Assembly (NCBI GenBank): GCA_024279275.1
Contig: JAJRRS010000006.1
Location: 18,903 to 82,902 of the forward strand
Reading direction: 5' to 3'
DNA length: 64,000 bases
DNA from: Planctomycetota bacterium
GTDB taxonomy: Bacteria; Planctomycetota; Phycisphaerae; Phycisphaerales; Phycisphaeraceae
The notes under the pieces are model-generated. The model made no database searches, was not told the DNA's origin, and saw only the letters and a list, made by a program, of their open reading frames with translations. Positions 1 through 64,000 of this stretch are shown piece by piece (position 1 is the first letter of the stretch; each line of letters starts with the position of its first letter). Both the position numbers and the translations under genes were made by a program.

Positions 1-275
1 AACGCCAACGCGATACCCGTATTCCCGCTGGTCGGCTCGATGACGTGCGTATCCTTCGTCAATATCCCATCACGCTCCGCCGCCTCGATCATCGCCTTAC
101 CGATCCGATCCTTCACGCTTGCCATCGGGTTGAAGTATTCGCACTTCACCAGAACCGTCGCGCCCTCCGGGGCCAGCTTGTTCAGCTTCACCAGCGGAGT
201 GTTGCAGATCGTGTTAACGACGTTGTCGTAGGTTTTGCCATGTAGAAGGTGTTGAGCCTGATCGGTGTGAGTCAT
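1..275 (-). CDS. cysK: Cysteine synthase A, N-terminal part (truncated by window start)
   Basis: Reverse strand reads [57 protein letters not shown]..., collinear with the complete cysK at 1394-2380. Confidence 0.85.
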
Positions 276-506
276 GGTGAGGTGTCCTATTCATCGGCCC
301 ACGAAACGCCGTGCGTTTTCCGTCCGAGCCTGTAGACACCATATTATGCCTACTCATGCCACGCGACAAGGACCGACCCCAACACCCGGCCCACCGCCGA
401 GGTTATCATGTAATGGCACCTCGAATAATTGGAGGTGCCCCACGAAAAAGCCGCTTGCGGCTTCGCGAGGCCCGATGAATGCCTTGCGGATGTGCATCTT
501 TAAGAA

Positions 507-1397
507 GTGGCCTGTTTTATGACCGCACCCTCTGCCACGACAGACCGCCCCGACCCGCCGATCCCCTCCCGGACCCGACGGCTGATTAAGCGCACCATGA
601 TCTACCTCATCGCCATCTACCTGATCTGGCTCATGATCGGCTGCTCCATCCAGCGGTCGATCCTGTTCCCCAGATCATTAGCAGGCGGTTCCGCTTCCGT
701 CACCCCGCCACAAGGCATTGAAGTGCTGCACATCGACTCCGATCAGGGCCAAGTCGAAGCATGGTTCATCCCAGGCGATGCCGTCACCGCCGAATCACCC
801 GGCCCTGTCGTAATCTTCGCCCACGGCAACGCCGAACTCATCGACCACTGGCCCGACGCCCTGCGCCACTACAAACGCCTGGGCATCAGCGTCCTGCTCC
901 CGGAATTCCGAGGCTACGGCCGATCGGCAGGCGAACCCAGCCAACACGCCATCGCACAGGACTTCGCACAATTCTACGATCAAATCATCCAACGCCCCGA
1001 CGTCGATCCCGCCCGCATCATCTTGCACGGCCGATCCATTGGCGGGGGGGTCGCCGCACAACTCGCCGACGACCGACCATCCGCAGCGATGATCCTCCAA
1101 TCCTCACCCTCCAGCATCAAACGCTTGGCCGCAAGGCTCCTGCTCCCTTGGTTCCTCGTCCGCGACCCATTCGATTCCGTGCGTGTCCTCAAAGATTACA
1201 AACAACCCGTCCTGGTCATGCACGGCAGCGCAGACAAGACCATCCCCCCAAGCCACGCCACTCGCCTCGCCAAAGCCACATCCAACCCCATCAGCCGGTT
1301 GATTTTTTATGATGTCGATCACAACACCCTCCCGCCGGGCGAGCCGTATTGGAAGGATATTGAGCAGTTCTTGATTGATGCCGACGTGCTTCGTTAG
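507..1397 (+). CDS. Membrane-anchored alpha/beta hydrolase
   Basis: N-terminal hydrophobic helix, then VIFAHGNAE and HGRSIGGG nucleophile elbow, D..H near the C-terminus. Confidence 0.8.
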   Translation: MACFMTAPSATTDRPDPPIPSRTRRLIKRTMIYLIAIYLIWLMIGCSIQRSILFPRSLAGGSASVTPPQGIEVLHIDSDQGQVEAWFIPGDAVTAESPGPVVIFAHGNAELIDHWPDALRHYKRLGISVLLPEFRGYGRSAGEPSQHAIAQDFAQFYDQIIQRPDVDPARIILHGRSIGGGVAAQLADDRPSAAMILQSSPSSIKRLAARLLLPWFLVRDPFDSVRVLKDYKQPVLVMHGSADKTIPPSHATRLAKATSNPISRLIFYDVDHNTLPPGEPYWKDIEQFLIDADVLR

Positions 1398-2380
1398 TAC
1401 CGAAGCCCCTCGAACAACGGCGTAGATAGATACCGCTCCCCAAAGCTCGCCGCCACTGTCACGATCACCTTATCGCGGTTCTGAGGCCGTTCGGCAATAC
1501 GACAAGCAGCACAGACATTCGCACCCGTGCTGATCCCCCCGAATATCCCCTCTTCCAACGCCAGATCGTGCGCCCACATGAAAGCATCCTGATCGCTGAC
1601 ACACTCGGTCGAGTCGATAAGTTTAGTGTCGCAGTTGCGCGGAATGAACCCCGTGCCGATCCCCTGGATCTGATGCGGTGCCGTCTCGATCGGCCGACCC
1701 TTCATCGTCTGTGTGATGACCGGCGAACTGGCGGGCTCGACCGCGACACCTTGATAGTTAGGCTTACGTTCTTTGAGATACCGTGAAACACCCGTAAGCG
1801 TCCCCCCCGTCCCGACCCCGGCAACGAAGATATCGACCTTGCCATCCGTGTCGCTCCAGATCTCCGGCCCGGTCGTGTCGTAATGAGCCTGCGGGTTCGC
1901 CGGATTCTCAAATTGCTGAGGCATCCAGGCCTTGTTGTTGTCCGCAACCAACTCCTTCGCCCTCTCGATCGCACCATTAATGCCCTCAGCCGCTGGAGTC
2001 AGTACCAGGTTAGCCCCCAACGCCTTAAGCAGCGCCCGACGCTCGACACTCATCGACTCAGGCATCGTCAGCGTCAGACGATAATTCTTCTTCGCGCAAA
2101 TAAACGCCAACGCGATACCCGTGTTACCGCTGGTCGGCTCAATGATGTGCGTCTCTTCGTGGACCTCCCCAGCCTCTTCCCCCGCCTTAATCATCGCCCA
2201 CCCAATACGATCCTTCACACTCGCCATCGGGTTAAAAAACTCGCATTTCACCAGTACCGTCGTACCCTCCGGCGCTAGCCGGCCCAGCTTAATCATTGGC
2301 GTCCGCCCGATGGTCCCGATAACCGACGAGTGAATACCCGCCACACGCTCAAGTCGATCCGTATTCTCAGTCATTGGCAT
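1394..2380 (-). CDS. cysK: Cysteine synthase
   Basis: [25 protein letters not shown] (PLP lysine), [29 protein letters not shown]. Confidence 0.92.
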   Translation of the reverse strand: MPMTENTDRLERVAGIHSSVIGTIGRTPMIKLGRLAPEGTTVLVKCEFFNPMASVKDRIGWAMIKAGEEAGEVHEETHIIEPTSGNTGIALAFICAKKNYRLTLTMPESMSVERRALLKALGANLVLTPAAEGINGAIERAKELVADNNKAWMPQQFENPANPQAHYDTTGPEIWSDTDGKVDIFVAGVGTGGTLTGVSRYLKERKPNYQGVAVEPASSPVITQTMKGRPIETAPHQIQGIGTGFIPRNCDTKLIDSTECVSDQDAFMWAHDLALEEGIFGGISTGANVCAACRIAERPQNRDKVIVTVAASFGERYLSTPLFEGLRY

Positions 2381-2609
2381 CTGATATTCCTATTCGGCCT
2401 GGACCCGGTACGTCGTCATCCTTAATATCGGCAATCATTCCTGACGCCTTAAGACGATGAAATCGGTTAATTCCATCCGATTTGCCCGAGATTTGCCCTT
2501 GCCTCAGACACACCTACAATGCGGCACGCCACCGAATTGGCTCGTTATTACGATCCCGTTCCCCACGAACTTATCCGCCCTCACACGGGCTACTAAAAGG
2601 ATTCCCACC

Positions 2610-3122
2610 ATGACCGAACGCGCCGCCGCCGTCACCCTCAAAGCCAACCCCATGACCCTCATCGGCGCTGAACTCAAGGTCGGCGATCAAGCCCCCGACT
2701 TCACACTCAAAGCCAACGACATGTCCGACAAAACCCTCGCCGACTTCGCAGGCAAGGTCAAAATCATCTCCATCGTCCCCTCACTGGATACCCCCGTCTG
2801 TGACACACAGACCCGCAAGTTCAACCAAGACGCCGGCGGCCTCGACGGCGTCGTCGTCCTCACCGTCAGCGTTGACCTACCCATGGCACAAAAACGCTGG
2901 TGCGGCGCAGCAGGCGTCGAAAACGTCGTCTGCCTCTCTGACTTCAAAGACCACAGCTTCGGCAAAGCCTACGGCGTACGCATCAAAGAAGTCGGCCTCC
3001 TCGCACGCCAAGTCATGGTCCTCGATAAGGACAACACCATTAAGTACATCGAACTCGTCCCCGAAGTCACCCACGAACCTAACTACGACGCAGCGCTGGA
3101 TGCGGCGAAAAAGCTCGTGTAA
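2610..3122 (+). CDS. tpx: Thiol peroxidase (Tpx-type peroxiredoxin)
   Basis: [25 protein letters not shown] catalytic motif, [18 protein letters not shown] at 2610 fits the family N-terminus better than the ORF start at 2457. Confidence 0.9.
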
Positions 3123-3128
3123 GTATTT

Positions 3129-3548
3129 ATGCAATACAGTCTCAAGGCCATCCTGGTAGTGTTACTACTCTCATTTTTTGGGTGTAGTGATTCTCCACCT
3201 ACTGCTGAGACATGTGTGATATTGGCCCCCACACAGGTTGGAGGGCCTCGGCTGGGTTTTGCAAACTTCCAATCGGATGTGGCTGTATTCACCCCTATTA
3301 CTCAGGGGTTAAAGGCAGTTCTTGGTAGTCCGGCTGGCATACTCGTTGAAGTTGAAGCGGTTCGGATGCCAATCGGTGATGTTGCGGTATTCGAAGTTAC
3401 ATTGAAATGCAATGTACAGGTATCGTTTATGCTAGATGATTGGGAAGACGTAACAGTGAAAGTCAATGACAAACTTCAAGATATCCCGGTTGTGTTAACA
3501 CCCGGGAGCTATGACTTGGTTATTGAGGGGCATCCGTCCTATCAGTAG
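3129..3548 (+). CDS. Hypothetical lipoprotein
   Basis: Signal peptide with lipobox LLSFFGC; noticeably lower GC than its neighbours. Confidence 0.6.
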   Translation: MQYSLKAILVVLLLSFFGCSDSPPTAETCVILAPTQVGGPRLGFANFQSDVAVFTPITQGLKAVLGSPAGILVEVEAVRMPIGDVAVFEVTLKCNVQVSFMLDDWEDVTVKVNDKLQDIPVVLTPGSYDLVIEGHPSYQ

Positions 3549-3591
3549 CTGGGGTGATCACGATTTGGAGTTGTCCTCGCCTGCTTGGTCC

Positions 3592-4608
3592 TTACCCCAG
3601 CACCCGCTCCGCCGCACCGTAATAAACCGCCTTGAGCGCCTCCCCACCAATCCCCGCCCCGCGCAGCTCAGCAGTAGACTTCTCATCCAACGACGGGTCC
3701 ACCATCGACAGGTCCGGATCAACAATCGGGCTTAGCCCATCGTACTTCGTCTCGATAAGCGTGCGCAGCGCCCAGTACCGGCTGGCATACAAATCAAAAT
3801 CGATGTTGCCATCATTCGCCACAATGTCCGTGCCAAAGAGAACCCGCCCCGCGTTGCGCTCGCAAAACGCGCGAAACTGATCGGCATGCTTGCTCAACTC
3901 ACGAACCTGCCACTTCGCCGCACTCGTATCCAACACATAATTCGGATGACGATCCAGCATCCCCTGCACAAAGTCCAAATCCTCCGGCGACCCACCCATG
4001 TGCGCACCAATCCACGTCACATCATCGTACTCATCCAACAAATCTTCCAAAGGCTCAAACTGCCCCCGCTTCGTCCCATACTTCTTAGGGTCCGTGTACT
4101 TGGTCGCAAACCAGGTATCCGGATCGCCGATGTGCGTCATAAAAATCCGATACCCCAGATCATACGCCAGCTTGATGCTCTCCTTACGCGTCGGCGAATC
4201 CATATGAAACGCCTCCGCATGCAGGTCACGCCCCCGTGGTGCCGCCCAGAACTTAATGATTCGGCAACCCTTCTCGCGAAACTTCTCCATCCGATATAAC
4301 CAGTCCGTCGTAAACGTCCCAGGCTCACGCGCCGCCTCATAATTCGGCACCGCAATAAACTCAATACGATCACCATACGCCTCAGTGATCGCATCAATAT
4401 TTTCCAGCTTGGTCATCGACACCGTCTTGGTCACGCCAAATAAATCAGCAATCTCAAAGTACAACCTCGCCGCATCGACCGTCCCAATATGCGTATGAAT
4501 ATCAATGATCGGCCCGCCATACCCAAACCCCTTCGCCTCCGCCCGGTAATCCAGACCCAACCGGTTCGCATCATTGATCGGCTTCTGATTCAGCGTCGTA
4601 GGTGTCAT
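3592..4608 (-). CDS. Amidohydrolase-family TIM-barrel metal-dependent hydrolase
   Basis: IDIHTHIG N-terminal metal motif, IGAHMGGSPEDLDF, VLFGTDI. Confidence 0.8.
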   Translation of the reverse strand: MTPTTLNQKPINDANRLGLDYRAEAKGFGYGGPIIDIHTHIGTVDAARLYFEIADLFGVTKTVSMTKLENIDAITEAYGDRIEFIAVPNYEAAREPGTFTTDWLYRMEKFREKGCRIIKFWAAPRGRDLHAEAFHMDSPTRKESIKLAYDLGYRIFMTHIGDPDTWFATKYTDPKKYGTKRGQFEPLEDLLDEYDDVTWIGAHMGGSPEDLDFVQGMLDRHPNYVLDTSAAKWQVRELSKHADQFRAFCERNAGRVLFGTDIVANDGNIDFDLYASRYWALRTLIETKYDGLSPIVDPDLSMVDPSLDEKSTAELRGAGIGGEALKAVYYGAAERVLG

Positions 4609-4729
4609 AGTCTCGCCAGCTCGGGTATCGGTGGGGGGGTAATGCAGCTATTCTAGGCCGCGATTCACCAAAGGCCAACGCGAATAAAAAAGGAAGTTGC
4701 CTCGTTTCAACACACCCGCACCCCCATAG

Positions 4730-4749
4730 CCCCCGCCGGAAGGCGGGGG
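4730..4749. repeat. C5-GC hairpin family member (CCCCCGCC-GGAA-GGCGGGGG)
   Basis: Perfect 8-bp stem preceded by CATAGC; same family as 16040-16059 and 38990-39009. Confidence 0.75.
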
Positions 4750-4850
4750 TTCGATAGCACCACCCACAACCACCAAACCCTCTCACGCCACCCGCCCCTC
4801 CCAAACAAACCACGCGACATAAATACGCAACGCCAAATTAACCAACCCAT

Positions 4851-5744
4851 ATGTCAAACGATACCCCCAACAACCCACCAACCCCCAGCACACCCGGTTC
4901 CCCCAACCCCGCCCCCCCTGACCCCGGGGGCGGGGCCGGCCCCATCAAACTCGTCGCCATCGACCTCGACGGCACACTCCTCCGATCCAACAAACACCTC
5001 AGCACCGCCAACGCAAAAGCCATCGCTCAGGCAACCAACCAAGGCATCCACATCATCCTCGCCTCCGCCAGACCCCCACGCAGCGTCCGCGACATCTACC
5101 ACCACCTCGCGCTCGACACCCTGCAAGTCAACTACAACGGCGCACTCGTCCACGACATGCCCCGTGGCAAACACGTCTTCCATCAACCCATGTCCGCCAC
5201 CCTTGCAAAAAAAATCGTCAACTTCGCACGCAAGATGGACCCCAACGTCGTCATCAGCATCGAGGTGCTTGATAAGTGGTACACCGACCACGTCGACGAC
5301 AAGCTCCCCACCGAAACCAGCAAGCACTTCAACCCCGACTTCGTCGGCCCACTAAGCGCCTTCCTCACCGTCCCCGTCACCAAACTCATGCTCCTCGCAC
5401 CCCCCGAAAAACTACGCCCCATCCACCAGGCCGTCCGCACTAAGTTCGCCAAAGACATCGCCATCCTCATCAGCGACGACTACCTCATCCAACTCGTACA
5501 CAAACAAGTTGACAAAGCCAACGCCCTGAAGCTTGTCGCCGAAAAATACAACGTCCCACGCCAACAAGTCATGGCCATCGGCGACGCCGACAACGACCTG
5601 GGCATGGTCCAATGGGCAGGCCTGGGCGTCGCCATGGAAAACGGTTGGCACCAACTCAAAAAAATCGCCGACATCATCGCACCCCCCAACGACGACGACG
5701 GCGTAGCCAAAATCCTGAAAAAATACGTCCTCGACCGTCAATAA
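4851..5744 (+). CDS. Cof-type HAD-IIB family hydrolase with Pro/Gly-rich N-terminal tail
   Basis: VAIDLDGTLLRSNK, MAIGDADNDLGMVQWAGLGVAMENG. Confidence 0.9.
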   Translation: MSNDTPNNPPTPSTPGSPNPAPPDPGGGAGPIKLVAIDLDGTLLRSNKHLSTANAKAIAQATNQGIHIILASARPPRSVRDIYHHLALDTLQVNYNGALVHDMPRGKHVFHQPMSATLAKKIVNFARKMDPNVVISIEVLDKWYTDHVDDKLPTETSKHFNPDFVGPLSAFLTVPVTKLMLLAPPEKLRPIHQAVRTKFAKDIAILISDDYLIQLVHKQVDKANALKLVAEKYNVPRQQVMAIGDADNDLGMVQWAGLGVAMENGWHQLKKIADIIAPPNDDDGVAKILKKYVLDRQ

Positions 5745-5868
5745 AACTCTCTAAACACCCTCCCCCTCAAAGCCCACTGATGCACCGCCCCGGTGCTTCG
5801 GTGGGGTCTCCCCCAGACTCTTCAACATGCCCAATAACCACCTACCCATAAGATCAAGCGTGAAGAAG

Positions 5869-5968
5869 TATCCGCAGATTACGCAGATTTTCAGATAGGA
5901 AGTGCCCACGCACGCCTCTCTCTATTTCCTCCTCCTTAATCTGCCCCATCTACGAAATCTACGGATAA
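5869..5968. repeat. Imperfect inverted repeat of the GCAGATT family
   Basis: TATCCGCAGATTACGCAGATT ... AATCTGCCCCATCTACGAAATCTACGGATAA. Confidence 0.6.
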
Positions 5969-6056
5969 CCTCTTCTCCCCGCATTTCCTCTCCCAACCCC
6001 ATCACCATCCACCCGCAATTTGATATGCCCACCCTCCCGCGTCACAATACCCCGCT

Positions 6057-7097
6057 ATGTCCATCAAAGCCGCTATCGTCGGGCCGACCGGTTACACAGG
6101 TGTCCACCTGATCGACATCCTGCTGCGCCACCCCTCCGCAGAATTAACCTACCTCGCCAGCCACCGAGAAGAACTCCCCGACATCCGCGACGAGTTCCCC
6201 ATACTCCTTGGCCGACTCGACGATCATCTAGCCCAGTGCCGACCCATCGACGCTGGAGCCATCGCAGACCAGGCCGATGTGGTTTTCCTCGCGCTCCCGC
6301 ACCGCGCCGCGATGAGTTACGCCCCAAAACTCCTGGACGCCGGCCTGCGGGTCATCGACCTCTCCGCAGACTACCGACTCGCCAACCCCTCACTCTACGA
6401 ACAAGTTTACGACCAGCCCCACACCGACACCGAAAACCTCGACGAAGCTGTGTATGGCCTCCCAGAATTAAATAGAGACCAGCTCCCGGGGGCCATGCTC
6501 GTCGCCAACCCAGGCTGCTACCCAACCGCCGCCGCGCTCGCCGTCGCGCCCCTGCTGTCCCACAGCCTCATCAAACACGACCCCATCATCATCAACGCCG
6601 CCAGCGGAACCACCGGCGCAGGCAAAAAACCCAACGACCTGCTCCACTTCCCCAACCAAAACGAATCCTACCTACCCTACGGCGTCATCGGCGGGCACCG
6701 ACACCAACCCGAAATCGAACAAACCCTCTCACTCGTCGCAGGCAAACCCATCCACACCCTCTTCGTCCCACACCTCCTCCCCATCGACCGAGGCATCTTA
6801 GAGACGATCTACTTAGAGCCCACCGACCCCGACGTCACCGAAGACGAACTCTTCGAGGCCTACGAAGACGCCTACGCCAACGAACCCTTCGTCCGAGTAA
6901 GAGAAGGCCTCCCCAACCTCAAACACGTCGTCGGCACAAACTTCTGCGACCTATCCGTAAGACTCACCAAACAAGGCGACCGACCCACAATCGTCGTCTT
7001 CAGCACCATCGACAACATGATCAAAGGCGCCTCCGGCCAAGCCATCCAAAACATGAACGCGGTGTTTGATCTGGATGAGACGACGGGGTTGGTGTGA
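6057..7097 (+). CDS. argC: N-acetyl-gamma-glutamyl-phosphate reductase
   Basis: IVGPTGYTGVHLIDILLRHP, VANPGCYPTAAALA active site, HRHQPEIEQ. Confidence 0.93.
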   Translation: MSIKAAIVGPTGYTGVHLIDILLRHPSAELTYLASHREELPDIRDEFPILLGRLDDHLAQCRPIDAGAIADQADVVFLALPHRAAMSYAPKLLDAGLRVIDLSADYRLANPSLYEQVYDQPHTDTENLDEAVYGLPELNRDQLPGAMLVANPGCYPTAAALAVAPLLSHSLIKHDPIIINAASGTTGAGKKPNDLLHFPNQNESYLPYGVIGGHRHQPEIEQTLSLVAGKPIHTLFVPHLLPIDRGILETIYLEPTDPDVTEDELFEAYEDAYANEPFVRVREGLPNLKHVVGTNFCDLSVRLTKQGDRPTIVVFSTIDNMIKGASGQAIQNMNAVFDLDETTGLV

Positions 7098-7122
7098 TTG
7101 GTGGTGTAGGATGTGCCCCAAG

Positions 7123-7149
7123 AACGGTATCCGACACCGTTTCTTACCC
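7123..7149. repeat. Left copy of a 27-bp perfect inverted repeat
   Basis: AACGGTATCCGACACCGTTTCTTACCC is the reverse complement of 8395-8421. Confidence 0.85.
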
Positions 7150-8082
7150 ACTAGCTGAGTGGTTGGTCGATTGTGCCTGGCCCTTACCACCAGAAGTGTA
7201 TGCGACATGATTATCGTCAGATCCCGGTCCCTTATCCTTGACCGTATCGATCATCCCGATGGCTTCATCGAAAAAAACCAGGCGTTGCTCTTCAGATACC
7301 GGGAGCTGTTGTTCTAATAGCTTCCGACGCTCACGCAACTGTTCCGGATGGCTCGGATAGATTTCCAAGTTCATCAACTTCTGTGGATTACCCGAAAATA
7401 CTCGAAGATATAACCGCAGTCCGTCTTGGTGAAGCTCGTAAAAATTACGATACATCTTACGATCGGCCATCCCCAAGTAGTGATACGAGAGAACCTCTGC
7501 GAGTATGTTCTCGCCTGAAATGTCATTGCCCATGGCAAACGCGGAACGCGCAGCCTCAAGCAGCGAGCGGTTTCTCCAATACTGCCTCTCCAAACCTTCA
7601 CCTGCCGCATAATCGCTACGGCTCAATGCTTTGTATCTGGAGAATACCTGATCGGTTTGTTGTGTGTATGTCTGCAGCAGGGTGGCAGCGCCCCACCCCG
7701 CCCTGAAGCGAACTTCACCGGGGGCGTCTATTTCTTCAGTAATCTGATCGAATTGGTCCACCACCTCAAGAATCGAAGTGGTATCCGGGGGATCGAAAAA
7801 GTGGCCGGGTTCTTTCGAGGGATCCTGTGCACGGGCGGACTGGATGTCCACTAAGTAATAACGAAGCATGTGCCGGCGTGGATCATCGGGCATGCTCTCT
7901 AACAATGCCTTGATGGCGTTTTCCCGCTCCGCACTCCTAACGGTGAGGGTATCTAGGATCTCTTGCACCGGGTCCGATGCCGTATCATCCAGATGCGCCG
8001 TTTGGCCTGACACCTCGCCACATGCAAGAGAGATCAGGCAGACGGCGCACAGGGGTTGAGATATCTTCTGTAAATGGAGCAT
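7144..8082 (-). CDS. Hypothetical exported protein
   Basis: 312-aa ORF with N-terminal signal; its TAA stop lies in the left inverted repeat. Confidence 0.55.
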   Translation of the reverse strand: MLHLQKISQPLCAVCLISLACGEVSGQTAHLDDTASDPVQEILDTLTVRSAERENAIKALLESMPDDPRRHMLRYYLVDIQSARAQDPSKEPGHFFDPPDTTSILEVVDQFDQITEEIDAPGEVRFRAGWGAATLLQTYTQQTDQVFSRYKALSRSDYAAGEGLERQYWRNRSLLEAARSAFAMGNDISGENILAEVLSYHYLGMADRKMYRNFYELHQDGLRLYLRVFSGNPQKLMNLEIYPSHPEQLRERRKLLEQQLPVSEEQRLVFFDEAIGMIDTVKDKGPGSDDNHVAYTSGGKGQAQSTNHSASG

Positions 8083-8394
8083 CGGTCTATTCTAGCCGCG
8101 ATTCTTGGTAATGTGCTCCCCGACGTCTGAAAGTTCTCGCAACAGGTGATAGGTTACGTTCAAGGTGTCTCCGTTTACAGCCTCGGAACTGTACACTTGT
8201 GTATGATTGATCTGGTAGATACGCCCGTTAACTGGGTTTTTCAGAAATATGGGTGACGCGACCACGCCGGACCCTAGTGCCGTGTCATCCTACAACTTTC
8301 GGATATAGCCGTTTGAGTTTGTTGCGTGCCTGATCGGTGGTGAACTGCCAATCTACGCCGGTTTGTGCGGTGTTGCGTGCGGCGGACCAGGCCC

Positions 8395-8421
8395 GGGTAA
8401 GAAACGGTGTCGGATACCGTT
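8395..8421. repeat. Right copy of a 27-bp perfect inverted repeat
   Basis: GGGTAAGAAACGGTGTCGGATACCGTT, reverse complement of 7123-7149. Confidence 0.85.
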
Positions 8422-8918
8422 AATCTGAGGAAATCTAAAGCGTCGGAAGTCGATACAGACATTGAGCGCTGAAAGTGCGCACGATGTCGGCCATTCCACC
8501 GGATAAAAATGCGGCCTGTCACATATTGGATTAGTCACTGCAGCGGCCCGGCTTACGCCAACTCGAAAGGCCATTCAGGCCGCCCATGTGCGCGCATACG
8601 CGGCATTTCATCCATAGATAGAGACGCGACTTATTCCTGGAAATACATCCGGGGGCCGGGGAATCCGGGGGGCGTCTGCTGACAACCTCACGACGGCGAT
8701 CGACAGCTACCCTGAGTATCCAAAGATTAAAAGGACCAGGACTCGCGGGCTGTTGTGATCGGGGATACCCGATCACAAACTTGGTAGCGGATCGCCCCGG
8801 CCAGATAGCGGATCAACAGCACACGGGCTTGACCTGGTCCCAATGATCCCCTGGCTGCCGCTACCGCCGGAACCTTGTGAGGCTTTAGATTGATGATTGA
8901 TGACTTGAAGAACAAAAA

Positions 8919-9093
8919 TCTCACCGCAGAGAACACTGAGGTCGCAAAGCAAGACTAAAGAAGGTGGACAGGATGACAGGATGGTCAGGATCAAGCACGT
9001 CGCCCCCGGCTCGTCATTCTTATCCTCCCCATCCTGTCATCCTGTCAAACTCTTCGCCTCTCTTCTCTGCGTTCTCTGTGTCCTCTGTGTTGA
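8919..9093. repeat. Nested inverted repeat (CACAGAG-like outer arms, GACAGGATG inner arms)
   Basis: ctcaccgcagagaacactgagg / ctctgtgtcctctgtgttga outside; ggacaggatgacaggatgg / ccatcctgtcatcctgtc inside. Confidence 0.75.
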
Positions 9094-9176
9094 AAATCCC
9101 CGCCAGATTCCCCTCTTATGTCCGAACGTAAATCGGGCACCGGGCTGCTTGGATCAGCTATGAATGGTAGATGTAA

Positions 9177-9875
<699 letters not shown>

Positions 9876-10269
9876 GGGAGCGGCCTTTCGGTGGGGTAAC
9901 AAAATCAAACGTGTGGCAACGGCATTTCGCCGGGCCGTGACGCGCCAGGGGCCGCGTTTGGGAACCACTCCCAATACACCGCATGACTGAATCCGGGCGC
10001 ACTTTCCACGTCCCGGCCAATCAAAACCTTGGCCAATGCCCCTACAGGTTATCGCTACACGGCCCAATCAGCAAGGCCTGAACCCGTCAAATACTGGATT
10101 TATGCACATTTTCACCCCCACCGAACCCCCGCCAAGACCCCTATGATAGCCGCCGCATTACATGCGGCAGGTCCGCCAGCCCGTAGCCTCGCAGCGATCA
10201 AAGACCGTCATAAGTAGATTAACAACGCGATAAACAAGCCAGCGCGTCGTATCACGACCGGCAGACGGC

Positions 10270-11220
10270 TCAAAAATACCTCACCAGCATCAGCAACCAG
10301 TACGCAAAAGGTGCCACCACCACAGGCGAATCGACAATATCCAGCACCCCGCCAAATCCCGGAACAGCACTCCCCGAGTCCTTAATCCCCGCATCCCGCT
10401 TAAACAGGCTCGCCACCAGATCCCCGAACTGCCCGATCCCACCAAGCACCAGACCGGCTGGGAACACGAACCACAGCGGATAAATCACTTTCACAAACTC
10501 TCGCCCGCTGCCCTCCCGCACCCAATACCCATTGATCCCATATTGATTCCCCAACGCCGCCAACCCCGTCGCCAGCACCGCCGCCACGACCATCCCCCCG
10601 GCCAATCCCTCCCAGGTCTTTTTGGGACTCAGCCAGGGGATCATCTTGTGCTTGCCGATCATCAGCCCCGTGAAATACGCACCAATATCACAGCTCTTGG
10701 TGACCGCGATCACCGCGATTAGTGTCCAGGCCGAGTGCCACGACCGGATCCCCATCAGATACCCCGGCAAGACGCCCAGATAAACAAACGTAAACATCCC
10801 CGCCGCCGCCGCATGGATCGCGCCATCGGTTCGGCCTTTGCGGCTATGAATCACCAGTGTCGCCAGGAACAGCCCCGCCATCGCCGTGCCGTAGATCGCC
10901 ACCGCCGTCTGCGAGCCTATCCCAAGCGGGATCGCATAAAACAAGATCAACCCCAGCAACCCACTGAGCACGATCATCGGCGTATCAATCACCACACCCT
11001 TCGCCCGAAAAATCACACACAACTCCCGCGACCCCAGCACCACCAGCCCCGCGAAACACATCAGCATCAACAGCCCCGCCGGCAGATACGTCCGCCCCAG
11101 GAACAACCCCTGCAGCGGGTTGCCTGTCAGGTCCACCGTATCCAGCACGCCATCCAGGACGACCACGCCGATCAGCACCGCGATCATGATTGGGCCGAAG
11201 ATAAGTCGGTACTTGAGCAT
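10270..11220 (-). CDS. cdsA: Phosphatidate cytidylyltransferase
   Basis: Polytopic protein; C-terminal signature SPKKTWEGLAGG ... GQFGDLVASLFKRDAGIKDSG..PGFGGVLDIVDS. Confidence 0.9.
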   Translation of the reverse strand: MLKYRLIFGPIMIAVLIGVVVLDGVLDTVDLTGNPLQGLFLGRTYLPAGLLMLMCFAGLVVLGSRELCVIFRAKGVVIDTPMIVLSGLLGLILFYAIPLGIGSQTAVAIYGTAMAGLFLATLVIHSRKGRTDGAIHAAAAGMFTFVYLGVLPGYLMGIRSWHSAWTLIAVIAVTKSCDIGAYFTGLMIGKHKMIPWLSPKKTWEGLAGGMVVAAVLATGLAALGNQYGINGYWVREGSGREFVKVIYPLWFVFPAGLVLGGIGQFGDLVASLFKRDAGIKDSGSAVPGFGGVLDIVDSPVVVAPFAYWLLMLVRYF

Positions 11221-11436
11221 CCGACCATCCTACACCAACCCGCACCCGTCACGCCAAGCAGCGGGGGGGCTAATCATGTCGCATCCATTCGTATCCTTAC
11301 TCACAAGCAGCCCGCCGACAACGTCGGCCCGGTACAGGCGTATCCATCCCTTGGGGACTCTGGAATTAGTCCGGAGTGCTTCCGGGGACGGGGTCGTGGC
11401 TTGGCCCAAGCATCGGGATCAACTACCTTTATCATT

Positions 11437-13290
11437 GTGACTACATCGCCAGCCAAAACGTGCCTCAAGTGCTTGGGCCTGACCTGCCTACTCATGGTGA
11501 TGGCGTTCTACGTTTCCATAGCCCATGCCCAGTCGCTCTCCGTCGCCGCCGATGGCTCCAGGCTCTGGCTGCTTTCCCCCGAGACCGACCGCCCCGGCGT
11601 CTTCACTGTGTACCACCATGCACTAAGCGATCCGCCTTCACAGATCACCCAGGTCATGACTCTGCGTGGCGTGGTCCGTCCTCACTGCGTCGCAGCGTCG
11701 GGGAATTCCCTCTGGATCATCTACCCCGACGGCAAGGTCCAGGCCATCCTTGCCGAGCATTCAGTGCTCCATGACAGTTGGGTCTACCAGCCCCGCGTCG
11801 AGCCTCGACTCCCCACCGGTGCCTCGGTGCGCGCCACCGCCCTGACACACTCAGGCCCCTGGGTTCTGGTACGCATCGAAGACCCCCAGACGCTCACGAA
11901 GATCGACACCCTCTCGCAGCCGAAAACCAAAGCCACCCGCGACGCCGCCGCACGCCGACGACGCAACATCGCCATCGGACTCCCACCTGACCACGGCATC
12001 AACGACCTCGATCAACCCAAAACCACAGCCACCGACTCGTCCTCTAAACCCACACCGCCGGACAGCGCCGCACAAGTGGATCCGCCGACTTCCGACGCGC
12101 CCTCTAAATCCACCGCTCTACCCGTCGACCGCCTGCTGTATCTGGATCACGGAAAATGGCGTGTCCGCCCGCTACCCCAAGATTGGCCCCACGGCGCAGA
12201 AGCCTGGCTGGTGACAGAACGTGACCCAAACGATTCCCCCACACTCATCGCCCGCTTAAATACGAGCAACACAGAAAACACCGATACCATTACGGTCTAT
12301 CGCAGTAGCGTGCAACCGCCGGTTACCTGGTCACATCAAGACTATCCCGTAAACGCCCAGGCCAACGGCATCACCCTGATGGCCGTCGAAGGTCAACTCG
12401 TCTTGGCCCAACACCAACACGAACGAGGCCAACTCACCGCCGAACTTTCGGTCCTGCGCAGTGGCAAAATCTTGCCCGTTGGCGCAATGACCCTCGATGA
12501 CGTTTCTCCAACCAAGTGGTCCATCCTCGGCACAGGCAACGCCGCCGCCCTCATCGCGCAACACGAAAACATAACCCGCACCGACGCCGCGCCCACCGGC
12601 TTGCCGCCGCTTATCTGGACACAAGCCAACCTGCGTGGCCAGACCGTGTTGGAACCCACCGACCTTGTTCTCAAAACGCCCACATGGATGGACGACTTCG
12701 CCCAATACGCTTTACTCGCCTTCGTCGTCATCCTCATCACGGTCTTGATGCTGGCGTTCTGGCGGCGGGACTCGGCTTGGAATCGCCTGGACCTTCCATC
12801 GGACGTCGTCGTCGCGGACCTGCCCCGGCGAGCCGCCGCCGCCGCCATCGACATGGCACCCGGACTTCTGGGCGCCATGGCCTACTTCGGCATGTCATTC
12901 GATGACATCATCCAACACTGGCCCGGCAACGGGATCGCGCAGACCGCTGTGCAAATGCTTCCCGGTGCCGTTGTCATCGCCATCTTCGTCACCCACACCA
13001 CCCTCACCGAACTTATCCTCGCACGTTCACTGGGCAAAATAATCACCGGCCTACGCACCACCACACTCACCGGCACACGCCCACGCGCCTGGCAGCTTCT
13101 CGTCCGTGGCCTGCTTAAATCACTGGACCTGCTCCCCGGCGCTTGGCTGCTGCTCATGCTCCCGGTCATCGCCCCACACCGCCAACGCCTCGGCGACCTC
13201 GTCGGCCGCACCGTCGTCATCACCGATGCGCCGCCGGAACCAGAAGATAGTCAAGACGATTCAGATCAATCCCCGCCCCCGGAAGATTGA
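11437..13290 (+). CDS. RDD-domain membrane protein with large extracytoplasmic N-terminal region
   Basis: GTG start with signal peptide (CLKCLGLTCLLMVMAFYVSIAHAQ); C-terminal RDD domain LPRRAAAAAIDMAPG...LARSLGKIITGLR...QRLGDLVGRTVVI. Confidence 0.75.
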   Translation: MTTSPAKTCLKCLGLTCLLMVMAFYVSIAHAQSLSVAADGSRLWLLSPETDRPGVFTVYHHALSDPPSQITQVMTLRGVVRPHCVAASGNSLWIIYPDGKVQAILAEHSVLHDSWVYQPRVEPRLPTGASVRATALTHSGPWVLVRIEDPQTLTKIDTLSQPKTKATRDAAARRRRNIAIGLPPDHGINDLDQPKTTATDSSSKPTPPDSAAQVDPPTSDAPSKSTALPVDRLLYLDHGKWRVRPLPQDWPHGAEAWLVTERDPNDSPTLIARLNTSNTENTDTITVYRSSVQPPVTWSHQDYPVNAQANGITLMAVEGQLVLAQHQHERGQLTAELSVLRSGKILPVGAMTLDDVSPTKWSILGTGNAAALIAQHENITRTDAAPTGLPPLIWTQANLRGQTVLEPTDLVLKTPTWMDDFAQYALLAFVVILITVLMLAFWRRDSAWNRLDLPSDVVVADLPRRAAAAAIDMAPGLLGAMAYFGMSFDDIIQHWPGNGIAQTAVQMLPGAVVIAIFVTHTTLTELILARSLGKIITGLRTTTLTGTRPRAWQLLVRGLLKSLDLLPGAWLLLMLPVIAPHRQRLGDLVGRTVVITDAPPEPEDSQDDSDQSPPPED

Positions 13291-13355
13291 TATGAGGCAT
13301 TCAATGACTTGGGTGACGTATGAATTGAGTGAACGTCGCCGTTCTTGATCGGCTT

Positions 13356-13439
13356 GAATCTGTGTCATCTGCGCAATCTGCGGATACTCCCCTCCCCCAT
13401 TTTCCTCCGTGTCTCTGTGCCTTTGTACGCTCCGTGTTT
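13356..13439. repeat. Half-site of the nested repeat families (GCAGATT arm followed by CACAGAG arm)
   Basis: AATCTGTGTCATCTGCGCAATCTGCGGATAC then CTCCGTGTCTCTGTGCCTTTGTACGCTCCGTGTTT. Confidence 0.6.
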
Positions 13440-13450
13440 AACCCATCTTC

Positions 13451-14617
13451 CTACTTTACCGCCGCCTCCAGCGCGATCAGTGCGTAGCAGGTCACAAGAT
13501 TAGCATCGTCCTCCATCCAGCGGTCTGCATCATTGGTCCACGACCCGTCCTTGCGTTGGCGTGACGTGAGCGCATCGATCAGGTCATTGGCCCAGTCATG
13601 CTCGACGCCGTCGCCGGTGCGGATCGTGGTCTGCCCGTATGCATCCAGTGCCCGGGCAAACGTCATGTAGTAGTAATACAAACCCTGGAGTTTCATCGAC
13701 TTCGGCAGGCCGGGGTTTACTTCCAGCGTGTAGTTGTTTTTAATCCACTTCAACGCAGCCACCACACGCGGGTCGTCACGGTCGAGTTGAGCATAAAGGT
13801 AGCTCTTAAACCCGGCGTAGGTCATTGATCCGTATGTCCGCAACCCCGACACCGGGCGACCTGCCTTGGCTTCGTCAATCAAGTCCGGGTTGGCCTTGGA
13901 CTCGGGCACACCGACCAGGTCTTTGTTGATGCTGGTCGAATAAATAAACCCGCCATCCTGCTCGATCACGTCTGCAAACCGGTTATTACTTTTTATGCCC
14001 TGGCACCGGCTGATGAACGCGACCGCCCGCAAAAACGCTGGGTCTTTGCAATCAAGCCCCGAGTCATAAAGACCCTGTAGCATGATCTGTGTGTTGGACA
14101 GGTCGGGTCGGCCGTGCTGGCCGTAGCCTGCGCCGCCGAAGAACGGATGCGATTCATCGACCCGTTTTCCCTGCGCATCCGCCTGCCCGTCCCATTGAAG
14201 TCCACGCAGAAAATCCTGCGCGTTCTTAATCGTCTCTCGCATTCCCGGCCGATCGCGCACCAGATTCAATGCACTTAAGCAGATCGCCGTGTTGTAATTT
14301 GCGAGTATGCCCGAATGGATCCCCCCGTCTTCGCGCACGTTTGCCAGGATATACGCAATCCCTTTTTCGACCTGTGGATCGTCCCGGGAAACAAGCCCCG
14401 AGTCGATCATCACCGTCACCGCCATCGCCGTCACCGCCGGCCCATGCTTGGGCGACCAACTCCCGTCCTGATTTTGCGTGGATCGCAGGTAGGCAACGCC
14501 GCGTGCGATCGAAGCCTGCGCCTGAGCGTTATGGTCAGCGTCGATCCCGTAGGCCCGACCCGTCAGGCTCATCATCAGGATAAAGATACTCAGACTTGCG
14601 AGGATTGTGTTACGCAT
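13451..14617 (-). CDS. Prenyltransferase/squalene-oxidase repeat-containing secreted protein
   Basis: Signal peptide; repeated GVAYLRSTQNQDGSW, ALTSRQRKDGSWTND motifs. Confidence 0.75.
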   Translation of the reverse strand: MRNTILASLSIFILMMSLTGRAYGIDADHNAQAQASIARGVAYLRSTQNQDGSWSPKHGPAVTAMAVTVMIDSGLVSRDDPQVEKGIAYILANVREDGGIHSGILANYNTAICLSALNLVRDRPGMRETIKNAQDFLRGLQWDGQADAQGKRVDESHPFFGGAGYGQHGRPDLSNTQIMLQGLYDSGLDCKDPAFLRAVAFISRCQGIKSNNRFADVIEQDGGFIYSTSINKDLVGVPESKANPDLIDEAKAGRPVSGLRTYGSMTYAGFKSYLYAQLDRDDPRVVAALKWIKNNYTLEVNPGLPKSMKLQGLYYYYMTFARALDAYGQTTIRTGDGVEHDWANDLIDALTSRQRKDGSWTNDADRWMEDDANLVTCYALIALEAAVK

Positions 14618-14689
14618 CGTGGTTTCCCGCTGTAGTTAAGGTGTCGGTATGATTATAGCCAACGAGGGCAGCTAAGTAATAATAGGAGT

Positions 14690-15748
14690 GTGACCATGAG
14701 CGGCACGATTAACGACCACACAACGCCAAGCCCCCTCAAGGCGCTGATTATATTCATTGCCGCCATGACGGCCTGGTTCATCACCACGGAACCCCTACAG
14801 GCAGGCGACCTAACTTACGAGTTCCAGACAATATCAGAAGACTGGGTCGATCCCGCCCGCGACGATCGCCCCGTGCCGATCAAAGCCTACCTCCCCATCG
14901 ACACCCCGGGGCCATGCCCGGTGATTATCTTCTCGCACGGGCTGGGCGGCTCGCGCGAGGGTTATTCTTACCTCGGCGAATACTGGGCGTCCCACGGCTA
15001 CATCAGCGTTCACATCCAGCACCTCGGCAGCGACAGCGCGGTCTGGCGTGATAAGCCGTTGTTCAAGCGTAAGCGTGCGATGCGTAAAGCCATCACAAAG
15101 ATCGAGAACAGCCTGAACCGTCCGGCCGACGTCTCCTTCACCCTCGACAGGCTCGAAAAACTTAACGCCGACCCCGCCTCTCCTTGGTATCAGCAACTCG
15201 ACCTCGACCGGATCGGCATGGCGGGCCACTCCTACGGTGCGTTTACCTCGATGGCCATCGCGGGCCAGGTCTTTGTCGGGCGCGACGGACGGCCACGGGA
15301 TTTAGCCGACGCACGCATTAAAGCCGCGGTTGTCATGAGCGCCCAGGCGCCGCGCGACCGGGACACCTTCGACGAAAGTTATGCCCAGATCACGATCCCC
15401 ATCTTCCACATGACCGGCACGAAAGACACGTCCCCGGTCGGCCTGTCTAAATCGCCAGCCGACCGACGTATCCCCTACGACCACACCCCCGGACCGGCCG
15501 ACGGCGGACATGACGCTTATCTGCTGACGTTCACCGATGGCGACCACATGATCTTCTCCGGGCGAAAACGCGGCTTCCTGAACCGGGCTGGCAAGCAAGA
15601 TAAGATTTTCCAACGACACATCCGTGAATCAAGCCTCGCGTTCTGGAACGTGTATCTGAACGGTGATGAAGCCGCCCGCGACTGGCTGCGCGGTGGGGGG
15701 TTTGCAGATGAGTTGGGCGACACCGGCGTGTTAGAAATCAAACCCTGA
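14690..15748 (+). CDS. Alpha/beta hydrolase (predicted dienelactone hydrolase / PAF-acetylhydrolase-like)
   Basis: PVIIFSHGLGGSREGY, GMAGHSYGAFT nucleophile elbow. Confidence 0.8.
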   Translation: MTMSGTINDHTTPSPLKALIIFIAAMTAWFITTEPLQAGDLTYEFQTISEDWVDPARDDRPVPIKAYLPIDTPGPCPVIIFSHGLGGSREGYSYLGEYWASHGYISVHIQHLGSDSAVWRDKPLFKRKRAMRKAITKIENSLNRPADVSFTLDRLEKLNADPASPWYQQLDLDRIGMAGHSYGAFTSMAIAGQVFVGRDGRPRDLADARIKAAVVMSAQAPRDRDTFDESYAQITIPIFHMTGTKDTSPVGLSKSPADRRIPYDHTPGPADGGHDAYLLTFTDGDHMIFSGRKRGFLNRAGKQDKIFQRHIRESSLAFWNVYLNGDEAARDWLRGGGFADELGDTGVLEIKP

Positions 15749-15792
15749 CAGGCAAGCTCACCAACCGCTAATCGTTAACCATTAAAGCGTTC

Positions 15793-15987
15793 TCATACGG
15801 ATTCTAATAAATCCTCGTGCGTGCAACCACGGCGTACTTCCCGCGTTCGGGGGACTTGGCCCGTTGGGCCAATGCGCGGATCTACGATCCGCCGCTAAAC
15901 GGCAAGCCCGCGTGCTACGGGTGTCGTGGGTTTGTTCTAAGAACGCGGGCCTCGCAGATGCACGAGGGTTAATCAGAAGGCGTATCA
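15793..15987. repeat. Multi-hairpin intergenic element with 28-nt imperfect terminal inverted repeats
   Basis: TCATACGGATTCTAATAAATCCTCGTGC / GCACGAGGGTTAATCAGAAGGCGTATCA (22 of 28 complementary) enclosing CCCGCGTTC/GAACGCGGG and two small hairpins. Confidence 0.7.
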
Positions 15988-16039
15988 CTCCAGCCGTAGC
16001 GGTTTATTCGCTAGCCGTGGGCGTGATTCCACGGTTGAT

Positions 16040-16059
16040 CCCCCAGCTTCCGCTGGGGG
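16040..16059. repeat. C5-GC hairpin family member (CCCCCAGC-TTCC-GCTGGGGG)
   Basis: Perfect 8-bp stem followed by CTATAGG. Confidence 0.75.
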
Positions 16060-16115
16060 CTATAGGTGTGGCGCTACGGTTGGATTGAGAATGTTCTAAC
16101 CACCAATCACCAAAC

Positions 16116-16721
16116 CTAAACCCCCCACGGGTCCATCGGCCCGACCTCATCGGATCCCCGCGACAGGTTGCGTAACTTCCTAAACGCCGTCACCGTCAGC
16201 CACAACCAGCCCCCGAATATCACCAACTGCAACAACGCCACGATGAGCACGCCGGTATTTCCCAGGCTCGCAACGCCCAGCAATAACCCCAGCCCCGCGA
16301 TCAGCGCAAAGAACAGCACCAACCACTTCGCCACGGCGGTCTGCCCCGTGCCGCCCCGGCGTATGCCGAAACCTAGAAATACGAGTGCAACGCTGGGGAT
16401 CAGCAGCACCAGCAGGTACAGGATCGCCAGTCCTACGGACGCCGTCACGACATGTTGTTTTGTAACCTGCCCACGTAACTCCGCTGGCAGCGTTGTCAGG
16501 ATCTGATCAATGATCAACTGCGGCTGGATCATCATCGCCACCGCGTTCAACAGGCAGCAGCAGGTCATCAGCAACCCCGCACCGGCACACAGCCAGGCAT
16601 ACAAAGCCGCCTTCCGCGCAGCTTCCGTCGGCCCCCCCGGTCCCCCCGGTCTCCCTGGCGGGGAGGAGTAAGGCGATTGCCATTCGCCGGGCGGTTCTAA
16701 TCTTGGGTCCAGTGTAGACAT
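16116..16721 (-). CDS. Hypothetical membrane protein with GGP-repeat cytoplasmic tail
   Basis: Four hydrophobic segments; N-terminal PPGRPGGPGGP encoded by CCCCCGGTC repeats. Confidence 0.65.
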   Translation of the reverse strand: MSTLDPRLEPPGEWQSPYSSPPGRPGGPGGPTEAARKAALYAWLCAGAGLLMTCCCLLNAVAMMIQPQLIIDQILTTLPAELRGQVTKQHVVTASVGLAILYLLVLLIPSVALVFLGFGIRRGGTGQTAVAKWLVLFFALIAGLGLLLGVASLGNTGVLIVALLQLVIFGGWLWLTVTAFRKLRNLSRGSDEVGPMDPWGV

Positions 16722-16885
16722 GCGTTAAAGGATAGCTAAGATCGCCGACCGGCGGGGAAATGGGGGAAGGCGGGGGGGAGCCGGGGGGAGCCGGGGGAAG
16801 CCCGTCGTTGCTGGCGAATACTCATGCACTGGGCCGATGATGTAGAGACCGTCAGCCAGCAACCCAACGTCACGAATCAGCCCGC

Positions 16886-18094
16886 ATGAAGAAAACGATT
16901 TCCATCATCCTCCGCCTGGTCCTCGCCGCACTGGGCATCGGGTACATCGTCTTCACGCTTTCCTGGCACGACCAGGTCATCCTCCCTGTGGGCTTCACCC
17001 TCCCCGACGGCACCGTCACCCAATCCGAATCAACGTTCCCGGTCATCTCACAACAAGACGACGACCAACTCACGCTGCAAGCCGCCGATGATTCACAACA
17101 GTTCACGATCACGATCCCTAAAGACTCGGTTGCGGTTGACCAGCCGCGATTAAAGCCAGGGATTGTCACGACTCTACGCGGTGCGAATGTAAAATTACTT
17201 TTGCTTGGCATGGCGTTGATCCTGCCAGTGTTCCCGATCCAGGCGGCGCGGTGGTGGCTACTGATGCGGTGTCGGGGGATGCACGTGCCGTTCTCCCGTG
17301 CGATGCGTCTGACTATGGTGGGGCTTTTTTACAACTTCTGCATGCCCGGTATGACAGGCGGTGATGTCGTGAAGGCCTACTACGCAGCGAAGGGAAGTGG
17401 TATGCGTGGTGTGGCCGTGATGAGCGTGATCTTCGACCGGGCAACAGGACTGATGGGGCTAATCATGCTCGCGGGGATCGCCGGGTTGCTCATGCTTTGG
17501 CGGGGTGAACTTGATGCCGACACATTTGCCTTGGTTCGAGACGTGACTGTTTGGATATGGGCCGGCTTCGTCTGTGCTGCAGCGGGTGTGTTGTTATATT
17601 TATCCAACCACGTCCGCCGAGTAATTAGACTCGACAAATTACTTAGTAGGCTCGGACCCGATCACTTCCTCGTTAAAATCGATGACGCAGCTTCGGCGTA
17701 CCGGAGGCACCCCGGCACAATTATCGCCGCTTCATTGATAAGCATGCCTGTGCATTTATGTCAGGCCATGGCAACGACTTTGGCCGGATGGGCTCTTGGG
17801 ATGGGTTTAGCCGCTGGGCTAATGCTGACCGTTCTGCCGGTTGTATTCCTGGCTGGCAGCGTGCCGCTGTCACCCCCTCAGGGTGTGGGTGTGATGGACT
17901 ACCTGGTAGTAAAGATGCTCTTGCCTTCCTCTTTAGCCGACGCCAACCAACTGGTCAGCATGTTGATTGTGATGCGGCTGTTCTTAATCGGCTACGCGTT
18001 GATCGGCGCGCTGACCATGCTCCGCGGCGACATCCACCTCTTCCCACAGACGGATGATGATTCAGCGTCAGAGCAGAAACCCGATTCCGCGTAG
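16886..18094 (+). CDS. Lysylphosphatidylglycerol synthase TM-region / flippase-like (UPF0104) protein
   Basis: FPIQAARWWLLMRCRG, FYNFCMPGMTGGDVVKAYYAAKGSG, PPQGVGVMDYLV. Confidence 0.8.
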   Translation: MKKTISIILRLVLAALGIGYIVFTLSWHDQVILPVGFTLPDGTVTQSESTFPVISQQDDDQLTLQAADDSQQFTITIPKDSVAVDQPRLKPGIVTTLRGANVKLLLLGMALILPVFPIQAARWWLLMRCRGMHVPFSRAMRLTMVGLFYNFCMPGMTGGDVVKAYYAAKGSGMRGVAVMSVIFDRATGLMGLIMLAGIAGLLMLWRGELDADTFALVRDVTVWIWAGFVCAAAGVLLYLSNHVRRVIRLDKLLSRLGPDHFLVKIDDAASAYRRHPGTIIAASLISMPVHLCQAMATTLAGWALGMGLAAGLMLTVLPVVFLAGSVPLSPPQGVGVMDYLVVKMLLPSSLADANQLVSMLIVMRLFLIGYALIGALTMLRGDIHLFPQTDDDSASEQKPDSA

Positions 18095-18107
18095 CGTCGT
18101 TTTACTG

Positions 18108-18383
18108 CTACTGATTGATTCGCCACCACAAGACGCGCAGCATTACCCAGGTCCGTTCGCCGAATACGCTGGTCAGGATGATTGTAAATATGCACCAGGC
18201 ACATACGATTGCGGTGCGGTGTCGGCCGGGGGTGCGCCAGGCGAGCCAGGTCAGGGTCGGGCCGCCAATGAGCAACGCTACCAGCGGGTAGAACGTCGGT
18301 TTGTGCATCCAGGCCCACAGTAGCCGCATCAGGTGCGGTCCTGATGGCGGATCGGTGGGGGTGGCCCACAACGTCAACAGCAA
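18108..18383 (-). CDS. Hypothetical small membrane protein
   Basis: Two hydrophobic segments; fills the gap between neighbouring genes. Confidence 0.45.
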   Translation of the reverse strand: MLLTLWATPTDPPSGPHLMRLLWAWMHKPTFYPLVALLIGGPTLTWLAWRTPGRHRTAIVCAWCIFTIILTSVFGERTWVMLRVLWWRINQ

Positions 18384-18634
18384 GGCCGACTGTAAGACGA
18401 TGACCCCCCCTGTAAGCCGACGGCTGATCGCGCGTCGCCGAGCGGGGGTGAGCAGCCGTGTGCGTGATCGGGTTCGTTTGTTTGCTGCCAGCGTCTGGCT
18501 CCGACATAATCCTGCTTGCGGTGGGGCACCTGTGGCCCATGACCAGTGTACCCTCGGCGTTGCAGGCCGGGCGATCGCGCTCTAGTATCACAACCTGTCA
18601 GAGGTTGTTGACCCGTGTTGCGGTTTAATGGGCG

Positions 18635-19426
18635 GTGATGGCAAACGACACACAAACATGGCTGCACATCGTCCGTTCGCTGTCGGCCCAGAACGCGGCG
18701 GTGCGTGTGAGCCTGTCCACCAGGCCCGTGGAGGAGGGAGGGCGTTATGCGCGTGTGCGTGTGTTGGCGGTCGGTTCGGACGGGATATCGGTAATCGAAG
18801 AGCCGAGCATACGCGATCTTGGTGACCGGTTGCGTCCGGGCAAAGACATTGACATCCTCGTGGTCCAAAAACAAACCCGCCTGGTCGGGCGCTGCCGGGT
18901 CAACGGTTATGTCAAACACGCGCTGAATGAAGCCACACGCCTGGACGCGCTGCAGGTCTCGCCGCCGGTCAAGGTTTTCTCCGGCCAGCTTCGAGATTTT
19001 TACCGGGCGCCGATCGGCGCGGGGGTCGAAGTGAAACCGATCCTGTTGAAGCTCGACCCCGCAGACGCACCCGCACTCCAACGAGCCAGCCTGGCCGGAC
19101 TCGACCCCGACAAAACTTTCAAGGCCCGCCTGGTGAACATCAGCGGTGGGGGGATGGGGTTGGCGATCGTAATCGATAGAGCAGGCGCTTCGGTCTTTGA
19201 GATAGGCACCGTTGTCACCGTGTACGCCGAACTCCCGACCCTGGATACGCCACTGGAGCTAAAGGCGCACATCGTCCACACCGAAAAACTCGAGATCGGC
19301 GACATCTACCTCGGCGTGTCATTCACCATTGACGACCCTACCTTGAAGCATCAGGTGGAAGACCAACTCCAACGCCTATCGGTCTGGATTCAACGACGGA
19401 TGTTGAAGAAAGAAAGCCGGGATTAA
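18635..19426 (+). CDS. PilZ-domain protein
   Basis: ARLVNISGGGMGLAI, VHTEKLEIGDIYLGVSFT in the C-terminal half. Confidence 0.7.
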   Translation: MMANDTQTWLHIVRSLSAQNAAVRVSLSTRPVEEGGRYARVRVLAVGSDGISVIEEPSIRDLGDRLRPGKDIDILVVQKQTRLVGRCRVNGYVKHALNEATRLDALQVSPPVKVFSGQLRDFYRAPIGAGVEVKPILLKLDPADAPALQRASLAGLDPDKTFKARLVNISGGGMGLAIVIDRAGASVFEIGTVVTVYAELPTLDTPLELKAHIVHTEKLEIGDIYLGVSFTIDDPTLKHQVEDQLQRLSVWIQRRMLKKESRD

Positions 19427-19460
19427 CTGGGGGTAACCGGGGGTAACCGGGGGTAATGTG

Positions 19461-20867
19461 TCAGTGGGTGCCACGATGTTGACGACGAGACAGCCAACTT
19501 ATTGATAGCGCACAACCGATCAAGGCCGTCGTTGGTTCCGGCACGCTCGATCCTTCGACGGGAGGTGTCCCCGCGTTCCAATTACTCAGTACATGGTTCA
19601 GGTCGCTGATCCCGACGAAACCGTTCTCATCTGGATCTAACGGTGTGCCCGGAAAAACAACTTGGTTCCACTGGCTGAGGATGATGTTCAGGTCATTGAT
19701 TCCCACGAAGCCGTCCATATCCAGGTCGCCGGTCAGTCCGTCACCAGCCGGAGGCTCTTCGCCGATCGTCAGTGCGTACAGCGACTGGTCATCGATGGTC
19801 CACTGCTGGCCGACCACTGGCAGGACCGGCCCGGATGCGTTGTCGGCGACCAGCACCAAACTCTGGCGGCCATCCGCGAGTGTCGGGCCAAGGGCGATCC
19901 CCTCGAAGTTGGAATTGGTCAATGCGCTGAATGTCTGCTCCCATAAAAGTGCCTTGGCCAACGGTGTAAAATCGATGCCCGATGTCAGCCCCGCTAAACC
20001 GGTGAGGCTGGTGATGTCGGTCGCACCAGCGCCTAAGATTTCATAGATGCGTATGCGGTACCCGGAAAGCCCGACCGCTCGCTCCATCGCCAGCACCTGT
20101 CCGCTTGGGAGTGTCAGCATTTCGACCAGGCCGCTGGTTTCGCTGGTGGTAAACGGGCTGTCGCCGTTGATCGCGTCGGTGGGGTAGGCGAATTGACCGA
20201 TGGCGGTGGCGGTTGAGTTGGCGGCATCAGCGGAGGACGACTGGATGCGGACCCATGCGCCCTGTGTGAAACTTGCGGTCGGCCCGTCGGGGACCAGTGC
20301 GTCTTCGTTTGCGAACAGGATCGTGGAGGTGTTGTTGTGATAGATCGCCAGGGATTCCCACGCGCGGTTCGGGCGGTCCTGGCCGTAGATGCCGTACCCC
20401 GGGTTGCTGATATTCACAGGTGTCCCGGTGGAGGCCCCGGTCGCGGCGTCGAAGGCTTCCAGTTGTGGGCCTTCTTCATTGGTGGTCAGGACATAGGAGC
20501 CTTGCATCACGATCGCTTCACGGTCGGTATTGAAGGAACTGCTTAAAGTTATCGGGGTCGGGTCGATGGTCGTCGAGGTTATTGCGCCCGTGTTGATGTC
20601 GAGGCTGATCGAAAGCGTGTGCAGGAGTTTGTCTTTGTCGCCGACCGCGAGGTACGACGACCCGCCGGCGTAGGTGATCCCGCTGAGTTCCCGTGCGCCC
20701 GATGCGCTCTCGGTAAAATCGAACCGCCCGACATCCGTGATCGTCAGCACCGCCTGCGCACTGTTCGCCGCCGTTAACCCGACACACAACATGCTCAGCC
20801 GTAAGGCCGTGATCCAATGGGGAATTCTCATCTTGGTTATCTCCAGCCTCTCTACGAATTGATACAC
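19461..20867 (-). CDS. Secreted esterase-like (phytase-like) protein with dockerin-type repeats and PEP-CTERM sorting signal
   Basis: GDLDMDGFVGINDLNIILSQWN / DPDENGFVGISDLNHVLSNWN then VPEPTTALIGCALSISWLSRRQ at the C-terminus. Confidence 0.8.
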   Translation of the reverse strand: MYQFVERLEITKMRIPHWITALRLSMLCVGLTAANSAQAVLTITDVGRFDFTESASGARELSGITYAGGSSYLAVGDKDKLLHTLSISLDINTGAITSTTIDPTPITLSSSFNTDREAIVMQGSYVLTTNEEGPQLEAFDAATGASTGTPVNISNPGYGIYGQDRPNRAWESLAIYHNNTSTILFANEDALVPDGPTASFTQGAWVRIQSSSADAANSTATAIGQFAYPTDAINGDSPFTTSETSGLVEMLTLPSGQVLAMERAVGLSGYRIRIYEILGAGATDITSLTGLAGLTSGIDFTPLAKALLWEQTFSALTNSNFEGIALGPTLADGRQSLVLVADNASGPVLPVVGQQWTIDDQSLYALTIGEEPPAGDGLTGDLDMDGFVGINDLNIILSQWNQVVFPGTPLDPDENGFVGISDLNHVLSNWNAGTPPVEGSSVPEPTTALIGCALSISWLSRRQHRGTH

Positions 20868-20986
20868 CTATACCCAACCCATTAAGCCTACCAGAGCCTT
20901 CGCGGGGTGTCGATGAAAAAGGGATTTAGATGGCTGTTTTATCCGCTAAGTAGCGGACTGTAGTGGGGGGGGCAGGTCGATTAAAG

Positions 20987-21454
20987 CTAAAGCGATCCGT
21001 TCCAGTTCGCCGGGCACAGCAGCACGGGCATGTCGGCCTGACGCACGATGTTGGCTGGCACATCTCCCGCGATCAGGCGCTTAAGGACGCCCTTGCCGGT
21101 CAGCCCCAGCACGATGAATGTGCATTTTTTGGCGTGTGCTGTATTGAGGATGGCCTTGGCGACATCATCGGAGAAAAGCATGACGCTCTCGACATCGACC
21201 CCCGCCGCCTCGAGCGTCTTGGTCAACAGCTTGAGCGTCTCCTCGCCGCGCTGGGTCGCGTCGGTCTCGTGTTCGTCCTCATCCTGTTGTTGAGCCACAT
21301 GGGCGACCACCGCCGTGGCGTCCAGTCGCCTGGCCATGTCCGCGATCGGCTCGGCCAGCTTCTCGCTCGCCCAGGGGCTGCTCACCGCTATCAGCATCCG
21401 GCTCGTACTCAAAATCATTCGCTCCGAAGGACTCTCTGTGTCAGGTCGGCCCAC
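20987..21454 (-). CDS. Universal stress protein (UspA family)
   Basis: ILIAVSSPWASEKLAEPI; CTFIVLGLTGKGVLKRLIAGDVPANIVRQADMPVLL. Confidence 0.85.
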   Translation of the reverse strand: MGRPDTESPSERMILSTSRMLIAVSSPWASEKLAEPIADMARRLDATAVVAHVAQQQDEDEHETDATQRGEETLKLLTKTLEAAGVDVESVMLFSDDVAKAILNTAHAKKCTFIVLGLTGKGVLKRLIAGDVPANIVRQADMPVLLCPANWNGSL

Positions 21455-21648
21455 AACGGCCAGCCGCGTATCTTAGCCGATCACGCCCGGTCAGGCACCG
21501 CCGTCAAAACCTACGCCACGGGGTCAGAAGGGCATTTACTCAGTATCGGCTTATCGGTTGCATTGGCCCCAAATCACATCCTGCCGGGCTGGAGGCTGCT
21601 TTCGGCAAGGGATTATGATGGGGTTGCAAAGGGCTGACTTGAGGAGGA

Positions 21649-24030
21649 CTACGAAGCCGCCGCAGTGCCGGAAGAAGCCCCAGCCGTTTCGGCCTGCTCA
21701 TCTTTCTTGTCACTGGGGTACGCGATCCGTCCGTGGTAGACGGCACGGAGGGTTTTGACGATTGATTCTTCGATTTTGTGTAGCTCGCTGAGGGTGAGGT
21801 TGCACTCGTCGAACTGGCCGTCCATCAGGCGTTTGCGGGCGAGGGCGTTGACGACCTGCTCCAGGCGAACCGGGGTGGGTTCGGGCAGGGATCTTGCAGC
21901 GCTCTCGACGCAGTCGCAGAGGAGCATGATCGCGGCCTCCTTGGTCTGTGGCTTAGGCCCGGGGTAGCGGAACTCGAACTCGCTTGGCTCGGGCTTATCC
22001 TGAGCCTCGGTTTGTTTTTTGGCGGCGTGATAGAAATACTCGACCAGCGTCGTGCCGTGATGGCTCTCGATGAAGTGGCGCAGTGTTGGGGGCAGGGCGT
22101 ACTCGCGCGCCATCTCGATGCCGTCCTTGACGTGGCCGACGATAATCAGCAGGCTCATCGCGGGGGTGAGTTTGTCGTGGCGGTTAGGTCCGCCGCCCTG
22201 GTTCTCGATGAAGTACATGGGCTTGTTGATCTTGCCGATGTCGTGATACATCGCGCCGACCCGGCAGAACAAGCCGTCGGCTCCGATTGTTTCCGCAGCG
22301 GCCTCGGACATATCCGCAATTCTTAGTGAGTGCTGGTATGTCCCGGGGGCTTCCTGTGCGAGGCGTTGTAATAGCGGGTGGCTGGCGTCGTTGAGTTCTT
22401 TGAGCGTCATGGCGGTGGTGACCCGGAATACTTTTTCGATCGCCGGCAGCCCCCACTGAACAATACCGACCGCCAGCAGACCCGTGACCACCATTGCGGC
22501 TGAGTCCATCGTGATACGCCACAGCTCGTTGGGCGCGTTTAACGGATGCGTTGTCACCGATGCAAGAAAAACGGTCGCCGCCATCGCCACGCCTGACCAC
22601 AGCCCGACCGTCACCAGCTTGCTTCGGCTGCGCACCTCACGCAGTAGCGCTACCGACACTCCCACGCCTGACATCATCACCAGCATGTGTTCCGTACTCA
22701 GGTCCAGGCTCAACAGCACCAGCAGCCCCAGGAACCCGCCCATCGCCAGCGCGAATCGCTGGTCGTAGACGATTACCAATACCGTCGCCGCCATCAGGAC
22801 CGGCAACGTCGTCATGGCTGGCAGTAACTGGGGGTATGCCCGCCCCAGCGCTACGGCCATGAACTGACACAGCAACACCAGCGAGGTGATCGCCAACCCA
22901 CGCATCGGGTTGCGAACGATCTTGTCGTTGTAATAAAAGATATATGTCCACACACCGACGCCGACCAGGAGGATCAACCCCAGCCGACCCAGCAGCACCA
23001 GCAAGCTCTGCCCCTGTGTGAGGCTGTCCGTATAGGCGCGCCGCTCGCTTTGGATCAGGCCGATGTCGTCGCGTGTCAGCTCTGCGCCTGTCGGGAACAG
23101 CACCGAGTCTGCCGGATAGGTCAGTTCTTGCTTTTCAACCCTCGCCGCCGCCTCGTCGCGTTGAATCCCCGTCAGCTTCGGGTCGTAGTGGTAGGTTGCC
23201 TGCAGTTGATGCATCACCAGCTCAACCACGGAATTCCGCAGGTGCTCTTTGCCGTAGAAGAACCGCGTCGCGGTCTTGATTTGGCCCCGCAAACCCTTGG
23301 TGTCAGCTAACAACAGGATGCGCCGCTCATACAACGTCTGCTCAATACGCTTGCCCGGCGCAGGGTCCGGGTGGACGATCGTGATCGGCACCGTCCCTAC
23401 TGGCCCGTCGTTTGGATGAGACTCCGCGGGGTCCAGCACCGCCAACTCAAACAGCTCCTGGATGAACCGATGCGTATCTTCCTTCCACTGCTCGGTTGGA
23501 ACCGAGTTTTCGACATAACCCCTAAGCTCGTGCAGCACCAGTTCGGTCAGTTTGACCTGCTCGCGGTACTCCGTCGGCACCTCGTCAAGCGTTTCGTACC
23601 GCGTCAGCGTCAGCAGGTCGTGAAGCCGGGCGGTCAGGCTCTCACGGTACGCCTTGTCGGCAAAATAATACGCTGGTAGGTTTCGCCTCGCCGCGTCCCG
23701 CAACTGCTGTGTGCGTTGAATATCCTCACGCACAAATTCGATCCGGACGATGATCGGCTTGGTGAGAACCTCGGTGGGGTAATGGTGCATCGACCCGCCG
23801 AGCCACAGGGATACCGGCCCCGCGACCGCCAGCAGCATCGCGATATACAACGCCGCCCAGCCCACCTCGCGCCGGCGCAGCATCTGCACCCACTTAGGCC
23901 CGGGCCTGGGCACGCTCTTGCGCACGTCGCGCCTTCGTGCGGTCGTCGATGATTTACTCTTGCCGTTAGCCATGCGTACTCGTTGCGTTTCCACGGGCTG
24001 AATAGGACGCCATATACGCCCATCACTCAT
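21649..24030 (-). CDS. 7TM-HD family phosphohydrolase (PgpH-like)
   Basis: Extracellular 7TMR-HDED-like region, TM bundle, HD domain (APGTYQHSLRIADMSEAAAETIGAD...MYHDIGKINKP..FIENQ). Confidence 0.9.
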   Translation of the reverse strand: MSDGRIWRPIQPVETQRVRMANGKSKSSTTARRRDVRKSVPRPGPKWVQMLRRREVGWAALYIAMLLAVAGPVSLWLGGSMHHYPTEVLTKPIIVRIEFVREDIQRTQQLRDAARRNLPAYYFADKAYRESLTARLHDLLTLTRYETLDEVPTEYREQVKLTELVLHELRGYVENSVPTEQWKEDTHRFIQELFELAVLDPAESHPNDGPVGTVPITIVHPDPAPGKRIEQTLYERRILLLADTKGLRGQIKTATRFFYGKEHLRNSVVELVMHQLQATYHYDPKLTGIQRDEAAARVEKQELTYPADSVLFPTGAELTRDDIGLIQSERRAYTDSLTQGQSLLVLLGRLGLILLVGVGVWTYIFYYNDKIVRNPMRGLAITSLVLLCQFMAVALGRAYPQLLPAMTTLPVLMAATVLVIVYDQRFALAMGGFLGLLVLLSLDLSTEHMLVMMSGVGVSVALLREVRSRSKLVTVGLWSGVAMAATVFLASVTTHPLNAPNELWRITMDSAAMVVTGLLAVGIVQWGLPAIEKVFRVTTAMTLKELNDASHPLLQRLAQEAPGTYQHSLRIADMSEAAAETIGADGLFCRVGAMYHDIGKINKPMYFIENQGGGPNRHDKLTPAMSLLIIVGHVKDGIEMAREYALPPTLRHFIESHHGTTLVEYFYHAAKKQTEAQDKPEPSEFEFRYPGPKPQTKEAAIMLLCDCVESAARSLPEPTPVRLEQVVNALARKRLMDGQFDECNLTLSELHKIEESIVKTLRAVYHGRIAYPSDKKDEQAETAGASSGTAAAS

Positions 24031-24171
24031 TTATCGACCACTATCACAAGCCACTTCGTGACCGGCCCCCAGCTTGGCTCAATAGCAGCGGGTTCGGGTT
24101 ATTGGCCCAGCCGCCTGACTATCCAGCGAGGGATTTTATCAGACATGCCAGTGTGAAGGTTATCCCCAGCC

Positions 24172-25200
24172 TCAAATCCTGCCTGACGTCTCTGAATCCG
24201 CGTTGCCATACGCTTTGACGATCCGCTGGACCAGATTGTGTCGGACGATATCCACGCTGTCCAGTGCCACCATCCCGACGCCACGTACCTGCCTGAGCCG
24301 GCGAACCGCGTCGATGAGTCCCGAGTCCCGTGGGTCTTCCAGGTCGATCTGCGTTGTGTCCCCGGTCACGATCATCTTCCCGCCGATGCCCAGCCGTGTC
24401 AGGAACATCAGCATCTGCCCCTTGGTCGTGTTCTGAGCCTCATCCAGAATAATCAGTGCATCGTTCAGCGTTCGGCCTCGCATGAAAGCCAACGGCACAA
24501 TCTCAATTAAATCGCAAGCCATGAACCGTTGAATATGATCGAACTCCATCATGTCGTGCAACGCATCCAGCAACGGCCTCAGATACGGGTTTACCTTGTC
24601 TTGTAGATCGCCCGGCAAAAAACCCAGCTTCTCCCCAGCCTCAACCGCAGGTCGTACCAGCACCAGCTTCCGCACCTGCCCGCGTTTGAGCATTGACACC
24701 GCCGCCGCCACTGCCAGGTAGGTCTTGCCCGTCCCCGCAGGTCCGGAGCAGAAGGTCAGGTCGTTCTTAAAAATCTCTTCAAGATAAACACGCTGCCCCT
24801 CGGTCATCGCCTTGATCCGCTTGTCAGGCAGATAAACATCCAGCCCGCGTGCCATCTCGATCGCCGAACGCATCGCGATTTCCCCGGGGGCAACGCCTAC
24901 CTCAACATTGGGCATGCTCGTGACCGTTGCGATCGCATCCACCAACTGCTTGCGATTCATCGGCTCGCCCCGCATCGCGGCGTCCGCCAACCGCTCGACA
25001 ACCGCCGCCGCCTGACCGACCGCCGCGTCGTCCCCGCTGATCGTCAGCACGCCGTTGCGGGCTGTGACATGCACGCCCAGCGTTTCACGGATAATCTTAA
25101 GATTCCGCTCCCCCGCACCGGTCACCCCGGCCCGCTGCTCATCGACTGGTAATTCGAGTGTGATATCCAAAACGTAAACGTCTCCATTCAGACCTGACAC
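24172..25200 (-). CDS. phoH: PhoH family ATPase
   Basis: FCSGPAGTGKTYLAVAAAV, RGRTLNDALIILDEAQNTTKGQMLMFLTRLG, VTGDTTQIDL. Confidence 0.93.
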   Translation of the reverse strand: MSGLNGDVYVLDITLELPVDEQRAGVTGAGERNLKIIRETLGVHVTARNGVLTISGDDAAVGQAAAVVERLADAAMRGEPMNRKQLVDAIATVTSMPNVEVGVAPGEIAMRSAIEMARGLDVYLPDKRIKAMTEGQRVYLEEIFKNDLTFCSGPAGTGKTYLAVAAAVSMLKRGQVRKLVLVRPAVEAGEKLGFLPGDLQDKVNPYLRPLLDALHDMMEFDHIQRFMACDLIEIVPLAFMRGRTLNDALIILDEAQNTTKGQMLMFLTRLGIGGKMIVTGDTTQIDLEDPRDSGLIDAVRRLRQVRGVGMVALDSVDIVRHNLVQRIVKAYGNADSETSGRI

Positions 25201-25213
25201 CCCTATGATACCT

Positions 25214-25283
25214 CGCTAAACCGCAAGCGTGGTATTGACGCGTTCTATTGTCCCACGCCCACAGTTACGCTTGCGGTTTAGCG
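25214..25283. repeat. REP-like hairpin, left flank of RAYT
   Basis: CGCTAAACCGCAAGCGT (25214-25230) / ACGCTTGCGGTTTAGCG (25267-25283), perfect 17-bp stem. Confidence 0.9.
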
Positions 25284-25865
25284 CCTCGTCTTATGCTCAG
25301 GCCAATTATCATACTGGGTAACAAACTCCCATTGCTGCACCGCCAACCTCTGTTTCACCGGATTGCCCTTAACATACCGGATCGTGCGCCACACATCCTC
25401 CGGCATGTTAAGAAATACCTTGTACCCACCCCGCGCCCAAACCGGGTGGCCGGGATCACGCAGCCCCGACTCGATCAGCTTCAGCCGGGTCATATCCTGT
25501 AGTTTATCAATCATCATCTCCGCGCGGTCTTTGTGTTTGCGGATAACCACATGGATATGATCCGGCATGACCGCCAGCGCGTAACAGGTATAACCGCACC
25601 GTTGAAGAGTTTTATCAAAGGCCTCCGCGATCGCAGTGAATTCGTTGGGAGAAAAACTCAGCAGATCATGCCTGAGATGCTCCCCAGCCTGATCGTAAAA
25701 CGCACGGATATCCTCACCCGGAGGTTGAATACGCTTGCGACCGAAGTGAAGGTCGCCGAGGTCTTTCAGGGGATCACAGCGCACCGTATCGGAAGTCGAT
25801 CCACGCGGATCATTGGGCAACCACCAGCCGTACAGTGTCCACATCAGATGGTGGGCGATGACCAT
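25278..25865 (-). CDS. REP-associated tyrosine transposase (RAYT, IS200/Y1-like)
   Basis: CYALAVMPDHIHVVIRKH (HUH), downstream Y/RYVKGNPVKQRL; flanked by REP-like hairpins. Confidence 0.9.
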   Translation of the reverse strand: MVIAHHLMWTLYGWWLPNDPRGSTSDTVRCDPLKDLGDLHFGRKRIQPPGEDIRAFYDQAGEHLRHDLLSFSPNEFTAIAEAFDKTLQRCGYTCYALAVMPDHIHVVIRKHKDRAEMMIDKLQDMTRLKLIESGLRDPGHPVWARGGYKVFLNMPEDVWRTIRYVKGNPVKQRLAVQQWEFVTQYDNWPEHKTRR

Positions 25866-25887
25866 GGTGGAACTCTAACTATTAAGC

Positions 25888-25955
25888 GCTAAACCGCAAG
25901 CAAGGACTGGCGCGTCAGGCATACGGCTCGTGCCATACCACGCTTGCGGTTTAGC
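25888..25955. repeat. REP-like hairpin, right flank of RAYT, inverted relative to the left
   Basis: GCTAAACCGCAAGC (25888-25901) / GCTTGCGGTTTAGC (25942-25955), perfect 14-bp stem. Confidence 0.9.
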
Positions 25956-25983
25956 TCCCCGCTCTTGGTATATCCACCCACCT

Positions 25984-27321
25984 TTACAACGCGCCCCAGA
26001 TCCGCTTGAGTTCTTGCGGGGTCGTTGCAAGGAATACTCGGCCGTCGGGCATGCGGCGTTCGATCAGTCTGCCTGTGGGGCTGTAGGTTGCGACTTGTTC
26101 TGCCTGGTCGGGGGTTGGTCGCTCGAAGACGCGGTACGATCCGCCGGGCAGTGGTTCGATGCGGTAGGTGCGTAGCGATAGTTTGCGTGCGTCCCGGTCG
26201 AAGCCGTAAAAAGCCAGCGTCCCCGGCTCATCTCGCGGCAGCAAGGCTGGGAGGACGTACTGATTCACCTGTGACATGTAAGCATACGGCGGAACTTTCC
26301 AGGGCAGCTTCTTGATATTCGTCGGCGTCTCATTTGATACCTCCATCGCACTGCCATCACGCAGGCCGTCCTGCCGCCAGTTCTGCGTTTGCGGTTGCGG
26401 TGGGGCGTCGGGGTTGTGTGGTCCTGACTGCGGCCTGCGCAGGGTCGTTGTCACGGTCCAGAACTCAACGGATCGATCGTGAGTCTCAAAAAACATGCCC
26501 TCGGTGTCGTAGGTATTTTCGCCATCGACCATGTGCGACCGGATCGCCACGCTTGTCCCCGGGGGAACATGCTCTGACTCGTCGGACTGCTGGATACGGA
26601 TGTAGCCGATGTCCTTGCCTTCAAGCGTGATCCGAAGCCACTGCTCGGGGGTCAAGGCGGATTTGATCTGCTCTTTTTTAATCGAATCCAGCCACAGGCG
26701 TCCCGCTTCGATCCGCTTTGTCCGGATACGATCCAACTCCGCGGGGTCGGCTAAACTCACGCTGTCGATTACCGCCTGGAACGTCTGCATCGCCGTATCG
26801 AACTCACTTGCGTTGCAGTTGAGCTGGTAGATCGCCAAGGTGGTCGGGTCGATCAAGGTGTAAACCTGCCCGAAGACCCAGTCACCCTGCTTCTGATCGG
26901 GGACCAATAGATAAAGCCCAAGCCCTGCGCGACCCGCGACCGTGACCGGCACGCTGTCCTGCGCCAACGTCACCGCAGAAGGGTGCATGAAACCCAACTC
27001 GCGGACCGCTTTATCTTTCACGCCCGGGAGGTTCAACTCGTTTTGGCTTCGGCGTATGTAGACACTGATCGTTGCTGGGCCCTGCGTGAGGAATTTTACC
27101 AACGCCCCGTCCGCCGCTTGCTCCATCGGCATGGAACCCTTGGGCATCAGCAGCGACATCCCATACGCCTGCTCGCTCCATCGTCCTGACAGGTCCACGT
27201 TTCCAGCGCCGGCCGCCTGCCCGTACACCCGCGGCGGTGACAGGCATAACATCAACAACACACAGGCACATATCACGCGCGACCAGGTCATCTCAAATCC
27301 TTTCTTAGCCGAACCGCCCAT
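25984..27321 (-). CDS. Hypothetical exported protein
   Basis: Signal peptide (VICACVLLMLCLSPPRVYGQA); well-formed 445-aa ORF, tightly spaced with the upstream gene. Confidence 0.65.
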   Translation of the reverse strand: MGGSAKKGFEMTWSRVICACVLLMLCLSPPRVYGQAAGAGNVDLSGRWSEQAYGMSLLMPKGSMPMEQAADGALVKFLTQGPATISVYIRRSQNELNLPGVKDKAVRELGFMHPSAVTLAQDSVPVTVAGRAGLGLYLLVPDQKQGDWVFGQVYTLIDPTTLAIYQLNCNASEFDTAMQTFQAVIDSVSLADPAELDRIRTKRIEAGRLWLDSIKKEQIKSALTPEQWLRITLEGKDIGYIRIQQSDESEHVPPGTSVAIRSHMVDGENTYDTEGMFFETHDRSVEFWTVTTTLRRPQSGPHNPDAPPQPQTQNWRQDGLRDGSAMEVSNETPTNIKKLPWKVPPYAYMSQVNQYVLPALLPRDEPGTLAFYGFDRDARKLSLRTYRIEPLPGGSYRVFERPTPDQAEQVATYSPTGRLIERRMPDGRVFLATTPQELKRIWGAL

Positions 27322-27962
27322 TACTTTGGTGCGATACGCGCGGAACGATAAACCGTTTGAAGAAGCCGGGTATTAGCACGCAGGGACTCGCCCACATCCG
27401 AATCCCGCTCAACCGTGTCAATCAGGTAGATCAACCAGTAGTGAATCCCGTCAGGCGACAGGCAGGCCAGCAGGTGCTCGCGGACCATGCCCTCATCGTT
27501 GTCGCTGATCCCGATGAACTGGGCACCATGTAGGCCAGACTCTGTCAATGAAAAAACGAAGGGCTGGGCCGCTGGCCGAAGCGTGGCCCGGAATGATGGG
27601 TCCGGATGCGATTTGATAAACCGAGTGATCATCTGGTCCGGTGAAGCTTTCTCACTAATGACCACGGTCACGAGACTCAATCGACGGTTTGGTCGGTTCG
27701 GATCGATCAACACCACGGCACCATGGTCGTTATCCGATTCCGCCCAGCCATCGGGCAGATTAAACTGGAATGTGCTTGGTGTTTTTGTCGACTCTGGTAC
27801 GGCCTGCCTGATCGTTTGTCGAGTGGACGTGCTTAGATAATCAGGGCCACTGCCCGCCTGCAGGGATGCCAATCCCGTCACACACACAAGCACCAGCGCC
27901 ATCACCACAGCGACGGCGACGGACTGGGCACGAGTTGATTTGAATACCGGTTTCGGTGGCAT
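27321..27962 (-). CDS. Hypothetical exported protein
   Basis: N-terminal TM/signal segment; stop overlaps the start of the following gene. Confidence 0.6.
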   Translation of the reverse strand: MPPKPVFKSTRAQSVAVAVVMALVLVCVTGLASLQAGSGPDYLSTSTRQTIRQAVPESTKTPSTFQFNLPDGWAESDNDHGAVVLIDPNRPNRRLSLVTVVISEKASPDQMITRFIKSHPDPSFRATLRPAAQPFVFSLTESGLHGAQFIGISDNDEGMVREHLLACLSPDGIHYWLIYLIDTVERDSDVGESLRANTRLLQTVYRSARIAPK

Positions 27963-28021
27963 ACACCGATAGTAGGCTGGTCGTATCGGGCGTGCAATAG
28001 CAGGGATCTGCCGCGACCCGT

Positions 28022-28714
28022 TCAGGCGGCTTTACGCGACGGCACCGGCTGGATTGGCATGACCGTGACTTCGGGCGTGACAAAATCAGCTAACGCATTG
28101 GCTTTCTGGAACATCCGTGCCCAGGCGTTCATCTCTCCCGATCCCGGGATCAATACCGCACGAGACTGACCCGCAGGCAATTCAACGGCCTGTCGGGCTG
28201 TGGCAACCAGCGGGTGGTCACATTCTGCGATAATTTCAGCCACACTCTTAAGGGTTTGTCGGCGTCCAAGAGCCGTCCGGGTCAGACGCCCCAACAGACC
28301 CATCTGTTCCACAACACCGTGCCCGCTACGATCATTGGCGTTGGCGAAGTCGCACAACTGGACCCGCGCATCAACCGGAGATGGACTTGGCCAGACCCCT
28401 GGTGAAGTCGCCAACAGGACGTCGAACCGTCGTTTCTGTGCCCAGGTTTCCCAAATCGCCGGTGCCTGGGATGAGCCGAACAACCTTAGCCGGCCCGATT
28501 CAATGTGGACACGCTTGGCCAGCCCCGCGACACGACGCCACTGGTCAAGATTGACCGCGCCGCCTGCGGACACCGACAGCGACACACGATGCGTCGATGC
28601 GGCACAACACAACAACCGCCACGCACGCGCAGCTCGGCTACCACCGTTTGGGTCGGGGAAGCAGTCGCTTAGCATCAGCAGCGACGGTTGATTATGTGAA
28701 GTATCCAGCCGCAT
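28022..28714 (-). CDS. Short glycosyltransferase-like protein of the exopolysaccharide locus
   Basis: LLMLSDCFPDPNGGSRAARAWRLLCCAAS resembles glycosyltransferase N-termini; last gene of the EPS operon. Confidence 0.4.
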   Translation of the reverse strand: MRLDTSHNQPSLLMLSDCFPDPNGGSRAARAWRLLCCAASTHRVSLSVSAGGAVNLDQWRRVAGLAKRVHIESGRLRLFGSSQAPAIWETWAQKRRFDVLLATSPGVWPSPSPVDARVQLCDFANANDRSGHGVVEQMGLLGRLTRTALGRRQTLKSVAEIIAECDHPLVATARQAVELPAGQSRAVLIPGSGEMNAWARMFQKANALADFVTPEVTVMPIQPVPSRKAA

Positions 28715-28799
28715 CTCGTTTCCCTTGTCGGCCCTTCGCCGACCTGCTTTCTCCCCGCCGCCCCGTCCTTGTCGCCGGAGCCTGGCTCCAGCACGTCAA

Positions 28800-28870
28800 C
28801 CCCGGATCACTGCCCCCGGATCACTGCCCCCGGATCACTGCCCCCGGAATTATCCCCGGATCCTTGTCCC
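28800..28870. repeat. 14-bp tandem repeat (CCCCGGATCACTGC)n
   Basis: cccggatcactgc cccggatcactgc cccggatcactgc cccggaattatccccggatcc. Confidence 0.85.
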
Positions 28871-28997
28871 GGTTTCTCTCACCCGCTCCGCCCCGTTGTC
28901 ACGCTACCTGCCTTGGTCTGGTCAGCGTGAATCATCATCGGTTTTTCCTTACTGCTTGGGTCTCTTCACTATGGCCAGTCATCAACTTGTGTCGGCG

Positions 28998-30044
28998 TCA
29001 GGCCGCACGCTTGGCGTAATAACGGTACCGGTATCGGTACCCGTAACGGTAGTAGTGGTATCGATTCTTGCCACGTTCCTGGTCGGTGGCGATCACACCC
29101 GCGACCGGTACGTTGTAACTCCGCAGCGCACGCAGCGCCTGCTCGATCAACGGCTTGGGTGTCCGGCTGATCCGTGCGATCAGCAACACCTCATCGCTTA
29201 GTCCGCCGAGGATGCCTGCGTCCGCCAGCTCAATCACCGGCGGCGTGTCGATGATCACATGGTCGTATTTCGATCGCAGCACCTTCAGCAGGTTTGCCAT
29301 CCGCTGGTTACTCAGCAGTTGCACCGCATCATTGCTCGCCCGGCTCCCCGCGGTGATGACATGAAGGGCGCTGCCCTCGATCTCCTGGATTATCTCGCCC
29401 AGTTCGGCCTCGCCACGCAGGTACCCGATCATCCCTTTGGATTCGTTAAAGTGCAGCAGCTTATTAAACGTTGGTAGGCGCAGGTCCGCCTCGATCACAA
29501 TGGTCTTGCGGTTGCGAAGTTCGGCCATGATCAGCCCGAGGTTCAGGCTCGTGATCGTCTTGCCTTCCTGAGGCGTGGCGCTGGTGATCGTGTGTACCAG
29601 GTTTCGCTTGTGCTCCCAACGAGCCAGCAGCGTGGTCCGGATCGCCCGGTATTCCTCAGCCAACTGTGACGACGGATCGGTCAACGGGACCAGCCGATCA
29701 TCCAGGTGTTGCGTCCAGTCCGACGTGATCCGAAGTGGTGCGGGGGTCGCATCCAACTGCGGTGGTGATTCATCTTCAGACGTATCAATAATCGGCGACG
29801 TCACCGGCGGGGGGGCTGCCATCCCGCTACGGGCCTCGTTGAAGTTGTAAACCGGAGCCTCACCGTCAGGGGCTTCTTGCTCGACAACCGGTTCCGCCTG
29901 CTGCGATTCGGTTGGCGCAATGTCCTCCAGCTTGCCGGTGTCTGATTCAGACCCCGCTGGCGGTGGCGACGATGAAGCCTGGCCGTCCTTCTTGGGGCGG
30001 TTCTCATCATCGGGCCGATTCATGGCGTCAAATACATATCCCAT
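28998..30044 (-). CDS. CpsD/CapB-family bacterial tyrosine kinase (exopolysaccharide regulation)
   Basis: Walker A PQEGKTITSLNLG, Walker A' TIVIEADLRLP, Walker B HVIIDTPP, C-terminal tyrosine cluster. Confidence 0.85.
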   Translation of the reverse strand: MGYVFDAMNRPDDENRPKKDGQASSSPPPAGSESDTGKLEDIAPTESQQAEPVVEQEAPDGEAPVYNFNEARSGMAAPPPVTSPIIDTSEDESPPQLDATPAPLRITSDWTQHLDDRLVPLTDPSSQLAEEYRAIRTTLLARWEHKRNLVHTITSATPQEGKTITSLNLGLIMAELRNRKTIVIEADLRLPTFNKLLHFNESKGMIGYLRGEAELGEIIQEIEGSALHVITAGSRASNDAVQLLSNQRMANLLKVLRSKYDHVIIDTPPVIELADAGILGGLSDEVLLIARISRTPKPLIEQALRALRSYNVPVAGVIATDQERGKNRYHYYRYGYRYRYRYYAKRAA

Positions 30045-30055
30045 TCGTTATCACC

Positions 30056-30928
30056 TCAACCCGCGAGACTAAGTTTACGTTCGCTATTCTGCATCGGGAC
30101 CTCTGCACCAAAGCTGGGAACCATGTCGTCAAGCACCTGCTGAACCATTACTGGCGTGATACGCCGTTGTTCTTTCACAAATCCAAGCAGCAGGCAGTTG
30201 TCGCAGATCACGTTGATCAAACGGGGGATGCCCTTGGATGCGTCATACATCGCCGCGATTGCTTCGCCACTGAAACTCACCGCGACATGCTTGGTATCTT
30301 TGCTCGCCGCTTTGAGGCGGTGTGCGATATACCCAGCCGTATCCTGGATACACAAAGGCCTAAGCCTCTTGGCCATCACGATACGTTGACGCAACGCGCT
30401 TAATTTCGGCGACGCGATCTGCTCCCGAAGCTCAGGTTGGCCGACCAGCACCAACTGAAGCATCTTGGTGGTATTCGTGTCGAAGTTGCTGATCAGCCGC
30501 AACTCTTCCAACGCTTCGGTCGAAAGCGTCTGTGCTTCGTCGATGAACAGAACCACCGGTCGGTTAACATCCGCCTGGTTCTTGAGGTAGGCTTCCAGTT
30601 TTTCCAGCAGCCGTGCATGGTCGTCGCTCTGGCTTGTCTCAATCTCGAGTGACCGCAAAACATGATGGATCAACTCGATCCCGGTGCGGTGCCCGTGTAC
30701 CAACTGGACGATTGTCGCGTCAGCGCCACATCGTTGAAGCATCGTTCGGCCGACCGTGGTCTTGCCCGATCCGATGTCGCCGGTAACAAGCACGATCCCC
30801 TTACGCATGCGGATCGTGTATTCGATCGCCGCCAGCGCCTCGCGGTGCTGTTCGCTTGCATAGAAGAATCGCGGGTCAGGCGTGTTCTCAAACGGCATAC
30901 GTGCGAAGTTGTAATATGTGTCGTACAT
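30056..30928 (-). CDS. ExeA-like / PEP-CTERM-EPS-associated AAA ATPase
   Basis: MPFENTPDPRFFYASEQHREALAAIEY, LVTGDIGSGKTTVGR, VLFIDEAQTLS. Confidence 0.85.
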   Translation of the reverse strand: MYDTYYNFARMPFENTPDPRFFYASEQHREALAAIEYTIRMRKGIVLVTGDIGSGKTTVGRTMLQRCGADATIVQLVHGHRTGIELIHHVLRSLEIETSQSDDHARLLEKLEAYLKNQADVNRPVVLFIDEAQTLSTEALEELRLISNFDTNTTKMLQLVLVGQPELREQIASPKLSALRQRIVMAKRLRPLCIQDTAGYIAHRLKAASKDTKHVAVSFSGEAIAAMYDASKGIPRLINVICDNCLLLGFVKEQRRITPVMVQQVLDDMVPSFGAEVPMQNSERKLSLAG

Positions 30929-30932
30929 CTTC

Positions 30933-32603
30933 TTAGTCCATCTTTTCCGTGTCGGACATTAGGGTGCTCTGTGAAGCCTCGGCGGGGGGCAGCTCAAAGA
31001 TCCACGAGGCTTTAGCCTTCAACGCAACCAGCGTGTCCGGCTTCTCAAGGTCCAGGTAAAGTATCGCCGCCATCGCGATCAAAGCCGCCACCATTAGCAG
31101 GGCATTGGTCGGGTACAAGATCAAGTTGCGGACCCTTCGGGCTTTGCGGTGCTGCCGGCTGATCAACTCGCTGACCGTCCCAAGCAACGGCAGATCGAAG
31201 GTCTTAGCCAACTCGTCACCCGAGGCGAAGGATTCATCGGTACGGTGGGCAAAGAAAACACTTAACACCCCAGCCATGAATCCCAGACCGATCGCCGCCA
31301 TCAGGACCTGGGCCAGATTGGGGGATACCGGCTTGGCTCCGATGTCACCACGCTTGATGAAGTCCAGTTGGATGCCGCGGTTGCCCGTCTCCGCCGCCAG
31401 TGTCATATCCACCCGGCGGAGGTTGTCTTCCCAGAACGCCAACTGCCGCTGTGCCTGATCGACTTGGCGGTTCAGTTTTCGGTAGCCGCTGCGGACCGGG
31501 AACATATTCCCCGTCTTCGCGGACATTGTTGCAACCTGATCAGTCACCACTTCGATCTGACGCGTCAAGGCTTCACGGTCGCCTATGGCCTGGGTGTGCT
31601 GCAACTCCAACTCAGCCAATTTAGGATTGGTCTTGTGTTGCTCCTGGGCTACGATCGTCTTGTCCGTCTTGTCCATGACGGTCTTGAGGTCCGCAACCCG
31701 CTGCTTGAGCGCTATCACGTCCGGGTGAGCCGACTTCATCTTCATCACATCCGTATACTGAGTCAGTTGATCGGTCAGTGTGCGGTATTTCTCGCTAAGC
31801 CGGGTCAGTTCCGGGTTCGGTGCGGTGATGATCTCCGGGATTGTGGCAGGGGTTTCTGCGATCGCGTCCTGAAGAGTCCTGGCCCGAACGATCGCGGCAT
31901 CACGCCGGGCGATCGTGTCTTGAAGCTCGGTCTCACGGGCGTTCAGGCGTTCCTGCACACTGTTAGTGCTTTCCGGGAGCAGGTCGCCGTTGTTGATCTC
32001 GAACTCCAACAGCTTCGTCTCAAGCCCGTCGATGATCGTACGATTCTTAACCACTTCCTGCCTGAAGAAGTCGGCCGATTCATTCAGTCGCTGGTCCATC
32101 GCGAACTGGGTACGCCTGATGTAGTTGGTCACCAGGCCGTTGACAACCAACTGCGCAACCTTGGGATTCGGGTTGATGTACTCGACTCGGACCCGGTCCA
32201 GGGCACCACTGGCGACATCCCAATGAACGATCGTGCTACGTACCACATTGGTCTCAAGCACCTGCCTGTCCAACTCGCTATTCAGCAATCCCAGCCTCGA
32301 AAGCTCCGGCTCGATCTGAGTGATTAGTTCATCGACAGCCTGACGGCCGGAAATCTCTTGAATCAATGAGTTACGCGGTTCCTGGAAATTCCGGGTCGCG
32401 CCCTTAGCCGTCATCTCCGTGAGGACCATGTCGGTGCGACGCTCAAACATGGCCTCCGATTTGTACTTGCGGGGGAGGAACATGCTCATTCCCAGCACGC
32501 CGATAGTCACAGCGAATGCTGGGAGGATGAACCGCCAGCGATAGCGCAGCAGCATCTCCCACAGCTCAAGTACGGTATTCTGTTGGGTGTTCTTCTGGCT
32601 CAT
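30933..32603 (-). CDS. Polysaccharide chain-length determinant (Wzz/GNVR domain)
   Basis: N- and C-terminal TM helices, long coiled coil, YRKLNRQVDQAQRQLAFWEDNLRR. Confidence 0.85.
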   Translation of the reverse strand: MSQKNTQQNTVLELWEMLLRYRWRFILPAFAVTIGVLGMSMFLPRKYKSEAMFERRTDMVLTEMTAKGATRNFQEPRNSLIQEISGRQAVDELITQIEPELSRLGLLNSELDRQVLETNVVRSTIVHWDVASGALDRVRVEYINPNPKVAQLVVNGLVTNYIRRTQFAMDQRLNESADFFRQEVVKNRTIIDGLETKLLEFEINNGDLLPESTNSVQERLNARETELQDTIARRDAAIVRARTLQDAIAETPATIPEIITAPNPELTRLSEKYRTLTDQLTQYTDVMKMKSAHPDVIALKQRVADLKTVMDKTDKTIVAQEQHKTNPKLAELELQHTQAIGDREALTRQIEVVTDQVATMSAKTGNMFPVRSGYRKLNRQVDQAQRQLAFWEDNLRRVDMTLAAETGNRGIQLDFIKRGDIGAKPVSPNLAQVLMAAIGLGFMAGVLSVFFAHRTDESFASGDELAKTFDLPLLGTVSELISRQHRKARRVRNLILYPTNALLMVAALIAMAAILYLDLEKPDTLVALKAKASWIFELPPAEASQSTLMSDTEKMD

Positions 32604-32641
32604 AAGCAGGCAAAGTAAGGCGCCATTCCCGGCGCGGTGGA

Positions 32642-33418
32642 TCAGTTACCGTTTTCTTCATAGCGTCCGTAGCTGGACGAACCATTGGCCTCGTACTGAA
32701 CTCTAGCAGGCCCGGCGACCGTGTTGGCGATCGGCTGGAAGGGCAGCAACAACTGCTGGAACCCCAGGCCCACCGCCGCCAAAGTGGTTGGCGGGACATA
32801 AATAATGTCGCCTTCCTCCATCACCACGTTCAGCAACGTGTCGCCTTCCTTGACCATCTTGTCCAGGTCTACCGTCATCTTGCGGATCATCTCGCCGTCC
32901 TCATTAGGACGCAGCACGATGATCTTCGTGGGGTCCGCGATACGGGTCGGCTGTGCCCTGGACAAGGTTCCCAGCACCGTGTTCGCGCCGTTATACGCAT
33001 ACGGGCCTGGCCGAGCGACTTCGCCGAAGACAAATATTTTCTTGCTGGAGTACCGAACCACCCGCACGCTCACGTCGGCGTCTTCGTAAAACTCCTGAGC
33101 CAGTATTTCCAGCTCCGCCATCACCTCTTCCGTGGTCTTGCCCGCTACAAACACACGGCCAAGCAGCGGCAGCGTGAGCTTCCCGTCGGGGCTGATCGCC
33201 TCGGTGTGCAGGTGAATCTCGCGCACCCGCTTGGAGTAGATCTGCACCGTGTCCGGCGGCGACATGCGGTAATCCGTTGCCGTCACAATAGGCCTGGGCT
33301 GCGCGATAAACGAGCTGTAGTCGGTGTAGGTCTTGGTGCATCCGCCCGCAATCAATGCGCAGGCAACCAACAGCATTGTCTTGACCAGCCCTTGATATTT
33401 AGCCATGCGTTGTGGCAT
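32642..33418 (-). CDS. Polysaccharide export lipoprotein (Wza-like, SLBB)
   Basis: Lipobox ACALIAGGC; SPPDTVQIYS, ISPDGKLTLPLLGRVFVAGKT, VFGEVARPGPYAYNGANTVL. Confidence 0.85.
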   Translation of the reverse strand: MPQRMAKYQGLVKTMLLVACALIAGGCTKTYTDYSSFIAQPRPIVTATDYRMSPPDTVQIYSKRVREIHLHTEAISPDGKLTLPLLGRVFVAGKTTEEVMAELEILAQEFYEDADVSVRVVRYSSKKIFVFGEVARPGPYAYNGANTVLGTLSRAQPTRIADPTKIIVLRPNEDGEMIRKMTVDLDKMVKEGDTLLNVVMEEGDIIYVPPTTLAAVGLGFQQLLLPFQPIANTVAGPARVQYEANGSSSYGRYEENGN

Positions 33419-33453
33419 CTACTATCTCCTCACGGTCAATCAGGACCGGGGCA

Positions 33454-34119
33454 TCAACACGCCGTCGGGTCCCAAACCCTCGGGATCGTCTCGAGAATCA
33501 ACGTCATATCTTTCACCAGGCTTCGGCTACGCAGGTAGCGCAGGTCGTAAGCCAGTTTCCTTCTCATACCCTCAACATCGTTGCTGTATCCGTTACGCAC
33601 CTGCGCCAACCCCGTCAGCCCAGGCGTCACCGCCAGCCGACGTTCGATCCCAGGCAGGTCTCCCCGCAGTTCCTCAATAATCTCAGGCCGCTCAGGCCGC
33701 GGTCCCACCAGGCTCATCTGGCCCAGAAGAATATTCACCAACTGCGGCAGCTCGTCAGCGTGGCACTTACGTACCCACTTGCAGCCCCGCAACACCCGCG
33801 GATCGCAATTGGTCGCACACTGCGCACCGTCACGTTCAGCATCCAGAGACATCGTCCGGAACTTGTATATATTGAATAGCCAGCCGTCCCGGCCTACGCG
33901 CCACTGCTTGTAAAGCACCGGCCCGCCATCCATCAGCTTGATCCACACACCGCAGAACACCATCAACGGCGACAACACAACCAGCCCCACGATCGCGGCG
34001 ACAATGTCTACCGCACGCTTGCAGGCCTCGAACCCCAGCCCCGGCGAGCGCAGCGAACGCTGGCGAAGGATCTCTCCTGCCTGTTCGGTCCCGTTGGGTT
34101 GTGCTCTTTTGGCTTGCAT
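33454..34119 (-). CDS. Bacterial sugar transferase (undecaprenyl-phosphate glycosyl-1-phosphate transferase)
   Basis: KRAVDIVAAIVGLVVLSPLMVF, YKQWRVGRDGWLFNIYKFRTM, LPQLVNILLGQMSLVGPRPERPE. Confidence 0.92.
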   Translation of the reverse strand: MQAKRAQPNGTEQAGEILRQRSLRSPGLGFEACKRAVDIVAAIVGLVVLSPLMVFCGVWIKLMDGGPVLYKQWRVGRDGWLFNIYKFRTMSLDAERDGAQCATNCDPRVLRGCKWVRKCHADELPQLVNILLGQMSLVGPRPERPEIIEELRGDLPGIERRLAVTPGLTGLAQVRNGYSNDVEGMRRKLAYDLRYLRSRSLVKDMTLILETIPRVWDPTAC

Positions 34120-34157
34120 CTACTTATTCCCTTGACAGACCTTTCATAGCCTGTCAT

Positions 34158-34171
34158 CACCGATATCGGTG
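34158..34171. promoter_or_regulatory. 14-bp perfect palindrome upstream of the EPS operon, candidate operator
   Basis: CACCGATATCGGTG, 39-52 nt upstream of the sugar transferase start. Confidence 0.35.
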
Positions 34172-34452
34172 TGTTAATAGCGCCACTTAAGCAACCTGCG
34201 CCTGTGGTAAGGGATATAACGCCCAGGCGGACCGGGCAGGGTAGGGCGAAAGTTCCTATCGGACCGCATAGACGGGTCCGCCTGTATGAAACGATCCGTG
34301 AGTCTGTGCCGGATCAGTGTTTCCCCCAGCGGTTTGGCTGTCACCCACACGACCCGGTAGACTGCCACCCGCGTAAGGATATTCAAGCACCGCGCCCGAT
34401 TGCGGGCATGTCCCAATAACCCCACTTATAATAGTTTCAGGAAAGACGCCGG

Positions 34453-36258
34453 ATGACATGGGAAGCCTGGGTGACACTTGGGATGGTAGGGCTGATCGCC
34501 ATGACACTGGTGCGCGGCCTCGCCGGGCCGGACACCGTTCTGCTCGGGGGCCTGGCTGTGCTGATGACGTTCGGCCTGTTCTCGGACGCCTTCCCCACCC
34601 CCGCGCAGGCTGTCGAAGGCTTCGGCAACGAGGCGCTCATCACCATCGCCGTCCTCTTTGTTATCGCCGAAGGACTCAGCCAGACCGGCGCGATGTCTCT
34701 GGTCACTCAACCCCTGCTGGGACGCCCCGGCTCCGTCCGCGCCGCGCTCACCCGGCTCACCCTCCCCGTCGCCATACTCAGCGCCTTCCTTAATAACACA
34801 CCCATCGTTGCTATGTTTATGCCCGTCGTCAGCGACTGGTGCAAAAAAATCGGCCTCGCCCCCTCCAAGCTATTCATTCCGCTCAGCTACGCAGCCATCC
34901 TCGGCGGATCGTGCACACTTATCGGGACCGCGACCAACCTATTTGTCGCGGGACAAGTTACTGATGCCCAGGAACTCGGCAAACTGGCCGACGTCCACAT
35001 CAGCATGTTCACCGTCTCCGCGATCGGCGTCCCCAGCGCGATCCTTGGCCTTATCTACCTCGTGTTCATCGCCCCCCGTCTGCTCCCGGACCGACGCACG
35101 CCCGCTCAATCCGACGACGACGCCCGACGCTACACCGTTGAGATGATCGTCGAGCCTAAAAGCCCGATCGCAGGCAAGACCATTGAAGAGGCCGGCCTCC
35201 GCGCTTTACCCGGCGCTTATCTCATCGAGATCGATCGCAACGGCGAACGCATCGCTGCCGTCGGCCCGGAACAAGTCCTCCACGAAGGCGACCGCCTGAT
35301 CTTCGCAGGCATCGTCGATTCCGTCGTCGATCTCCAACGCACACGAGGCCTTGCACCCGCGACCGATCAGGTCTTCAAGCTCACCGACCCCCGCCCCGAC
35401 CGCCGACTCGTTGAAGCCGTCGTCAGCGACAACTGCCCCATCATCCACAAGTCGATCCGCGAAGGTAAATTCCGCACCGTCTACGGCGCCGCCGTCATCG
35501 CCGTACACCGTGGCGGCCAACACCTGGGCAAAATAAAAATCGGCGACATCATTCTCCAGGCAGGCGACACCCTCCTGCTGGAAACGCACCCACGCTTCGT
35601 CGAAGCCCAACGCAACAGCCGAGACTTCTTCCTCGTCTCCACGGTCGAAGGGTCCAAGCCCATCCGCCACGACCGAGCATGGGTCGCGCTGCTGTTACTG
35701 GCCGTTATGGTCGCCGCCGTCACGTCCAACCTTATGGGTCTGCTCAACGCGGCCATGCTCGCCAGCGGCCTGATGGTTCTCACCGGCTGCTGCTCCACAG
35801 GCGAGGCACGCCAAAGCATCAACTGGCGTGTCCTGCTGACCATGGGCGCGGCGCTGGGTGTGGGTAAATCACTGACATCCACCGGCGCTGCAGAAAGTGT
35901 CGCCGAGACCATCATCCAGACCTTCCAAAGCACCGGCCCCCGCGGCATCCTCATCGCGATCTATCTAATAGGTATGGCACTGACCTCACTGATCGGTCCC
36001 ATCGGAGCCGTCGGCCTGGTCTTCCCCATCGCCATGGCCGCCGCCCTGTCCCAAGGCCTCAGCTTTATGCCGTTTGCCATGGCCCTGATGACCACCAGCG
36101 CCGCCAGCTTCGCCACACCCACCGCCTACCAGACCAACCTCATGGTCTATTCCGCAGGCGGCTACCGTTTCACCGACTACGTCCGTGTCGGCCTGCCGTT
36201 GAACTTCATCGTCATGGCCGTCACCGTCACACTCGCGCCGTGGTTCTGGCCTTTCTAG
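34453..36258 (+). CDS. SLC13/DASS-type anion permease with two TrkA-C domains
   Basis: FLNNTPIVAMFMPVV, SYAAILGGSCTLIGTATNLFVAG, TrkA-C-like central region, TTSAASFATPTAYQTN. Confidence 0.88.
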   Translation: MTWEAWVTLGMVGLIAMTLVRGLAGPDTVLLGGLAVLMTFGLFSDAFPTPAQAVEGFGNEALITIAVLFVIAEGLSQTGAMSLVTQPLLGRPGSVRAALTRLTLPVAILSAFLNNTPIVAMFMPVVSDWCKKIGLAPSKLFIPLSYAAILGGSCTLIGTATNLFVAGQVTDAQELGKLADVHISMFTVSAIGVPSAILGLIYLVFIAPRLLPDRRTPAQSDDDARRYTVEMIVEPKSPIAGKTIEEAGLRALPGAYLIEIDRNGERIAAVGPEQVLHEGDRLIFAGIVDSVVDLQRTRGLAPATDQVFKLTDPRPDRRLVEAVVSDNCPIIHKSIREGKFRTVYGAAVIAVHRGGQHLGKIKIGDIILQAGDTLLLETHPRFVEAQRNSRDFFLVSTVEGSKPIRHDRAWVALLLLAVMVAAVTSNLMGLLNAAMLASGLMVLTGCCSTGEARQSINWRVLLTMGAALGVGKSLTSTGAAESVAETIIQTFQSTGPRGILIAIYLIGMALTSLIGPIGAVGLVFPIAMAAALSQGLSFMPFAMALMTTSAASFATPTAYQTNLMVYSAGGYRFTDYVRVGLPLNFIVMAVTVTLAPWFWPF

Positions 36259-36303
36259 GCAGGGCTGAAGTGTGAGTGCTGATTTATGGTGTAGAGCAAG
36301 AGG

Positions 36304-36494
36304 ATTTCAACACAGAGACACAGAGGCACAGAGCAAGGCAAAGAATGTTGACAGGATGACAGGATGACAGGATGACAGGATGGACGGGATCAAGCAGAGC
36401 ACACTCGGCATGCCGATCTTATCCTCTCCATCCTGTCATCCTGTCAACTCTTCTCCTGCCTTCTCTGTGGCTCTGTGTCTCTGTGGTGAAATTA
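36304..36494. repeat. Nested inverted repeat (CACAGAG outer arms, GACAGGATG inner arms)
   Basis: ATTTCAACACAGAGACACAGAGGCACAGAG ... CTCTGTGGCTCTGTGTCTCTGTGGTGAAAT outside; TTGACAGGATGACAGGATG ... CATCCTGTCATCCTGTCAA inside; CGGCATGCCG core. Confidence 0.9.
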
Positions 36495-36511
36495 TTTTCT
36501 TGCCCTCCACC

Positions 36512-36889
36512 TCAGCCCTCATGCTTCACGTTTCCGATTTTTAATTCCACGCGCCTGATCGCCTTGCCCTTGTGTCGTGTGACTAAGTCATCAAACACGC
36601 CCGAACGCAGCAGCCGATCCAGTTCATACAGCCGACCGCTGGAACCCACCACCACCCGCAACACCCCCCGAGTCAACCCCGCCAGCCTCGTATGCGCCGC
36701 CAACTCCTCGGGCACCAGCTCCCCCCATATCTCTGCCAACTCACCCAACTGCTCAAAAGGCTTCTGCACCTCCCGCTTGAACTGCCCAACCATAAACCCC
36801 AATGAGAGGTCCGGGTCTTTGCGGTTCCGCCGCTCACGCAGCCCATCCAGGTGAGATTGATAAGGGTCTTTCGCCATCGGCCGTATCAT
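36512..36889 (-). CDS. DUF721/DciA-like protein
   Basis: WGELVPEELAAHTRLAGLTRGVLRVVVGSSGRLYELDRLL, typical DUF721 architecture. Confidence 0.7.
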   Translation of the reverse strand: MIRPMAKDPYQSHLDGLRERRNRKDPDLSLGFMVGQFKREVQKPFEQLGELAEIWGELVPEELAAHTRLAGLTRGVLRVVVGSSGRLYELDRLLRSGVFDDLVTRHKGKAIRRVELKIGNVKHEG

Positions 36890-36942
36890 ACCTTACACCC
36901 CAGACCCTAGACCCCAGACCCAAATCCCCTACAATCCCGCCC

Positions 36943-37470
36943 ATGAACCTGATCCTCTTTGGCTACCGCGGCTGTGGCAAGACCACGCTCGGCAAAAAAC
37001 TCGCCGCCCAGCTCTGGAAAGACTTTGTTGATGTTGATCAGCAGGTCTGCAAACGCTTTGACAACCGCAGCATCGCTGACATCTGGGAAACCGACGGCGA
37101 ACCCGCCTTCCGTGCAGCCGAAGCCCAGGTCGCCGCCGAACTTATCCAGCGTAAAAACCACGTCATTGCTTTGGGCGGCGGCACGCTTATGCACCCCGAC
37201 GCCCGAAAGGCCATCAAAGACGCACCCGACACCAAACGTATCTATTTAGAGTGCGCCCCCGAGGAACTGGATCGCCGCATCCACGCCGACGCTAACACCA
37301 CGACAGCTCGCCCCGATCTAACGACCACCGGGGGGGGGGGGCTGGAAGAAATCAAACAAGTCCTCACCGAACGCGACCCCATTTACCGTGAAGTCGCCGA
37401 CCACGTCTTCGACGTCACCCACACCAACCCCGACGAAGCGGCTCGCTTCATCGTGGCGCGGTTTTTGTAA
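36943..37470 (+). CDS. aroK: Shikimate kinase
   Basis: ILFGYRGCGKTTLGKKLA, DVDQQVCKRFDNRSIADIWETDGEPAFR, VIALGGGTL, contains a 12-G tract. Confidence 0.85.
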   Translation: MNLILFGYRGCGKTTLGKKLAAQLWKDFVDVDQQVCKRFDNRSIADIWETDGEPAFRAAEAQVAAELIQRKNHVIALGGGTLMHPDARKAIKDAPDTKRIYLECAPEELDRRIHADANTTTARPDLTTTGGGGLEEIKQVLTERDPIYREVADHVFDVTHTNPDEAARFIVARFL

Positions 37471-37478
37471 AAAGATAA

Positions 37479-37658
37479 ACACCGCGAAGGCGCAAAGATC
37501 GCGAAGTATGAAGGATGTATCCGCAGATTGCGCAGATGACGCAGATTAAGAATGGCAATCAGCCGGCGAAACGGCTTCTTCCAAATCTGCGTCATCTGCG
37601 CAATCTGCGGATACCTCTGTTCTTATCCTTCTTCGCGCTCTTCGCGCCTTCGCGGTGT
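37479..37658. repeat. Nested inverted repeat (CGCGAAG outer arms, 31-bp perfect GCAGATT inner arms)
   Basis: 37479-37506/37631-37658 outer (26 of 28); 37517-37547/37584-37614 inner (31 of 31); AGCCG-CGGCT core hairpin. Confidence 0.95.
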
Positions 37659-37884
37659 AACTATCTGCCACCCTCCGCGCATAAAAAAACCGAGCGAGGT
37701 TGAATAATGTATGGGGAAAATAACGGTTAATCGAGATTAATCTCTTCGCCTCACTCGGCGGTACAAACATCAGGTTGTGCGATCACTTGGCTGCGGGCCT
37801 CCTTTCCTTGTCTATCCATCTATATTATCGACTTCAAGACGGCACGAGTCAAGAATATTTTATGAATGAAGTGCCCAAAGCTGC

Positions 37885-40140
37885 TTAGGGCGTCGGTAGG
37901 GCGTACAACGTGGCACTTCGCCCAACTGTTTCTATAGGCTTCCACCCGCTGTCGACCAGCTTTAGTACGCCTTGGATCGTGACATCGACATCGTGGCCGT
38001 AGGTTCGGTGAAGGCGATAAAGCTCAGCCCAGTGAACCCAGACATGTGTGATGCCCTTGGACCGCAGTAACGAGGCCACCTGTTTGGGGTCGCCCCCCGA
38101 CGCACGGATCACCCGCCCCAACGGTGCCTCATCGAACGCGGTGGCGTAAACAAATGGCCGAGTCAGATACAACAGACCCGAATTATCTGCGACCAGCAGC
38201 GTCTTGCTTCCCGCAGGCAGACGATTAATCGGATGGGCCGTCGGATCGCCCGGCGATGTCACGATCGGCGCATTGATCGCCACCGATATCGGTACCGGCA
38301 ACGGCTCGCCGGTCTGCGGGTCCGTCACCGTCCGAGTCTGCCCGACCATTGTCGTGTAACTGATCAGCCCGACCATCACCACCATCGCAGACCCAACCAT
38401 CGGCCCGACAGTGGGGGCCTTGCGCTTCGTCACCTCCACCAGCCGACCATACCCCAGCCCCGCGATCACGCACGCCGGCAAAATCGTCGGCAGCAAAAAA
38501 CGACTCTGCATATGCGTTGCAAACATCCAGAACAACACCTGCACCCCCAGCATCAAACCCAATCCCAACGCAACTCGCCGTGTCTCTCTCTGATTCAATA
38601 ACAACACACCCCCAACCGCGACCACGATCCACAACGCCGGCACCCCGCCCTCACGATCAAACCGCGCCATGTTCTGCGTCTCGCGCAGCGTCGGCCTTCC
38701 ACCAATCGCCCCGTAACCCGTATTAAATAACCACTGCCGACCCAGTGCATCGAGCTTGCCCTCTGCCTTAGGCGACAACCCGTGCGCGGTGTTCCAACGC
38801 TCAACCAGTGTTTCGTCCCAGTGCCCCGCGCCCAAACGCTCCGCCGCAAACGGGAATACCGGGTTGCCTGTCGCCACATAGTTACGCACCAGGTACGGGC
38901 TGAGCATCAACACGCCCGCCATCGCAGCGATCGCCGCGAGTTGCACGTTCCCAAACCACCCACGTCGGCAAAAAGTTTCTACGTCATAGCCCCCGCCGGG
39001 GGGCGGGGGTTTCGCGCCCGTCGTGTCTACATTATTAGAAGTCATCGATCGCGGGGAACCAACCCGGCCCTTCCGGGCCGGGCTATGGGGGGCGTGTGTC
39101 CATGGATTTACCCCAAGCAATAAGATCAACCCCACCGGGACCGCGACCATCATCCCGGCCGTCAGTTTCGCCAGCGTCGCGGCACCGACCAGCAACCCGA
39201 CCGCGACCGCACCGCCGCGTGTGGTTCCCGTCTCGCCCAACAAGATCAGCATCGCCGCCGCGCCAAACGCCATCATCCCCATCTCGTTGTACGCCATCGA
39301 CCCGGTGATCGTCACCCAGGGCAACGCCAGGAATAACCCCGCCGCGCCCACACCCACGGATGTGGAAGTCCTCAGCGCCACCAGTTTCCCAATCGCCGCC
39401 GCCGCCAAGAGTGCAAGCGTCACATGAAATAACTGACAGGTATAAATCCCATCCACCACCGACCCGCTGAGCGTTCCGATCAACAGATAACCGCCCTCTA
39501 TCAGGCTCGGCAAAAAGCTATACACATTGTGTTCAAGCCCCGACATCCCCCCCAACATCATCCACTCGCGCGGCAGTTGCAGGTGGTAGCTCGTCACGTC
39601 ATACCCAAACGCCTCCACCCGCCAAAGCGCCCCCGGCGGACAGCATGCCGCCACCAACAATAACGCCAGCCCCGGGGAGAGCAGTAACACGCTCCAAGGG
39701 ACCACGAGCTTACGCCGTCCGCGCAGCGCGTCGTCTTTAGAAGGTAAAAGCTTCAATAGATTCAATAAACACCCGGCCCCAAACACCGCGATCGCCCCGT
39801 TCTGTGTCAGCAGCCCCGCCCACGCCACCAGCCAGTTCACTGTTAGCAACGTCGCCATCCCCAACGCCAATTCTTCAACCATGCAGCCGCGCCGATCGCG
39901 CATCAACAACACACGCAACGCAAACCCATACCCCGCCGCTCCCAGCCACAACGCAGTCAGCACCGGCAACGACCCCGCAACGACTCCAAATACCGCAAAG
40001 AACGCGCCCGGTTCCTGTGCAGCAATCCCGTTCTGTGTAATGACCCACAGAAACAGCACAAACAACGCAACACCGGCTGCGATCACAGCCGGATTACCCG
40101 CACGCGCACCTGTTTGAGGTTGTGGTATCGATTTCGTCAC
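37885..40140 (-). CDS. Polytopic membrane glycosyltransferase-like protein (ArnT/PMT-like architecture)
   Basis: Multiple TM helices; SPYLVRNYVATGNPVFPF; C-terminal soluble domain. Confidence 0.65.
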   Translation of the reverse strand: MTKSIPQPQTGARAGNPAVIAAGVALFVLFLWVITQNGIAAQEPGAFFAVFGVVAGSLPVLTALWLGAAGYGFALRVLLMRDRRGCMVEELALGMATLLTVNWLVAWAGLLTQNGAIAVFGAGCLLNLLKLLPSKDDALRGRRKLVVPWSVLLLSPGLALLLVAACCPPGALWRVEAFGYDVTSYHLQLPREWMMLGGMSGLEHNVYSFLPSLIEGGYLLIGTLSGSVVDGIYTCQLFHVTLALLAAAAIGKLVALRTSTSVGVGAAGLFLALPWVTITGSMAYNEMGMMAFGAAAMLILLGETGTTRGGAVAVGLLVGAATLAKLTAGMMVAVPVGLILLLGVNPWTHAPHSPARKGRVGSPRSMTSNNVDTTGAKPPPPGGGYDVETFCRRGWFGNVQLAAIAAMAGVLMLSPYLVRNYVATGNPVFPFAAERLGAGHWDETLVERWNTAHGLSPKAEGKLDALGRQWLFNTGYGAIGGRPTLRETQNMARFDREGGVPALWIVVAVGGVLLLNQRETRRVALGLGLMLGVQVLFWMFATHMQSRFLLPTILPACVIAGLGYGRLVEVTKRKAPTVGPMVGSAMVVMVGLISYTTMVGQTRTVTDPQTGEPLPVPISVAINAPIVTSPGDPTAHPINRLPAGSKTLLVADNSGLLYLTRPFVYATAFDEAPLGRVIRASGGDPKQVASLLRSKGITHVWVHWAELYRLHRTYGHDVDVTIQGVLKLVDSGWKPIETVGRSATLYALPTP
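38990..39082. repeat. Pair of C5-GC-family hairpins inside a CDS
   Basis: CCCCCGCC-GGGG-GGCGGGGG (38990-39009) and CCCGGCCC-TTCC-GGGCCGGG (39063-39082), flanked by CATAGC / GCTATG. Confidence 0.8.
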
Positions 40141-40194
40141 GACCAGAGTTTACACGACACAGCCACATCCGGTTTCGTATGCGGGGTTGATCGT

Positions 40195-41601
40195 CTACGC
40201 CATTTTCCTGGTTGTCTTGGGCTGGTCGCAATGGGAGGTTCTGGACCGCACATCCCCCGTTTGTGTCTCTGTCTTAGATACAGGCATCTCGTCATCCTCG
40301 CTACAGCTAACCTCGTGGTCGTCCAACTCAAACAGCCGCCTCAACGCCGCCGCATAAAAACCAAGCGGCGCATCACCGTCGTGCTGATTCAACTGGCTAA
40401 GCGGCATGTGAAGGATCTTGTTTATCAGCCGCTGGGTGTGTTCATCCAACGCCGCCTCAATCTCACCCGGCCCGGGCTGGTCCGCCAGCTTCTTAAGCGT
40501 GCGTTGCCGTTCGTCATCACCGATGTCGTGGAGCTTGGTGCGCAGTTTACGGATCAGTTGCCCAAGGTCCGCGTGCGTGATCTGGCTCATGCAGGCCGTC
40601 ACCGCCGAGGCGATGTAGCCTTCGCACGCCTGCGCCTGCTCGCCGCGCTGGCCCAGGCTGTTGGACACCACGGATCGCAGGTCGTCGATGTTATAGAGAT
40701 ACAGGTTGGTCATCGAGCCGATCTTCGGGTCCGCATCTCGTGGCATCGCCAGGTCGATCACAAACAACGGCCTGTACCGTCGCCTCTTTAAGATCGACTT
40801 AAACATCTGCGGCGTGAGGATCGGCGTAGGTGAACTGGTACTGGTCACCACGATGTCCGCTTCGACCAATAACTCGTCAAGCTGTTCCCACTGCCGGGCA
40901 CCGCCTAGGTCCGCCGACAGATGGATCGCTTCCGCAAGCTCCGCCGCGTTTTTCAGCGTCCGGTTCACCAGCCAGAGCCGACGCGGCGAAAGATCCATCA
41001 TGTGGCGGAGCGTCAGCTTCGATACCTCGCCTGCGCCGATACCAAGCACGGTCTTGTCGGCAAAGTCCGCAAACACCTGTCTTGCCAGGTCCGCCGCCAC
41101 CGACCCGACCGAGACGCGCCCCGCATCGATCCCCGTCTCGGTCCGTGCCTGTTTCGCTGTTGCGATCGCCTGCTGAAATACCCGATGCAGCACCGGCCCA
41201 GCCGAGCCGCAGCCCGCCGCCGTTTTATACGCACGCCTGACCTGACCCAGGACCTGGGGTTCACCCAGCACCATCGAATCCAACCCGCAACACACACGAA
41301 ACAGGTGCGCTACCGCCTGGTCCTGCTCCCGATGGATCGTCGCGGACGCAACCTGTCCCATCGGGACATCGAACCGCTGGGACATAAACGTCAACAGGTC
41401 ATCGCCATCTGGGCTGCCGTGCATCGGACGTGTGATGTACAACTCGAATCGGTTGCAGGTGGATACGATCACGCATTCGCAACCGGGGAACCGCTCGCGG
41501 AACGCATCCAGGTGTGACTCGGTATCGCCACGCGACGCGAAACACTCGCGCAGCTCGACCGGGGCCGTGCGATGATTGATCCCGGTGAACAGTACGCGCA
41601 T
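40195..41601 (-). CDS. hemA: Glutamyl-tRNA reductase
   Basis: MRVLFTGINHRTAPVELRECF, VIVSTCNRFELYI, LGEPQVLGQVRRAYKTA; start overlaps the previous stop (TGATG). Confidence 0.93.
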   Translation of the reverse strand: MRVLFTGINHRTAPVELRECFASRGDTESHLDAFRERFPGCECVIVSTCNRFELYITRPMHGSPDGDDLLTFMSQRFDVPMGQVASATIHREQDQAVAHLFRVCCGLDSMVLGEPQVLGQVRRAYKTAAGCGSAGPVLHRVFQQAIATAKQARTETGIDAGRVSVGSVAADLARQVFADFADKTVLGIGAGEVSKLTLRHMMDLSPRRLWLVNRTLKNAAELAEAIHLSADLGGARQWEQLDELLVEADIVVTSTSSPTPILTPQMFKSILKRRRYRPLFVIDLAMPRDADPKIGSMTNLYLYNIDDLRSVVSNSLGQRGEQAQACEGYIASAVTACMSQITHADLGQLIRKLRTKLHDIGDDERQRTLKKLADQPGPGEIEAALDEHTQRLINKILHMPLSQLNQHDGDAPLGFYAAALRRLFELDDHEVSCSEDDEMPVSKTETQTGDVRSRTSHCDQPKTTRKMA

Positions 41602-42518
41602 CAGCCGCCCTCCGTGGGCTGGATGACCGCAGCACGACCCGCCGGATCGTTTTGCAATTCGTCCTGCTGTGTTCCCCGGGTATAGGGCAAGCTGGTTACG
41701 ACCACATACGTCGCCAGCAGCAGCACCAGCCCTGCGATACTCAGCCACGCCGCACGCCGTCCACGGAAACTACTGGCGTAACGCACGTTCATCAACACCG
41801 CATACACCCCCCAGGCCAGCACCGCCAGAACGATCTTTGGCCCAAACCACCACGACCACGACAACGGCACGCCGCCCTCACTGGCCACCACCACGCCGCT
41901 GATCAGGCCCAGCGTCAGCAGCAAAAACCCCAGCGTCGCCGCGCGGATGATCGTGTTCTCCAACGCTTCCAGGCTCGCCAACCGCCCAAGCCCACCGAGG
42001 TTTTGCTTACGCCTGAGCCGTGCATGCACATACAGGTACATCCCCCCAGCGACCGACGCCACCCCGCAGCACGCCGTCCCCAGATACACACCCGTGAGGT
42101 GCACACCATGCCAGACCGGGTGCAGGTTCGGCAGGTCGAATGGCTGGTACGTCCACGTCGATGCGCAAAACGCCCAGGTCAATACAAACGTCAGCACCGG
42201 CAACGCAAACGCCGCCAGCCCGACAAGCCTCGCTCGACTCTGGATAAACAGCACCGCGCCCGATAGCAGGAACGACATCAGCAGCAGCCCATCACGGTGC
42301 GAAGTCACCGGCTGCCAGCCCGCCTCAAACAACCAGAAGCGCACGAACAACCCAAGCGTGACCAGCATGATCGCCGCCACGACGGCGCGTTGGGCCACGC
42401 CCGCTGTTTTACACTGCTCAGGCCGACTCAGCCGCCGCAACGATCGGACCGATGCAACCACCGACATCACCGCCAGGAAAGCTAGCAGACAGGTTGTGAT
42501 CGGGTTAGCCAGGTTCAT
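41601..42518 (-). CDS. HemX/CcsA-like cytochrome c assembly membrane protein
   Basis: HPVWHGVHLTGVYLGTACCGVASVAGGMYLYVHARLR; W-rich WSWWFGPK motif; directly upstream of hemA. Confidence 0.8.
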   Translation of the reverse strand: MNLANPITTCLLAFLAVMSVVASVRSLRRLSRPEQCKTAGVAQRAVVAAIMLVTLGLFVRFWLFEAGWQPVTSHRDGLLLMSFLLSGAVLFIQSRARLVGLAAFALPVLTFVLTWAFCASTWTYQPFDLPNLHPVWHGVHLTGVYLGTACCGVASVAGGMYLYVHARLRRKQNLGGLGRLASLEALENTIIRAATLGFLLLTLGLISGVVVASEGGVPLSWSWWFGPKIVLAVLAWGVYAVLMNVRYASSFRGRRAAWLSIAGLVLLLATYVVVTSLPYTRGTQQDELQNDPAGRAAVIQPTEGG

Positions 42519-42553
42519 AGCGGGTCAGACTTTTCGTAGGGGTGGGGGGGCGT

Positions 42554-43183
42554 TTAATCAACATCATCCATCTCAGCGAGATCACGGTAGTAATCCAGCA
42601 ACGCTTGCTCGCCCTGTTCTATCAGGATAGTCATCGCCTGGGGGCCGCACAGCTTCTTGAGCTTGGCCCGCCGTTGGTCTCTATCCGGGAATTTATCTTT
42701 GAGTATAGGTCGCCACGTTGAAGCCAGCCCGATGAGCCGGGGCCAATCCGGGTTCAGAGCCTTGGAAAGCTCGCCACGGATCGCCGCCGCGGCCGCCGCC
42801 GAGACCCCGCCGGTGTGGACCGCCAGGGTGATTAGTCCGTGATGCGCGTGTGCCGGGACCGTGAAGTCTCCAGTCTCCGGGTCGTCAGCTCGATTCACAA
42901 GCACGCCAGCCTCCCGGGCTTGCCGCGCCGCCGATTCATTTACCTGTGGATCGTTACTGGCGATGATAACCAGCCACGCCCCAGCCAGGTCGCCTTGCTG
43001 ATAGGGTCGTTTAATCTGCTTGAGGGGTAACGACGACAGCCCCGGCTCAAAGTCCGGGGCGATCACCGTAATCTCTCCGCCCGCCTCGATGAGCGCCCGT
43101 GCCCGCCGCAACGCGACCGACCCGCCGCCCACGATGACGCAACGCCTGCCCTTGATGTCCAGCATGATCGGGAAGCCTGGCAT
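42554..43183 (-). CDS. Precorrin-2 dehydrogenase / sirohydrochlorin ferrochelatase (CysG N-terminal, Met8-like)
   Basis: PIMLDIKGRRCVIVGGGSVALRRARALIEAGGEITVIAP, VNRADDPETGDFTVPA. Confidence 0.88.
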   Translation of the reverse strand: MPGFPIMLDIKGRRCVIVGGGSVALRRARALIEAGGEITVIAPDFEPGLSSLPLKQIKRPYQQGDLAGAWLVIIASNDPQVNESAARQAREAGVLVNRADDPETGDFTVPAHAHHGLITLAVHTGGVSAAAAAAIRGELSKALNPDWPRLIGLASTWRPILKDKFPDRDQRRAKLKKLCGPQAMTILIEQGEQALLDYYRDLAEMDDVD

Positions 43184-43270
43184 GGGGATCAGTGTATCCC
43201 CTTATCGCCAAGCGTTCCGGCCCAGGCCCTCGGAAACCCCGGGCCGGGCACGTTTGGCAGGCTTGCGCCC

Positions 43271-45061
43271 TTATGCCGATCTTGCCGCGGACTCGTCTAC
43301 CTTGAACGTCCCGACCAGCCGTAGAAGCTGTTCGGACTTCTCGGAGAGCTGCACCGCTGCGGTTGCCGCCTGGTTGGTGCCCTCGGATGTCTGACGTGTC
43401 ACCGCCGAGATCTGCTCGACGTTTCGGCTGACTTCCTCGCTGGTGGCCGACTGCTCTTCCGCCGCCGCCGCGATCGACTGGATCATGGTCGCCACTTCCT
43501 GAGCACCCGCGACGATCTGCTCGAGGCTCTGCCCGGCCAGGGTCGCCTTATCAACGCCCACCTTGACCTGCTCGGTTCCGGCGTTCATCCGCTCGACCGC
43601 TTGGGTGGTCTCGTTCTGGATCGCTGTGATGGACTCCGCGATCTCCTCGGTCGCCTTGGTCGTCCGATCCGCCAGCTTCCTGACTTCGTCCGCTACCACC
43701 GCAAATCCGCGTCCATGCTCACCGGCGCGTGCCGCCTCTATCGCCGCATTCAGTGCCAGCAGGTTTGTCTGGTCCGCGATGTCATTAATCACCTCGATGA
43801 TCTGACCGATCTGATCGCCTCGCTTGCCCAGCTCCGCCACACTCGCGGCGCTGGCCGTGACGGCGTCGCTGATCGCGTTCATCCCTGCGATCGTCTCTTC
43901 GACCACCTTGCCGCCTTCCGCCGCGAGCTTGCCTGACTCCTGCGCGTTGTTGGCGGCCTCGGCACTCTTACGCGCCACCTCGATGACACTCGAAGACATC
44001 TGCTCGATCGCAGAACTGATCTGTGTGACCTGCCCGCTCTGCTCGTTCATGCCCGAGGCGATCTCTTCACTGGACGACGCGATTTCCGTCGCCGCACTGG
44101 CCACCTCACGGGTCGCGCCGGCCACCTCGGCGATCACGTCGTGGATCTTCTTGATGAACTCATTGACGAACCCGCCTAGCTTGCCGATCTCGTCGTTGCT
44201 CTTGACGTCGATCCGCTGGGTCAGGTCGCCGTCACCCTGGGCGATGTCTTTGACCCGGTTGATCAGGTTGTTGATTGGCTTGCCGAACATCATCCGCAAG
44301 ATGAAGATCAATAACCCCGTCGCCGCCAGCACGATCGGAACGGTCCAGATCAACCCGTTGGTGATAAACCCCGCCACCTGGGCATCCACCGGCTCCAGAG
44401 GCATCACGACGTGGTACGTCCCGTGCATGAACCCCGGCTCCCAGTTCTCCATCGTGAACCCGATCGGGTCTTTGCCGTCGCCGCTTAGGCTGTCCGCCGG
44501 GTCGCCGTGGCACAGCATGCACTCCTGGGTCAGACGGATCGCACGCATGTAATGCAGCTCGTTCGTCTCGGTATTGATCTTGTGTATAACCTCTTCGCCG
44601 CCCGCGTTCACCTGCTCGGTCAGCTCGCGCAGCAACTGCTCATCGAATGACCCCGGCGTCGGCGCGTTGTCCTTATTCCGCGCATCAAACGACGTGACAT
44701 TAAAATCGATGTGCTCCTTCTTAGCCGCCTCCTTCGCCGCGGTCCACCCGGCGACCACCGGGATCGTCCCGAAGATCTTTGCTTCCGTGTAAGGCTTGCC
44801 CGCCTCCTGAGTCTGCTTAAGGTCGGCGAGCAGGGCGTTGGTATCAAACGCATCCAGCTTGTTCAGTCCCGCGGAGTGGTTCTTCGCCTCGTCCGCCACA
44901 GCCGTAAACGCCGCCGCACGCTCGACCATCGCATCCGTAGCAGAGTCGCGATAACCTCCCACGAAGATGACGTAATTGACCGCCACCACGCCCAATAGAA
45001 CGAACAGGATGACGGTAATCAGCCGTGTGGCTAAGCCGAGTGATTTAATGGCCTGGATCAT
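43271..45061 (-). CDS. Methyl-accepting chemotaxis protein with DUF3365/Tll0287-like c-type haem sensor domain
   Basis: [11 protein letters not shown] (CXXCH), HAMP, and MCP signalling hairpin [33 protein letters not shown]. Confidence 0.9.
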
Positions 45062-45360
45062 GATGTGGTTTCCTCACGGGTCTGCGGTTGTCCTACCTGA
45101 ATCGATCTAGACCCCGCACGACTCGGATCGCTTTGATCCTTGGCGTGTGTTCCCCACTGCCCCGTTCAATCGGATCATCAAGCTACATACTTCATTGTTC
45201 TCTACCTCCTTGTTGAGTTATCCAAAGACATGCTACGCAACAGGTTAACCCTTTACTTCTCGGACAAACGCATCCCTTGGACTCCCCATCGCCCGTCCCC
45301 AAGCCGCAGGCTGCGAAGCTGCCGCGGTTTCTTCCCTGCTTCCCTTGCTATCATGCCCCG

Positions 45361-46863
45361 ATGCCCGACCTCTGGGAGCAAACCCGCCAGGACCACCTAC
45401 GCGCCGCCCAACCGCTGGCCGTGCGCATGCGCCCACGCACCCTCGATGAGTTCGCAGGTCAGTCACACTTTCTGGGCGAAGGCAAACTCCTGCGCCGCAT
45501 GCTCCAGGCCGACCGCCTCACCAGCGTTATTTTCTACGGCCCACCCGGCACCGGGAAAACCACACTCGCCGAACTCATTGCCGCCTACACCAAGCGACAC
45601 TTCGATCGCGCTAATGCGGCAGCCATCGGTGTCAAAGACGTCCGCGACATCCTCCAACACGCTCGCAAACGCCTCGAAAACGACGGCCGACGCACCATCT
45701 TCTTCCTCGACGAGATCCACCGCTTCAACCGCGCACAACAAGACGTCCTGCTCGGCGACGTCGAGCGGGGCATCATCACACTCATCGGCGCGACCACGGA
45801 GAACCCCTTCTTCGCCATCAACTCTCCCCTGGTCAGCCGGTCGCAGGTCTTCCAGTTCCAGCCGTTGGACGAAGGCGCCATCACCGACCTCATCAACCAC
45901 GCCCTCCAGGACAAAGATCGCGGCTACGGCCAACAAAACATCCAACTGGACGACGACGCCCTCGCCCACTGGGCCACCGCCTGCGACGGCGACGCCCGCC
46001 GCGCGCTGACCGCATTAGAAATCGCGGTGTTATCTTCCATCCCTCAGCCCCCGGCTTTGCCGGGGGATCACACCACGGTTGACTCATCCCCCGGCAAAGC
46101 CGAGGGCTATGGGACGGAAAGTAATAGTTCCCCCGAACCCCGAATCCACATCACCCTCAGTATCGCCGAACAATCCATCCAGCAAAAAGCCCCGGTCTAC
46201 GACGGCACGGGTGATGGCCATTACGACGCCGCCTCCGCGCTCATCAAGTCCATGCGCGGCAGCGACCCCGACGCCGCGATTTACTGGCTTGCAAAAATGC
46301 TCCACGCTGGTGAAGACCCGATGTTCATCGCCCGCCGTATCGCCATCCTCGCCAGTGAAGACGTCGGCAACGCTGACCCCCAGGCCATCCAGATCGCCGC
46401 CGCCGCCTACGACCTGACCCACCGCATCGGCCTGCCCGAGTGCAAGTACGCACTCGCCCAGGCGGTTACCTACCTCGCCACCGCTCCAAAGAGTAACGCC
46501 GCCACACTCGCCATCGCGGAAGCGATGTCCGATGTCCACCACAACCGCACACTCCCGATCCCCAAATCCCTACGCGACGCTCATTACAGCGGTGCCAAGC
46601 AACTCGGCCACGGCCAGGGATATAAGTACGCCCACGACAGCGACACCGGCTTCGTCGATCAGGACTACCTGGGCATCGACAAAACCTTCTACCACCCAAC
46701 CGACCGCGGCTATGAAAAAACCATCCAAAAATACATGCAATGGATCGACGCCCAACGGTCAAAGCCACGCATGACATCCGCTTCTAATACCCCGGCCCAG
46801 ACGGCTTCACCCGCCGTCAAATCCCCCCTCGTTGGCGAGCCAAACCCAATCGTGCCGAAATAA
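45361..46863 (+). CDS. rarA: Replication-associated recombination protein A (RarA/MgsA AAA ATPase)
   Basis: MRPRTLDEFAGQSHFLG, FYGPPGTGKTTLAELIA, FFLDEIHRFNRAQQDVLL, ALYWLAKML..ASEDVGNADPQA. Confidence 0.92.
   Translation: MPDLWEQTRQDHLRAAQPLAVRMRPRTLDEFAGQSHFLGEGKLLRRMLQADRLTSVIFYGPPGTGKTTLAELIAAYTKRHFDRANAAAIGVKDVRDILQHARKRLENDGRRTIFFLDEIHRFNRAQQDVLLGDVERGIITLIGATTENPFFAINSPLVSRSQVFQFQPLDEGAITDLINHALQDKDRGYGQQNIQLDDDALAHWATACDGDARRALTALEIAVLSSIPQPPALPGDHTTVDSSPGKAEGYGTESNSSPEPRIHITLSIAEQSIQQKAPVYDGTGDGHYDAASALIKSMRGSDPDAAIYWLAKMLHAGEDPMFIARRIAILASEDVGNADPQAIQIAAAAYDLTHRIGLPECKYALAQAVTYLATAPKSNAATLAIAEAMSDVHHNRTLPIPKSLRDAHYSGAKQLGHGQGYKYAHDSDTGFVDQDYLGIDKTFYHPTDRGYEKTIQKYMQWIDAQRSKPRMTSASNTPAQTASPAVKSPLVGEPNPIVPK
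46048..46106. repeat. Inverted pair of C5-GC hairpins inside rarA
   Basis: CCCCCGGC-TTT-GCCGGGGG (46048-46066) and CCCCCGGC-AAA-GCCGAGGG (46088-46106) in opposite orientation. Confidence 0.85.
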
Positions 46864-46948
46864 CACCAAGGGGATAGACTAGACACACGCATCCGCAACC
46901 ACACCCAGGCCAGGGATTGGCCTGACACAGACCAGGAAGGTCAGCATC

Positions 46949-48151
46949 ATGGTCCTCAGCTCACAAACCCCCCGCGCCGGCGCATCTCGCCAGTACATGT
47001 CTTCCAGGCCACGCAACGGCATCAAGTGGCGCTGGGTCGCAGCCATCGCCCTGGTTCTCGCATCGATGTACCTCTTCGCCTGGCCTGACAGCGACAGCGG
47101 CCCCACCATCACGAATTCTGCTGTGCAACCCGCCACCACACAAGCCGGCCAACCTGTCGATCACGACGCATACGCCAACGCCGTCGGCCAAGCCAACCCG
47201 GGGCCCACCTCCACCAAAGAGATGTCGCCCCCCAGGGAACTTGGGGCGGGATCACCGCCTGCCCCCGTCGTTCAGACCATCGGCATCGCAGAGACAAAGA
47301 CCACCGCGTTGGCAAACCCAAACCCGCCACGCACCCACAACGCGCAACCACCCGCCCACACCGGCCCAACCTCCGCGCAAGCCACCTCACAACTCACCCG
47401 TGGCATGAGCATGATCCGCGAGGGCCGTCTCGTCCAGGGTCGAAAAGAACTCAGCCAACTCCTGTTCGCCGCTGACGACGCCAACCTCTCCCCGCTGGAT
47501 GCACAGACCGTCCGCGACACGCTCGCCAGCGTCAACAAGCAACTGGTCTTTTCCGACGAAATAATCCCGGGCGACCCGATCGCCGAATCCTACCTCGTCC
47601 AGTCCGGCGACTACCTCTCACGCATCGCACCCCGGTACGGCATCCCTTACCAGTTCATCGAACGCATCAATCGCATCAAGGCCGAACGCCTCCAGGCAGG
47701 CAAACCCATCAAGGTCATCAAAGGACCATTCCATGCACGCATCAGCAAAAGCGACTACCGCATGGATATCTACGTCCTCGACCCCGACGGCCAACCCATT
47801 TACATACGCAGCTTCCCCGTGGGCCTGGGCAAGACAGACTCCACACCCAACGGTGCCTTCATCGTCACACCCAACTCCAAAGTCACAAACCCCTCCTGGC
47901 GCAACCCACGCACGGGCGAATTCTTCGCCAAGAACAACCCCAATATCCCCATCGGGGAGTACTGGCTCGCGCTGAAAGGCACCGACCCCAACACCGAATC
48001 CGCCACCGGCTACGGCATCCATGGCACCAACGACCCCTCCTCCATCGGACGCCAGGCCTCTATGGGCTGTATACGCATGCGAGACAAGGACATCGGACTC
48101 GTCTACGACATGCTCGAAGGCGGCACCAGCACCGTCCAGATCAACTGGTAA
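46949..48151 (+). CDS. LysM-containing L,D-transpeptidase (YkuD)
   Basis: YLVQSGDYLSRIAPRYGIPYQFIERIN (LysM), YGIHGTNDPSSIGRQASMGCIRMRDKD (YkuD catalytic motif). Confidence 0.92.
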   Translation: MVLSSQTPRAGASRQYMSSRPRNGIKWRWVAAIALVLASMYLFAWPDSDSGPTITNSAVQPATTQAGQPVDHDAYANAVGQANPGPTSTKEMSPPRELGAGSPPAPVVQTIGIAETKTTALANPNPPRTHNAQPPAHTGPTSAQATSQLTRGMSMIREGRLVQGRKELSQLLFAADDANLSPLDAQTVRDTLASVNKQLVFSDEIIPGDPIAESYLVQSGDYLSRIAPRYGIPYQFIERINRIKAERLQAGKPIKVIKGPFHARISKSDYRMDIYVLDPDGQPIYIRSFPVGLGKTDSTPNGAFIVTPNSKVTNPSWRNPRTGEFFAKNNPNIPIGEYWLALKGTDPNTESATGYGIHGTNDPSSIGRQASMGCIRMRDKDIGLVYDMLEGGTSTVQINW

Positions 48152-48548
48152 CCCACAACGGTCAGCGATCTACATAACTCCACCCCCCCCCCACGCCGCC
48201 CCTGAGTCCGCGAAGGGGCGGATGGTCTTCTCCCTCCTCCCCATCTTAAAAATTACAAATCAGCCCTCTCCCTCCCCACCTCAGCACTCAGCACTCAAAG
48301 CTCACCCCTCCCGTACACCGTCCTTTCCTCACATCATCAATCACAAATCAAAAATCATAAATGCCCACGCCCCCACCCCTATCCCTTTCACCTCACCGCA
48401 CATACGCCGACAATCCAGGCAATCTGGGGTATCTGTATGTGATCTAAAGTCCATGCCGCCTGCCCCGCTTGGGAGAAGCAGAGAAAAAAACAATACAAAT
48501 TCACTCTGTAACGGTTGAATATCCGCCACACTGAGCTATTATGTAACT

Positions 48549-48838
48549 GCAGACGCGGAGGGGTGACCGGAGGAGGAGAAACCACCGCCACCAGAGTAAC
48601 CGCAATCAAGTCCTTTTAGGTCTTGTTGTCTACTCGCATCCGCACACTGCAGCGCCGCTTCTGGAGGGGAATCCGTATGGGGCGCGCGTTTACGCACGGC
48701 AATCCCTGCCCGTGTGATTTTAGGATTCTGAGATACCCTCACATCCTGCCGACTCCGGCAGGACTGATCGTATCCCGACTAAGCTTTCTCCCCTCCGTGG
48801 TGACCGGGCGCGAGATATCGCCCCGGCCGCCTTTTTTT
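48549..48838 (+). ncRNA. Putative structured non-coding RNA of unknown class
   Basis: TTGAAT-16 nt-TATTAT promoter, 8-bp closing stem CGGAGGGG/CCCCTCCG, several internal hairpins, intrinsic terminator with T7. Confidence 0.5.
48806..48838 (+). terminator. Intrinsic terminator
   Basis: CCGGGCGCGAGATATCGCCCCGG stem followed by CCGCCTTTTTTT. Confidence 0.7.
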
Positions 48839-48917
48839 ATGCGCGCATCGCAGCCGATCATCTACTCCAGCCGTCTCATCTCCCCATGAAGCGCCACGAC
48901 TTGTCGCGTTTCTTTCT

Positions 48918-48951
48918 TAATCTGTGTCATCATCGCAATCTGTGGATACTT
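48918..48951. repeat. Solo degenerate GCAGATT-family arm
   Basis: TTAATCTGTGTCATCATCGCAATCTGTGGATAC. Confidence 0.5.
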
Positions 48952-49009
48952 CCCATCCTTGTATTTCTCTACGCCTCCTGTAGTGAAATGCCCCTGCCCT
49001 AAATCAAGT

Positions 49010-49936
49010 TCAACCATCAATCTGCTTTCGCCCCCCAACCACCCGCGCAACCCCCATCACGTCCGGCCAATACGTCATCTCCATTGCCTCCAGCACCGCT
49101 GGATCAATCCGACCATGCTCCGGCTGCGCACCTACCGGATCGACTTGGGGCACCACACCCAGCACCTTCACCCCCGTCAATTTCTCAAGCCATATCCGGT
49201 TACTCGCGATGGCCGGATCATCTGTCTCGACCGGGTCCACGATGTATCCATTAATCACCAGCCCGGCGACCTTGCAACCCGCCTGTTTGAGAAGCCGTGC
49301 TGTCATTGCTGTGTGGTTCAGTGTCCCAAGGCCCGCCCGCACAACGATCAGCACCGGGAAGCCAATCGCCACAATAAAATCCAGCACCGTATACCTCGGC
49401 CGATCCGGGTCCAACGGCACCATCAACCCGCCAACACCCTCCATCAACAACGCATCGGATTCACGCTCCAATACAGCCAGGCTCCGCCCAAGCGCCGCCC
49501 AGTCGATCGGCTCGCCAGCTTGTTGTGCTGCGACCGCTGGGGCAAGGGGGGCGGCAAACCGGATCGGATTAATCACGTTCAACGGCTGCTTGCAGTCCGC
49601 GAAGTGCGCCAACGCCTCGGCATCCCCATGCACCAGACCCTCGCGCTCATGCCGACACCCGCTGGCGAACGGCTTACTCACCCCCAACCGAACCCCCCCC
49701 GGATTCCCCGGCACCCCCGGTTCCCCCGGTTCCCCCGGTTCCCCCGGTTCCCCCGGTTCCCCCAACAACCCGCTCGCCTCAGGCAATCCGGGGGATCCGG
49801 GGGATCCGGGTGAGCCGGGGGACTGTCGCCTTATCGCTGCTGCGATCGCACAGGTGATCAGCGTCTTGCCCACCCCCGTGTCTGTCCCGGTGATAAACAG
49901 CCCCGGCTTACCGCCTTGAATGAGTGGATGGTCCAT
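49010..49936 (-). CDS. bioD: Dethiobiotin synthetase with collagen-like insertion
   Basis: LFITGTDTGVGKTLITCAIAAAI, GVSKPFASGC, LLMEGVGGLMVPL, GLGTLNHTAMTARLL. Confidence 0.9.
   Translation of the reverse strand: MDHPLIQGGKPGLFITGTDTGVGKTLITCAIAAAIRRQSPGSPGSPGSPGLPEASGLLGEPGEPGEPGEPGEPGVPGNPGGVRLGVSKPFASGCRHEREGLVHGDAEALAHFADCKQPLNVINPIRFAAPLAPAVAAQQAGEPIDWAALGRSLAVLERESDALLMEGVGGLMVPLDPDRPRYTVLDFIVAIGFPVLIVVRAGLGTLNHTAMTARLLKQAGCKVAGLVINGYIVDPVETDDPAIASNRIWLEKLTGVKVLGVVPQVDPVGAQPEHGRIDPAVLEAMEMTYWPDVMGVARVVGGRKQIDG
49690..49822. repeat. 9-bp microsatellite in two opposed blocks, (CCCCCGGTT)n then (CCGGGGGAT)n, within bioD
   Basis: ggcacccccggttcccccggttcccccggttcccccggttcccccggttcccccaac ... 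aatccgggggatccgggggatccgggtgagccgggggac. Confidence 0.9.
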
Positions 49937-50041
49937 CGCCTCATGATAGCCGGGCCGAATATCAGTGGAAGAACCTGTATTTCACGGTTTTGACTCCAAT
50001 AGGGTCGTATCCTCGAAATCACGCCCCTTATCTGAAAATAA

Positions 50042-50056
50042 TGAGATTCAATCTCA
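50042..50056. promoter_or_regulatory. 7-1-7 palindrome, Fur-box-like candidate operator
   Basis: TGAGATTCAATCTCA, perfect palindrome; degenerate second copy TGAAACTCAATCTCA at 50102-50116. Confidence 0.45.
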
Positions 50057-50135
50057 ACAAAGTTGTGCGCCCCGGCTTCGCCGTATAGACTTTCATGGAA
50101 TTGAAACTCAATCTCAATACGAAGCAGGTGGAAAT

Positions 50136-51128
50136 ATGCCTAATCAACTGAAATCACCCCTGTCCATACGACTCGGTGCGACCTTGCACGGTATTTCTAC
50201 AAGTCAGCAACCTCGTCGCCGGGGAACCGGGGGAACCGGGGGGGCCGGTCTGGCCCGGGGGGGGAGCGGAGGGGCCGTCGGCTTTACGCTGATCGAATTG
50301 CTTGTCGTGATCTCCATCATCGCGCTGCTGGTCGGCATCCTTCTGCCCGCGCTCGGTGCCGCCCGCCGATCCGCGTTGTCGCTTAAGAGCGTCAGCAATC
50401 TTCGGCAGGTCGGGATTGGCCTTGCCTCCTACACCACCGAACGCAAGGGTTTCTACCCGATCCACTCCTCCTCGATCCCCAAGATCGCCAACGTCAAGCC
50501 GCGCTGGGCAGACTACATCTTCCCGTATCTTAATAATGTCGATGTCTACCGCAGCCCGAATCTTGATGAACGCGAGATCACGGAATTAACCAAACCCTTT
50601 TGGCACGAGGTCAGTGACACCGACGCCGAGGCCGCTGTGCGTTCAGGCGGTGGCGTTGCTAAAGCAGTGATCCCCGCCGACCCCGCTGTCCACGGCGGGT
50701 ACGGCTACAACTTCCAATACCTGGGCAACGCACGCGATTCGGTCATGTTCAACGGCCGCGAGTCCGATCTCATTGCGCCCTCAGACACCGTCGTCGTCGG
50801 CGACACAGCCGGGTCGCGCAAAAGTGGTGAACCCGGCGACGGTGGGGCGGCGGCCTACGCATTGGACCCGCCACTAGGCTCCGCGCGCGGCAGCGGTAAA
50901 GGCTCTTACTACGAGGGCGGCGGCGACGAGAACACCGGCACCTACGACCCGGAGTTCAAGTACTCCCTCCGCTCGTTCCCCGCTGAACGAAACAACGGCC
51001 AGGCAGGTTTTGTCTTTGCCGACGGACACGGGACCAACCTCAAACGCGCACAGATCGACGACTACAACGACGACGGCTTCGCTGACAACGGCTACTGGAA
51101 CGGCCTGGGTAACGCGAACACACGCTGA
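50136..51128 (+). CDS. Prepilin-type N-terminal methylation / H-X9-DG domain protein (type II secretion pseudopilin-like)
   Basis: GFTLIELLVVISIIALLVGILLPALGAARR, LRQVGIGLASYTTERKGFYP, FVFADGHGTNLKRAQIDDYND; ATG preceded by AGGTGG. Confidence 0.8.
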   Translation: MPNQLKSPLSIRLGATLHGISTSQQPRRRGTGGTGGAGLARGGSGGAVGFTLIELLVVISIIALLVGILLPALGAARRSALSLKSVSNLRQVGIGLASYTTERKGFYPIHSSSIPKIANVKPRWADYIFPYLNNVDVYRSPNLDEREITELTKPFWHEVSDTDAEAAVRSGGGVAKAVIPADPAVHGGYGYNFQYLGNARDSVMFNGRESDLIAPSDTVVVGDTAGSRKSGEPGDGGAAAYALDPPLGSARGSGKGSYYEGGGDENTGTYDPEFKYSLRSFPAERNNGQAGFVFADGHGTNLKRAQIDDYNDDGFADNGYWNGLGNANTR

Positions 51129-51176
51129 CTAACGTGCGATCCATAGACGCATGGACGTCGCCACAGCGGGCGTGTT

Positions 51177-51479
51177 TTATAACGGCAGTTCTGCCTTGAA
51201 CCGCCGCAGTTGCGATTGTTGGCGCGTGTTACTCCACAGCGCCTCGATCAGTGTGTAGATGACTTTGAGCGTCGGCAGGTACTTGGTGTTGTCCCCACGG
51301 TCCAACAGGCTCGACGTCCTTTGCAATAGTCGCCAGGCAACATCCTCGCTAAGGCGGTTGGCCATAAGCAGCGCGCGGGCACGCTCCAGTCGTTGACGCA
51401 GTGCCAGGATGTCTCGTTCGTTGACCATCGGCCCTCGGTTTGATGTGATTGCGGCGGGTCTGCCGGTGATTGCCTGCAA
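51177..51479 (-). CDS. Hypothetical protein
   Basis: 100-aa ORF with heptad-like helical composition. Confidence 0.4.
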   Translation of the reverse strand: MQAITGRPAAITSNRGPMVNERDILALRQRLERARALLMANRLSEDVAWRLLQRTSSLLDRGDNTKYLPTLKVIYTLIEALWSNTRQQSQLRRFKAELPL

Positions 51480-51678
51480 GGTCCGTATAACTAAGTGGAT
51501 GATACAGCCGTCACCTCCGCAAGGGGAGCCGACCGGTTCACACGCACAGCGGGTTGGGTTGTGATGCCTGTAGAGTTAGTAGCGGTTATCCGGGTTGTAA
51601 CGGTTATGACGGTATTGCCTGCTGTATCTGCGGTCTTCGGGCATTCTCAATACCAATCGTAGCGGTCTTTCATAGCCG

Positions 51679-51693
51679 CGGGCCTACGGCCCG
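51679..51693. repeat. CGGGCC-TAC-GGCCCG hairpin preceded by CATAGC
   Basis: Perfect 6-bp stem sharing the CATAGC(C) boundary of the C5-GC family. Confidence 0.5.
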
Positions 51694-51838
51694 TTGGATC
51701 CGCCACCGATAACTGCTGCTGCTTATCGCGCCCTGTGCTGATCGTGGCTTCCCCGGCGTGGGCTTGCCGATCATTAGGGATAACAGGCACGCCTGCTGGG
51801 TGTGCATCACTGATCAGGTCACCACGGAGATCACAATC

Positions 51839-52081
51839 ATGATCGAGCAAAAAGACGTTGACACACTGCTGGCCGAACTGGAAAACATGCGTATCACACT
51901 GATCCGCGACCGTGAGGCGGTCAAACCTAAGCTCGACGAGATGATCGCCAAGGCCAAGCAGATGCGCCAACGCGCCGCCGGCGGGAAGTTCGAGGCCTCG
52001 GTCACCAGTGTCCACGGGCTGCTCGAATCGTTGCGGGCAGGTATCCAGGCCCGGACCGCGCTTAACAAAACCGCCGCCTGA
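51839..52081 (+). CDS. Hypothetical small helical protein
   Basis: 80-aa amphipathic helical ORF followed by a strong terminator. Confidence 0.5.
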   Translation: MIEQKDVDTLLAELENMRITLIRDREAVKPKLDEMIAKAKQMRQRAAGGKFEASVTSVHGLLESLRAGIQARTALNKTAA

Positions 52082-52133
52082 TCCTTCTTGTAGGTGCTTT
52101 GGCACCTGCTTGAATCAAGCTAAACACACCTGA

Positions 52134-52167
52134 CCACGTGCCCACAATAGCTGGCACGTGGTTTTTT
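52134..52167 (+). terminator. Intrinsic terminator
   Basis: CCACGTGCC ... GGCACGTGG followed by TTTTTT. Confidence 0.85.
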
Positions 52168-52320
52168 ACTGCGCTCTGTAAGCGGTAAGGTGGAATAATC
52201 CCCATCGTATTGGGGTTGAAACCCAGTGCAGCCGGAGGCTGTAGCAAGCTGTCATACGATCGCCTGCGGCCCACCCCGGCCCCCCCCCGGGTGCCAACCA
52301 ATTTATAAGGCCACAAAACG

Positions 52321-52801
52321 ATGGGATGGATGATAATTCTGGCGGTTGCAGCCGCAGCGGCACTCGCGTTCGCCAACGGGGCCAACGATAACGCCAAGGG
52401 GGTCGCCACGCTGATCGGCAGCCGATTGATGCCCTTAAACAAGGCGATCATCTTCGCCGCCGTGATGACTTTTCTAAGCCCGATCGCCGCGATTGTCTTG
52501 GCAGGGGAGTTGGCCAGCCGGTTCGGCGGCAAAGGGATTATCGACGCCGCCATGGTCAGCAACATAGCTATAGCTCTCCCTATCAGCGTCGGGATCGGCG
52601 CTTCGTTGACGGTCCTTTTAGCCACCGTCATCGGGATGCCCATCTCCACCACCCACATCAGTTGCGACAGCCTGTTTGGGATCGGCATGGTCACGCCGGG
52701 CACATATGGGGACTATCAGCAAGGTTCTGGCGGCTTGGGTCACGACTCTCCCGGTCGCGGCTGTCCTGGCGGGACTTACCTGGTACCTGTTGGGCGGGTA
52801 G
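52321..52801 (+). pseudogene. Internally deleted and frameshifted PiT-family inorganic phosphate transporter
   Basis: Frame 0: LAFANGANDNAKGVATLIGSR...MPISTTHISCDSLFGIGMV; +1 frame: HMGTISKVLAAWVTTLPVAAVLAGLTWYLLGG* ending at 52801. Confidence 0.6.
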
Positions 52802-52939
52802 CCTTTGCTCGACCCGTTTGCCCGGCTATGATTGATCCATACCAAGCCCCCCTCCGGAACGCCCCCGGACCAACCCCGGACCAACCCCGGCCCGCAACAC
52901 GGCGCACCCGAACCGAGGCCAATAGGACTTCACCGCAGC

Positions 52940-54166
52940 ATGAATGATTCGCATACCGAAACGGATAACCAGTGCTGCAACGCCGCCGTCGCCGCACAGG
53001 TCGGCTTCAACGTCGAGCAGGTCGTCAAAGACCGCTACGGGGCCGGGGCCAACCAGCGCGAAGCGGCCCTGTGCTGCCCGACCTCCTATGACGCCTCGTT
53101 CCTGAAGATACTCCCCAAAGAAATCATCGAGCGCGACTACGGCTGCGGCGATCCTTCCGAACACGTCGGTGAAGGCGAGACCGTTGTGGACCTCGGATCC
53201 GGCGGCGGAAAAATCTGCTACATCCTCTCGCAGAAAGTCGGTGCGTCCGGCAAAGTCATCGGCGTGGATGTCAACGACGAGATGCTCGCACTCGCACGCA
53301 AGTACCAGTCCGAGATGGCCCAGAAGATCGGCCACGACAACGTCAGTTTCTTCAAGGGCAAGATTCAGGACATGGCCCTGAACCTCGATAAGGCCGAGGC
53401 CTGGCTCAAGACCACACCCGTGACCGACACCGCCAGCCTCGCGCTTTTTGAGGCCCAGTGTGATCGGCTGCGGCGCGACGAGCCGATGATCCCCGACAAC
53501 TCGGTGGATGTCGTGGTCTCCAACTGTGTCTTGAATCTGGTCGCCCCTGCTGAGAAACAAAAACTCTTCGCCGAGATTTTCCGTGTGCTCAAGCGTGGCG
53601 GCAGGGCGGTGATCTCCGACATCGTCTGTGACGAACCACCAACACAAAAAATCCTCGACGACCCGGATCTTTGGAGCGGCTGCATCTCCGGCGCGTTTGG
53701 TGAGGCCGAGTTTCCGCAGATGTTCGAGCAGGCCGGGTTCCACGGCATCGACCTGTTAAAGCGTGAAGAAACCCCCTGGCAAACCATCGACGGCGTCGAG
53801 TTCCGCTCCGTCACGATCCGCGCCTACAAAGGCAAGCAAGGCCCGTGCATGGATCGAAACCAGGCCGCTGTTTACCTCGGCCCGTGGAAGCAGATCATGG
53901 ACGACGACGGCCACACCTACTTCCGTGGCCAGCGCATGGCGGTTTGTGACAAGACCTTCAAGCTGCTGACCGATCCCAACGGCCCTTATGCCGGGCAGTT
54001 CGCAGGCATCGAGCCGACGGACGAAGTCCCGATGGACAAGGCCACGCCCTACGACTGCCACGCAAACGCTATCCGTGATGCAAAGGTCACGAAAGGCAAC
54101 ACCTACCGCGACAACATCCCCGTGGACAACTCCGGAGAGTGCTGCTCGACCGAGGGTTGCTGCTGA
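52940..54166 (+). CDS. Arsenite methyltransferase-like SAM-dependent methyltransferase
   Basis: [40 protein letters not shown], paired cysteines incl. C-terminal ECCSTEGCC. Confidence 0.8.
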
Positions 54167-54167
54167 T

Positions 54168-56624
54168 ATGAGGATGCGCCTTCAACTCGGCGTGCTGGCC
54201 TTGCTGCTGCTGACGGCCGGATGGATCACTATGACAAGCAACGCCGCCAACGAAGTCCACCCCCACGCCGACAAACTAAAAAACGACGACGGCTCCTGGC
54301 GCTTCACCAATAATCTGGTGGACCAGACCAGCCCGTATCTATTACAGCACGCACACAACCCCGTCGATTGGCATCCCTGGGGGCAAGCCGCGTTCGATGA
54401 GGCGCGCAAACGCAACGTCCCGATCTTCCTGAGCGTCGGCTACTCGACCTGCTACTGGTGCCACGTCATGGAGCGGCAGGTCTTTGAAGACCCCGACATC
54501 GCTGCGAAGATGAACGAGTTGTTCGTCTGCATCAAGGTCGATCGCGAAGAACGCCCGGATGTGGATGACATCTACATGATGGCCACGCAGTTGATGACCG
54601 GCTCCGGCGGCTGGCCGATGAGTGTGTTTCTGACTCCACCCGGCGCGGCAGGTGATGACGACCCGGGCCTCAAACCCTTCTGGGCTGGCACCTACATCCC
54701 ACCGACCCCTCAGCACGGCCGACCCGGCTTCCCACAAGTGCTCGACGGCCTATCGCGAGTCTGGCACGAACAACGTGACGAGGTCATCGAACAAGCCGAC
54801 CGTCTCGCCTCGGGGGTCAGCGAAACTTTGCTCAAACACGGTGAACCCGGCCCGGTTGACGCCTCAATGATCCAGGCCGCCACCGATCAACTCCTCAACA
54901 TGTTCGACCGTGAGTATGGCGGATTCGGCGGCGCACCAAAATTCCCTCAGCCTGCATACCTGCAATTCCTCATGGCGGTCTATGAAAACAACCCCGATGA
55001 TGCGCTCTGGCAGGTCATCGGCCACACACTCGACAAGATGGCACGCGGCGGGATGTACGACCAGGTCGGCGGGGGGTTCCACCGCTATTCCACCGACGAG
55101 CGCTGGCTGGTCCCGCACTTCGAGAAGATGCTCTACGACAACGCCCAACTCGTCGAGCTTTATGCGCGGGTGATCGACAAGAAGCCCACCGACGCCAGCG
55201 CCGCGTTGTATGAACGTGTCATCCGTGAGACCTGTGATTACGTTTTGCGTGAGATGACCGATCCGACCGGGGCGTTCTGGTCTGCACAAGATGCCGAAGT
55301 GAATGCACGCGAGGGCGAAAACTACATCTGGACGCAGGATCAAATCGCCGATGCGATCAATGACTCGGCGCTCGCCGAGTTGGCGGTGAAGATGTACGGC
55401 CTGGATAAAGGCACTAACTTTCAGGATCCGCATGACGACGATGCCGATCCGGCGAACGTCCTGTTCCTGCCCCGTTCGCTGGCGGAATTGAATGCCGAAT
55501 CCGGGGGGGGCGAGGTGTCGGCTCTGCTTGAAAAACGACGTCAAATCAACAAGGCACTCAAGGACGTCCGCGATCAGCGTGACCAGCCCGGCACGGATGA
55601 CAAGGTCTTGCTGAGTTGGAACGGGATGATGATCGCCGCGCTGGCCGATGCTGGGCGGGTTCTGGATGAACCGACTTACACCGCTGCAGCCACACGCGCC
55701 GCCGAAGCGATCCAATCGTACATGACTACCGACGACGGCGGACTCTTCCGCACGATGCGCCAAGGCGAAGCAAAAATACCCGGATTCCTCGAAGATTACG
55801 CATGGTTTGTCCACGGCCTGCTCGCTTTGCATCACGCACAACCCGATCAACCCAAGTGGTTGGATCTGGCGAAGCGTTACACCGTCATCGCGACCGAGCG
55901 CTTTGCCGCCGAGTCGGGTGGGTACTACGACACACTTGCCGACCAGCGTGACTTGTTCGTGCGGGTTCGTGGCTCGTATGACGGCGCGGTCCCCAGCGCC
56001 AACGGCCGGATGATTCACAATCAACTGGACCTCTACGAATTGACCGGCGATGCACACTGGCTTGATCGTGCAGAGAAAGACCTGCGCAGCTTCGCCGAGC
56101 CGCTTGCACGAAGCGGCGCGGGGATGGTGCAGATGCAGGGTGCACTGCTGCGAGCGTTGGAACTCGACCCGGCACGCTTCGTCGATACGACACCCAAACC
56201 GACACAGGGTGAAGCACCCGGCAAGCCAGTCGCGGTCAGCATGGAACCTCAATCGATCCGTTTCGCTGACGGGGTAGCTGAGGTGACGGTCACGCTTAAT
56301 ATCAACCCCGACTACCACATCAACTCGCACACACCCAGCGAAGATGCGCTGATCCCCACAACACTGTCACTGGTGGATGCGGACGGCTACGAGTTGGAGG
56401 TGCAATACCCCGAGCCGGTATCACAAACCTATGAGTACGCCGACCAGCCGCTGTCAGTATTTCATGGGAAGATTCAGATCAAGGCCACACTCCGACAAAC
56501 ATCAAACGCCGACGACAATCTCCCGTCTAACGCGGCGATGCTTCTGCGATACCAGGCCTGCACCCACACCGCCTGCCTGACCCCAACCACCGAGCGTCTG
56601 CCGTTAAATGTGAAAGAAGATTAG
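54168..56624 (+). CDS. YyaL/DUF255 thioredoxin-domain protein with C-terminal DsbD-N-like domain
   Basis: [43 protein letters not shown], then C-terminal [12 protein letters not shown]...[22 protein letters not shown]. Confidence 0.88.
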
Positions 56625-56785
56625 CCGCGAAGAGCGAGAAGCAAGCTAAGATAATAGCCGCAAATGAACGCGAATAAACGCAAATGCAGAGATGGTATTT
56701 AGAGCCGATCTCATTCGCGTTTATCCGTGTTCATTTGCGGACATCTTCTTCGCCTTGCTTCGCGATCTTCTCGCCTTCGCGGTAA
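56621..56785. repeat. Nested inverted repeat (CGCGAAGnGCGAGAAG outer arms, CGCAAATGAACGCGAATAAACG inner arms)
   Basis: 56658-56686 vs 56712-56740 complementary at 26 of 29 positions; outer TTAGCCGCGAAGAGCGAGAAGCAAG / CTTGCTTCGCGATCTTCTCGCCTTCGCGGTAA. Confidence 0.9.
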
Positions 56786-56814
56786 TTTCCAGCGGTTCAC
56801 GTTATCATCTCGAC

Positions 56815-57591
56815 ATGATCGACACCCATTGCCACCTGACTTACGACGGCCTGCACGAACGGGTTGACACCGTCATCGCCGATGCAGTTTCTGCGGGGGT
56901 CGATCGGATGATTACCGTCGGCACCACGCCCGTCGATGTACGCAAGGCCGTTGCCCTGTCCCGACGGTTTGACAATATCTACGCGACCGCCGGTCTGCAC
57001 CCGCACTATGCCGGGGATTGGCCCAGCCCGACACTGCTCACCGATGCCCTTCGTGATCTTTTAGCGGACCCAAAAGTTGTCGCAATCGGGGAGATGGGTT
57101 TGGACAAGCATTATCCCGACCCGCCGATGAAGATGCAGCGGGCGGCCTTTGCAGCGCAGCTTGATTTGGCCAACGAACTCTCAAGCCTCCCCATCATCAT
57201 CCATAACCGCGAAGCCACCGACGACACCCTCGCCATGATCGCCGACGCAGACATCCCCGGCGACCGCTTCGTCTTCCACTGCTTCACCGGCACCCCCGAC
57301 GAGATCGACATGATCCTCGCCATCGGCGCGATGGTCAGCTTCACCGGCATCATCACCTTCAAGAACGCCGCCGCCATCGCCGAGGCCAGCGACCGGGTGC
57401 CGCTTGACAAGTTGATGATCGAAACCGACTCGCCATACTTAGCCCCCGAGCCACACCGCAAGGTTCGTCCGAATGAGCCGAAGTACGTTGTGCATGTTGC
57501 CGAGTTTTTAGCGAAGCGACGCGGGATGACCGTCGATGAATTCACCACCACGGTTGATGCGAACGCGGAGCGATTCTTCAATCTGAAATGA
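56815..57591 (+). CDS. tatD: TatD-family deoxyribonuclease
   Basis: MIDTHCHLTY, GLHPHYA, AIGEMGLDKHY, HCFTGT, IETDSPYLAPEPHR. Confidence 0.93.
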   Translation: MIDTHCHLTYDGLHERVDTVIADAVSAGVDRMITVGTTPVDVRKAVALSRRFDNIYATAGLHPHYAGDWPSPTLLTDALRDLLADPKVVAIGEMGLDKHYPDPPMKMQRAAFAAQLDLANELSSLPIIIHNREATDDTLAMIADADIPGDRFVFHCFTGTPDEIDMILAIGAMVSFTGIITFKNAAAIAEASDRVPLDKLMIETDSPYLAPEPHRKVRPNEPKYVVHVAEFLAKRRGMTVDEFTTTVDANAERFFNLK

Positions 57592-57609
57592 ATGGCATCA
57601 CCGTGCCAA

Positions 57610-57641
57610 TAAAAAACCCCGCCATTTTTGCGGGGTCGTTT
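57610..57641 (+). terminator. Intrinsic terminator downstream of tatD
   Basis: AAAAAACCCCGCCATTTTTGCGGGGTCGTTTT. Confidence 0.75.
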
Positions 57642-57801
57642 TGCGGTGTCGTCATGCGGCGTTGTCTTGGCCGGGTCGGTTTGACAGGGGCCGGTGTCGG
57701 ACGAATCGGTTTTGGCGCGGATCAGGTTCGCGTGGTTTGCAAATATGCCATGACGGAACGGTGATGCCATCGCTGATTTTTCGCAGATCGAAGCGATCTG
57801 C

Positions 57802-58182
57802 TTACGCCGCCTGCATCCCGCTATGGTTGATGTAGATGTTCAAGCGTTGGCGGTCGATGTCGTGGTTGAAGCGGGTGAAGGTCATGCCCATGCGTATCGG
57901 GCCGACCTCTTCGGCGTCGTGCATCCGGACGATCCGCCCGGTGGCGTGGAAGGTGATCTGGTGTGTGCCCGGGAGCATGCCTCGGACCTCGACCTCGGTG
58001 CCGGCGGGCAGTGGGGCGTCCAACTCGAATCGCATCCCGGTCTGGCTGATGTCGTAGATGTGTCCGGTCCAGCGGTAGCGTTGGTCGCCGACATGCCGGA
58101 CCCGCAGGAGGGTGTACATCGCTGGGAGCCTTAACCGGGGATTACTTCGGGCTTCAGCGTTGTGGTCTGCGGTGTCGGGCAT
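57802..58182 (-). CDS. PilZ-domain protein
   Basis: HIYDISQTGMRFELDAPLPAGTEVEV, GPIRMGMTFTRFN. Confidence 0.7.
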   Translation of the reverse strand: MPDTADHNAEARSNPRLRLPAMYTLLRVRHVGDQRYRWTGHIYDISQTGMRFELDAPLPAGTEVEVRGMLPGTHQITFHATGRIVRMHDAEEVGPIRMGMTFTRFNHDIDRQRLNIYINHSGMQAA

Positions 58183-58325
58183 CGTTTGCTCCCTGGTTTT
58201 TAGTTGTCCTTATGTAGGGTTAAGATCGGCTGGAACGGGGGCGCGGTTTAGGCGGTGTCGGGGGTTTACAGCGGGTTATTTGCGATTGCTGCAGCGCCGA
58301 TGCGGGGCTGGCCGATAACAAAGTT

Positions 58326-59909
58326 ATGCCCCGAATCAGACCTGATGTGCCCGTTTCGATCGACCTGCAGCACCTCGACAAGTCTCCTACGCAGCGTGCC
58401 CATCCCTTGCAAGACACCCGCGTCCTGCTGGTCGGCACCGGTCGAAGCACCGCTCAGCTTTATCACACCTTGGGCATACTCACACCCAAGCCCGTCATCG
58501 TCGGATGCGTGCTATTGGACCCCGACGACCACGATGCCCCGTCTCATTGCCGGGTGCTATACGGGATAAACCAACTCGCAGAGGTCTGCCGTACCGATCA
58601 GATCGACTTGGTTCTGTTGTCCATGCCGATGTCCATGCCAAAACGGACCAAGCTCGCCATCGACTTGTTCACGCACATGAGCATCACCTGGCGGTTCATG
58701 CCGACTCTCGAAGATCAACTTACAGGCTTAACCCCCATCGCTGATCTCAAACCTCAGTCACCTGCCACGCCACAACAAACCCACACGATCGGCGACCACG
58801 GCTGTCACATCGATCTCGCCCAACTCATCGACCGTCAACCCCGGCCTTTGGATGAAGGGCCGATCCTTGACTGCCTTGCGGGGAAGATCGTCCTCATCAC
58901 CGGAGCAGGCGGGTCGATCGGGTCGGAGCTTGCCCAGATCGTCTGCCGGTTCAACCCCGCCAAGTTGGTTCTGGTTGAACGTGCGGAAAACTCGCTCTTC
59001 CAGATCGACAACGAGATCGCACGTCGCTTCCCCGATCAGGAACGCCAGGCCGAACTGCACGATGTCACCCACGCAGCCCACACGCTGGACCTGGTCGATC
59101 GCCATCAGCCTCACGTCATTTTCCACGCAGCAGCCCACAAGCACGTCCCCATGATGGAGGACCACCCTGCCGCAGCGATCGAGAACAATTTCTTCGGCAC
59201 ACGTTCCATCGCCGACGCCGCACATACCTGTGGCGCTGAACGCTTTGTCATGATCTCCACCGACAAAGCAGTCAACCCCTCGTCCGTCATGGGCGCAAGC
59301 AAACGACTCGCCGAACTCTACATCCAGCACGAAAACAAGCTCAGCCCGACGATCTACTCGATGGTCCGCTTCGGCAACGTGCTTGGCTCTGCCTGCAGCG
59401 TCCTGCCCATCTGGTCCAAACAGATCGCACAAGGCGGACCCATCACCGTCACCCACCCGGACATGACCCGTTACTTCATGACCATCCCCGAAGCCGCAGG
59501 CCTGGTCTTGCAGGCCGGCGCCTACGCCAAGGGCGGCGAGGTCTTTTTGCTGGATATGGGCGACCCCGTCAACATCATGCAACTCGCCGAACGCTACCTC
59601 CGTCAGCAAGGCCTCACGCCCGATCGCGACATCCAGATCGCCATCACCGGCGTCCGCCCCGGCGAAAAAATGTTCGAGGTACTCGCCTACGAGGGCGAAG
59701 GCATGACCCCCACCCCGCACCCTTCCATCCGCATCTGGGAATCCTCCCCCCCCGACAGCGCCCGCCTCCAACAGATCGCACTCACCTTCGACCGCCTGCG
59801 CGAAAAAAACGGCGGCCACCAACACGCCTGGCGCGGCATCGGCAAAGACACCATCCTAAACGCCCTGCGCAACGCACTGCCGGAGATGGTCGAATCCGCG
59901 GCGGGGTGA
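58326..59909 (+). CDS. CapD/FlaA1-like polysaccharide biosynthesis NDP-sugar epimerase/dehydratase lacking the TM region
   Basis: VLITGAGGSIGSELAQIV, HAAAHKHVPMMEDHP, STDKAVNPSSVMGASKRLAE, GNVLGS. Confidence 0.9.
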   Translation: MPRIRPDVPVSIDLQHLDKSPTQRAHPLQDTRVLLVGTGRSTAQLYHTLGILTPKPVIVGCVLLDPDDHDAPSHCRVLYGINQLAEVCRTDQIDLVLLSMPMSMPKRTKLAIDLFTHMSITWRFMPTLEDQLTGLTPIADLKPQSPATPQQTHTIGDHGCHIDLAQLIDRQPRPLDEGPILDCLAGKIVLITGAGGSIGSELAQIVCRFNPAKLVLVERAENSLFQIDNEIARRFPDQERQAELHDVTHAAHTLDLVDRHQPHVIFHAAAHKHVPMMEDHPAAAIENNFFGTRSIADAAHTCGAERFVMISTDKAVNPSSVMGASKRLAELYIQHENKLSPTIYSMVRFGNVLGSACSVLPIWSKQIAQGGPITVTHPDMTRYFMTIPEAAGLVLQAGAYAKGGEVFLLDMGDPVNIMQLAERYLRQQGLTPDRDIQIAITGVRPGEKMFEVLAYEGEGMTPTPHPSIRIWESSPPDSARLQQIALTFDRLREKNGGHQHAWRGIGKDTILNALRNALPEMVESAAG

Positions 59910-59934
59910 ATCAATATATGTAAGGGTTTTTGAC

Positions 59935-60294
59935 ATGCGCCTTCGGACAAGAGCGATTATTAGATGCGTGATTTGTTTACTGGCGTATGTGGTGATGGCA
60001 GTCCTTACCCCCGCATTCATCATGTGGGCTGCCTTGTTTATTCAAACTGCCAGAGGTGTAGAGGGGCCGATGGATTTCGACCCTGTTATTTGGAATTCCA
60101 TCTGGATCGGATTGGGGGCTGGACTGGTTGTGTTGCTTATTGGAATTGCACAATCGGGAAGGCTTTGGCGGCGATTGATCCGTGAAGCTGAAGGTTGCTG
60201 CCCTTCGTGCGGGTACAATCTTCGAGGTAATCCATCTGCCCATTCATGCCCAGAGTGTGGGGCGAAGCAATCCCCCGGCGAAGCCGGGGGATGA
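59935..60294 (+). CDS. Small membrane protein with C-terminal zinc ribbon
   Basis: Two TM segments; CCPSCGYNLRGNPSAHSCPECG; paralogous to 62898-63281. Confidence 0.7.
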   Translation: MRLRTRAIIRCVICLLAYVVMAVLTPAFIMWAALFIQTARGVEGPMDFDPVIWNSIWIGLGAGLVVLLIGIAQSGRLWRRLIREAEGCCPSCGYNLRGNPSAHSCPECGAKQSPGEAGG

Positions 60295-60352
60295 TGGACC
60301 CCAGCGCTACGTTCACACAATCTTCCCCCTCAGCCCCCGGCTCTGCCGGGAG
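60272..60352. repeat. Pair of C5-GC hairpins
   Basis: CCCCCGGC-GAA-GCCGGGGG (60272-60290) and CCCCCGGC-TCT-GCCGGGAG (60334-60352). Confidence 0.85.
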
Positions 60353-60438
60353 ATCAGATTCACTACGTATCCGTTTGCCGTAGTGCGATAATCCTGTAAA
60401 CCCACTTCACCCGAAAACGTCGAACCATACGGAAAAAT

Positions 60439-62520
60439 TCAACGCGCCGGGGACGACACGGTTGCATCGCCGGTAGATTTCGGCGCATCGGGCAGTTCCG
60501 TGCCTCGCATGATCCGCCACCAGGCAAGAGCCTGCACCGCCGCGTGGCGACGCAACAGGTCATCGCGATTCGGTCGGGGTGACGGCAACGCTCGTCCGGG
60601 GATCGGTTTGATTCTGTGCTGGCCATCAGTATCCATGATGAAGTCTGGCCCGATCACACGAACTCGGCTAAACCCCAGCGGATCGTTCCTCGACACGAGC
60701 ATGTCTTGTCCGATCGCGTGATACTCAAAGCCTTGCGGTGCTATCAGTTCGATCAGCGTTGGGACGATGTCCAGATGCGAACCGACCATCACTTCGGGAC
60801 GTTGTACGTTGTCGAGCACGCTCGGTCCGTACAGCATCAGCGGCACCGAGGATCGCTCGTACAACGTCGGGCGTGCCCCGATGAAACGCCTTGACCAGTG
60901 ATCGCCCGTGGCGGCGATGATCGGGTCGGTGAACTTGCCAGTCACCTGTTTGGCGAACCGCCCGATGCACTGATCGGAGTACCACAGGTGGCCCAGCTCG
61001 GTCAGGCTGATGTTCGTGCCGGCAAATTTTTCACGCAGTGACGCCGGCATCTCGCGCAGCGGGAACCCTTTTTTGTAGACGTCGATGTCGTAAGGCGGAT
61101 GAAACGTCGTTGTCAGAATGATGTTGAAGCTGGGGCGATCATCGTCGAGTTTTTCGACGGCGTAATCTAAAAGGTCTTCATCATCAACGCCCCATTCATT
61201 GGTGTGGACCCACGATCCCATGTCAGCGCCGCTGTAGACGTGGTCGAATCCCTGGTCGATGCAGAAGTCGCCGATGCGTTGCCACGAGGGGTAGCCCGAG
61301 TAGAACACGTTGGTTTCGTAGCCGAGCCGCTTGAAGATTTGTGCGATCGAGCTGGCGTAAGGCTTGCGGGACGAGGGTTGATAGTTGGTCATCACGCCGG
61401 GATCCGCCAGCCCGGTGATGATCGGCGCGAAGCTGACCATCGTGCCGGTGGAACCGGGCACAAACGCCCGCACGAGGATGCCATCGCTGCCGAGTTGCTT
61501 GATATTCTCGGTCAAACCCAGTGATTCGTACTGCTCAAGCGTGGGCCAGGCGTCGTAGCTTTCCATGATTAGTAGAAAGATGTGGCGCGGCGGCGTGCCT
61601 TTTGGGCCGGCGGCGATGTGACGCAGTGCGTCGTCGATCGTGCGGATCGTGCGGTCGTCACCGGCGACGAGTCGGGCGGCGGCGCGGATGTCGCCGTCGG
61701 GCAGAAACACATCCAGCCCGGTTGCCGACGTCAGGTGCAGGTAGTCCTTGATCGCGTAACGCAGCGCGGTATAGGGATTGACCACGGTGCGGTTCAGGAA
61801 GGTGTCACGTGTGACGGCTGCGTCCTTCTGCTGCACGGGACGATTGGTGATCGATCCACGCATCGCGCAGACATAGCAGACGAGGATCAACGCGAGTGCG
61901 AATACACGCACGACCTGCGCTTGGGTGATGCGTTCGAGCAGGCCGGGCTTGGTGGCACGCCGCATGACCCATCGCCCCGCACCGTAAACAAGCACCACCG
62001 CGGTGACGACCAACCCGATCGCGCCCCAAATGATTGGGTATTCCTTCCAGGCTGTTTGGATCACCGCACCGAGATCATCGTAGAGCATCCCGAGTATCCA
62101 GTGGTTGAACTGGTCGTGATATTCGCCGAAGTATCCGATGTCGATCACAGCGATGATGATGGTGACCACTAGAAACAACGAGAGTGTGATCCAGCGCACA
62201 CGCCGAGCCATACCGGCGGCATCGACGAACAGACAGGCCAGGCTCAACACCAGTGACGGCGAAACCACCACAGCCGTGACGCGGAGGTCGAAACGCATCC
62301 CGTTAAGCAGAGTCAGCAGCAGGTCGTCGCCGCCGCTGTCGGGTGATATCTGGTTGTAGAAGATGCCGATGAGGATCGCGCGAAACACCGTCAGAGCTAC
62401 CAGGCACACCGCCGCCAGCTTGAGATCCTGGGTGAGTTGCTCGACGAATCGAGGCCAGTGATCGATCTTGCCAGCTATCGATTCGGCGTCGTTTTGTGGG
62501 ATACCCGCCTTAGACATCAA
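60439..62520 (-). CDS. LTA synthase-like sulfatase-fold membrane protein (phosphoglycerol transferase family)
   Basis: Five N-terminal TM helices; HIFLLIMESYDAWPTL, FVPGSTGTMVSFAPIITGL, IIAATGDHWSRRF. Confidence 0.88.
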   Translation of the reverse strand: MMSKAGIPQNDAESIAGKIDHWPRFVEQLTQDLKLAAVCLVALTVFRAILIGIFYNQISPDSGGDDLLLTLLNGMRFDLRVTAVVVSPSLVLSLACLFVDAAGMARRVRWITLSLFLVVTIIIAVIDIGYFGEYHDQFNHWILGMLYDDLGAVIQTAWKEYPIIWGAIGLVVTAVVLVYGAGRWVMRRATKPGLLERITQAQVVRVFALALILVCYVCAMRGSITNRPVQQKDAAVTRDTFLNRTVVNPYTALRYAIKDYLHLTSATGLDVFLPDGDIRAAARLVAGDDRTIRTIDDALRHIAAGPKGTPPRHIFLLIMESYDAWPTLEQYESLGLTENIKQLGSDGILVRAFVPGSTGTMVSFAPIITGLADPGVMTNYQPSSRKPYASSIAQIFKRLGYETNVFYSGYPSWQRIGDFCIDQGFDHVYSGADMGSWVHTNEWGVDDEDLLDYAVEKLDDDRPSFNIILTTTFHPPYDIDVYKKGFPLREMPASLREKFAGTNISLTELGHLWYSDQCIGRFAKQVTGKFTDPIIAATGDHWSRRFIGARPTLYERSSVPLMLYGPSVLDNVQRPEVMVGSHLDIVPTLIELIAPQGFEYHAIGQDMLVSRNDPLGFSRVRVIGPDFIMDTDGQHRIKPIPGRALPSPRPNRDDLLRRHAAVQALAWWRIMRGTELPDAPKSTGDATVSSPAR

Positions 62521-62582
62521 GGCAGTCTAACCGGTGTCGATGAGCAATTCACGATGAAGGCGAAGTGGGTGCATCAGATTTA

Positions 62583-62840
62583 TCATGTATCCGCTTCGCC
62601 AAGGCCGAGGGCATCCTCCCGGCTCCCGAAGCCAACCACGCTGTCGCCGGCGCCTTCCGTGAAGCTGAACGCTGCAAGCAGGAAGGCAAGAGCGAAGTCA
62701 TCCTCCTGAACCTCTCCGGCCACGGCTACTTCGACATGAGCGCCTACTAAGCCTATATGACCGGCGAGTTGCAGGACTTCGAGTATCCCGAAAAAGAAAT
62801 CGCCATGGCGCTGGCAGGCCTGCCGGCGGTGGGGGGGTAA
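62583..62840 (+). pseudogene. C-terminal remnant of a TrpB2-like tryptophan synthase beta chain with in-frame stop
   Basis: RFAKAEGILPAPEANHAVAGAFREAERCKQEGKSEVILLNLSGHGYFDMSAY*AYMTGELQDFEYPEKEIAMALAGLPAVGG*. Confidence 0.8.
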
Positions 62841-62897
62841 CGGATTGGTTGGTTTACCACGTTGACATGACAGCAGCTTTCTGAAAGAGTTACTTCT

Positions 62898-63281
62898 ATG
62901 GTATCTCGGACGAAAGCTATTCTGTTATGTTCGGCTTTGCTTCTGGGAAGCATTCCTGTTGCGTTATTTGTGGGATTTATGTTTTACGCGCTTGCAAGGG
63001 GTTTCACTGGAGTAGAAACTGAGAGCCTTGGGGATATGCTATGTGCCGGTATTGGTATGGTAGTGATGTTTCTTGCTTTTATTGCTGGAATCGCCCTTAC
63101 AATAATACTATGGTTCTGGCTTAGAAAACCCGTCCCCGGATGCTGCGTCAAGTGTGGGTATGATCTTCGTGGTAATCCTTCTACCTATTCATGTCCGGAA
63201 TGCGGTTCGAGGCAATACTACGGCAAAGCCAGGAATTGGGGGAGGGATTGGGTGGTTAGAGAGCATGATGTAGACGAATAA
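62898..63281 (+). CDS. Small membrane protein with zinc ribbon
   Basis: Two TM segments; CCVKCGYDLRGNPSTYSCPECG; paralogue of 59935-60294. Confidence 0.7.
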   Translation: MVSRTKAILLCSALLLGSIPVALFVGFMFYALARGFTGVETESLGDMLCAGIGMVVMFLAFIAGIALTIILWFWLRKPVPGCCVKCGYDLRGNPSTYSCPECGSRQYYGKARNWGRDWVVREHDVDE

Positions 63282-63339
63282 AATTGGATCCTGCATCCAC
63301 ACGTTTGCGACGATGCACCGATCCTGTTACACCCTCCCC

Positions 63340-64000
63340 ATGCCAACTAAAACCAAGACACGAAATCGTTCCGAACTCCGTCCCACTTCCATCAAACGCT
63401 ACCCGACCGCCGCTGCCGGTTCGGTAATGATTGAGATGGGTAAAACCAAGGTGCTTTGTACCGCGAGCATCTCCAAGAGCCCGCCGAAGTGGCTGCCTAA
63501 GGATGATGAGGGGAACTATGTCAGCGGGTGGGTGACGGCTGAGTACAACATGATGCCCGGCTCGACCCCGGACCGTAAACGCCGTGGCCCAGACTCGCGC
63601 GGCACGGAGATCCAACGCCTGATCGGCCGGGTGCTGCGGGCGGCGGTCGATATGGACAAGATGCCGGGCTTGGCGATCACCTGTGACTGCGATGTCGTCT
63701 ACGCCGACGGCGGGACTCGCACCGCCTCCATCACCGGGGCATGGGTCGCGTTGGCTCAGGCGATCAACGTGGCGATGAAGAAGGGGCTTATCACAAAGAA
63801 TCCCTTGATCGGGCCGGTCGCTGCGGTGAGCGTGGGTGTGATTGATGGCAAGGCGACGCTTGATCTTGACTACCCGCTGGACGTGCGGGCCGAGGTTGAT
63901 ATGAATGTCGCGATGAACCACAAGGGCGACTTCATCGAGGTGCAGGGCACCGGCGAGAAGGGGACGTTCAGCCGGGACGAACTCGATGCGCTGCTGGACC
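63340..64000 (+). CDS. rph: Ribonuclease PH (truncated by window end)
   Basis: MPTKTKTRNRSELRPTSIKRYPTAAAGSVMIEMGKTKVLCTAS...GWVTAEYNMMPGSTPDRKRR..SRGTEIQRLIGRVLRA..CDVVYADGGTRTASITGA; absent from the ORF track because no stop lies in the window. Confidence 0.93.
   Translation, partial: MPTKTKTRNRSELRPTSIKRYPTAAAGSVMIEMGKTKVLCTASISKSPPKWLPKDDEGNYVSGWVTAEYNMMPGSTPDRKRRGPDSRGTEIQRLIGRVLRAAVDMDKMPGLAITCDCDVVYADGGTRTASITGAWVALAQAINVAMKKGLITKNPLIGPVAAVSVGVIDGKATLDLDYPLDVRAEVDMNVAMNHKGDFIEVQGTGEKGTFSRDELDALLD

Follow-up and report, generated by a model that had tools for sequence, protein, structure and literature searches.

The nested palindrome between aroK and its convergent neighbour is probably made up of two gene-less, nuclease-dependent small mobile palindromes, one lying within the loop of the other, whose spread would be driven by a nuclease of the GxxExxY family. 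It was found in a genome of the same genus as the Phycisphaeraceae isolate OFTM29, and it suggests that many bacterial phyla share a family of tiny mobile elements not described before.

Anatomy of the nested palindrome and its repeated unit

The element occupies 37479-37658 of the window, by which we mean the whole stretch of 64,000 nucleotides that was analysed, and all its arms lie where the original prediction had placed them (Table 1). The inner cores are identical at 31 of 31 positions (the longer inner arms, 39 nt, at 92%), the outer arms match at 29 of 33 positions, and the arm period is 9 bp. The folding energy is -89.8 kcal/mol, compared with -35.3 +/- 3.4 in dinucleotide shuffles (z = -15.9; 0/200 shuffles as good), and the nested hairpin is thus far above chance expectation. 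A scan of the element against Rfam gave nothing but microRNA-like matches below the gathering score, the best being mir-5892 with 49 bits against the required 82; this model matches 37516-37615 on both strands (49 and 46 bits), and the microRNA family may itself derive from such a bacterial palindrome. The right neighbour had been labelled a membrane glycosyltransferase, a name left unsupported by the Pfam search, in which the 751-aa protein had no match.

Table 1. Features in and around the nested palindrome (positions in the window), with the GxxExxY genes on other contigs of the same genome
Feature	Position	Strand	Details
Outer arms, core	37479-37506/37631-37658		28 nt; extend to 33 nt at 88%
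Outer left arm	37479-37511	+	AG-type units CGCGAAG, CGCAAAG, CGCGAAG; same arms at a Sphingomonas parapaucimobilis GxxExxY gene
Outer right arm	37626-37658	-	
Inner left arm	37514-37552	+	three CGCAGAT units (AT type) at a period of 9; 31-nt core without mismatch, 37517-37547
Inner right arm	37579-37617	-	core 37584-37614
Inner loop	37553-37578		26 nt; small stem AGCCG/CGGCT at 37561-37565/37572-37576
aroK (shikimate kinase), left neighbour	36943-37470	+	PF01202, E 1.5e-36
Conserved membrane-like protein (751 aa), right neighbour	37885-40140	-	convergent with aroK
Second nested element	36304-36492		CACAGAG outer arms, GACAGGAT inner arms
GxxExxY gene	contig C17		TCCGCAGATT arms, those of the inner GCAGAT stem
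GxxExxY gene	contig C157		CACAGAG arms
GxxExxY gene	contig C96		AACACAGATGA arms
GxxExxY gene	contig C43		CACGGAG arms

The arms are inward-pointing arrays of the 7-bp unit CRCNRAK at a spacing of 8-10 bp. In 33 well-kept copies, diversity is 0.06 at the unit positions and 0.48 at the three spacer positions, the variation within units falling chiefly at the G/A position of C-R-C, and of the inverted pairs built from such units, 51 (not all of them independent) face inward and none outward. The spacer positions are paired in 19, 15 and 15 of the 33 copies, which is about chance. As far as the sequences tell, the conserved entity is therefore the inverted CRCNRAK array, a repeated word rather than a stem, and since the word is kept while the spacers vary, the pattern is the one expected of protein recognition sites. 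It had been proposed that the perfect inner match implies active maintenance; as a rule this is unsupported, pairing-driven maintenance being rejected in that role on the chance-level pairing of the spacers beside conserved unit bases. The perfect stem is in fact unusual, identical 27-nt arms occurring in only 4 of 33 comparable copies of the same genome, and it is the tidy extreme of a continuum.

Two features would define what we propose to call a GxxExxY palindrome, namely inward inverted CRCNRAK arrays with a period of 8-10 and the occurrence of the same arms around a GxxExxY gene somewhere. The nested element has both, its inner arms recurring around the gene on contig C17 and its outer arms in Sphingomonas parapaucimobilis. 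With no nuclease gene of its own in the 26-nt loop, it is a gene-less copy.

Related palindromes in the same genome

A search of the genome (3.76 Mb in 200 contigs) with a 201-nt query spanning the element gave 90 matches, and our censuses cover about 0.9 Mb of it. The 20 stretches inspected are modular palindromes, whose arms consist of tandem units in varied nestings, the unit types being CGCAGAT, CGCGAAG, CACAGAG, CACGGAG, GACAGGAT and AACGCTGATAA. Among 39 GCAGAT hairpins, 23 are solo, 15 are nested within outer arms of the CGCGAAG, CACAGAG or CACGGAG type, and one is weak; these stretches were partly picked by their similarity to the nested query, and the share of nested copies does not represent the genome as a whole. 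Outer arms are also of the CGCAGAG type and inner palindromes of the GACAGGAT and GATGAACGCAGAT types, and at least six distinct outer/inner combinations exist. The view that the outer stem and the inner one come from distinct families is upheld by these combinations and by the assignment of the two arm types to two GxxExxY nuclease clades. The related impression of one palindrome inserted into another is supported by the behaviour of the inner GCAGAT unit, which stands alone or within various outer arms; in these stretches, inner elements without outer ones were found, and the unit is not always intact. The complete nested unit has also been multiplied as a whole (contigs C199, C146 and C128).

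Inner arms mostly start no more than about 20 nt from the outer arms on both sides, as would be expected if a newcomer enters close to the loop. In this genome the AG palindrome is the outer one in 14/14 nested pairs, which do not amount to 14 events, the nested copies being partly one amplified unit in stretches chosen by similarity. A fixed order of AG outside AT was rejected, as it is reversed at two loci elsewhere (L091 and L165). Blind sampling of contigs C1-C41 (476 kb) yielded about six strong periodic palindromes, which makes the window a rich spot. It carries further periodic palindromes of the CRCNRAK class at 8962-9059 and 56645-56753, with GACAGGAT and CGCAAATGAA units, and a non-periodic hairpin family, CCCTCAGCCCCCGGC...GCCGGGGG, at 46030-46124 and 60270-60354, which was also seen at L048 and L049. 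A relative of the latter hairpin lies within ATACGGAT...ATCCGTAT outer arms at the aroK site of the related genome G001.

GxxExxY genes between the arms

When 85,462 species genomes were scanned for the pattern, the matches listed came from Acidobacteriota, Verrucomicrobiota, Lentisphaerota, Planctomycetota, Pseudomonadota, Bacteroidota, Chloroflexota, Poribacteria, Stahlbacteria, Hydrogenedentota and others, including the isolates Oligosphaera ethanolica DSM 24202 and Neolewinella aquimaris DSM 105137. In many cases a GCGAAG match to this wide pattern was simply the end of a gene (Ala-Lys-stop), and only arms verified later were counted; the GCAGAT hairpins are genuine in many of the listed genomes. 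At two loci (L107 and L150) the left arm leads straight into a GxxExxY gene, and for this reason loci of the family (TIGR04256) were collected for flank tests, first from 41 relatives and 32 hairpin-bearing genomes, together comprising the relatives plus about 12 phyla. Almost all loci of this first set are enclosed by matching periodic arms. Taking the best inverted repeat between the 300-bp flanks, with a score of >=18 as strong and >=14 as a looser cut-off, strong arms were found at 46/58 loci of the first set, compared with 7/227 swapped flanks, 0/58 shuffled ones and 0/28 for a neighbour-protein control gene. In samples not selected for hairpins, the looser cut-off was reached by 23/29 loci in Bacteroidota and 22/26 in Planctomycetota (swapped flanks 24/215), and the pooled count at >=18 is 77/113 genes from about 15 phyla, with 9/442 swapped flanks. 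The anatomy of these palindromes and their association with the nuclease are hence well supported.

In the window's own genome, 4/4 GxxExxY genes are enclosed by such arms, and on contig C17 the reading frame extends across the right arm, with its stop where the arm ends. A GxxExxY gene with CGCGAAG arms is absent from this genome, and the outer arm type is thus orphaned there. About a quarter of the GxxExxY genes lack clear arms, several of these being fused into long ORFs (L208 and L209). The genes were present in 60/119 Bacteroidota and 96/196 Planctomycetota genomes sampled, in up to 14 copies each; one GxxExxY query against phages returned zero matches. At L185, L188 and L189, in genomes from two different families, the gap from groEL to dnaJ holds a GxxExxY element, either as an old insertion or at a preferred site.

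The protein has about 125 residues, among which the catalytic E, D, E-x-K and Q are invariant, and the genes in the loops match PF13366 (PDDEXK_3) with E of about 1e-40. Built from four sequences, a structure model (pLDDT 69.5, pTM 0.63) has as its nearest folds Cas4 SSO0001, RecE, archaeal Holliday junction resolvase (Hjc) and lambda exonuclease, with a best PDB E of 4e-3, and this moderate-confidence model supports a predicted PD-(D/E)XK nuclease fold.

A tree built from 112 GxxExxY domains requires 3 changes of AG or AT arm type (86 typed) and 26 of host phylum, much as in the first 58 domains (3 vs 23). A single clade with GCAGATT-like arms includes Planctomycetota, Gammaproteobacteria, Acidobacteriota, Methylomirabilota, Hydrogenedentota, Stahlbacteria, Lentisphaerota and Deltaproteobacteria, and several clades coexist in one genome, each with its own arm type. 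Arm type thus tracks nuclease clade and not host phylum, which argues that gene and arms travel together between phyla. The number of GxxExxY genes in 41 related genomes correlates with that of AG arrays (rho 0.79).

Empty sites bear on the same question. Between fabD and fabG, Sphingomonas parapaucimobilis has CGCGAAG arms, those of the outer stem of the nested element, around a GxxExxY gene that starts with its ATG immediately after the arm, whereas Sphingomonas paeninsulae has 30 bp only. The C96 site holds the element in G000, G001 and G004, a 29-bp gap in G003 and a different palindrome in G002, and the nested element is absent from the aroK site of G001. The compared sites are strongly diverged and no clean target-site duplication is readable there; judged from their alternative states, arms and gene are shown to be present together or missing together, as one unit.

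Proposed nuclease-driven spread, its alternatives and known systems

The full element consists of an inverted CRCNRAK array around a GxxExxY PD-(D/E)XK nuclease gene of about 125 codons, each nuclease clade being paired with its own unit type. We infer that the nuclease binds its cognate arrays, at which it would also cut the DNA, and that transposition and maintenance depend on it: repair would copy the palindrome, gene included or not, to new intergenic places and into the loops of other palindromes, and gene-less copies would spread in trans, like REPs with RAYT. As a nuclease by itself cannot join DNA ends, this scheme calls for host repair. A cognate transposase (DDE, HUH, serine or tyrosine) was not found, the genes in the loops being PF13366. 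For the wider reading we see about an even chance, namely that there is a transposase-free class of mobile element across bacteria, in which a lone PD-(D/E)XK nuclease spreads palindromes of its own recognition words, clade-specific vocabularies have crossed phyla, a parallel system exists with a four-helix-bundle protein and nests are insertions into loops. The placement of GxxExxY genes within cognate palindromes gives these genes a testable function, would account for a large stock of unexplained intergenic hairpins, and provides a nuclease that carries its recognition words in the ends of its own element.

PD-(D/E)XK homing nucleases are known, and with this precedent the palindromes could be older, immobile host repeats, into which a GxxExxY homing nuclease is copied after cutting a cognate gene-less palindrome. 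The arms common to gene-bearing and gene-less copies would supply the homology needed by repair; however, arm words follow the nuclease clade rather than the host across phyla, empty sites are without any palindrome, and gene-less copies outnumber genes many-fold, at positions that differ between species, which makes this course of events unlikely. It is less likely still that the palindrome serves as both operator and boundary for a GxxExxY gene whose role lies elsewhere (in repair, defence or addiction), with gene-less copies as decayed remnants spread by ordinary recombination. The invariant nuclease residues are retained and a profile search gave a weak Cas4-like match, but that search did not find a defence family, and the gene-less copies, numerous, with units well kept in both arms and clean short loops, are unlike the product of random decay.

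A very strong stem between convergent genes also recalls a bidirectional terminator or mRNA stabiliser, selected for stem formation. We consider this rather improbable, as the spacers pair at about chance level and many copies enclose a nuclease gene, where the stem cannot terminate a neighbour. The terminator between convergent genes was rejected for want of enrichment, convergent gaps holding 10/32 palindromes vs 138/654 gaps (p = 0.19) and tandem ones 20/32; a scan for a stem running directly into Ts gave, at the outer left edge, nothing beyond short stems of 5 pairs, whose minus-strand tail is weak and whose count does not exceed that in shuffles. Least credible of all, and mostly refuted, is that these palindromes are REP/REPINs which resident RAYT enzymes (Y1, PF01797) move. 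The palindromes are dispersed and extragenic, and the genome does have seven Y1 genes above the cut-off and one below it, yet paired CRCNRAK units occur within 1.5 kb at 0/8 Y1 loci, which excludes RAYT ownership; these loci have other palindromes, GC-rich and non-periodic. In 37479-37658, the GTAG/CTAC tag is absent, and CGTC/GACG occurs only inside the arm arrays.

A close parallel to the proposed nuclease-driven palindromes is REP/REPIN-RAYT, in which many dispersed intergenic palindromes per genome accompany few cognate enzyme genes, flanked by the same palindromes, and gene-less copies are probably mobilised in trans (PMC3733652, PMC3116915, PMC8266576). GxxExxY palindromes share the dispersed copies and the few enzyme genes with the same flanks, and differ in that the enzyme is a PD-(D/E)XK rather than a Y1 HUH protein, the arms are arrays of 7-bp units without the GTAG/CGTC tag, copies nest, and identical words turn up across about 15 phyla. 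They resemble MITEs and insertion sequences in their inverted ends, the enzyme gene between them and the short gene-less versions, although their ends consist of units repeated in arrays. By profile, the genes in the loops belong to the GxxExxY family (TIGR04256 / PF13366 PDDEXK_3) and, as in PD-(D/E)XK homing endonucleases and junction resolvases, encode a small single-domain nuclease, with a predicted fold near Hjc, Cas4 and RecE; in contrast to the homing endonucleases, there is no intron or intein host and the gene sits within the palindrome loop. In the open-access papers searched, the association of GxxExxY genes with palindromes is not described, the family is named in passing only, a stated function was not found, and a search by palindrome sequence words had no matches.

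Periodic inverted arrays also surround genes of the four-helix-bundle 23S rRNA intervening-sequence protein (TIGR02436; L245-L274), 20/30 of them at >=18. Their different vocabulary (GGGTCTG, GGCATTA, GTTTCTA) and mostly 7-bp period suggest a separate, parallel system. An array in this type of vocabulary, CCAGACCCTAGACCCCAGACCC, lies at 36900-36921, just upstream of aroK.

Two further observations concern the neighbourhood of the nested element. On the minus strand, 37675-37850 gave nothing at the gathering score in Rfam; it is about 90% identical among three genomes of the same genus (83% in G011), carries a sigma-70-like promoter (TTGACT-17-GATAAT), the motif AAAGGAGG and the end CCTCGCTCGG-TTTTTTT, and has the look of a gene for a small RNA or leader peptide not described so far. 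The aroK coding sequence contains a run of 12 G at 37330-37341, possibly a slippage site or an assembly error.
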